DNA of 33,387 bases from an uncultured Spirochaetaceae bacterium (GTDB lineage: Bacteria; Spirochaetota; Spirochaetia; Sphaerochaetales; Sphaerochaetaceae): NCBI GenBank assembly GCA_900321635.1, contig ONWV01000009.1, positions 1-33,387 on the forward strand, in the 5' to 3' direction. The position numbers and the translations under genes are program-made. This document shows positions 1 through 33,387 of this stretch, one piece after another. A model generated the notes under the pieces. The model was not told the DNA's origin, searched no databases, and saw only the letters and a list, made by a program, of their open reading frames with translations. Position 1 is the first letter of the stretch, and every line of letters starts with the position of its first letter.

Positions 1-947
1 TCACTGATTTCAATGGCCTGATCTATCGACGAAGCCACAATAATCTTGCCGTTACTCTCAATTGAGGCCCTTGCAATGCCTTCTCTTGGAAGAGCGTTGA
101 GCTGAAGCTCAAGTTCATCCGCAACCTTCTGAGCCAGATCCATGCTGTCGGTGATAAGAACTGCCGAGGCGTTTCTGTCATGCTCAGCCTGACTTAGCAT
201 GTCGGCTGCCACAATCTTCGGATTGGACTTTCCGTCTGCGATGATAAGAATCTCGCTGGGTCCTGCAATCATGTCTATTCCCACAAGGCCCGACACTTCC
301 TTCTTTGCTTCTGCAACGTAGATATTTCCGGGTCCTACTATCTTGTCCGCCTTAGGGACGGTCTCTGTTCCGTAGGCAAGAGCCGCAATGGCCTGGGCGC
401 CTCCTATTCTGAAAACTCTGTCCACACCTGCAACGTATGCTGCAGCTAAAACGGCCTGACTGATTTTCCCGTCATATGAGGGAGGTGTCACCATAACAAC
501 CTGGTCCACTCCCGCAATCTTTGCAGGGATGGTATCCATAAGGACTGTGGAAGGATAAGCGGCGGTTCCGCCCGGAACATAGATTCCGGCTACAGAGACC
601 GGCACTATTTTCTGGCCAAGTACAACCCCGTCTTTCTCAGAGACAACAAAGCTTTCCCGCTTCTGGCGGCTGTGGTAGTTTCTGATATTTTTGGCGGCCT
701 TTTTCAGAACATCCAAAAATGCCTTATCCATGGACTTGGCGGCATTTTCGATTTCTTCCTTGGGAACTTCGATTGAATCAATCTGAGCCCCATCGAACTT
801 GAGGGTGTATTCCCTCAGAGCCTCATCCTTTCTCTCTTTTACGTCAGATAAGATTGCCGAAACAACATCCGAGACATCTCTGGATGATGTAGAGCGGGAA
901 AAGATTCTGTCCTCTGAAACCACTCCGTATTCCAAGATTCTGATCAT
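1..947 (-). CDS. hisD: Histidinol dehydrogenase, C-terminus cut by window edge
   Basis: Catalyses the last two steps of histidine synthesis, oxidising L-histidinol to L-histidine with two NAD+. The minus-strand frame from ATG 947 stays open to base 1 for about 315 codons. The family is about 430 residues, so roughly the last quarter lies outside the window. Family blocks seen are VPGGTAAYPS, the GPGNIYVA segment, GPSEIL and LSQAEHD, which holds the zinc-binding Gln and His. The catalytic Glu-His pair normally follows shortly after the point where the window ends. The ATG overlaps the hisG stop in an ATGA junction (944-947), so the two genes are translationally coupled in one his operon. The start is unambiguous from this coupling and from the conserved N-terminus. 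Confidence 0.95.
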   Translation of the reverse strand, partial: MIRILEYGVVSEDRIFSRSTSSRDVSDVVSAILSDVKERKDEALREYTLKFDGAQIDSIEVPKEEIENAAKSMDKAFLDVLKKAAKNIRNYHSRQKRESFVVSEKDGVVLGQKIVPVSVAGIYVPGGTAAYPSTVLMDTIPAKIAGVDQVVMVTPPSYDGKISQAVLAAAYVAGVDRVFRIGGAQAIAALAYGTETVPKADKIVGPGNIYVAEAKKEVSGLVGIDMIAGPSEILIIADGKSNPKIVAADMLSQAEHDRNASAVLITDSMDLAQKVADELELQLNALPREGIARASIESNGKIIVASSIDQAIEIS

Positions 948-1573
948 TTGTCTGCCTCCACCTGTCTTCTGAGTCCTTCTATCACCTTAAGGACATCTTT
1001 TCTCTTGAATTCATAAGAGGCCTTGTTAGCTATGAGTCTTGCGGATATCGGCATGATGGTCTCCTTGACCTCAAGGCCGTTCTCCTTAAGAGTAGTTCCG
1101 GTCTCCACTATATCAACTATCACATCGGACATGCCCAAAACCGGAGCAAGCTCGATTGAGCCGTTCAGATGTATGATGTCTATCTCTCTTCCGAGCGACG
1201 CATAATAGCGCCTGGCGATGTTTGAGAACTTGGTTGCAACCCTCAGTGTAACATCGGCATTGTCCCTGAAGTCCTTCTTGGCTGCCACACACATGCGGCA
1301 TTTTCCGGTTTTCAGATCCAGAACCTCATATATGTCCGGCATGTATTCATCGATTATGTCCTTTCCTGCCACACCTATGTCTGCAGCACCGCGCTCTACA
1401 TAGACAGCTACATCGCTGGGCTTTACCCAGAAGAATCTGACGCCTGTTGCCTGATTCTCAAACACAAGTTTTCTGGAATCACCAAGAACCTCAGGGCACC
1501 CAAATCCGGAAGCTTCGAACATTGTGTAGACCTTCTCTCCGAGTCTCCCCTTGGGAAGTGCGATATTAAGCAT
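944..1573 (-). CDS. hisG: ATP phosphoribosyltransferase, short form catalytic subunit
   Basis: First step of histidine synthesis: condenses ATP with PRPP to phosphoribosyl-ATP. At 209 residues it lacks the C-terminal regulatory domain of the long form, so it belongs to the HisG-S class that works as a hetero-octamer with HisZ, which is encoded just upstream. The start is placed at ATG 1573 (LNIALPKGRLGE follows) and not at 1597, because GGAGGAAAAG sits just before 1573 and the family begins with this sequence. It overlaps the end of hisZ by 8 bases and the start of hisD by 4. The DIVETGTTLKEN block is the PRPP-binding loop typical of the family. Confidence 0.96.
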   Translation of the reverse strand: MLNIALPKGRLGEKVYTMFEASGFGCPEVLGDSRKLVFENQATGVRFFWVKPSDVAVYVERGAADIGVAGKDIIDEYMPDIYEVLDLKTGKCRMCVAAKKDFRDNADVTLRVATKFSNIARRYYASLGREIDIIHLNGSIELAPVLGMSDVIVDIVETGTTLKENGLEVKETIMPISARLIANKASYEFKRKDVLKVIEGLRRQVEADK

Positions 1574-2645
1574 TATCTTTTCCTCCCATGTCAACAAGTT
1601 CCCTGTAACGCAGATTCATATCGGGCTCTTTAAGAGTCACTACACTCTTTCCGCTGTTTCTGATTTCCTGGGCCTTATTCAGCACGACATTGATGTCATC
1701 TCCGTCACTGTATTTCAAAACGGTGTCCACATCGTAATCCGGCACATCCTCAAGCAGCCTCTCAAGCGAATCAAGATACACGGCAAAGCCGATTGCCCTG
1801 GATCTTTTTTTCATCCTCCTCATCAACTTGTCGTACTGACCTCCGGAAATCACTGCAGACGGAACGCCCTGCACATAACCGCGGAAGACGATTCCGTTGT
1901 AGTACTTCATTCCGTCCAGGATTGAAAAATCAATTCTCATCCTCTTCGGATCAAGAGTTTTTGCTATTGTCCTTAGCTCCGAAAGGCTCTTTTCATCCAC
2001 ATACATGTCAGAAAGCTGGCTCAGAACCTCATCCGTTGAGCCACTTATCATTGCAAGCTTTGCAATCTTTGACAAAGGTTCACTGTAATATGGATTATTA
2101 TCTGCAAGAGCTCCCAAAGCAGAGACATTGCGCGCTGAAAGTGCTTTTGCCACAATTGGTGCAAGAATATCAGGAATCTGGTTCAGAAGGCTTTCCACTA
2201 TTCCTATGTGTGAAATTGTGAGAATCGAGTTCTTTGAGATCGAAGTAAGGCTCATCTGTGCAAGAGAAGCCACCTCACATAGTTCCAGAAGCCCCACGTC
2301 GCCGATACACTCAAGACCTGCCTGCATAATCTCTCGGAATGTTCCACTGCTTGAGGAAACACGGTAGACATTCTCTCCGTAGCAGATTCTGGAGACACTG
2401 TTATTTTGGTCTCTGACGCTTCTGACAATGGAAAGAGTCACATCAGGCTTCAATGCCATGAGCTTTCCGTCCGTATCGGTGAATGTGATGATGTTTGAAG
2501 AGACCAGAAAGTCCTTGTTGCGGGCATAAAGGTCATACTCCTCAAAGCGGCTCATCTTGTATGTCTTGTAGCCGAATGAGGAATACAGGGATCTGAGCTT
2601 GAAGAGTACCTTCTCCTCTCCTTTGAGGTTATATTTCTCAGCCAT
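1566..2645 (-). CDS. hisZ: ATP phosphoribosyltransferase regulatory subunit
   Basis: A 359-residue paralogue of histidyl-tRNA synthetase that carries histidine feedback control for the short HisG. The core is a class II aminoacyl-tRNA-synthetase fold: KVLFKLRSLYSSFGY near the N-terminus, then KPDVTLSIVRSV, CYGENVYRV and QAGLECIGD (motif 2 region), and ISGGQYDKLM near residue 270. There is no C-terminal anticodon-binding domain, so it is not a HisRS. It lies between the yerC-like gene (8-base overlap) and hisG (8-base overlap). The combination of short HisG and HisZ supports the call independently of sequence similarity. Confidence 0.93.
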   Translation of the reverse strand: MAEKYNLKGEEKVLFKLRSLYSSFGYKTYKMSRFEEYDLYARNKDFLVSSNIITFTDTDGKLMALKPDVTLSIVRSVRDQNNSVSRICYGENVYRVSSSSGTFREIMQAGLECIGDVGLLELCEVASLAQMSLTSISKNSILTISHIGIVESLLNQIPDILAPIVAKALSARNVSALGALADNNPYYSEPLSKIAKLAMISGSTDEVLSQLSDMYVDEKSLSELRTIAKTLDPKRMRIDFSILDGMKYYNGIVFRGYVQGVPSAVISGGQYDKLMRRMKKRSRAIGFAVYLDSLERLLEDVPDYDVDTVLKYSDGDDINVVLNKAQEIRNSGKSVVTLKEPDMNLRYRELVDMGGKDNA

Positions 2646-2940
2646 TGTTGTCTCCTTCCTTTCGAAGGCGTCCGATTACAGTCCTGTAGCCGCCGTCACC
2701 GTAGACAAGGCATCTGTTGACCCTTGAGATTGTTGCGGATGACACGCTTGTAATCTTGGAGATTTCTTGGTAGTTCTTGCCTTCATCAAGCAGAAACGCA
2801 ACTTGAAGCCTCTGGGCCAGATCCTGAAACTCCTTGATGGTGCAGACATCCTCAAAGAACGAGCGGCACTCCTGCTCTGTCTTCAGAGAAAGAACCGCCT
2901 TGAAAAACTGCTGGGCAATATTCGGATCAATCTTATCCAT
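2638..2940 (-). CDS. YerC/TrpR-family repressor, likely his operon regulator
   Basis: A 100-residue all-helical protein of the TrpR/YerC family. Residues about 30-60 (FEDVCTIKEFQDLAQRLQVAFLLDEGKNY) and the following helix-turn-helix (EISKITSVSSATISRVNRCL) match the family well. Relatives in Firmicutes have been proposed as histidine-responsive repressors (HisR/YerC). Being the first gene of this his operon, overlapping hisZ by 8 bases, strongly suggests the same job here. That role is inferred. The start at 2940 is preceded by a GGAG-type site (in GGACGGAGATACAGT). A matching inverted repeat, TGCGCTAA-N12-TTAGCGCA, lies 27-54 bases upstream of the start codon. Confidence 0.85.
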   Translation of the reverse strand: MDKIDPNIAQQFFKAVLSLKTEQECRSFFEDVCTIKEFQDLAQRLQVAFLLDEGKNYQEISKITSVSSATISRVNRCLVYGDGGYRTVIGRLRKEGDNNG

Positions 2941-2966
2941 ACTGTATCTCCGTCCTGCTGTATTAT

Positions 2967-2994
2967 TGCGCTAACACATTAGCACTTTAGCGCA
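2967..2994. promoter_or_regulatory. Candidate operator for the his operon
   Basis: A perfect 8-base inverted repeat, TGCGCTAA (2967-2974) and TTAGCGCA (2987-2994), with a 12-base spacer that holds a third related half-site (ATTAGCAC, 2979-2985). It sits immediately upstream of the TrpR-family regulator gene and thus of the whole his operon. The position suggests autoregulation by that protein. No binding data are available, and the site could also serve the divergent transporter. Confidence 0.5.
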
Positions 2995-3012
2995 TTAAAG
3001 TAAATAGCATTC

Positions 3013-3094
3013 CTTGTAAATCTTGCAAATCTTGCAAATCTTGCAAATCTTGCAAATCTTGCACAATTTGCAAATCTTGCAAAACTCTGCAAAT
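3013..3094. repeat. Tandem 9-base repeat array (CTTGCAAAT)
   Basis: About eight units of the 9-mer CTTGCAAAT run head to tail: one variant (CTTGTAAAT, 3013-3021), four exact copies (3022-3057), then CTTGCACAA, TTTGCAAAT, CTTGCAAAA and a degenerate tail. The last 28 bases (3067-3094) match 20248-20275 at 26 of 28 positions. It lies between the divergent his and transporter genes. Read in the plus frame it would give a Leu-Ala-Asn repeat, but there is a stop directly upstream and no start with a ribosome site, so it is treated as non-coding. Confidence 0.85.
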
Positions 3095-3147
3095 GTCAAA
3101 AGCATCTTTAGAACCTAAAAGACAATACAACGAATAACTCACTTATT

Positions 3148-3167
3148 AAAACCTAACGTTAGCTTTT
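3148..3167. promoter_or_regulatory. Near-perfect palindrome, LacI-like operator candidate
   Basis: AAAAcCTAACGTTAGcTTTT: a 20-base palindrome with a single mismatched pair, containing a perfect 10-base core CTAACGTTAG centred on CG. Many LacI/PurR-family operators have this shape with a central CG. It lies about 52 bases upstream of the proposed -35 of the sugar ABC transporter, so it could control that operon by looping or activation. No LacI-family gene is in the window, so the regulator is unknown. Confidence 0.45.
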
Positions 3168-3218
3168 GTAATGTAACTTATTTTATTTTAAAATAAAGAA
3201 TTATTGTTCGTATTACTC

Positions 3219-3247
3219 TTGAATGACATTTGCGTTTTCATTAAATT
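3219..3247 (+). promoter_or_regulatory. Candidate promoter of the ABC importer operon
   Basis: TTGAAT (3219-3224), a 17-base spacer and TAAATT (3242-3247). Only seven bases separate the -10 from the GTG start at 3255, so the predicted transcript would begin at or next to the start codon. The -35 sequence TTGAAT is the same as in the candidate promoter at 17021-17049. Confidence 0.5.
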
Positions 3248-3254
3248 ATCTGAC

Positions 3255-4106
3255 GTGAAACTGAATTTGCATCGATACAGGGCATATCTCTATCTGGCTC
3301 CGGCCATTGTTCTGGCGGCACTCTTTTGCTGGTATCCGGCAGTCAAAGGTTTTATTGAATCCTTTTTCACAGTTTCACACTCAGGTACAGTCCAGGGCTT
3401 TGCAGGACTTTCAAACTACAGGACACTCTTTTCGGACAAGGCGTTTCTGAACAGCGTCTCCAACACACTTAGGTTTATAGTGCTCTTTGTTCCTGCAAAC
3501 ACATTCCTGACTTTGCTTGCTGCATCACTTACAAGAAGAAAAAGCAGGTTCTCATTCATTCCCGAATACATATTCTTTGTTCCCGTTGCAGTATCGCTTT
3601 CTGCGTACTCGCTTCTTTTCCGCGAGCTTTTCCGCGGCAAGGCCTCGGTCATAAACAGAATCCTCGGAACAGATTTTCTCTGGATCAATGACAAAAGCGG
3701 GGCCATGGCAACGCTGGTTATTTTGGGAATCTTTCTGGATTTCGGCCTAGACTACATACTTCTTATGAGCGCATTCAGAGGCATCGACAAGAACATAATC
3801 GAGGCCGCACGTATGGATGGAGCCGGCGGGTGGAGACTGTTTTTCCAAGTCGAGCTTCCACAGATCCGCGGAACTGTGCTTGCCACGGTGTTTCTGGCCC
3901 TGAAGGATGCGATTCTGATTTCCGCGCCCATCATCATCCTCACGGAAGGCGGCCCGTACAGGTCAACCGAGACCATAATGTTTTATTACTACACCGAGGC
4001 CTTCAGAAGCGGAAACAGGGCGGTTCAGAATTCCATGGCGGCCCTTGTTCTGACAATCGCAGCCGTTGCCTTTGCAATCTACAGCTTAAGGAGGAAAAGC
4101 AGATGA
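3255..4106 (+). CDS. Sugar ABC transporter permease, MalF/UgpA type
   Basis: Inner-membrane permease of a CUT1-family importer, 283 residues. A first membrane segment (YLYLAPAIVLAALFCWYPA) is followed by a periplasmic loop and about five more segments. The EAA loop that docks the ATPase is EAARMDGAGGWRLFFQVELP. The start is uncertain: the frame opens at TTG 3204, but GTG 3255 gives the usual short N-terminus before the first membrane helix. No Shine-Dalgarno sequence is visible at either site. It overlaps the second permease in an ATGA junction. With the binding protein at 4923 it makes a UgpA-E-B-like set; the ATPase subunit is absent from the window and is probably a shared one. Confidence 0.9.
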   Translation: MKLNLHRYRAYLYLAPAIVLAALFCWYPAVKGFIESFFTVSHSGTVQGFAGLSNYRTLFSDKAFLNSVSNTLRFIVLFVPANTFLTLLAASLTRRKSRFSFIPEYIFFVPVAVSLSAYSLLFRELFRGKASVINRILGTDFLWINDKSGAMATLVILGIFLDFGLDYILLMSAFRGIDKNIIEAARMDGAGGWRLFFQVELPQIRGTVLATVFLALKDAILISAPIIILTEGGPYRSTETIMFYYYTEAFRSGNRAVQNSMAALVLTIAAVAFAIYSLRRKSR

Positions 4107-4918
4107 TAAGGCGACCGCTTGATCAGATGAAGTTCGTCCTCAGAAAGGTTGTTCTCCTTCTTCTGGCTCTGATTGTGGCCTTCCCTCTTTTCTACATGTT
4201 CTCCTCCTCTCTTTTCTCGGCAAAGGATTTCAACAAAGTTAATCTGCTGCCTGCAAAAGCTGTCTTCAGCAACTACGCAAAGGTTTTCGGCCACAGGTAT
4301 TTCGGATCGTACATAATCAACTCGGTGGGAACATCGGTTCTGGCATCTGTCATCAGAACTGTTGTGATTGTCCTGGCCTCATTTGCATTGACTCATCTTT
4401 CCTTCAAAGGAAGGAACCTCATCTTCTCTGCCCTGATGCTCACGCTCTTTGTGCCGCAGGAAGCAGTTTTGTACCAGAACTACAGAACCATAGCATCTTT
4501 GGGTCTTCTGGACACGTGGGCGGGAATAATTGCCACAAGTCTTTTTTCCGCAGCTCAGATGATTCTTGTCATGGGGTCTTTCATGGCGCAGGACAGAAGT
4601 TCCTATGATGCAGCCAGAATAGACGGAGCTTCGGACTTAAGATACATAGTCTCAGTTCTGGTACCGCTTTCGGGTCCTGCCGTTCTGACAGTATCGATTC
4701 AGACTCTGATTACCACATTCAACAGCTACCTTTGGCCGCTTCTTGTTACAAACAAGCCCAAAACCCGCACTATTCAGACAGGAATAACCATGCTGGGTTT
4801 TGCAGAATCCGGAGACATGGGAGCCCAGATGGCTTCGCTTGTTCTCATAACCGTACCGTTTATGATTGTTCTGGCGTTCACGAAAAAAAGAATAGAGAAC
4901 TCACTGATAAGGAGGTGA
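4103..4918 (+). CDS. Sugar ABC transporter permease, MalG/UgpE type
   Basis: Second permease of the same importer, 271 residues with six predicted membrane segments. The EAA loop reads YDAARIDGASDLRYIVSVLVP, near residue 175. The frame is open far upstream (to 3830), but the start is set at ATG 4103. AAGGAGG lies just before it, the codon overlaps the preceding stop, and the protein then begins directly ahead of its first membrane helix as in the family. It is followed after four bases by the solute-binding protein. Confidence 0.92.
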   Translation: MIRRPLDQMKFVLRKVVLLLLALIVAFPLFYMFSSSLFSAKDFNKVNLLPAKAVFSNYAKVFGHRYFGSYIINSVGTSVLASVIRTVVIVLASFALTHLSFKGRNLIFSALMLTLFVPQEAVLYQNYRTIASLGLLDTWAGIIATSLFSAAQMILVMGSFMAQDRSSYDAARIDGASDLRYIVSVLVPLSGPAVLTVSIQTLITTFNSYLWPLLVTNKPKTRTIQTGITMLGFAESGDMGAQMASLVLITVPFMIVLAFTKKRIENSLIRR

Positions 4919-4922
4919 GGAT

Positions 4923-6194
4923 ATGATAAAGAGATTGTCCGCATTTGTTTTGGTTGTGCTTGTCTGCTCAGCCCTTTTCGCATCAGGTTCGTCCGAGAAG
5001 TCGGAAAAGACAACCGTGACCATCTGGCACAGCGCACAGGGATCAAACGCACAGGTGTTTGAGAACCTTGCGCAGGACTTCAACAACGGAATCGGCAAAG
5101 AAAAGAACATAGAAATCGAAGCAATCTATCAGGGCAAGGCAAACGATGTTCTGACAAAGGTCAATGCGGCAACAGGGACCGACTCTCTTCCGGATATCGC
5201 CATGATGGACGCAACAGCTGCCCTGGACATGAACAACAGCCCCTATCTTGTCACCGTGGACAAGCTGGGAATAGACACCTCCGACATATTGGAATGCGGA
5301 ATCTCATCCTATACCTCGGAAAACGGACTTCTGGCACTGCCTTTCAACGCATCGGCTCTGCTTTACTACTACAACAAGAGCCTTTATGACTCTCTGGGTC
5401 TTCAGCCGCCCAGAACTCTGGATGAAATGGCCGAGGTTGTTGCAAAGACCGCATCAAAGGACAGAAGCGGATTTGCAGGGGTTCCTGCCACATTCGAGCT
5501 TACAACACTCATCGGGGCCCAGAACGGCCTGAGCTACATGCTTAACAACAGAAACGGACATGACGGTGCGGCCACAGAGGTTCTTTTCGGAAAGGAAGGA
5601 ACATACAAGGCATTTCTTGAAAAATGGAAAGCCGTTTATGACACAGGTGCCTACAATCCAATCGCCTCCGGAGTTACAGCCGAATTCACAAGCGGAAGAA
5701 CTGCAGCCATGCTTGCATCATCCAGTAACCTTGCATCGGTCATCAATTCGGTCTCAGGTGATTTTGAGGTCGGCGTTGCAAAGGTTCCTATGGTTAACGA
5801 AAAAGCAACAGGCGGAACTGTCATCTCAGGCGGAGCTCTTTTCACATTCACACAGTCTGAGGCTGTGAAAACAGTTCTTGAATACCTTATCTCTCCTGAA
5901 GTTCAGGCAATCTGGTCAGAATCCACAGGCTATGTTCCTGTGAACACCAAATCCTATGATACAGACGCCTACAAGGCGTTTTTACAGAAGAATCCCCTTT
6001 ACAGCGTGGCGATAAAATCGCTTCTGGATTCCAATCCGGGTCTTGCGAATGTATGGGTTCCCTCGGCCTACTCCGTCTATTATTCGTTCCAGGCCAACAT
6101 TGTGGATGTTCTTAACGGAAAGGATATGGATACTGCGGTGTCTGAGATGGTTAAAACAGTTGAAAGCGCGATAAAAGCTTACGTTTCAAACTGA
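4923..6194 (+). CDS. Extracellular solute-binding protein, UgpB-like
   Basis: Periplasmic substrate-binding component, 423 residues. A signal peptide covers residues 1 to about 20-22, ending ALFASG; cleavage by signal peptidase I is likely. The mature protein opens with VTIWHSAQG and carries LPFNASALLYYYNKSLY and the TGYVPVN block near the C-terminus. All three resemble UgpB, the glycerol-3-phosphate/glycerophosphodiester binder, so that substrate or a sugar is possible; substrate cannot be settled from sequence. A strong AAGGAGGTGAG precedes the ATG. Its last nine bases overlap the 3' end of the convergent MerR gene. Confidence 0.9.
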   Translation: MIKRLSAFVLVVLVCSALFASGSSEKSEKTTVTIWHSAQGSNAQVFENLAQDFNNGIGKEKNIEIEAIYQGKANDVLTKVNAATGTDSLPDIAMMDATAALDMNNSPYLVTVDKLGIDTSDILECGISSYTSENGLLALPFNASALLYYYNKSLYDSLGLQPPRTLDEMAEVVAKTASKDRSGFAGVPATFELTTLIGAQNGLSYMLNNRNGHDGAATEVLFGKEGTYKAFLEKWKAVYDTGAYNPIASGVTAEFTSGRTAAMLASSSNLASVINSVSGDFEVGVAKVPMVNEKATGGTVISGGALFTFTQSEAVKTVLEYLISPEVQAIWSESTGYVPVNTKSYDTDAYKAFLQKNPLYSVAIKSLLDSNPGLANVWVPSAYSVYYSFQANIVDVLNGKDMDTAVSEMVKTVESAIKAYVSN

Positions 6195-6629
6195 TTTGAA
6201 GAAGATACATTTTGCCTTGTGATCGCAGCCTGCGCATGCGGCGCCGGGACATTCGGTAAAGCCGTCAACGGCGCTTTCAAGCTGGTCGATGTGCCACTTA
6301 AGCTCATCGATATGGCTCTGAAGCGCCTCCAGGCGTCCCAGGTCCTGTGAAAGCTTGCTGCGGTACTGGGCAAGAAGCTCGGTTCTTCTTTTGTTTCCCT
6401 TCTGGTCTCCGTCCTTCAGACGGATGATTCTTGCAATCTCCTCCAAAGAGAAGCCCAGATCCTTAAGCTCCATGATGCGCTTGAGGTACACAAGGTCCTG
6501 GTCTGAGTAATACCTCTGACCGCCTTTGGTCCTTGACTCGGGAAGAAGTCCAAGCTCTCCGTAGTATCTTATGGTCCTGAGAGTCAGACCGGAAAGCTTT
6601 GCAATCTCACCTATTCTGTAGCGCTTCAT
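6186..6629 (-). CDS. MerR-family regulator with C-terminal cysteine cluster
   Basis: A 147-residue MerR protein. The winged helix-turn-helix spans residues 1-70 (MKRYRIGEIAKLSGLTLRTI onward, with RYY and GQRYYS), then a long dimerisation helix (about 75-120). The C-terminus has four cysteines at 127, 132, 135 and 141 (C-x4-C-x2-C-x5-C), suggesting a metal or iron-sulfur sensor. The frame opens at 6656, but ATG 6629 is chosen because the family starts there and a good -10 lies eight bases before it. The divergent Nudix gene shares its promoter region and is the obvious candidate target. Its 3' end overlaps the convergent binding-protein gene by nine bases. Confidence 0.9.
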   Translation of the reverse strand: MKRYRIGEIAKLSGLTLRTIRYYGELGLLPESRTKGGQRYYSDQDLVYLKRIMELKDLGFSLEEIARIIRLKDGDQKGNKRRTELLAQYRSKLSQDLGRLEALQSHIDELKWHIDQLESAVDGFTECPGAACAGCDHKAKCIFFKSV

Positions 6630-6637
6630 ATATTCGG

Positions 6638-6667
6638 ATTCTAACAGACAGATCATCCGCTTTACAA
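6638..6667 (-). promoter_or_regulatory. Candidate promoter of the MerR gene
   Basis: On the minus strand TTGTAA (6667-6662), an 18-base spacer and TAGAAT (6643-6638). The ATG follows eight bases after the -10, with no ribosome-binding site, so the transcript may be leaderless. Its -35 overlaps the -35 of the opposite Nudix promoter. Confidence 0.5.
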
Positions 6668-6689
6668 GAAGCCTTCGTTTCTCTATAAA
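6661..6689 (+). promoter_or_regulatory. Candidate promoter of the Nudix gene
   Basis: TTTACA (6661-6666), a 17-base spacer and TATAAA (6684-6689). The ATG at 6698 starts eight bases after the -10, so the transcription start should fall at or within a base or two of the start codon. The 17-base spacing is ordinary, not the 19-20 bases typical of MerR-activated promoters. If MerR acts here it may do so by repression. Confidence 0.6.
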
Positions 6690-6697
6690 TTATCGGT

Positions 6698-7195
6698 ATG
6701 GAACGTTGGGACATCTATGACATCAATAAAAACAGAACCGGAAGAACCATGGCAAGAAACGACTGGACCATGGCAGGGGGAGATTATTATCTCTCCGTTT
6801 TAGGTGTCATCAGAACTCCTGACAACAGATTCCTGATTACAAGAAGAGCCATGGACAAGGCATGGGCACCAGGCTGGTGGGAAATTCCCGGAGGCGGGGT
6901 CAAGGCAGGAGAAAGCTCCTTTGAAGCTGTCTGCCGCGAGGTTTTTGAGGAGACTGGAATCGATGTTTCCAAGGCAGAAGGCGGATACCAGTTCTGCTAT
7001 CACCGCGAGCAGCCGGGTCAGAACTACATTGTGGACATCTACCGCTTTGACATGGACATCTCGGAAAAAGATCTTCATCTACAAACCGAAGAGGACATTG
7101 ACGGAAAACTTGCCACATTGTCCGAGATAAAAAAAATAGCGGAGGAAGGTCACTTCCTCCACTACAACAGCATAAAAGAAGTCTTTGAAAACTGA
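6698..7195 (+). CDS. Nudix hydrolase, IPP-isomerase-like subfamily
   Basis: A 165-residue Nudix enzyme that hydrolyses a nucleoside diphosphate-linked substrate; the exact substrate is unknown. The full Nudix box G-x5-E-x7-REVFEETGI lies at residues 66-88. The N-terminus ERWDIYDINKNRTGRT is conserved in this subfamily, which supports ATG 6698 even though no Shine-Dalgarno sequence precedes it. Transcribed divergently from the MerR regulator with 68 bases between the start codons. It converges on glnN, whose stop lies seven bases away. Confidence 0.9.
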   Translation: MERWDIYDINKNRTGRTMARNDWTMAGGDYYLSVLGVIRTPDNRFLITRRAMDKAWAPGWWEIPGGGVKAGESSFEAVCREVFEETGIDVSKAEGGYQFCYHREQPGQNYIVDIYRFDMDISEKDLHLQTEEDIDGKLATLSEIKKIAEEGHFLHYNSIKEVFEN

Positions 7196-7202
7196 TTAAA
7201 AA

Positions 7203-9290
7203 TCAGACATAGAAAAGAATGTCTGCATAGGTCGGAATCGGCCAGAAGTCTCTTCCGACGATAAGCTCAAGATCATCTGAAACTTTTCTCACATCCTCCA
7301 TCGCAGGAACAATGCAGGCGCGGATAAAATGCGCAAGCTCAGAGCCGCTGTGAGAGGCGCTCTTGTCAATCAGAGACTGTAAAAGCTCGACTCTGTCGGA
7401 CAGAGTATCGTTAAGCTCGCTTATTCTCTCCAGGAGGGAAACCTCTGTTCTGCACCTGAGCGCAGAAACCGCAGCCTTCTTTGAATTGATGGCCTGAGCA
7501 AGGAATGATGAGTAAGAACTTACGGCAGGAATAATCTGCTGGACTATCATATCGCGAAGTGTTACTGCCTCGATACGGACGGTCTTGCTGTAGACTTCAT
7601 TAAGAATCTCATATCTGGAATGCATCTCGGCGGGGCTGAATACTCCGAACTCCGAAAACAGCTCTATGTTCTTCGGTGCAATGAAGGCATCAAGGGCCTC
7701 GGGGGTTGCCTTGAGGTTCAGAAGACCGCGCTTTTTGGCTTCCTTCACCCATTCTTCGGAATAGTTGTTTCCGTTGAAGACTATTCTGCTGTGCTTTCTG
7801 TAGGTATCCCTGATAAGATCGGCCACAGCACTGTCAAAGTCCTTGGCATCCTTGAGAGTCTCATAAAAGCCCTTCAGAACCTTGGCAACAACTGTGTTCA
7901 GAACAATGTTAGGTCCTGAGACGGAGAAAGAAGATCCCAGCATCCTGAACTCGAACTTATTTCCTGTGAATGCAAACGGGGATGTTCTGTTTCTGTCCGT
8001 CGTGTCCTTGGGAATTGACGGAAGAACATGAACTCCAAGTTCCATCTTGGTCTTGGAAGCACCCTTTGCAGTCTTTCCTGCGGCAATGGACTCCATGATT
8101 TCTGTAAGCTCGTCGCCGAGGAAGATGGAGATGATGGCAGGCGGTGCCTCGTTGCCTCCGAGTCTGTTGTCATTGCCTGCGCTGGCCGATGAGCAGCGGA
8201 TAAGATCCTGATAGTCGTCAACAGCCTTGATTACGGCAACCAAAAAAAGAAGGAACTGCACATTGTCTTTGGGGTTCTTTCCCGGCTCAAGCAGGTTCAT
8301 TCCTGTATCGGTTGAGATTGACCAGTTGTTATGCTTTCCGGATCCGTTGATTCCCTTGAAAGGCTTTTCATGAAGCAGACAGGCAAAGCCGTGACGCTCG
8401 GCCACCTTCTTCATTGTCTCCATGGTGATCTGGTTGTGGTCTACCGCAACGTTCGTGGTGGCGAACACAGGGGCAAGCTCATGCTGACACGGGGCAGCCT
8501 CGTTGTGTCTTGTCTTTGCACTGACGCCCAGTTTCCAAAGTTCCTTGTCCAGGTCCTTCATGTACTCGGCAACACGGGTTCTGATGGCTCCGTAGTAGTG
8601 GTCGTTCATCTCCTGGCCCTTGGGGGCACGGGCTCCGATGAGTGTTCTTCCTGTGAAAATCAGATCGCGTCTTTTTGCATAGTCGGCACGGTCGATGAGA
8701 AAGTACTCCTGCTCAGGGCCCACTGTGGTGATTACGCGCTTAACATCGGAGTGTCCGAACAGATGAAGGATTCTCACAGCCTCATCGCTTATGGCCTGCA
8801 TGCTCCTAAGAAGCGGAGTCTTCTTGTCCAGAACCTCACCTGTGTAGGAGCAGAAAACTGTCGGGATGTAAAGTACATCGTCGCGGATGAAGGCGTAGCT
8901 TGTCGGATCCCATGCGGTGTAGCCGCGGGCCTCGAAGGTGGCTCTGAGGCCTCCTGAGGGGAAAGACGATGCGTCGCTTTCTCCCTTGACCAGGGCCTTT
9001 CCGTTGAATTCCAAAATAGCTCTGCCGCCTTCTGCGGGGGTCAGAAAGGCATCGTGTTTTTCGGCGGTGATTCCCGTCATGGGCTGGAACCAGTGGGTGA
9101 AATGCGTGCAGCCGTGCTCAAGTGCCCATGTCTTCATGGCATTTGCAACGCTGTTGGCCACAGCAAGGTCAATGTCTTTTCCCTCTGAGACGGTCTTTCT
9201 CAGGGTCTTGTAGATGTCCTTTGGAAGCTTCTCCCTCATGACGGCGTCATTGAAGACCAGACTTCCGAAATAATCAGCCACTGTTTCCAT
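7203..9290 (-). CDS. glnN: Glutamine synthetase type III
   Basis: ATP-dependent amidation of glutamate to glutamine in the cytoplasm; a dodecameric GSIII of 695 residues, close to the usual 700-730. Typical GSIII blocks are FPSGGLRATFEARGYTAWDP, NEAAPCQHELAP, the GINGSGKHNNWS ATP/metal segment, and GNDNRLGGNEAPP. The frame opens with TTG 9296, but ATG 9290 is preferred: GGGG lies six bases before it. It is transcribed away from the pyrimidine operon. Because the GlnA-like protein at 9440 looks catalytically impaired, this is the only convincing glutamine synthetase in the window. Confidence 0.96.
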   Translation of the reverse strand: METVADYFGSLVFNDAVMREKLPKDIYKTLRKTVSEGKDIDLAVANSVANAMKTWALEHGCTHFTHWFQPMTGITAEKHDAFLTPAEGGRAILEFNGKALVKGESDASSFPSGGLRATFEARGYTAWDPTSYAFIRDDVLYIPTVFCSYTGEVLDKKTPLLRSMQAISDEAVRILHLFGHSDVKRVITTVGPEQEYFLIDRADYAKRRDLIFTGRTLIGARAPKGQEMNDHYYGAIRTRVAEYMKDLDKELWKLGVSAKTRHNEAAPCQHELAPVFATTNVAVDHNQITMETMKKVAERHGFACLLHEKPFKGINGSGKHNNWSISTDTGMNLLEPGKNPKDNVQFLLFLVAVIKAVDDYQDLIRCSSASAGNDNRLGGNEAPPAIISIFLGDELTEIMESIAAGKTAKGASKTKMELGVHVLPSIPKDTTDRNRTSPFAFTGNKFEFRMLGSSFSVSGPNIVLNTVVAKVLKGFYETLKDAKDFDSAVADLIRDTYRKHSRIVFNGNNYSEEWVKEAKKRGLLNLKATPEALDAFIAPKNIELFSEFGVFSPAEMHSRYEILNEVYSKTVRIEAVTLRDMIVQQIIPAVSSYSSFLAQAINSKKAAVSALRCRTEVSLLERISELNDTLSDRVELLQSLIDKSASHSGSELAHFIRACIVPAMEDVRKVSDDLELIVGRDFWPIPTYADILFYV

Positions 9291-9439
9291 TTGCAACCCC
9301 GTGCCTTTTCTGTGTATAGTTATGCAAAACTTCTACTTTATTTCAGACAAAGGGTCAACTTCTTTACCTGAAAAACCTAGACATAAGTAATAATATTGAG
9401 CACCATTTATATGCATCCATGCGACAACGGAGGTCGGTC
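9291..9439. other. Divergent glnN / pyrimidine operon regulatory region
   Basis: A 149-base AT-rich stretch between two divergent start codons. For the plus strand the best promoter-like sequence is TTTACC (9363-9368), a 19-base gap and TAATAA (9388-9393), which is only moderate. No PyrR-type attenuator stem, terminator or uracil-linked leader was recognised. Confidence 0.4.
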
Positions 9440-10681
9440 ATGACAGAAAAAATCGTCGAGCAGCTGAAAAAGCAGGACGTCAGGTTCGTCAGACTCGCAT
9501 TCTGCGACATCTTCGGACAGCTGAAGAACATCTCCATCGGTTTATCATCCCTTGAAAAGGCAATGGAAAAAGGCGTAGGACTCAACGCCGCCTCAGTCAG
9601 AGGCTTTCTGAACATCGATGATTCGGATCTGCTTCTCTTTCCGGACCCTGAGACTCTGACAATCATCCCCTGGAGACCTTCCGATGCCAAGGTCGCACGT
9701 TTTTTCTGCTCCATCAGGCATTCGGACGGAAGGCCGTTTGAAGGCGATGTGCGCACAATCCTCAAGAACTATGAGAATTCCCTGAAGAAGTCAGGAACAC
9801 AGCTCAGCGCCAGAACCGAATGTGAGTTCTATCTCTTCAAGCAGGATGCCGAGGGAAATCCCACCGACATTCCCATGGACAGGGCCTCCTACTTCGAGGC
9901 ATCTCCGATTGACAGGGGTGAGAATATCAGACGCGAAATCTGCCTAACCATGGACCAGATGGGAATCAACTACATCGCAAGCCATCATGAAAAGGGCCCG
10001 GGACAGAACGAGATCCGCTTCAGCCCCGCCCCTCTTCTTTCTGCCGCAGACCACCTTGTGACTTTCAAGGACATTGTGAAGAACTCAGCTGACAGAATGG
10101 GACTTTTTGCATCATTTTTGCCAAAGCCATTGTTCGGAGAAAACGGATCGGAGCTTGCAATCAGCCTCTGTATTGACAACGCAAAGGCCAAGGACAGAGA
10201 AAGACTCACCCGCCAGATGGTCGGAGGCATCTTAAGACGCATCGTCGAGATGACAATCTTCCTCAACCCCATTGCCAACTCATATGAGAGAATCGGAACC
10301 TTCGAGGCACCGTCTGCGGTGAACTACAGCCTCGGAAACGGAAGCTTCCTTGTTAAGGCACATCCTGAGGCAGCAAGAGTCAAGCTCAGAAGCGCAGATC
10401 CTTCCTGCAATCCTTACCTTGCCTGCCTTCTTCTTTCAGGAGCCGCAATGGAAGGCATCCGCGATGATGTGGATCCTGACAAGTACAACACGGGAAGCGA
10501 ACTTCCTGACACAATGAACGATGCGATAAAGTGCGCGGAGAACTCGTCATTCATAAAGACGATGATTCCCGATGTCCTGTTTGAGAGATTCCTGCAGGCA
10601 AAGCGTGATGACTGGAAGGAGAGCTCGCTTTCGGGCGATCCGATGCTCAAGGCAAAGAACATGGAATTCCCGGTAACCTGA
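9440..10681 (+). CDS. Glutamine synthetase-like protein with altered active site
   Basis: A 413-residue homologue of type I glutamine synthetase, starting at ATG 9440 with GGAGG nine bases upstream. Retained against Salmonella GlnA are the metal ligands E127 and E129, the HHEKGPGQNE segment (E184, E191), R284, E289 and R317. Replaced are catalytic Asp50 (N49), metal ligand His269 (A240), His271 (S242), Arg339 (G301), Arg344 (K306) and Glu357 (K315). Ordinary glutamine synthesis is therefore doubtful. It is the first gene of the pyrimidine operon, 20 bases before pyrBI. It could be a regulatory paralogue, a ligase for another amine, or a glutamine-sensing partner of pyrimidine synthesis; these are conjectures. 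Confidence 0.85.
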   Translation: MTEKIVEQLKKQDVRFVRLAFCDIFGQLKNISIGLSSLEKAMEKGVGLNAASVRGFLNIDDSDLLLFPDPETLTIIPWRPSDAKVARFFCSIRHSDGRPFEGDVRTILKNYENSLKKSGTQLSARTECEFYLFKQDAEGNPTDIPMDRASYFEASPIDRGENIRREICLTMDQMGINYIASHHEKGPGQNEIRFSPAPLLSAADHLVTFKDIVKNSADRMGLFASFLPKPLFGENGSELAISLCIDNAKAKDRERLTRQMVGGILRRIVEMTIFLNPIANSYERIGTFEAPSAVNYSLGNGSFLVKAHPEAARVKLRSADPSCNPYLACLLLSGAAMEGIRDDVDPDKYNTGSELPDTMNDAIKCAENSSFIKTMIPDVLFERFLQAKRDDWKESSLSGDPMLKAKNMEFPVT

Positions 10682-10701
10682 TAAGCGGGAAGGAGGATAT
10701 A

Positions 10702-12282
10702 ATGAACAGCTTCAAAGGAAGATCCCTTTGCGTAATCGACGATTTCTCAAAGCAGGAGAGACTCTATCTCTTCTCCCAGGTCAGAAAACTCAAGAAGGCC
10801 ATCGCCGAGGACGACAGAAAGACAATCGATTCATTCAGAATCAATGATTCGGATTTCGGAATCTATGAAGTGTTTCTTGAGGACAGCACAAGAACCAAGG
10901 AAAGCTTCAGAAACGCCGCCAATTTCCACCATGCCAAGCTTACGGAAATGAGCGCGGACAACTCCTCCTTCAACAAGGGAGAAAGCTACGCCGACACATT
11001 CAATACACTGTGCGGCTACAACAACAGGATCTTCATCATAAGAAGCAGAGTGGAAGGCGTGTGCCGCTATCTCAGCGAGGAGTGCTGCTCCTATGCAAAG
11101 AGAAACGACCTCCCCTTCACCCCGGCATTCATAAACGCAGGAGACGGAAAGCACGAGCATCCCACTCAGGAGCTTTTGGACGAGTACTCATTTCTGGAAG
11201 ACAACGACTGGAAGACAGACAGCCTTCATATAGCCCTTGTCGGAGACCTTTATCACGGCCGCACAGTCCACAGCAAGGCAGACGGTCTTAAGCTCTGGGA
11301 CAAAGTCAGGGTAGACCTGATTGCTCCTGATGAGCTTTCAATGCCCGAGTCCTATGTGACAAAGATGAAGGAAAACGGGTTTGAGGTCAGAGCCTTCAAG
11401 TCCATCGAGGAATACCTGAAGCAGAGCGACATTGCCACAAAGTGGTACTTCACAAGACCTCAGCTTGAGCGTATGGGAGAAAAAATTCTCGCCAAGGCAG
11501 ATTCTCTCAGAGCTTCCATCACATTCCAGAAGCAGTTCATGGAAAAGCTTCCTCAGGGAACAAAGTTCTACCACCCGCTTCCAAGACACAAGGTCCATCC
11601 GACCATTCCAACATTCCTTGATGACACTCCGCTCAACGGTTGGGAGAAGCAGTCAATCAACGGAATGTACTGCAGAATAGTCCTTCTGGCACTGGTTGCA
11701 GGAAAGATCGGAGACGATTTCAAGCAGGAGAAGAACCCTGAGTCAGCTCAGGAAATCCAGTGGATAATTGAGGCGCAGCCGAAGAGCTCGGCATCAAAGA
11801 AGGAAGAAATCTCAGAGGGAGTCAGACCCATCAGGGATGGAATAGTGATTGACCACATCTGCAAGGGAGATTCACCAGAAGAAATCAGACGCTACATGAT
11901 TCTTATCCGCAAGGTCATGGGCCTTGACGGACTTAAGGGCGGCGAATGGGTCAGCCAGAGTTCAAGCGGCGATTTCAAGGGAATCATCTTCAGACCTGGC
12001 AAATTCAGTCTGGACCACAAGCAGATAAAGCGCCTTGCCGCCGTGGCCCCTGGCTGCACACTGAACATCATCGAAAACGGAAAGGTCGCCAAAAAGTACC
12101 GCACTTCCCTTCCGCCCAGAATCTACAACTTCGATGACCTTATGTGCACCAACGAGGCCTGCATCTCCAACGACAGCCAGAACGAGCACGTACAGGCCAT
12201 GTTCATCAAGACACTCGACAACAGGTTCACCTGCGCATACTGCGGCAGAGTCCATACATTCAAAGAGATTTTCAAGCACTGA
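10702..12282 (+). CDS. pyrBI: Aspartate carbamoyltransferase, fused catalytic and regulatory chains
   Basis: Forms N-carbamoyl-aspartate from carbamoyl phosphate and aspartate, the committed pyrimidine step. Residues 1 to about 345 are the PyrB domain, with the phosphate loop STRTK (62-66), HPTQ (153-156), GRTVHS and HPLPRH. Residues about 370-526 are a PyrI domain ending in a zinc site with cysteines 482, 487, 511 and 514; this spacing (5, 24, 3) is identical to E. coli PyrI. Such PyrBI fusions are known from Thermotoga and Treponema. Allosteric nucleotide control is therefore expected in one chain. The ATG is preceded by GGAAGGAGG. It is followed after nine bases by pyrE. Confidence 0.95.
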   Translation: MNSFKGRSLCVIDDFSKQERLYLFSQVRKLKKAIAEDDRKTIDSFRINDSDFGIYEVFLEDSTRTKESFRNAANFHHAKLTEMSADNSSFNKGESYADTFNTLCGYNNRIFIIRSRVEGVCRYLSEECCSYAKRNDLPFTPAFINAGDGKHEHPTQELLDEYSFLEDNDWKTDSLHIALVGDLYHGRTVHSKADGLKLWDKVRVDLIAPDELSMPESYVTKMKENGFEVRAFKSIEEYLKQSDIATKWYFTRPQLERMGEKILAKADSLRASITFQKQFMEKLPQGTKFYHPLPRHKVHPTIPTFLDDTPLNGWEKQSINGMYCRIVLLALVAGKIGDDFKQEKNPESAQEIQWIIEAQPKSSASKKEEISEGVRPIRDGIVIDHICKGDSPEEIRRYMILIRKVMGLDGLKGGEWVSQSSSGDFKGIIFRPGKFSLDHKQIKRLAAVAPGCTLNIIENGKVAKKYRTSLPPRIYNFDDLMCTNEACISNDSQNEHVQAMFIKTLDNRFTCAYCGRVHTFKEIFKH

Positions 12283-12291
12283 GGAGGCATC

Positions 12292-12978
12292 ATGGAGCTT
12301 ACAAAGTATTCGAACGATCTTGCCAGAAAGGCATTGGAACTGGGGGCCATCAGACTCTCCCCGGAAAAGCCCTTCTGCTGGGCAAGCGGCTACTACATGC
12401 CCATCTACAACGACAACAGGTCGTTTCTCGGAGACTATCAGGCCCGCCGCATGATTGCCATGGCCTTCAGGGAAATCCTGGAAAAGCTCGGCTTTGACCC
12501 GGACAACATCGCCGGAACCAGCACCGCAGGCATCCCCCACGCCACGACACTTGGAGACCTTTTGCAGAAACCCGTCACATACATCCGTTCCTCTTCCAAG
12601 GACCACGGCCTCCAGCATCAGATCGAGGGCCTTGGCCGCGCTTCAGGTTATGAAGGCAAGAAAGTAGTCCTGATAGAGGACCTTATCAGCACAGGCATGT
12701 CATCGATCAAGGCGGTGAAGGCAATTCAGGAAGCAAACGGAATTGTCCCCTACTGCCTTGCAATCTTCTCCTATGGAACAGACCAGGGAAAGCAGGCTTT
12801 CGCGGAGCTTCAGCCCAAGTGCAGCCCGATTACGATTTTGGACTACAACTACGTCATCTCCATCGCAAAGGAGACAGGCTACATCAAACCCGACCAGGAA
12901 GAGATGCTTCTTGAGTGGTCATCCTCCCCGTTCACTTGGGGCGAGAAGCACGGCTGGAAGAAAAAGGAGGAAAACTGA
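12292..12978 (+). CDS. pyrE: Orotate phosphoribosyltransferase
   Basis: Converts orotate and PRPP to OMP. It is 228 residues long with the PRPP-binding motif VVLIEDLISTG at 125-135 and the flexible catalytic loop SSKDHGLQHQIEG near 101-113. The substrate-binding N-terminus PEKPFCWASGYYMPIYNDNR is typical of PyrE. It starts nine bases after pyrBI with GAGGAGG upstream, and its TGA overlaps the pyrF ATG by one base. Confidence 0.95.
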   Translation: MELTKYSNDLARKALELGAIRLSPEKPFCWASGYYMPIYNDNRSFLGDYQARRMIAMAFREILEKLGFDPDNIAGTSTAGIPHATTLGDLLQKPVTYIRSSSKDHGLQHQIEGLGRASGYEGKKVVLIEDLISTGMSSIKAVKAIQEANGIVPYCLAIFSYGTDQGKQAFAELQPKCSPITILDYNYVISIAKETGYIKPDQEEMLLEWSSSPFTWGEKHGWKKKEEN

Positions 12979-13841
12979 TGAACTACCTTGAGCTTCTTTC
13001 TTCAAGTGCCAAAAGCGCCGGAAACTGCGCATGCATGGGAATTGATCCAAACTTCTCAGCCCTGCCCTCTGGGGTTTCGGTATCCGAATTCTTCTGCACC
13101 CTCTTTGAGGTGATGGACAAAGCAGGCATAAAAGTTGCGGCAATCAAGCCCAATATCGGTTACTTCTCACGCTTGGACAAGCCTCTTGAGAATTCCTTTG
13201 AAGGATCAAAAGCGTTGGCTTCAATTGTAAAAGCACTTCCTGCGCGTCCTTTCATCCTTGATGCAAAGCGAGGCGACATTGCAACATCATCTGCAAATTA
13301 CGCCTTTGAGGCTTTCTGCAGCTGGGGTGCAGACTGTGTCACAGTCTCACCTTACATGGGATCTGACAGCATAAGTCCTTTTGCAACTGCAATCGGAGAA
13401 AATGCCAAAACCAAAGGTTTTTACATCCTCAACAGGACAAGCAACCCAGGCGGAAAGGACCTTCAGAACCAGATTATGGAAGACGGAAGACCCGTTTACA
13501 TGCATGTGGCTGACCTTATTGCCAAGTGGAACGCCGAGTACGGCAGCGGAATAGGTGCCGTTGTCGGAGCCACGAATCTTAGGGAATTTGAGGATCTTGC
13601 CGCCTTCTATGCGGATAAGAAGGTTCCCCTTCTGATTCCGGGAGTCGGAAGCCAGGGAGGAAGCGCAAGTGATGTAATTTCCATCATGAAGAAGACAGGC
13701 TACCCTCTTGAGCTTTGCAGAATCAATTCTTCATCAGCTCTTTCCCACCCATGGGCAAAGAAGAAGGAAAGCGCCCCTTCGAACTGGAAGCAGGTATGCC
13801 TTGATGCAATCAAGCGCTTTGCAGAGGAGTGTTCACTGTGA
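12978..13841 (+). CDS. pyrF: Orotidine 5'-phosphate decarboxylase
   Basis: Decarboxylates OMP to UMP, the last step of the pathway. It is 287 residues long, the longer PyrF subfamily seen in mycobacteria and some other bacteria. Catalytic motif DAKRGD lies at 95-100, with the substrate loop AAIKPNIGYF upstream and the phosphate-binding LIPGVGSQGG near the C-terminus. The frame is open from 12915, but ATG 12978 is chosen for its GGAGG site and one-base overlap with pyrE. Its stop overlaps the next gene in a GTGA junction. Confidence 0.95.
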   Translation: MNYLELLSSSAKSAGNCACMGIDPNFSALPSGVSVSEFFCTLFEVMDKAGIKVAAIKPNIGYFSRLDKPLENSFEGSKALASIVKALPARPFILDAKRGDIATSSANYAFEAFCSWGADCVTVSPYMGSDSISPFATAIGENAKTKGFYILNRTSNPGGKDLQNQIMEDGRPVYMHVADLIAKWNAEYGSGIGAVVGATNLREFEDLAAFYADKKVPLLIPGVGSQGGSASDVISIMKKTGYPLELCRINSSSALSHPWAKKKESAPSNWKQVCLDAIKRFAEECSL

Positions 13842-15568
13842 GTTTTACAAGAAAACCTTTCCCGATGGGACACAAGGACAAGAGTGTCCATCTGGCCACG
13901 GTCAGCGGAGTGGCATCAACCAAGCCGGATCTTATCAAGTACTTTGATGAGAATGTCACCTCTGTTGAAATCATAACCACAAAGAGCTTTCAGGTCCGCC
14001 CCAATCCTGGCAACCGTGAGCCCGTAATCTGTGAGACAAGCGCGGGCAACTTCGGAAACTCCGTAGGTCTCAGAAACCCGGGAATGGCCATAGCCGTAAG
14101 AGATATCCACAAGCTTAGGGACAAAGGACTCAGAGCCTGGCTCAACGTGTCTGTCTCGGCTGATAATCCTGATGACTTTACCACGCTTGTAAAGGTATTT
14201 GATAGCTTCTCTGATTCTATTGAGCTTAATTTTTCATGCCCTCATGCAAAATCAGGCTATGGTGCATCCATCGGAGTTGATAAAGATATTGCCTCCGACT
14301 ATGTCAAGAAAATCTGCGAATCCTATCCGGAGAGAAAGAGTCTTCTGTTTGTAAAGCTTACTCCCAATGTGGACAACATAGGAGAAATCGCAAAGGCTGT
14401 GATTCTGGCAGGTGCTGACGGAATCAGCGCCATTAACACGGTTGGCCCTGTTGAGCACATAGACCCGGCTTCAGGGTGCTCGATTTTAAACAGCGCAAAA
14501 GGCGGCAAGGGCGGAAAGTCAGGCCTCTGGGTCAGAGACATAGCCCTTAAGGCTGTTTCAGAAATCAGAAAGGCTGTTGGAGATGATGTTCCAATCATAG
14601 GTATGGGAGGAGTCTCTGACGGACCAAGCTGTGCGGATATGATCAAAGCCGGAGCTGACGCCGTAGGAATAGGTTCTGCCCTGGCCCATGTGGGACAGAA
14701 GAACTGGATAGAGTTTTTCAATGAAGTTCAGGACGAGGCTTCCAAGCTTCTTGCCGGAAAGGAAGTGACAATCAGATCCACCTCATACAGCGGCAAGAAA
14801 AGCCTTATGAACTACAGGCCCTTCAAGGTCATCAAGAAGATTCTTCACAGTGAGGACACAGCAATCCTTATTCTGGACGGTGAGATGAAGAACTTTGAGG
14901 CTGGCGAGTTCGTCTTCCTGTGGATTCCAGGAGTCGGTGAAAAGCCGTTCAGCGTGGCAAAGAAGGAACCTCTGACTTTCGTAATCAAAAAGATTGGAGT
15001 ATTCACACAGGCAGTCTTTGACAAAATCAATGAAGGCTCAACAATCTACCTCAGAGGTCCCTACGGAAATGTCGTTCTTCCTGCAAAGGCCAAAAAGGCC
15101 ATAATAATTGCCGGCGGCACAGGAGAGGCAGTGGCACTTCCGCTTGCCCAGAGGCTCAGTGATATGAAAACTCCGATGAGTTTTCTTGTAGGAACAAGTG
15201 TCCCAGGAAACCATGGAATCCTTCAGGAGCCTCTTTCAGAGTTCGGCCCTTACAGATGCATCTCCGATGAGGGAAAACCGGGAAGAGCCTTGGACAGCCT
15301 TGATGAAGTCATATCAGAAGCCCAGGCAGACGGAACGGATCTCAAGGAAATTGCCTTCTACCTGATAGGACCTGAGATTTTCATGAACATCACGGCAAAG
15401 AAGCTTCTGGTAAAGGGAGTTTCTGCCGAAATGACCCTTCTTTCCATGGAAAAGAACACAATGTGCGGCGTAGGTCTTTGCGGCGAATGCTCGTGCGGCG
15501 GAAGAATGACATGCCAGTACGGAACATTCCTTCCATTGGATTTTCTGATCAAGGAGAATGTTCTGTGA
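13838..15568 (+). CDS. Dihydroorotate dehydrogenase, PyrD-PyrK fusion
   Basis: Oxidises dihydroorotate to orotate and passes electrons to NAD+. In most bacteria this class 1B enzyme is two proteins; here both are in one 576-residue chain. Residues 1 to about 310 are the FMN-binding PyrD barrel, with TKSFQVRPNPGNREP, catalytic Cys134 in NFSCPH, and GMGGVSDG. Residues about 325-576 are PyrK-like: KPFSV for FAD (Lys where Arg is usual), IAGGTGEAVALPL for NAD, and a 2Fe-2S cluster at Cys543, 548, 551 and 559. Start GTG 13838 has GGAG eight bases upstream and overlaps pyrF by four bases. An in-frame GTG at 13829 is less likely. Confidence 0.92.
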   Translation: MSFTRKPFPMGHKDKSVHLATVSGVASTKPDLIKYFDENVTSVEIITTKSFQVRPNPGNREPVICETSAGNFGNSVGLRNPGMAIAVRDIHKLRDKGLRAWLNVSVSADNPDDFTTLVKVFDSFSDSIELNFSCPHAKSGYGASIGVDKDIASDYVKKICESYPERKSLLFVKLTPNVDNIGEIAKAVILAGADGISAINTVGPVEHIDPASGCSILNSAKGGKGGKSGLWVRDIALKAVSEIRKAVGDDVPIIGMGGVSDGPSCADMIKAGADAVGIGSALAHVGQKNWIEFFNEVQDEASKLLAGKEVTIRSTSYSGKKSLMNYRPFKVIKKILHSEDTAILILDGEMKNFEAGEFVFLWIPGVGEKPFSVAKKEPLTFVIKKIGVFTQAVFDKINEGSTIYLRGPYGNVVLPAKAKKAIIIAGGTGEAVALPLAQRLSDMKTPMSFLVGTSVPGNHGILQEPLSEFGPYRCISDEGKPGRALDSLDEVISEAQADGTDLKEIAFYLIGPEIFMNITAKKLLVKGVSAEMTLLSMEKNTMCGVGLCGECSCGGRMTCQYGTFLPLDFLIKENVL

Positions 15569-16584
15569 CAGATGCCCATGTCCATTTCAGAGACTGGAAC
15601 CAAAGCACAAAAGAGACTGTCCTTCACGGAATGCTCACGGGAGTAAGAGCGGGCTTTGATACCTTCTTTGACATGCCCAACTGCAATCCCCCTGTCACAG
15701 ACAGGGAGACTGCGCTCAGGCGGCTGGAACTTGGAAAGCAGGCTGAAGCGGAGCTTAAGAAACAGGGCTTTGATGTTCATTATCATCTCTATCTTGGACT
15801 GACTTCTGATGAAAAGCAGATTGCCGACATGGTCAGTGTCTACAATGACCTTTTCCCCAAAGTCTGCGGCATGAAGATGTTCGCATCCCAGTCTACAGGC
15901 AACATGGGAATAATCGGAAAGGAAAACCAGATGGCAGTCTATAAGGCCCTTTCTGAAAACAATTACCGCGGTGTCATTGCCGTTCACTGTGAAAAAGAAG
16001 AGCTGTTCAAACCTGATGCGTCATCTCACAGCATGAAAAGACCTTCTATCAGCGAAGAAGCTTCGGTGCGCGATCAGATAGACTGTGTCGATAAAGCAGG
16101 TTTCAAGGGTACGCTTCACATTGCCCACATCAGCACAAAAGGTGCGCTTGATACAGTAAAAGATGCTCGTTCAAGGGGAATGAGAATAACATGCGGAGCT
16201 ACGCCTCACCACATTCTTCTGAATTCAGACTGTGAGACAGACATTGTGAAGATGAATCCCCCGCTGCGCCCTGAAACAGACCGACTTGCAGTCTGGAATG
16301 CCCTCTTTGACGGGACAATCAACTGGGTGGAAAGCGACCATGCGCCTCACACGCTGGCCGACAAAATGGCCGGAGCCTGCGGGATTCCGGGTTTTGAGGG
16401 AATGCTTTTGGTTATCAGAAAACTCAGGGAAGCCGGCATGAGTGAGGCTAGGCTCAATGAGCTTTTCTGCACCAACGCTCTTGAGGTTTTCGGAATAAAA
16501 GAGAAGACCGCCCCTGTTCCTCAGATTACAGATGAGATGATAGCTCGGGCACGCTCGGCCTACGCTGTCTCTGCCTGGAACTAA
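15565..16584 (+). CDS. pyrC: Dihydroorotase
   Basis: Cyclises carbamoyl-aspartate to dihydroorotate. The 339-residue protein starts almost at the metal site: H5 and H7 in DAHVHFRD, the carboxylated lysine at K104 (GMKMFAS), H141 (AVHCE), H188 (HIAHIS) and D258 (ESDHAPH). The N-terminal beta-sandwich of longer dihydroorotases is missing. The frame is open from 15463 inside pyrDK, but GTG 15565 is chosen for AAGGAG upstream and its GTGA overlap with the previous stop. It is the last gene of the operon and is convergent with the GtrA gene, one base away. Confidence 0.92.
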   Translation: MTDAHVHFRDWNQSTKETVLHGMLTGVRAGFDTFFDMPNCNPPVTDRETALRRLELGKQAEAELKKQGFDVHYHLYLGLTSDEKQIADMVSVYNDLFPKVCGMKMFASQSTGNMGIIGKENQMAVYKALSENNYRGVIAVHCEKEELFKPDASSHSMKRPSISEEASVRDQIDCVDKAGFKGTLHIAHISTKGALDTVKDARSRGMRITCGATPHHILLNSDCETDIVKMNPPLRPETDRLAVWNALFDGTINWVESDHAPHTLADKMAGACGIPGFEGMLLVIRKLREAGMSEARLNELFCTNALEVFGIKEKTAPVPQITDEMIARARSAYAVSAWN

Positions 16585-16585
16585 G

Positions 16586-16996
16586 TTATTTCTTTCTGAA
16601 TACAATGAGCTTACCTATAAGGTAGTTCATAATTCCGACGATGATGGATGCGGTCCATTTCATGGGAACCGCAGGCCAGTCCATCAGGCTGACTGTAACG
16701 TACATGAAACCTATGTTGAACAAGATGGTCATGATTCTTAGAGAGAAGAACTCGGCCATCTCCTTTATCACATTTTTCACACTCCAGTTGCGGCTTTTAT
16801 ACACCATGGTCTTGTTGGTGAAAAAGCAGAACACAAGCGTAATCACAGCACTTATTGTGGCCGACGGAACGTTCGGAATTCCGATTTTGCGGTAGCAGAG
16901 CCAGTACAGAAAGGCATCCAGCACTGTGGCAAGAAATCCGAATATGGTATAGAGAATGAACGTTCCGTATTTTTTCCAAAACCTGCTCTCAGACAT
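16586..16996 (-). CDS. GtrA-family membrane protein
   Basis: A 136-residue protein with four predicted membrane segments (roughly residues 10-30, 40-58, 78-98 and 108-128). The family includes GtrA flippases for undecaprenyl-linked sugars and relatives in cell-wall glycan modification. Conserved features are the FGFLATVLDAFLYW first helix and the FFTNKTMVYK loop. The frame opens at 17095, but ATG 16996 is preferred for the AGAGAAGG site before it. No glycosyltransferase gene is adjacent, so its pathway is not evident. Confidence 0.85.
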   Translation of the reverse strand: MSESRFWKKYGTFILYTIFGFLATVLDAFLYWLCYRKIGIPNVPSATISAVITLVFCFFTNKTMVYKSRNWSVKNVIKEMAEFFSLRIMTILFNIGFMYVTVSLMDWPAVPMKWTASIIVGIMNYLIGKLIVFRKK

Positions 16997-17020
16997 ATAC
17001 CTTCTCTCTATCCTATCATG

Positions 17021-17049
17021 TTGAATCCGAAAAACAAACCTACTATACT
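17021..17049 (+). promoter_or_regulatory. Promoter of the dehydrogenase gene
   Basis: TTGAAT (17021-17026), a 17-base spacer and TATACT (17044-17049). A GAGAGGAAGAG ribosome site follows, and the ATG is at 17068, giving a short leader of about 12 bases. Confidence 0.65.
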
Positions 17050-17067
17050 TTTTTAAGAGAGGAAGAG

Positions 17068-18084
17068 ATGAAAGCAATTTGCATTGAAAAACCATGGTCA
17101 GTCGGGGTCAAGGAGGTTGAGCGCGTTGAGCCCAACTATGAGGAATCCGTCATCAAAGTCCACGCTGCAGGAATCTGCGGAAGCGATCTTGGAGCATACA
17201 GAGGGACGAACAACATCGTCTCATACCCAAGGATCATCGGTCACGAGATTGCAGGTGAAGTCATCTCAGTAGGCACAAAGAATCCCAACAACATCAAGGT
17301 CGGAGACCGCGTTGTCATTGACCCCTACACATACTGCGGCCACTGCTATCCATGCTCTCTCGGAAAGAGAAACTGCTGCCGCAACATCAAGGTCCGCGGC
17401 GTGCACATCGACGGCGGCATGTGTGAGTATTTCACCCACTACACTGACATGCTCATCAAAATCCCCGACGGGCTTTCCTGGGAGCATGCAGCCATGGCCG
17501 AGCCTCTTACAATCGCGCTTCACGCCCTTCACAGGCTCAAACTCGAGGCCGGCGAGCACATCGTAGTCTTCGGAGCCGGAACCATCGGTCTTCTTGCTGC
17601 AATGGCCTCGCTTGCCTATGATGCCATCCCGATTGTTGTCGATATCGTCGACGAGCGCCTTGAACTTGCCAAGAGCCTCGGGGTGAAATACACAATCAAT
17701 CCCAAGCGAGACAACACCGAGCAGAAGGTTGCCGAGTTCACACACGATGCATACGCAGAGTGCGTCTGCGAAGCCTCAGGAGCCAGCGCCTCAATCAGGG
17801 CCTCGTTCGATGTCGTCTGCCACGCAGGACGAGTCGCATTCACAGGCTATCCCAAGGGAGAGACAAGCCTTCCTACAGACATCATCACGAAAAAAGAGCT
17901 GGATGTGCTTGGAACACGCAACAGCAACGGCGATTTCAAGGAAGCATTGGAATTAATCAGCTCAAAGCGCGTGGATGTAGAGAAGATCATCACAAAGGTA
18001 GTCTCTGTCGACGAGGCTCCCGAGACACTCAGAGACATTGAGAAGAACCCCGGAAACTACCTCAAGGTCGTTGTGAGATTCTGA
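17068..18084 (+). CDS. Zinc-dependent alcohol/polyol dehydrogenase (MDR family)
   Basis: A 338-residue medium-chain dehydrogenase that oxidises a sugar alcohol or sugar acid with NAD(P)+. Catalytic zinc ligands are C37, H59 and E60 (GHE). The structural zinc has C90, C93, C96 and C104. The nucleotide-binding loop GAGTIG is at 169-174. Segments YPRIIGHEIAGEV and NCCRNIKVRGVHIDGGMCEYF resemble E. coli YjjN/LgoD (L-galactonate dehydrogenase), so a sugar-acid substrate is possible. It overlaps the next gene by one base, so the two are co-transcribed. Confidence 0.9.
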   Translation: MKAICIEKPWSVGVKEVERVEPNYEESVIKVHAAGICGSDLGAYRGTNNIVSYPRIIGHEIAGEVISVGTKNPNNIKVGDRVVIDPYTYCGHCYPCSLGKRNCCRNIKVRGVHIDGGMCEYFTHYTDMLIKIPDGLSWEHAAMAEPLTIALHALHRLKLEAGEHIVVFGAGTIGLLAAMASLAYDAIPIVVDIVDERLELAKSLGVKYTINPKRDNTEQKVAEFTHDAYAECVCEASGASASIRASFDVVCHAGRVAFTGYPKGETSLPTDIITKKELDVLGTRNSNGDFKEALELISSKRVDVEKIITKVVSVDEAPETLRDIEKNPGNYLKVVVRF

Positions 18085-18476
18085 TGGAACGAAAGACCAT
18101 AAACGTCGTTGCCGCCGTCATAAGACAAAACGGACGCATCTTTGCCACCCAAAGAGGCTACGGCAACTACAAGGGCTGGTGGGAGTTTCCAGGCGGCAAG
18201 ATCGAACGCGGCGAGACTCCCCAGGCTGCCCTTGTGCGTGAAATCAAAGAAGAGCTTGATACGGAAATCGAAGTCGGCGATCTGATTGCCAACGTAGAAT
18301 ACGACTACCCCGAATTCCATCTTGTCATGGACTGCTTCTGGTGCACTGTCAGAAGCGGAAAGCTCACCCTTCTTGAGGCCGAGGATGCACGCTGGCTTTC
18401 CAAAGAAGAACTGTTTTCCGTCAAATGGCTTCCGGCTGATGTGGAAGTGCTGGAAAAGGTGGAGAAAGGGCTTTGA
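18084..18476 (+). CDS. MutT-type Nudix hydrolase
   Basis: A 130-residue nucleotide pyrophosphohydrolase of the MutT/NudG type, likely cleaning oxidised or non-canonical (deoxy)nucleoside triphosphates. The Nudix box is at residues 38-60 (GGKIERGET then REIKEELDT); the usual glycine near its end is Asp59, as in some other family members. Conserved QRGYGNYKGWWEFPGGK precedes the box. The ATG overlaps the dehydrogenase stop by one base. It shares no evident pathway with that dehydrogenase. Confidence 0.9.
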   Translation: MERKTINVVAAVIRQNGRIFATQRGYGNYKGWWEFPGGKIERGETPQAALVREIKEELDTEIEVGDLIANVEYDYPEFHLVMDCFWCTVRSGKLTLLEAEDARWLSKEELFSVKWLPADVEVLEKVEKGL

Positions 18477-18502
18477 GGCCTTGGTGGTCGCACATAACGT
18501 AA

Positions 18503-18542
18503 ATATTTATAGACATTTCTGCTCGTTGTGTTTATATTTATA
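18503..18542. promoter_or_regulatory. Candidate hipBA promoter with direct-repeat operator
   Basis: The 9-mer ATATTTATA occurs at 18503-18511 and 18534-18542, 31 bases apart start to start (about three helical turns). The core promoter lies between and within these copies: TAGACA (18510-18515), a 17-base spacer and TATATT (18533-18538). HipB-type antitoxins usually repress their own promoter, so these are good operator candidates. The first copy also overlaps a perfect TAAATATTTA palindrome (18500-18509). Confidence 0.5.
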
Positions 18543-18548
18543 AATGTT

Positions 18549-18881
18549 ATGGGAAAGAAAGCCGTTGTATTGTTGCCAAAAGACAGAAAAATCCTCGCAA
18601 CCATGGGAGAAAACATCAAGCTTGCTCGCCTCAGACGTGATCTTTCGGCAGAGCTTGTCGCAGAACGTGCCAGCATCAGCCGCGCAACTCTTTGCAATGT
18701 GGAAAAAGGCTCCCCCTCGGTCTCAATCGGAACCTATGTTGCGGTTCTGCACGCTCTGGGAATGGCCGGTGAGTTTGAAAAGATCGCAGCAGACGACATT
18801 CTGGGCAGGAAACTACAGGACCTGAATCTGGTCTCACACAGAAAACGGGCGACAAAGACTATGAGTGATGAAGATGAGTAA
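18549..18881 (+). CDS. hipB: HipB-like antitoxin, helix-turn-helix
   Basis: A 110-residue DNA-binding protein with an XRE-type helix-turn-helix at about residues 20-70 (IKLARLRRDLSAELVAERASISRATLCNVEKGSPS). In HipBA systems the antitoxin binds and sequesters the HipA kinase and represses the operon. The start is not certain: ATG 18549 lies only ten bases after the -10 and has no Shine-Dalgarno site, and ATG 18603 is an internal alternative. Its stop overlaps the beginning of hipA, as expected for a toxin-antitoxin pair. Confidence 0.88.
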   Translation: MGKKAVVLLPKDRKILATMGENIKLARLRRDLSAELVAERASISRATLCNVEKGSPSVSIGTYVAVLHALGMAGEFEKIAADDILGRKLQDLNLVSHRKRATKTMSDEDE

Positions 18882-20127
18882 GACGATTCTTGTTTATGCC
18901 GATTGGAAAGATCTTTCCTCTCCCACTCTCGTTGGAACTCTTCATTCCGATATTCTTCGCGGCAAAGAAGTTTTTTCCTTTGACTATGATAATCGGTGGC
19001 TTGAAGAACATAGCAGCTCATTTCTGGATCCGGATCTTCAGATGTACGGCGGAAGACAGTATGTACAAGACAACAGGACTCTCTTCGGTGTATTCACCGA
19101 CTGCTGCCCTGACCGCTGGGGTCGGCTTCTGATGAAGCGTCGTGAATCAATCTTAGCAAAAGAAGAAGGAAGAAATCCCAGAACCCTCTTGGAAAGCGAC
19201 TACCTTTTAGGTATTCAGGATTCGGCAAGAATGGGTGCTTTGAGATTCAAGCTTGAAGCAGACGGACCATTTCTTTCCACAGATTCAAACATGCCCATTC
19301 CGGTTTGGACCAGCCTGAGAGAACTTGAACAGGCTGCAGTAAACATTGATGCGGATTCCGGAACAGAAAAAGAAGAACGTGTCTGGCTCAGGCTTCTGGT
19401 TCAGCCCGGATCTTCTCTTGGAGGAGCAAGACCAAAGGCTACAGTCCGTGACACTGATGGAAATCTCTGGATTGCCAAATTCCCTTCACGAAATGATGAA
19501 ATCAATACAGGTGCTTGGGAAATGGTCACTCACAAGCTTGCATCTAGGTGCGGTTTACGTGTACCTGAGGCAAAGTGTGAATCTTACTCTCCTACAGGGA
19601 GCACATTTCTGGTAAAGCGTTTTGACAGAACAGATGGCGGAAAAAGGCTTCATTATCTTTCGGCCATGACAGTCTTAGGAGAATCAGACGGCTCAGGATC
19701 AGAAGAAGGTGTGAGCTATCTGGATATCGCAGGAGCCATACGGCAATATGGTTCCAAAGTAAAAGAAGATCTGCTGGAACTATGGAAAAGAATTGTCTTC
19801 AGCATTGCAGTTACAAATACAGACGACCATCTCAGAAACCACGGTTTTCTTTTCAACAGAAAAGGCATGGAGCTATCGCCTCTTTTCGACGTCAATCCAA
19901 ACCCAGACGGAAGTGCCCTGTCTCTGAATATCAATGATTCTGACAACTCCCTGGACTTTGATCTTGCAATAGACAGCGCCCCCTACTTTGACCTCAAAAA
20001 GGACGATGCCTCAAAAATGGTCAATGACATGAAGTCTCAGATCGCCTCATGGTCCTACATAGCCCAGAGCCTTGGCATTTCACGTGCTGAGATTGGAATG
20101 ATGGAGCGATGCTTCAGGATTTGCTAG
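18874..20127 (+). CDS. hipA: HipA-like serine/threonine kinase toxin
   Basis: A 417-residue HipA kinase. In E. coli HipA phosphorylates glutamyl-tRNA synthetase and induces dormancy; the target here is unknown. The glycine-rich loop GSSLGGARPKA (179-189), with its autophosphorylated serine, ATP lysine K202 (IAKF), catalytic NTDDHLRNHG (315-324) and metal-binding FDVNPN (338-343) are all intact, so it should be active. The frame opens with GTG 18865. ATG 18874 (MSKTILVYADWKDL) fits the family start and overlaps hipB by eight bases; ATG 18868 is also possible. Confidence 0.92.
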   Translation: MSKTILVYADWKDLSSPTLVGTLHSDILRGKEVFSFDYDNRWLEEHSSSFLDPDLQMYGGRQYVQDNRTLFGVFTDCCPDRWGRLLMKRRESILAKEEGRNPRTLLESDYLLGIQDSARMGALRFKLEADGPFLSTDSNMPIPVWTSLRELEQAAVNIDADSGTEKEERVWLRLLVQPGSSLGGARPKATVRDTDGNLWIAKFPSRNDEINTGAWEMVTHKLASRCGLRVPEAKCESYSPTGSTFLVKRFDRTDGGKRLHYLSAMTVLGESDGSGSEEGVSYLDIAGAIRQYGSKVKEDLLELWKRIVFSIAVTNTDDHLRNHGFLFNRKGMELSPLFDVNPNPDGSALSLNINDSDNSLDFDLAIDSAPYFDLKKDDASKMVNDMKSQIASWSYIAQSLGISRAEIGMMERCFRIC

Positions 20128-20223
20128 AAGAACCATCTCAAGCTATTAATAACACTGGATAGTTTGAATATCCTCATCTGTACTCTTAGCACAAAGGCAA
20201 ACCTAGGAGCTTTAGCAAGGCGA

Positions 20224-20280
20224 GCAAATCTTGCAAATCGAGGAAACTTTGCAAATCTTGCAAAACCATGCAAATCGAGG
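20224..20280. repeat. Second locus of TTGCAAATC-type repeats
   Basis: Four GCAAATC units (20224, 20233, 20251 and 20270) mixed with two copies of a CGAGGAAA segment. Bases 20248-20275 match 3067-3094 at 26 of 28 positions. The array lies between the convergent hipA and fic genes. The two loci are 17 kb apart, so this is a dispersed intergenic repeat family. Confidence 0.75.
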
Positions 20281-20301
20281 AAAACTCTCCAATTAGAGTT
20301 C
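20281..20301 (-). terminator. Weak terminator candidate after fic
   Basis: On the minus strand AACTCT-AATTGG-AGAGTT is followed by TTCC. The six-base stem overlaps the fic stop codon and the T run is short, so this is a tentative call. Confidence 0.3.
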
Positions 20302-21153
20302 CAGGCCTTGGATGGCGTTGGAATAGAGGAAGTGTTTCAGGTCGGTGTTGTTTCCTGTGTCGTACATGGTTCTGAGGAGGGTGTTGAAGCTTTCCATGTC
20401 ACGGTCTTTTATGGTAAGGATTCCACAACCGTTTGAGACAAGGAGTTTGTTGGCGGCAGTCAGGGCGGTTCGTTTGTTGCCGTCCCAGAAGAGCTGGTTG
20501 TAGGTGATGTAGCAAAACAGTTCCAAGGCTCTTGATGTGGCTGTGTCGTATGTGCAAACGATTCTGCGGATATCCAATTCAACAGACTCTTTGACAGGAA
20601 CAGGGGGCTTGTAGTCGGTGCCTGAGATACCGATGCTGCCGTAGCGAAGGACCCCCCACTCCAAGGCTTCGTTTCTGGCGATGAAAGAGTTCAATTTGCA
20701 AATGTAAGAGAGGTCAAGTTTTTCATCAAGCGATTGAAGAAGGTATTTCCAGGCATCACGCATGTTCATGATTGCCATAATGTCATCAAGGCTGACACCT
20801 GAGACATTCACTCCTTCAAGGATTGTCTTTGTCTGCGGGAAGGTGACATTTCTGTTTTCCATCTTCATTCCGCAGTAGACGTTTTCATCCCAGAGTTTTT
20901 TTGAAAGGAAAAGGCTCTGCTTTCTGTCCAGAGAAAACCTGTCACTGAACGTTGATCCGCTTTCTGACAGAAGCAGGCCATCAACGGTGGTCTGAAGGCC
21001 TTTTGCAAGTCGGTAGACAGTTTCGGCACTGCACTTGCCAAGGGATTTTTTGCCGTTGACCAGTTCGCTTACCGTTGTATAAGGAAGGCCGGTTTCCTTG
21101 GAAAGAGAGGCAATGCTGATGTTGTTTTCTTCGATATATTGTTTCAAATTCAT
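20293..21153 (-). CDS. HTH-Fic domain protein with non-canonical Fic motif
   Basis: A 286-residue protein with an N-terminal XRE-like helix-turn-helix (residues about 10-55: ISIASLSKETGLPYTTVSEL) and a C-terminal Fic domain (about 120-270). Fic enzymes transfer AMP or other groups using H-x-F-x-D/E-G-N-x-x-R. Here the motif is QLFWDGNKR (220-228), with Gln in place of the catalytic His, so classical AMPylation is doubtful. The flap region GISGTDYKPP (175-184) is present. No cognate antitoxin gene is adjacent; the fused HTH could provide autoregulation. No Shine-Dalgarno sequence precedes ATG 21153. It faces hipBA. Confidence 0.85.
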   Translation of the reverse strand: MNLKQYIEENNISIASLSKETGLPYTTVSELVNGKKSLGKCSAETVYRLAKGLQTTVDGLLLSESGSTFSDRFSLDRKQSLFLSKKLWDENVYCGMKMENRNVTFPQTKTILEGVNVSGVSLDDIMAIMNMRDAWKYLLQSLDEKLDLSYICKLNSFIARNEALEWGVLRYGSIGISGTDYKPPVPVKESVELDIRRIVCTYDTATSRALELFCYITYNQLFWDGNKRTALTAANKLLVSNGCGILTIKDRDMESFNTLLRTMYDTGNNTDLKHFLYSNAIQGLEL

Positions 21154-21162
21154 GCATTAATA

Positions 21163-21211
21163 ATAACTGATTAAAGATATCATTTCCATAATTATAACTG
21201 TAAAAAGTTAT
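21163..21211. promoter_or_regulatory. Candidate operator/promoter region of the HTH-Fic gene
   Basis: Two related 14-mers beginning ATAACTG lie at 21163-21176 and 21194-21207 (11 of 14 identical), 31 bases apart, with an inverted AGTTAT at 21206-21211. A minus-strand TATAAT is at 21196-21191. They lie just upstream of the fic start codon, so the HTH domain of that protein is the likely ligand. Confidence 0.4.
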
Positions 21212-21250
21212 TTTATGTTAAAAATAAACTCCAGTCATTGATAACTCAAC

Positions 21251-21353
21251 AGCGAACCAATCTCGCTGACGTGAATCATCTAGACTTGGAGTCTATAGAT
21301 AGGATAATAAGCAAAATCACTGCTGTCAATGTTTCGGATTGAATCCGATTCAA
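21251..21353. other. Intergenic stretch with four short inverted repeats
   Basis: AGCGA-N7-TCGCT (21251-21267), TAGACT-TGG-AGTCTA (21281-21295) and two interleaved 15-base palindromes, TCGGATT-G-AATCCGA (21334-21348) and TTGAATC-C-GATTCAA (21339-21353). None is followed by a T run in either direction, so terminator function is unproven. The last pair lies ten bases beyond the stop of the minus-strand gene at 21363 and could end or stabilise that operon transcript. Confidence 0.45.
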
Positions 21354-21362
21354 GTTACAAAG

Positions 21363-23354
21363 TTATTTCTCCCAGTTGGGGAAGCAGTATTCGCCGCGGT
21401 AGTTGGAGCCGTTGTACTCGGGATACTTGAAGGGGCGATAGTGGCCTTTGGGGTCGGCTTTGGCCTCGCCGTCCTGGGTGTAGATGTACATGGTGTGGCG
21501 GTCCCAGACGACAATCTCGTCACGCTCATCGCCGGTGAGGTTGATAAGCTCGGTGCACATCTCGGGGTGGCCGTCGTCGGGAAGGGTCATGACGCGGTGG
21601 CCTTCTCCGTCGAAGGCTCCTTCGTGGGCGCTCATCCAGATGAGTTCCTCGCCGTTGCCATCCCAGTTGAGCGGGCAGATGACGTTGCCGTTGGAAAGCA
21701 TCTCGCGGTGCCAGATTTCCTTGCCGTTGCAGTCATGCAGGTAGACAATGCCGTTGTTGCCCCAGTATGTGGTGGTGGCAATCTCAAAGCCTTTTCTGTC
21801 GGGACAGTAGTTTGCGCTGCTGATTCTCTGGCCGTGGCCGTTGATGTCACGGACGATGATTTTTCCGTCCTTGGAGACAATCATAAAGCCTTCCCAGCCC
21901 GAGACTATGGCAAGGCGCTCGTCCTGATCGGGGGCAAAGCGGCCGACTATGATCTCATCGGTGTGGTCGGTGTCTATTGGCAGTGACCACATGAGCTTTC
22001 CTGTGCTGTCCACCATGTTGTAGCAGGAGAAAATCTCGTCTTTTCCATCACCGTTGAAGTCGTATGAGAACGGGAAATGGCCTGTGTTGTACTTGGAGAA
22101 CTGCCACTCATAGTTCAGGTCTTTGTCATAGATCCAATAGCGCGAATAGCGGTCTTTGATAAGAATTTCGCTATGTCTGTCAGCTCCTGAGACATTGACT
22201 ATGCGGATTGCATCCACATTAAGACGCTTGAAGGCGTACTTGCCGAACTCAAGGCCTGTCACAGTTTCGGGTGCAGCTTCATTTAAAGGTGTGGGAATGC
22301 TCTTTTTGATTTTGCCGGTTCTTCCGTCAAGAATCATCAGCTTGAAATCCCAGGATGTGATGACCTCATCTATTCCGTCGTTGTCTATGTCGTAGATCTG
22401 AAACGGAAGATCCGTGGTGAGCTTTTCTGTCTCATCGCTGTCGCAGGGCTCTCCGATCTGCCAGAGAATTTTACCTGTATCAACGCTTACTGCGGTCATG
22501 CAGGAGATTACAGGATAGCGGTCCTTGTAGACCTTTCTCTGGTTCTGGCACATTACAAAGAACCATTCGTCGGTTCCTGTGAGGTGGCCGAATCTGATCT
22601 GTCTTGCAGCTCCGAAATCCTTAAGGTCAATCTTCTTGTAGAGCTTTGGGGCAAAGTGCTTTGAAGACTCTTCTTTCTCAGCTTTCTCCCACTGTGTTCT
22701 CTCGTTTCCGTAGGCCTTGTACTGCTCGTCAGTCATCTCAACACGGATATCTTTGTATCTGGTAGGACGGCAGGAACTCAGGGCGATGCAGCCACTTGTG
22801 TAGCGGTCATCCTTGGCTTCGATTACAAGCTTTCCGTTGAGATAGCATCTGATGGTGCTGCCGCTTACTTCAACTTTGAGGTTCTGATAGCAATCGGGGT
22901 CCCAGCTGGACGTTGCCTTTGCAAGGACAGTGCGGTCCAGCTTTTCCACTCTGTGAAGCTCTACTCCGCCCGGGACAAGGAAGAAGCCGTAGTGCATCAT
23001 GCTTGTCTGATAGCGGAACAAAATGCCGTTGAAATGATCGGCAATCATCGCTCTGACAGATGTACTTACCGAATAGTCTCTCCAAAGGATGTCACCGGCT
23101 CTAAGGGTCGGAATGGCCTTACGGGCTGCAGGCTCGGTGAGGCGCATCTGCTCAATGCAGCGGCTGCCGTCCATGTCGGCATTTGAAATCAGCCATGTGG
23201 GTCCGCGGAAAGACCAGTCGGAAATCGGGTCGAACCACTGACCGCTGTAGCCCGGGTTGGGATAGTAATGGTACTCACCCATTGCGCTGTGCTCGGCGTC
23301 AAAGGGAAACGGTCCCAGAGGGAAAGAACTGAAATCATCACTGAGGATTGTCAT
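21363..23354 (-). CDS. Concanavalin-like plus beta-propeller protein, possible rhamnogalacturonan lyase
   Basis: A 663-residue protein without signal peptide, so probably cytoplasmic. Residues 1 to about 215 look like a concanavalin-type beta-sandwich (ILFRYQTSMMHYGFFLV, YQNLKVEVSGSTIRCYLNGKLV). Residues about 250-663 form a beta-propeller with repeated FG-GAP/calcium loops: DIDNDGIDEV, DFNGDGKDEIF and NWDGNGEELIW. The propeller resembles rhamnogalacturonan lyase family PL11, but its normal N-terminal part and secretion signal are missing. It ends the pectin oligosaccharide operon, five bases after the oxidoreductase, so a role on unsaturated uronate oligomers is plausible. The catalytic residues are not identified. 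Confidence 0.65.
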   Translation of the reverse strand: MTILSDDFSSFPLGPFPFDAEHSAMGEYHYYPNPGYSGQWFDPISDWSFRGPTWLISNADMDGSRCIEQMRLTEPAARKAIPTLRAGDILWRDYSVSTSVRAMIADHFNGILFRYQTSMMHYGFFLVPGGVELHRVEKLDRTVLAKATSSWDPDCYQNLKVEVSGSTIRCYLNGKLVIEAKDDRYTSGCIALSSCRPTRYKDIRVEMTDEQYKAYGNERTQWEKAEKEESSKHFAPKLYKKIDLKDFGAARQIRFGHLTGTDEWFFVMCQNQRKVYKDRYPVISCMTAVSVDTGKILWQIGEPCDSDETEKLTTDLPFQIYDIDNDGIDEVITSWDFKLMILDGRTGKIKKSIPTPLNEAAPETVTGLEFGKYAFKRLNVDAIRIVNVSGADRHSEILIKDRYSRYWIYDKDLNYEWQFSKYNTGHFPFSYDFNGDGKDEIFSCYNMVDSTGKLMWSLPIDTDHTDEIIVGRFAPDQDERLAIVSGWEGFMIVSKDGKIIVRDINGHGQRISSANYCPDRKGFEIATTTYWGNNGIVYLHDCNGKEIWHREMLSNGNVICPLNWDGNGEELIWMSAHEGAFDGEGHRVMTLPDDGHPEMCTELINLTGDERDEIVVWDRHTMYIYTQDGEAKADPKGHYRPFKYPEYNGSNYRGEYCFPNWEK

Positions 23355-23358
23355 CTGC

Positions 23359-24645
23359 TTACCAGTGAATTAAGGTGTCAACCTGTACAGGAAGTCCCGA
23401 GGCAATTGCCTTGTTGCCGGCAATACCTGTGAGAATGGACTTGACTCCATCACGGAAGTCAGCTGCTCTGTGGAACTCGTCATAAGGAGGATTGTCCAGG
23501 AAGATGTCGTCCAGAAGAACAGGATCTCCGCCGCCGTGGCCGCCCTCACCTGTTTTGACAGGAACATCGTACGGATCGCCGAACATCGGATATATGCGGA
23601 TGTTGCTGTACTTCAGAGCACCTTCGTCCTTCTTGTCTCCGCCGGCATTGATGTATGGTCTTTCGACTGAGTGATACTCAAGACGGCCCTTTGTGCCGTT
23701 GATCATGACGTTGAAGCCTTCCCAAGGCATGTAGGAAACAAGGGAGTAAGACATCTGGACTCCGTTCTTGTAGCGGACAACGAGGTTCATTGTGTCTTCA
23801 ATGCTGATGTCGTCTGAGAAGACGCTGCGGTCACGGATGTAGCCGCTGTCTGCCTCGGCATCAAGATACAGGGCCTTGAGGGTCGGATTGCTCTCAAGAT
23901 CAATTGCAAACGGGTCGTTCTTGGCCTCTTCGCTTCCGTGGCAGCGGTAGTAGAACTTCTCCACTCCGCGCTTTTCGGCAGCTGCTCTTCCGTAGAACTG
24001 AAGAGAACCGAAACCGAATACAGTCTCAGGCTCTGAGGCGATCCAGAAGTTAACAAGGTCAAAGTGATGGGTTGCCTTGTGGACCAGAAGTCCGCCGCTG
24101 TTGTACTTGTTGCGGTGCCAGCGTCTGTAGTAATCGGCACCGTGCTCGGTATTCAGGAGCCACTCGAAGTGAACGGATGTCGGAGTTCCGATTGCTCCGT
24201 CACGGATGAGTTTGCGTACCATTGTGTGGTAAGGAGCATAACGGTAGTTGAATGTGACTCTGATGTGGCGTCCGGTCTTCTTCTGAGTGTCGATGATTCT
24301 CTGGGCCTTGCGCTCGTCAATTGTCAGAGGCTTCTCGGTAATTACATCGCATCCGGCTTCCATTGCGCGGCAGATGTAATCATCATGTGTGCGGTCAACG
24401 GATGTGACGATGATGATGTCCGGCTTTGTCTCGGAAATCATCTTCTCGAACTCATGAGGCAGATATGTGGGGACCTTTTTGGCGCCCAGTTCCTCAAGAC
24501 GGGAATTGGCATAATTCATTCTTGTCTGGCTCTGGTCACAGAAACCGACCATGCAGGCAATGTCCGAATACTTTGAAGCTACGGCCTCATAATACATTCT
24601 GGCTCTTCCGCCAGTACCAACTTGTGCATATCTCTTAAGCGGCAT
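23359..24645 (-). CDS. Gfo/Idh/MocA-family oxidoreductase
   Basis: A 428-residue NAD(P)-dependent sugar oxidoreductase. The N-terminal Rossmann fold has QVGTGGRARMY and the EKPLTIDERKAQ motif, where lysine is catalytic. The C-terminal half is the family's substrate-binding beta-sheet domain. The start is ATG 24645, with GGAGGGTGGT just before it; the frame also opens at 24666. Its placement between the UxaA-like dehydratase and the beta-propeller protein suggests a substrate derived from uronate, possibly standing in for a missing tagaturonate reductase (UxaB) step, though this is inferred. Confidence 0.88.
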   Translation of the reverse strand: MPLKRYAQVGTGGRARMYYEAVASKYSDIACMVGFCDQSQTRMNYANSRLEELGAKKVPTYLPHEFEKMISETKPDIIIVTSVDRTHDDYICRAMEAGCDVITEKPLTIDERKAQRIIDTQKKTGRHIRVTFNYRYAPYHTMVRKLIRDGAIGTPTSVHFEWLLNTEHGADYYRRWHRNKYNSGGLLVHKATHHFDLVNFWIASEPETVFGFGSLQFYGRAAAEKRGVEKFYYRCHGSEEAKNDPFAIDLESNPTLKALYLDAEADSGYIRDRSVFSDDISIEDTMNLVVRYKNGVQMSYSLVSYMPWEGFNVMINGTKGRLEYHSVERPYINAGGDKKDEGALKYSNIRIYPMFGDPYDVPVKTGEGGHGGGDPVLLDDIFLDNPPYDEFHRAADFRDGVKSILTGIAGNKAIASGLPVQVDTLIHW

Positions 24646-24721
24646 ACCACCCTCCATCAGATTCATGATACATCGTGGCGTTTCTATTTATAAGTACTCT
24701 TTCAAACTACTATTTGGACTA

Positions 24722-26230
24722 TTACGTTATCGGAGCAGGATTAAAGACAATTATGTCGTTGTAGAGACCATACTTTTCGGCATATGTCTTCTGTCCGCTG
24801 ACAACATCCAGAATGTGATTGTAAAGTTCAGTTCCAAGCTCGGCGATTGTTTTCTCTCCGGTGACGACAAAGCCGGCATCCAGATCGAACAGATCAGGCC
24901 ACTGCTTCTTCATCGAATGCTGGGTGCAGATCTTGTAGACAGGAATGGCTTGAAGTCCGTATGTGGTTCCGCGTCCTGTGCTGAAAAGCTGCATGACTAT
25001 GCCCGAGGCAAGCTGGCTGGGTCCGCACACAATGTCGGAAGCAGGAGTGGCTGCAAAAATCAGGCCGTTACAGGTCGGAGTCTCTCCGGGACCTATGACA
25101 TCTGCAATGGGAGAGTGGCCGCTCTTAGCAATCGAGCCCATGGCCTTCTCAACGATGTTGCTCAGTCCGCCCTTCTTGTTTCCAGGAGCCGGGTTGGCGC
25201 TTCTGTCGACATGCTGTCTGGCAAGATATTCGTCATACCAGGAAATCTCTTTCTTGAGCTTTTCCACAGTCTTTTCGCTGCTGCAACGCTCTGCAAGAAG
25301 ATGAACTCCGTCGCGGACCTCGGTGACCTCAGAAAACAGAACGGTTGCTCCGCCTGCCGCAAGAAGATCAAAGGCATAGCCTATGGTCGGGTTGGCGGAT
25401 ATTCCGCTGAAGGCATCAGAGCCGCCGCACTGGGCACCGATTCTGAGCTTTGAAAGCGGAAGCTCCACTCTCTTTCTCTTGTTCAGAATCTCAAGCTTGC
25501 GCTTTGCCGCTTCGCAGATGCTGCTGATCATCGCATCATAGCCGTTGCACTCCTGAAGGATAATCACGTTGTCCGGATTGTTCTCCTCAGGACTGAGTAT
25601 CATATCCATGGTGAGCTTTTCACAGCCCAGTCCCACGGCAAGAATCTGACCTCCGAAGTTCGGATGGTGTGAAACGTTTCTGACGCTTCTGATTGGAATA
25701 TCGGCATCGTCTGCCTTGATTGCGACTCCGCATCCATACGGATGAACAATGGGAACCACATCATCCACATTGGGATAGTTGGGAAGAATTTCACGTCTGA
25801 TCTTGTCTGCGGCGTTGCGGACAACACCTGCGACACACTGGACAGATGTGATGATTCCCAGCATGTTTCTGCTTCCGGCAGGAAGATCAGGTCCGTTGTC
25901 ATAGCCCATCCAGGTTTTTCTCTCAGGAAGGTCTGTCAGGACTTTTCCCTTGGAGCCGGCCACAAGGTCCTTCACTTCAGGTGAGCTTGGAAGAGCCAGA
26001 TTGAACTCGTTGACCCATCCGCCTGCTTTGATATCCTCAAGCGCATAACCCAGAATCACACCGTATCGGATGACCGGGTCTCCCTTCTTGAGGTCGACAA
26101 GTGCTACCTTGTGTCCCTGCGGAATGTCGCACAGAACATGAAGTGATGTTCCGTCTATGGCATCTCCCTTGGAAGTAGGAGCAACGACTACGGCCACATT
26201 ATCCTGATCAGCTATTTTGACAACTCTCAT
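24722..26230 (-). CDS. UxaA/GarD-family dehydratase
   Basis: A 502-residue dehydratase of the altronate/galactarate family, which removes water from a hexonate to give 2-keto-3-deoxy-gluconate or the glucarate equivalent. Residues 1 to about 90 are a SAF domain, and the rest is the UxaA domain with MGYDNGPDLPAGSRN (variant of the GTRN motif), HPYGCGV and the GGSDAFSG block. The length fits UxaA (about 495). Galacturonate is the likely parent sugar given its pectin neighbours. A strong AAGGAGG is nine bases before the ATG, and the aldolase gene lies 21 bases upstream. Confidence 0.85.
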   Translation of the reverse strand: MRVVKIADQDNVAVVVAPTSKGDAIDGTSLHVLCDIPQGHKVALVDLKKGDPVIRYGVILGYALEDIKAGGWVNEFNLALPSSPEVKDLVAGSKGKVLTDLPERKTWMGYDNGPDLPAGSRNMLGIITSVQCVAGVVRNAADKIRREILPNYPNVDDVVPIVHPYGCGVAIKADDADIPIRSVRNVSHHPNFGGQILAVGLGCEKLTMDMILSPEENNPDNVIILQECNGYDAMISSICEAAKRKLEILNKRKRVELPLSKLRIGAQCGGSDAFSGISANPTIGYAFDLLAAGGATVLFSEVTEVRDGVHLLAERCSSEKTVEKLKKEISWYDEYLARQHVDRSANPAPGNKKGGLSNIVEKAMGSIAKSGHSPIADVIGPGETPTCNGLIFAATPASDIVCGPSQLASGIVMQLFSTGRGTTYGLQAIPVYKICTQHSMKKQWPDLFDLDAGFVVTGEKTIAELGTELYNHILDVVSGQKTYAEKYGLYNDIIVFNPAPIT

Positions 26231-26251
26231 TTGTGCCTCCTTGGACAGGGT

Positions 26252-27160
26252 TCAGAGAAGACCTGCCGCCTGAAGCTGCTTCTTAAGGCCCTCAAGCTGC
26301 TGCGGTGTTGAATTCTTGGACGGAAGATAAGGAGCTCCCAGCTCAAGGCCCATGAGGTTGGCATAGTCCTTTGTTGCAACAGGGAAGCTTGACTTGTCCA
26401 TCTGAAGTCTGATCGGGTTCAGCTTGTACTGCTGCTCCAGAGACTCCTTCAGGTTTCCGGCCTTGAAGGCATCGTAGATCGAGCACACGAGCTTAGGCAC
26501 GAAGTTTGCCATACAGCAGACGGCACCTACGGCTCCCACGCACAGTCCTGCATAGATGAGTGTGTCCTTTCCGCACATGACCTTGAAATCCACATCGGCG
26601 TTGCGTCTGATGAACTCCTCGGTCTGAGTGATGTCTCCGCTTGAATCCTTCATTCCAACAACATTCTCTGTCTCATGGGCAAGGCGCTCGACCACTGTCT
26701 GCGGGATGCCGTAGCCTGTGCGGCCGGGATTGTTGTAAAGAAGCATCGGAACACCCGGGACATTCTTTGCGATTGTCTCAAAGTGGGTGTAAAGCTCATC
26801 CTCTGAAGGCTTGAGGAACATGGGCTGCAAAACAGAAACAGCTTTGGCACCGTGCTCGATTCCCATCTGTGCAAGTCTGACGCACTTTGATGTTCTGATT
26901 GCGCCGATTCCCATGAAAATTGGTACACGACCTGCTGTCTGGTCTATCATTACATCAAGAATGTCCATCATCTCGGACTCTTCCTGCATGTAGAATTCAC
27001 CGTTGGATCCGAATGCCAGAATGGCGCTGACTCCACCGTTTATGACAAAGTCCACATGCTTTCTGAGCTTGGTCTCGTTGAAAGACTCGTCGTCATTCAA
27101 CGGAACAGCGATAGGCGGGATGATTCCCTTGATAAAAGCGGTGTCAATTTTTGTTCCCAT
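26252..27160 (-). CDS. DapA-family aldolase or dehydratase
   Basis: A 302-residue class I lyase of the dihydrodipicolinate synthase superfamily. The Schiff-base lysine is K171 in GMKDSSGD, with the tyrosine of LYNNPGRTGY (Y142) and the GSNGEF substrate loop at 51-56. In this context, next to a UxaA/GarD dehydratase, it probably cleaves 2-keto-3-deoxy-gluconate to pyruvate and glyceraldehyde (or dehydrates 5-keto-4-deoxyglucarate). True lysine biosynthesis is less likely because there are no other lys genes. GAGGTTGAAAC precedes the ATG, ten bases after the glycosidase stop. Confidence 0.85.
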   Translation of the reverse strand: MGTKIDTAFIKGIIPPIAVPLNDDESFNETKLRKHVDFVINGGVSAILAFGSNGEFYMQEESEMMDILDVMIDQTAGRVPIFMGIGAIRTSKCVRLAQMGIEHGAKAVSVLQPMFLKPSEDELYTHFETIAKNVPGVPMLLYNNPGRTGYGIPQTVVERLAHETENVVGMKDSSGDITQTEEFIRRNADVDFKVMCGKDTLIYAGLCVGAVGAVCCMANFVPKLVCSIYDAFKAGNLKESLEQQYKLNPIRLQMDKSSFPVATKDYANLMGLELGAPYLPSKNSTPQQLEGLKKQLQAAGLL

Positions 27161-27169
27161 GTTTCAACC

Positions 27170-29611
27170 TCAGTACTCTTCGTATTTGATCATCGGGTCG
27201 GTGTCGACACTGATATTGTCGAATTTCACATCCGAGTTGATGACCCTGATTCCCCTGAAATCCGATTCAGGGATTCCCGCACACATCTCTGCCTCAAGAC
27301 CGCTTTCAAGCTCCTTCTTGACCTTGAAAGTGCAGTCTTTGACAACGATGTTCTGAAGCGGCATCTCCGGAAGACCTGCAAGGAATGCTGCGGCACACCT
27401 GCAGTTTTCTGCCTTGACTCTTTCAATCAGAACCTTCCTGATAAGGGGAGTATCCTCTCCCACAGGCTGCTTCTCAAGTGAATAGAGCGCAGGGTCATTG
27501 CTTCCGCACCGATAGAACATGTTGATGGAAATCGGGCATATGACATTATCCATGAAAATGTCTGAGGCTACAATATCCTCCATGTGTCCGCCTCTGCCTC
27601 TGCGGGTCTTGATTCTGATACCTCTGTCAGTCCCCAAAAAGCGGCAGTTTCTGACATATGCGCCCTTGACTCCGCTTGCGGTCTCGCTTCCGATGACAAA
27701 TCCGCCGTGGGCGTTTCTCACCGTGCAGTCCTGGACAAGGATGTTCTCGGACCTCTGGAAGCCCATCATCTCCTTTCCGCTTCCGCACTTGACTGCAATT
27801 CCGTCATCACCTACGTTCACATCGCAACCGCGGACATCAACGTTAACACAGGACTCGATATCGATTCCGTCCGTGTTCGGAGAATCGTACGGATTGTTGA
27901 TTGTGATGTTCTGAAGAACAAGGTTTGTCACGCACACAGGATGGCAGGTCCAAAACGGGCTCCTAGTGAGGGTGATACCGTCAATTCTCACGTTACAGGA
28001 ATCAAGAATCTGTAAAAGTGGCGGTCTGAGGAACTGACAGGGTCTTCCGCCGCCGCCCTCGGGCTCGTTCATGTAATTCGGATTGAGCTTGGCAAGCCTC
28101 TTCTCGCAGTCAAGAACAGTCTCTGCAGGTCTTCCGCCGTTCTTCCATGACATGATGTGTGTCCACCACTTCTCTCCGTGACCGTCAAGAACTCCCCTTC
28201 CCTCAACAACAACATCTGTTGCGTCCTTTATCAGAAAGCACGGGTGCATTGCCCAGCAGTTGACACCTTCCCACCTGGTCTTGATCGGCGGATAGGCATC
28301 AAAGTCGTCTGTGTAATCAAAAACGGCACCTTCTTCGAAGATGATGTGTGAGTGAGACGGAACGGCAATAGGTCCGACCTTGTAGCTTCCCTTGGGAATC
28401 ACAACAGCAGCCTTGCCTGCATTCTCACAAAGGACCTTGTTGATGTCGTCATCTTTTTTCAAGGTATAGCGGGCGGTATTCAGCTGTGCCGGGAACTCAA
28501 GCTCCAAGGCAGCTGAGATAAAGGGAGAAACTCCGTGAAGGTTGTCCGTGACCCTGGGCTCGCCTTTTGTGTAGTATTCAAAGTCAGCAGGTCTGTAGAC
28601 TGTCCCTTCCGGAGCAACGCCAAGACCTGCGCTCTTACAGGTGTCGTGAAGATAAAGCTCCCCCGCATCACCGTATGTGACAGAATTGGCGACCATGCCG
28701 TCAAAGGCCTTCTTAGCTGCATCTCTGTAGGAAGAATCAAAGAATCCCATTCTGTTCATCTTTGCAAAGAAGTAGATGAACATGGATGTGGCTGATGTCT
28801 CAAGGTAGTTTGCACCCTGCTCTGCTTTGTCCATGACCTGCCACCACATTCCGCTCTTTTTGTCCTGATACTTGATAAGAGCAGGAGCTACCTTGTTTGC
28901 AAGAACAAGGAGCTTTTTCCTGTAGCTCTCGTACTCAGGCGTTGCCGGAATATCCTCAAGAAGGTCGGCAAGGGCCATGCAGTACCAGCCCATTGCACGT
29001 GACCAGACTTCCTGGGACTGACCTGTGGTAGAATCGCACCACGGCATCTTGCGTGAGGAATCCCATGCATGTCTTAACAGCGATGTCTTAGGGTCATAGG
29101 TCTTGTCATAGATCAGCTCGAACTGAGGAATGATGTCGTCAAGACAATCCTTCAGAGAGCCGAACATCTTGCTGTATAGAGCATAAACAGGACCCTGCAT
29201 GAAAAGGCCGTCCAACCACATCTGGTTCGGATAGTGCTTCTTATGCCAGAAACCTCCCTCGGGAGTCCTGGGCTGGCTCTTGAGCATCTCCATGAAGCTG
29301 TCCAGAGCCTTCTTATATTTCTTTTCGCCCGTAAGAGCGTACATTTTCAGAGTTACATATCCTATGCGGATATTATCCATGCTGTAGTCCTCAATGCTGA
29401 AGTTCTCTACACTTCCGTCCTCGTGGATATAGCTGTCCAGCATGCCTTTGACGTAGTTCAAAATTTCCCCGTTTCCCAGTACAGATGAGGCTTTGTAAAG
29501 AGCCTCGAGCAGAATCGCGGACTTATAGCTCTGAGGTGCGTTCTGCGGGTTGTACTTCTTCATAGCTGACAGGCTCATGCGCTCTGTCATTGTTCTTCTT
29601 GCGTCAATCAT
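27170..29611 (-). CDS. GH105-GH28 fusion pectin-oligosaccharide hydrolase
   Basis: An 813-residue two-domain glycosidase without signal peptide, so cytoplasmic. Residues 1 to about 373 are a GH105 unsaturated rhamnogalacturonyl/glucuronyl hydrolase: catalytic Asp134 in MWLDGLF, H181 in LLRHAWD and EVWSRAMGWY. Residues about 380-813 are a GH28 polygalacturonase with all family motifs: NTD (579-581), DD (602-603), AHGG (634-637) and RIK (666-668). One chain could remove the unsaturated end and then cleave the remaining galacturonosyl linkages. It lies downstream of the importer's binding-protein gene across a strong terminator. GGAAAC is its only ribosome-site candidate. Confidence 0.9.
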   Translation of the reverse strand: MIDARRTMTERMSLSAMKKYNPQNAPQSYKSAILLEALYKASSVLGNGEILNYVKGMLDSYIHEDGSVENFSIEDYSMDNIRIGYVTLKMYALTGEKKYKKALDSFMEMLKSQPRTPEGGFWHKKHYPNQMWLDGLFMQGPVYALYSKMFGSLKDCLDDIIPQFELIYDKTYDPKTSLLRHAWDSSRKMPWCDSTTGQSQEVWSRAMGWYCMALADLLEDIPATPEYESYRKKLLVLANKVAPALIKYQDKKSGMWWQVMDKAEQGANYLETSATSMFIYFFAKMNRMGFFDSSYRDAAKKAFDGMVANSVTYGDAGELYLHDTCKSAGLGVAPEGTVYRPADFEYYTKGEPRVTDNLHGVSPFISAALELEFPAQLNTARYTLKKDDDINKVLCENAGKAAVVIPKGSYKVGPIAVPSHSHIIFEEGAVFDYTDDFDAYPPIKTRWEGVNCWAMHPCFLIKDATDVVVEGRGVLDGHGEKWWTHIMSWKNGGRPAETVLDCEKRLAKLNPNYMNEPEGGGGRPCQFLRPPLLQILDSCNVRIDGITLTRSPFWTCHPVCVTNLVLQNITINNPYDSPNTDGIDIESCVNVDVRGCDVNVGDDGIAVKCGSGKEMMGFQRSENILVQDCTVRNAHGGFVIGSETASGVKGAYVRNCRFLGTDRGIRIKTRRGRGGHMEDIVASDIFMDNVICPISINMFYRCGSNDPALYSLEKQPVGEDTPLIRKVLIERVKAENCRCAAAFLAGLPEMPLQNIVVKDCTFKVKKELESGLEAEMCAGIPESDFRGIRVINSDVKFDNISVDTDPMIKYEEY

Positions 29612-29634
29612 GATGTTTCCAAAAATAGTTATTC

Positions 29635-29671
29635 AAAAAAAGGGGCTGCAGCATGCACCCGCAGCCCCTTT
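29635..29671 (-). terminator. Rho-independent terminator after the solute-binding protein gene
   Basis: Perfect 11-base stem AAAGGGGCTGC (29639-29649) with GCAGCCCCTTT (29661-29671) and an 11-base loop, followed on the minus strand by seven T residues. It separates the transporter genes from the catabolic genes. Confidence 0.9.
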
Positions 29672-29699
29672 GTCAAATCAGACGTTCGGTAATCCTAGA

Positions 29700-31265
29700 T
29701 TACTGAAGATATCCGTTAGCCTTGGCGTACTCGTAACCGGCCTTCTCCCAATCGAGACCGCCGATCTTGTCGAACTGATCGACAAATGCCTTCCAGTTAG
29801 CCGGAGTAAGAGCTGTCTTTCCGTTGAGGAATTCGGCAATACCCTGCTGATAGAATGTGTAGACATCTGTACTTGCAGGAGTCGGCATGCTGTTCTGGCC
29901 AGGAGTCGGTGTCCAGGTCTTTGACTTCATCTCAAGCAGGACATCTCCGGCGCTCATGCGCTTCTGAGAAACTGCTGTGATGTATGCAGGATAGCGGAGT
30001 GCTGTTTCCTGTGGGTTGTTGTAGTTGAAGGAGCTGTTTCTGAGCTGGATGTATCTCTGTCCGCCGGCCTTGTTGTATCCGAGGTCGCCGAGAGATGCAT
30101 CAGACTGCGGAAGTCCGTCCTTGTCCAGGATGTAGTTGACACCTTCCATACCATAACCGCAGAGCATGTAGCCTTCGCCGTAGCTCATCCACTCGAACAT
30201 CTCGACGATCTTGGCGTGCTTCTCAGGTGAGCAGTCTGCGTTGATAGCGAAGATTCTGAAGCCCTCTACGAGAGGTCCGACAGATCTCTTGCCGGTAGGT
30301 CCGATAGGAGCATCGACAACGATGAATCCGCCATCAGGGAAGTTCTTATCGAACGGGCTGTAGTTGTTCTCTGAAGCATAAGCTGAGTTCTGCTCTCTGA
30401 AGACACCGAACTTACCCTGCTTCCAAGCAGCTCTGAAGTCATCCTTCTTATAGGACTGCCAGTTAGGATCGATCAGACCGTTGTCAATGACCTTCTTAAG
30501 GAAGACCATGAAATCGTAGTAAGCAGGATCGTGGATTCTGAGGCCGAAGTTAGCGGCTGTCATGTTCCATGTTCCCTCAACACCGAAAGCACCCATCAGA
30601 GGCTCGAATCTGCGTCCGGGGTATGCTTCGTATGCGGGATAATCCTCTACGAATGCACCGTAACCGTAGGTGTCGTTCTTTCCGTTTCCATCAGGATCGT
30701 TGTATGTGAATGCATAAAGAACATCATACAGCTCATCGAGAGTCTCAGGAGCCTTGAGTCCGAGCTTGTCCAGCCAGTCCTTTCTGACCAGAAGACCTTC
30801 GTTTCCTGCATATGCGGAAGGAGTTGCGAAACCGTAGATTCTTCCCTCATAAGTGGTGAAGTTCTTTGAAGACGGTCCGAACATGACCTTGCTTCTCTCA
30901 GGCATCTTTGCGAAGTCATCTGTGACATCAGCAAGCATTCCCTGCTTTACCAGGTCTGCCCAGACTGTTCTGTCGACTGTGATGAAGTCAGGAAGCTCGT
31001 CTGCAGCTGCCATTGTTCTGACTGCGACGTTCTGGTCATTTGCGTTTGAAGGCAGCATCTGAAGCTGAAGATCGATGCCGAGCTTATCTCTGAGAATCTG
31101 ATAACCTGCCCAGTCATCTGGAAGGGAACCGACCTCAGTCTGTGTTGCAGCATAAAGCATTGTAATGGTCATAGGACCTGAAGACTTTGTCTCAGCTGCA
31201 CCCTGTGCAAACACTGCTGTCATTGCAATGAGAGCAACAAGAAGAATAGTAAGTGCTTTCTTCAT
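29700..31265 (-). CDS. Solute-binding protein, YtcQ/LplA type
   Basis: A 521-residue substrate-binding protein of an oligosaccharide ABC importer. The signal peptide is residues 1 to about 20 (LVALIAMTAVFA-QG). The calcium-loop-like DPDGNGKNDTYG near residue 190 is typical of LplA/YtcQ proteins, which are larger than most binding proteins. B. subtilis relatives (YtcQ with YteP and YtcP) import unsaturated rhamnogalacturonan disaccharides, and the GH105 enzyme next door supports that substrate. A GGAGGATTT site precedes the ATG. It is third in the order permease, permease, binding protein and is followed by a strong terminator. Confidence 0.93.
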   Translation of the reverse strand: MKKALTILLVALIAMTAVFAQGAAETKSSGPMTITMLYAATQTEVGSLPDDWAGYQILRDKLGIDLQLQMLPSNANDQNVAVRTMAAADELPDFITVDRTVWADLVKQGMLADVTDDFAKMPERSKVMFGPSSKNFTTYEGRIYGFATPSAYAGNEGLLVRKDWLDKLGLKAPETLDELYDVLYAFTYNDPDGNGKNDTYGYGAFVEDYPAYEAYPGRRFEPLMGAFGVEGTWNMTAANFGLRIHDPAYYDFMVFLKKVIDNGLIDPNWQSYKKDDFRAAWKQGKFGVFREQNSAYASENNYSPFDKNFPDGGFIVVDAPIGPTGKRSVGPLVEGFRIFAINADCSPEKHAKIVEMFEWMSYGEGYMLCGYGMEGVNYILDKDGLPQSDASLGDLGYNKAGGQRYIQLRNSSFNYNNPQETALRYPAYITAVSQKRMSAGDVLLEMKSKTWTPTPGQNSMPTPASTDVYTFYQQGIAEFLNGKTALTPANWKAFVDQFDKIGGLDWEKAGYEYAKANGYLQ

Positions 31266-31309
31266 TTAAATCCTCCGTTAAATGATTTTCCAATTTCTCT
31301 ATATTCAGA

Positions 31310-31323
31310 GGCGGCCGCCCGCC
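31310..31323 (-). other. GC-rich stem-loop between permease and binding-protein genes
   Basis: GGCGG (31310-31314) and CCGCC (31319-31323) with a four-base loop. No T run follows. It lies 29 bases after the permease stop and could protect the downstream binding-protein mRNA, allowing it to exceed the permease mRNA; this role is inferred from other transporter operons. Confidence 0.45.
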
Positions 31324-31351
31324 CCGAATAAACATATTGTATGGATGAAAC

Positions 31352-32257
31352 TCATCCCTTGACTGATCCGGCCAGAGTACCCTTGGTGAAGTACTTCTGG
31401 ATGAACGGATATGCGATGATCATCGGAATTGCGCTGATGAAGACCGATGCTGCCTTGATTGCCTCGATCGGAGCTGTTCCGAATGCGTTGGCCTCAAGGT
31501 TATCGTTCATGCTTGTTCCGATAAGGATGTCTCTCAGAAGCAGCGGGAGCGGCTTTAGAGCACTCTTCTGCAGATAGAGCAGAGATCTCATGTAATCGTT
31601 CCAGAATGCGACTGCGTAGTACAGACCGATTGTCATGATGATTGCCTTTGACAGCGGAAGAATGATCTTGAACATAATCTGAAGGTCATTACATCCGTCG
31701 ATGAAGGCACTCTCTCTGAGGTCATTAGGAATTCCCTCGAAGAACTGTCTCATGATGATCATGTTGTAGGTGCTCAGGGCAACAGGCATGAATACCGAAG
31801 GAAGATGGTTCGTAAGACCCAGCTTGGAGACAAGCAGGTAGGTAGGAACGACTCCGACGTTGAAGACGTACGGAATCATTACGAAGATTGTGATCCATTT
31901 CTTTCCGGGAACACCCTTTGCAGACAGAGCATATGCCATGGGAATTGTCAGAAACAATGCAACCACGACACCCATGGACATGATCTTGATACTGTTCCAG
32001 AAGGAATTCAGGAATCCCTGGTTACCAAGAAGGGCCCTGTAAGCACCTGCCGACCATTTCCACGGAACCAGGAACATACCCTCAAGATAGCTTCCGATGT
32101 ATGCTGGCGGTCTGAATGAAAGTGCGATTGTACTCCAGATCGGGATGATAAGGATAATCAGAAGCAGCACCATGAAGATGGTGACACAGATATTGAAGAC
32201 TCTGTCGGCTGCGGTAGCTCTGACAGCGACACTGTTGTATGTATTTTTCTTTGCCAT
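31352..32257 (-). CDS. Oligosaccharide ABC permease, YtcP/LplC type
   Basis: A 301-residue membrane permease with six predicted segments. The first is FMVLLLIILIIPIWSTIALS. The ATPase-docking loop is LRESAFIDGCNDLQIMFKIILP, near residue 188. A strong AAGGAGG precedes the ATG, 12 bases after the partner permease stop. It pairs with the LplB-type permease at 32269 and lacks its own ATPase gene here. Confidence 0.93.
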   Translation of the reverse strand: MAKKNTYNSVAVRATAADRVFNICVTIFMVLLLIILIIPIWSTIALSFRPPAYIGSYLEGMFLVPWKWSAGAYRALLGNQGFLNSFWNSIKIMSMGVVVALFLTIPMAYALSAKGVPGKKWITIFVMIPYVFNVGVVPTYLLVSKLGLTNHLPSVFMPVALSTYNMIIMRQFFEGIPNDLRESAFIDGCNDLQIMFKIILPLSKAIIMTIGLYYAVAFWNDYMRSLLYLQKSALKPLPLLLRDILIGTSMNDNLEANAFGTAPIEAIKAASVFISAIPMIIAYPFIQKYFTKGTLAGSVKG

Positions 32258-32268
32258 GTCAGACCTCC

Positions 32269-33369
32269 TTAGAACAGAGAGTTCTCAGTGAACTTCCTGG
32301 ATGCCCAGTTCGAGACATAAAGGAGAGTCATACCGATGACACCCTTGAAGATACCGGCTGACGTTGCAAGGCTGAACTTTCCTTCGATTGTTCCTCTGTA
32401 GACCCATGTGTCGATGATATCTCCGACACTGTAGACTGCAGGGCTGTACAACATGTACAACTGGTTGAATCCGGCATCAAGAATGGTTCCGATCTTCATC
32501 AGAAGAACGATGACGATAACAGGCTTGATTGACGGGAGCGTGATGTATTTGACTCTCTGCCAGCTGTTGGCACCCTCGACTATGGCAGCCTCAAACAGGG
32601 AACCGTCGATTCCCATGAGAGCTGCGATGAAGATGATGGCGCTCCATCCGATTTCCTTCCATGCATCGGAAAGAATGACGATGAACGGGAATGCCGTCGT
32701 GTTGGTCAGAAATCCCTTCGGGGTTCCGCCGAACAGCTTGATTATGTCGTTGAGAATTCCCTCGCTCGGTGAGAGCAGAGAAAGAAGAATTCCGTACATG
32801 ATGACCCATGAAAGGAAGTGAGGAAGGTAGGACAATGTCTGAACAACCTTTCTCAGAGCCTTGTGGGTGCACTCATAGATTGCAATGGCAAGCAGGATGG
32901 ACAGCGGAAGGCTGACAATGAGCTTTCCGAAGCTGTACATAAGCGTGTTTCTGATCAGAGACCAGAAGTAATACGAACTGATGAATGTCTTGAAATTCTG
33001 TAACCCAACCCATTTTCCACCTGTGATTCCTGTTCTCTTGAGCGAGACGAAATCTCTGAATGCAATCTGGGCATTCCAAAGCGGAATGTATCTGAAGATA
33101 AAGTAGTAGACTACCGGAATCAACAGCATCATGTAGATGTACTTGTGTCTGTTGATCTCAGCCCGGAGAGCCCTGCCCTCGGCTTTGCGATACTCGGATT
33201 TCTTTGCCTTAAGCTGGGCGACAATGCCGTCCTTTTTCTGTTTTAACCTGTCTGCTTCAGCCTGATCATTCTGTCTGACTGCATCCGAAAGACGCTCATC
33301 ACACGACTTGATCTGCGATTTCAGCCGGTCCATGTCAGCTACAAGCTGATAGTTTCTGCTGCTAATCAT
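32269..33369 (-). CDS. Oligosaccharide ABC permease, YteP/LplB type, with N-terminal coiled coil
   Basis: A permease of about 366 residues if it starts at ATG 33369. About 73 charged residues precede the first membrane segment (MMLLIPVVYYFIF). Family members normally have about 10-20 residues there, so this is an extra cytoplasmic coiled-coil arm rich in Lys, Glu, Gln and Arg. The membrane part is standard, with the docking loop LFEAAIVEGANSWQRVKYITLP. GGGTGG before ATG 33369 may be its ribosome site, but the frame remains open to the window edge (GTG 33387), so a start outside the window is possible. Confidence 0.88.
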   Translation of the reverse strand: MISSRNYQLVADMDRLKSQIKSCDERLSDAVRQNDQAEADRLKQKKDGIVAQLKAKKSEYRKAEGRALRAEINRHKYIYMMLLIPVVYYFIFRYIPLWNAQIAFRDFVSLKRTGITGGKWVGLQNFKTFISSYYFWSLIRNTLMYSFGKLIVSLPLSILLAIAIYECTHKALRKVVQTLSYLPHFLSWVIMYGILLSLLSPSEGILNDIIKLFGGTPKGFLTNTTAFPFIVILSDAWKEIGWSAIIFIAALMGIDGSLFEAAIVEGANSWQRVKYITLPSIKPVIVIVLLMKIGTILDAGFNQLYMLYSPAVYSVGDIIDTWVYRGTIEGKFSLATSAGIFKGVIGMTLLYVSNWASRKFTENSLF

Positions 33370-33387
33370 TCGCTGCACACCACCCAC

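Follow-up and report, generated by a model that had tools for sequence, protein, structure and literature searches.

Lengsin, a class I glutamine synthetase (GS) relative of the vertebrate lens, has been described as re-engineered for a role in that tissue, a non-enzymatic use, and in the GSI of Bacillus subtilis Arg62 is needed for the glutamine lock. GS paralogues often turn into gamma-glutamylamine ligases, which also lose the normal D50, and GlnA3, GlnA4 and PauA are GS-like paralogues without glutamine synthetase activity. In GlnA3 and GlnA4 the metal and phosphate residues are still present, His269 and Arg344 among them (and Glu357 in GlnA4), whereas E327, Y179 and the usual D50 loop are lost (PMC6529630, PMC5403932). 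Meanwhile, glutamine-bound GSI-alpha of Bacillus associates with GlnR and contributes to repression (PMC10799026), so that sensing by the GSI fold is established. The sensor function of the GS fold is thus already known; no account of a bacterial GS degenerate in the way described below was found in the literature searched, which leaned on openly readable papers.

The stretch of DNA analysed (33,387 nt, contig ONWV01000009.1 of an uncultured Spirochaetaceae bacterium; hereafter the window) carries on its forward strand, at positions 9440-10681, an intact open reading frame (ORF) of 413 aa for a degenerate GS homologue, here called pseudo-GS. A GGAGG precedes the ATG at 9440, and an in-frame ATG upstream, at 9419, is the less likely start. 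The protein matches the Pfam domains Gln-synt_N (PF03951, 1.9e-22, 79 bits) and Gln-synt_C (PF00120, 1.1e-63, 216 bits), with scores over the gathering cut-offs of 33 and 24 bits. Its AlphaFold model (pLDDT 89, pTM 0.91) was compared with the PDB by Foldseek, and the best matches are all GSI-alpha structures, from Methanosarcina, Methermicoccus, Listeria, Paenibacillus, Staphylococcus and Bacillus (TM 0.84-0.89, about 35% identity). By both domains and fold, pseudo-GS belongs to the type I glutamine synthetase family. It scores 287 bits against the TIGR00653 equivalog, whose cut-off is 429 bits; however, the relatives with a normal active site that were tested mostly fall short as well (342-393, one 450), and this cut-off was dropped as a sign of inactivity. 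A search for riboswitches with Rfam at the gathering threshold gave no match anywhere in the window.

We searched 139 genomes of the family, of which 95 hold some relative of the pseudo-GS protein; the genomes are metagenome-assembled (MAGs) and incomplete. Eight species carry pseudo-GS, the window's included, all from one genus of uncultured gut spirochaetes with several members from the rumen, and the other seven copies are 67-83% identical to that of the window. They form a monophyletic clade (SH-aLRT 100) nested inside the ANTAR-linked GSI of the same family, so that the residue loss described below happened once. The ANTAR-linked GSI of Clostridia and Spirochaetes are the closest relatives (38-55% identity) and belong to an orthologous lineage, but they have a normal site.

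The window protein was aligned to E. coli GlnA, and residues are numbered as in Salmonella unless given for the window protein. The alignment bore out the residue list of the initial annotation, in which N49, A240, S242, G301, K306 and K315 take the places of D50, H269, H271, R339, R344 and E357, and the metal-site glutamates E127, E129, E184 and E191 are retained (E129, E131, E212 and E220 in Salmonella numbering). One entry was wrongly read as degeneracy, namely S242 for His271, since relatives with a normal site carry Asn (91/103) or Ser (11/103) at this position. The remaining codons lie on the forward strand. N49 (9584-9586), at the place of the Asp50 of ammonium deprotonation, is Asn in all eight clade members and Asp in the 103 other sequences, and A240 (10157-10159), at the place of His269, which serves the n2 metal and glutamate, is Ala, Thr or Ser within the clade. 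K306 (10355-10357; Arg344, ATP phosphates) and K315 (10382-10384; Glu357, n2 metal) are Lys in 8/8, and H269, R344 and E357, like D50, are found in 103/103 normal-site relatives. G301 (10340-10342; Arg339) is variable in the clade (G, E, R, Q or K). Among the n2 ligands only E129 is thus kept, H269 and E357 being replaced in 8/8, whereas the n1 ligands E131, E212 and E220 are kept in every member. Also kept are H210, Y179, G265, R321 and R355, with E or D at position 327, and R359 in 7/8. Glu207 has become Ile or Val in six of the eight and is retained in the two deepest branches (genomes G132 and G128), so that the loss was stepwise.

The normal-site relatives have 104 conserved columns, and all eight clade members preserve 78 of them; those that changed are enriched in catalytic columns (Fisher p=0.023 for columns lost in all eight, p=0.002 for those changed in at least six). 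N50, K344 and K357 are invariant in eight species whose synonymous sites are near saturation, which rules out chance; misalignment or sequencing error was likewise ruled out, because the changes are common to the eight species. Compared with GSI-alpha (Bacillus, Methanosarcina; the TIGR00653 type), therefore, pseudo-GS shares the fold, both domains and the n1 and glutamate-site residues, but the n2 ligands H269 and E357, Arg344 and D50, residues expected of a glutamate-ammonia ligase, are replaced in 8/8. Judged by these residues, pseudo-GS keeps the glutamate and n1-metal half of the site without the n2-metal and phosphoryl-transfer half, and it is very likely to be catalytically dead. The initial annotation, which looked to conservation of the changes across a clade for support, is very probably right that this is not a housekeeping glutamine synthetase.

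Glutamate-binding residues are retained and normal D50 is absent, as in the gamma-glutamylamine ligases, and pseudo-GS might be seen as a repurposed ligase that gamma-glutamylates another acceptor, like GlnA3, GlnA4 or PauA. However, its residue pattern is opposite to that of GlnA3 and GlnA4, since E327 (or D) and Y179 are kept and H269 and R344 are lost, and phosphoryl transfer from ATP would be hard to support without n2 and Arg344. A different ligase is therefore quite unlikely, and so is the dedicated-ligase role proposed in the initial annotation, because ligands of the n2 metal have disappeared together with Arg344, which binds phosphate.

The clade is under strong purifying selection. 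The median pairwise dN/dS is 0.11 for pseudo-GS, 0.09 for GSIII and 0.10 for PyrBI in the same genomes, and 0.07 for the normal-site sister group, ratios that are approximate because synonymous sites are near saturation. Stops and frameshifts are absent from all eight ORFs, and together with the dN/dS of about 0.11 this rules out a pseudogene. GSIII offers these genomes an alternative enzyme, and pseudo-GS might then be a leftover gene, either decaying or retaining weak synthetase activity; however, such a gene would not be expected to show this dN/dS, uninterrupted frames in eight species and replacements (N50, K344, K357) that are fixed and not random, and we consider this explanation very unlikely. 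A second GSI is present in G128. An active GSI alongside pseudo-GS in G127 was set aside as probable contamination, for its contig (locus L116, G127:C33) matches a G135 contig (L149, G135:C87) at 99.4% identity although the species otherwise differ strongly; the MAG G127 itself is probably contaminated.

The distribution of constraint along the protein has also changed. Residues 322-413 (10403-10678, forward strand) are better conserved than any other part within the clade, whereas active relatives conserve them least: identity is 81% there versus 73% for the rest, with the opposite trend in all four active groups, and in a circular-shift test only 1 to 4 of 413 shifts were equally extreme. 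The pN/pS of these residues is the lowest of any region in the clade (0.17) and the highest in the sister genus g11 (0.25). Conversely, the N-terminal domain is relaxed around the active site (71% identity within the clade versus 88% in g11). Synonymous change at residues 322-413 is not lowered in the clade, so that the constraint acts on the protein, and an overlapping DNA or RNA element was ruled out as the cause. The C-terminal quarter has thus taken over from the catalytic part as the more constrained region, and the constraint at that end is newly gained. This shift would suit a scaffold or inhibitor acting by protein contact alone, without ligand sensing, comparable to lengsin, which shares the non-enzymatic use of a class I GS relative but is eukaryotic and lens-specific, and is likened here by description only. 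However, E129, E131, H210, E212, E220, R321 and Y179 are invariant in 8/8, which is unexpected for a useless pocket and makes action by contact alone unlikely.

A full GSIII gene was annotated next door, and this was confirmed. It is encoded divergently at 7203-9296 of the reverse strand (PF12437, PF18318, PF00120), separated from pseudo-GS by an intergenic region at 9297-9439, and a divergent GSIII accompanies pseudo-GS in 8/8 carrier species. The window genome has a second GSIII gene, followed by pyrG (L180, G000:C54:3038-5110). In the normal-site relatives, an ANTAR regulator lies directly downstream in 100 of the 101 loci with enough sequence, pyrG lies within 4.5 kb downstream in 23/69 loci, and a GXGXG glutamate synthase part is found just upstream in many. 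Within the clade, ANTAR still stands downstream of pseudo-GS only in the basal G132; most of the clade lacks it, and it is absent next to the gene in the window. Five clade MAGs (the window genome G000, G129, G130, G133 and G134) yielded no glutamate synthase (GOGAT), and a search of the window genome for canonical PII gave a divergent PII-like protein only; these negatives come from MAGs that are 67-93% complete. The loss of ANTAR from most of the clade, together with the failure to find GOGAT or canonical PII in the genome of the window, leaves pseudo-GS without a known partner, which counts against the regulatory reading given below. As a separate observation, the active orthologues show a GXGXG-GSI-ANTAR-pyrG type of arrangement in Sphaerochaetaceae and Clostridium (L041 7208-11568, L053 7254-12324, L118 5979-9395), possibly a link between nitrogen and CTP, of which no description was found in the literature searched.

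On its other side, pseudo-GS is followed after 20 nt (10682-10701), on the same strand and with no terminator between, by a pyrBI fusion at 10702-12282 (aspartate carbamoyltransferase, catalytic and regulatory; NF009916, above cut-off). The pyr genes run in the order pyrBI-pyrE-pyrF-pyrDK-pyrC and end at 16584; a single ORF at 13829-15568 seems to encode PyrD, the dihydroorotate dehydrogenase, as a fusion with PyrK, its electron-transfer subunit, and the same is seen in relatives, e.g. L136. A gene for a HipA-like kinase with a HipA_C domain lies at 18865-20127. In three species a probable membrane protein of 375 aa, absent in the window, is encoded directly 3' of pseudo-GS (L036 9233-10357, L035 8417-9523).

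The initial annotation placed pseudo-GS at the head of a pyrimidine operon. This is true of the window assembly, but elsewhere the pair is split in every relative spanning the locus: where contigs do so (G134, G133, G127 and G132), a pair of oppositely oriented ABC-exporter genes stands between pseudo-GS and pyrBI. In addition, the first exporter gene is downstream of pseudo-GS in G130 and G128, and the second adjoins pyrBI in G129 and G130. The window lacks the exporter pair at this junction, and a close copy of the exporter is also missing from its genome (best match 34%). It also lacks the leader that precedes pyrBI in 5/6 relatives and that carries a terminator-like hairpin with a run of T, and its pyr genes may therefore now depend on the pseudo-GS promoter. 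In five related species the leaders share a short ACCGG hairpin with T8 behind it, resembling a pyr attenuator (L034 12956-13037; L036 14000-14125). The arrangement of this one species, with pseudo-GS leading the pyr genes, is due to a deletion or an assembly join.

Surveying genomes for glnA-like genes beside pyrB, as the initial annotation suggested, gave the adjacency in the window only, with pyrBI nearby in 0/102 distinct loci outside the clade and the exporter between the two genes in the spanning relatives. The position beside the pyr genes is thus an accident of one species, and conservation indicates no functional link. A specific coupling of nitrogen status to UMP synthesis with PyrBI, as proposed in the initial annotation, could appeal to the 20-nt distance without a terminator and to the active orthologues, which are often followed by the glutamine-using pyrimidine enzyme PyrG. 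However, the exporter pair divides the two genes in all locus-spanning relatives, most of which have their own pyr leader, no other genome examined puts pseudo-GS beside pyrBI, and the degenerate residues are older than the juxtaposition. The synteny of the relatives does not support such a coupling, which is highly improbable.

A sensing role, also raised initially, is the best remaining reading, though synteny does not tie it to pyrimidine synthesis. Residue losses of single origin, purifying selection, the shift of constraint, the pairing with GSIII and the absence of a conserved pyr link are shown here. Taken together, they would make pseudo-GS a regulatory pseudoenzyme that binds glutamate or glutamine, has its origin in a GSI-ANTAR module and probably acts in nitrogen control, a reading to which we assign a probability of about one half. 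Its ancestor would have been a catalytically active GSI-alpha enzyme encoded in one operon with an ANTAR regulator, and catalysis would have been lost once, in a single clade of a genus related to Sphaerochaetaceae, through D50N, H269A/T/S, R344K and E357K. The protein, whose inactivity we infer from its residues, is predicted still to fold and to assemble like GSI as a putative oligomer. Glutamate or glutamine would be bound via the retained half-site (E131, E212, E220, H210, Y179, R321, E327 or D, and R359), Lys357 would occupy the former n2 metal position, and nitrogen status would be passed to a presumed partner by way of the C-terminal part with its new constraint. The B. subtilis Arg62 appears, from the alignment, to be unconserved in the pseudo-GS family, which counts against a sensor.

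The most plausible output of such a regulatory pseudoenzyme would be control of the divergently encoded GSIII. The neighbourhood of the two genes points to this output in particular, which we put forward as a tentative and rather doubtful suggestion. Similarly speculative is a dedicated glutamate/glutamine sensor controlling GSIII, in which Lys357 would replace the n2 metal, in organisms where ANTAR, GOGAT and canonical PII are missing or were not found.

The glutamine synthetase of Bacillus signals, yet the same molecule is an enzyme. A natural GS copy without the chemistry but strongly selected would part sensing from catalysis and would show the region that bears the signal. Meanwhile, G132, in which ANTAR still stands beside a probably dead synthetase, is a useful intermediate, and it suggests that the ANTAR-linked synthetases of Clostridia and Spirochaetes may also sense.
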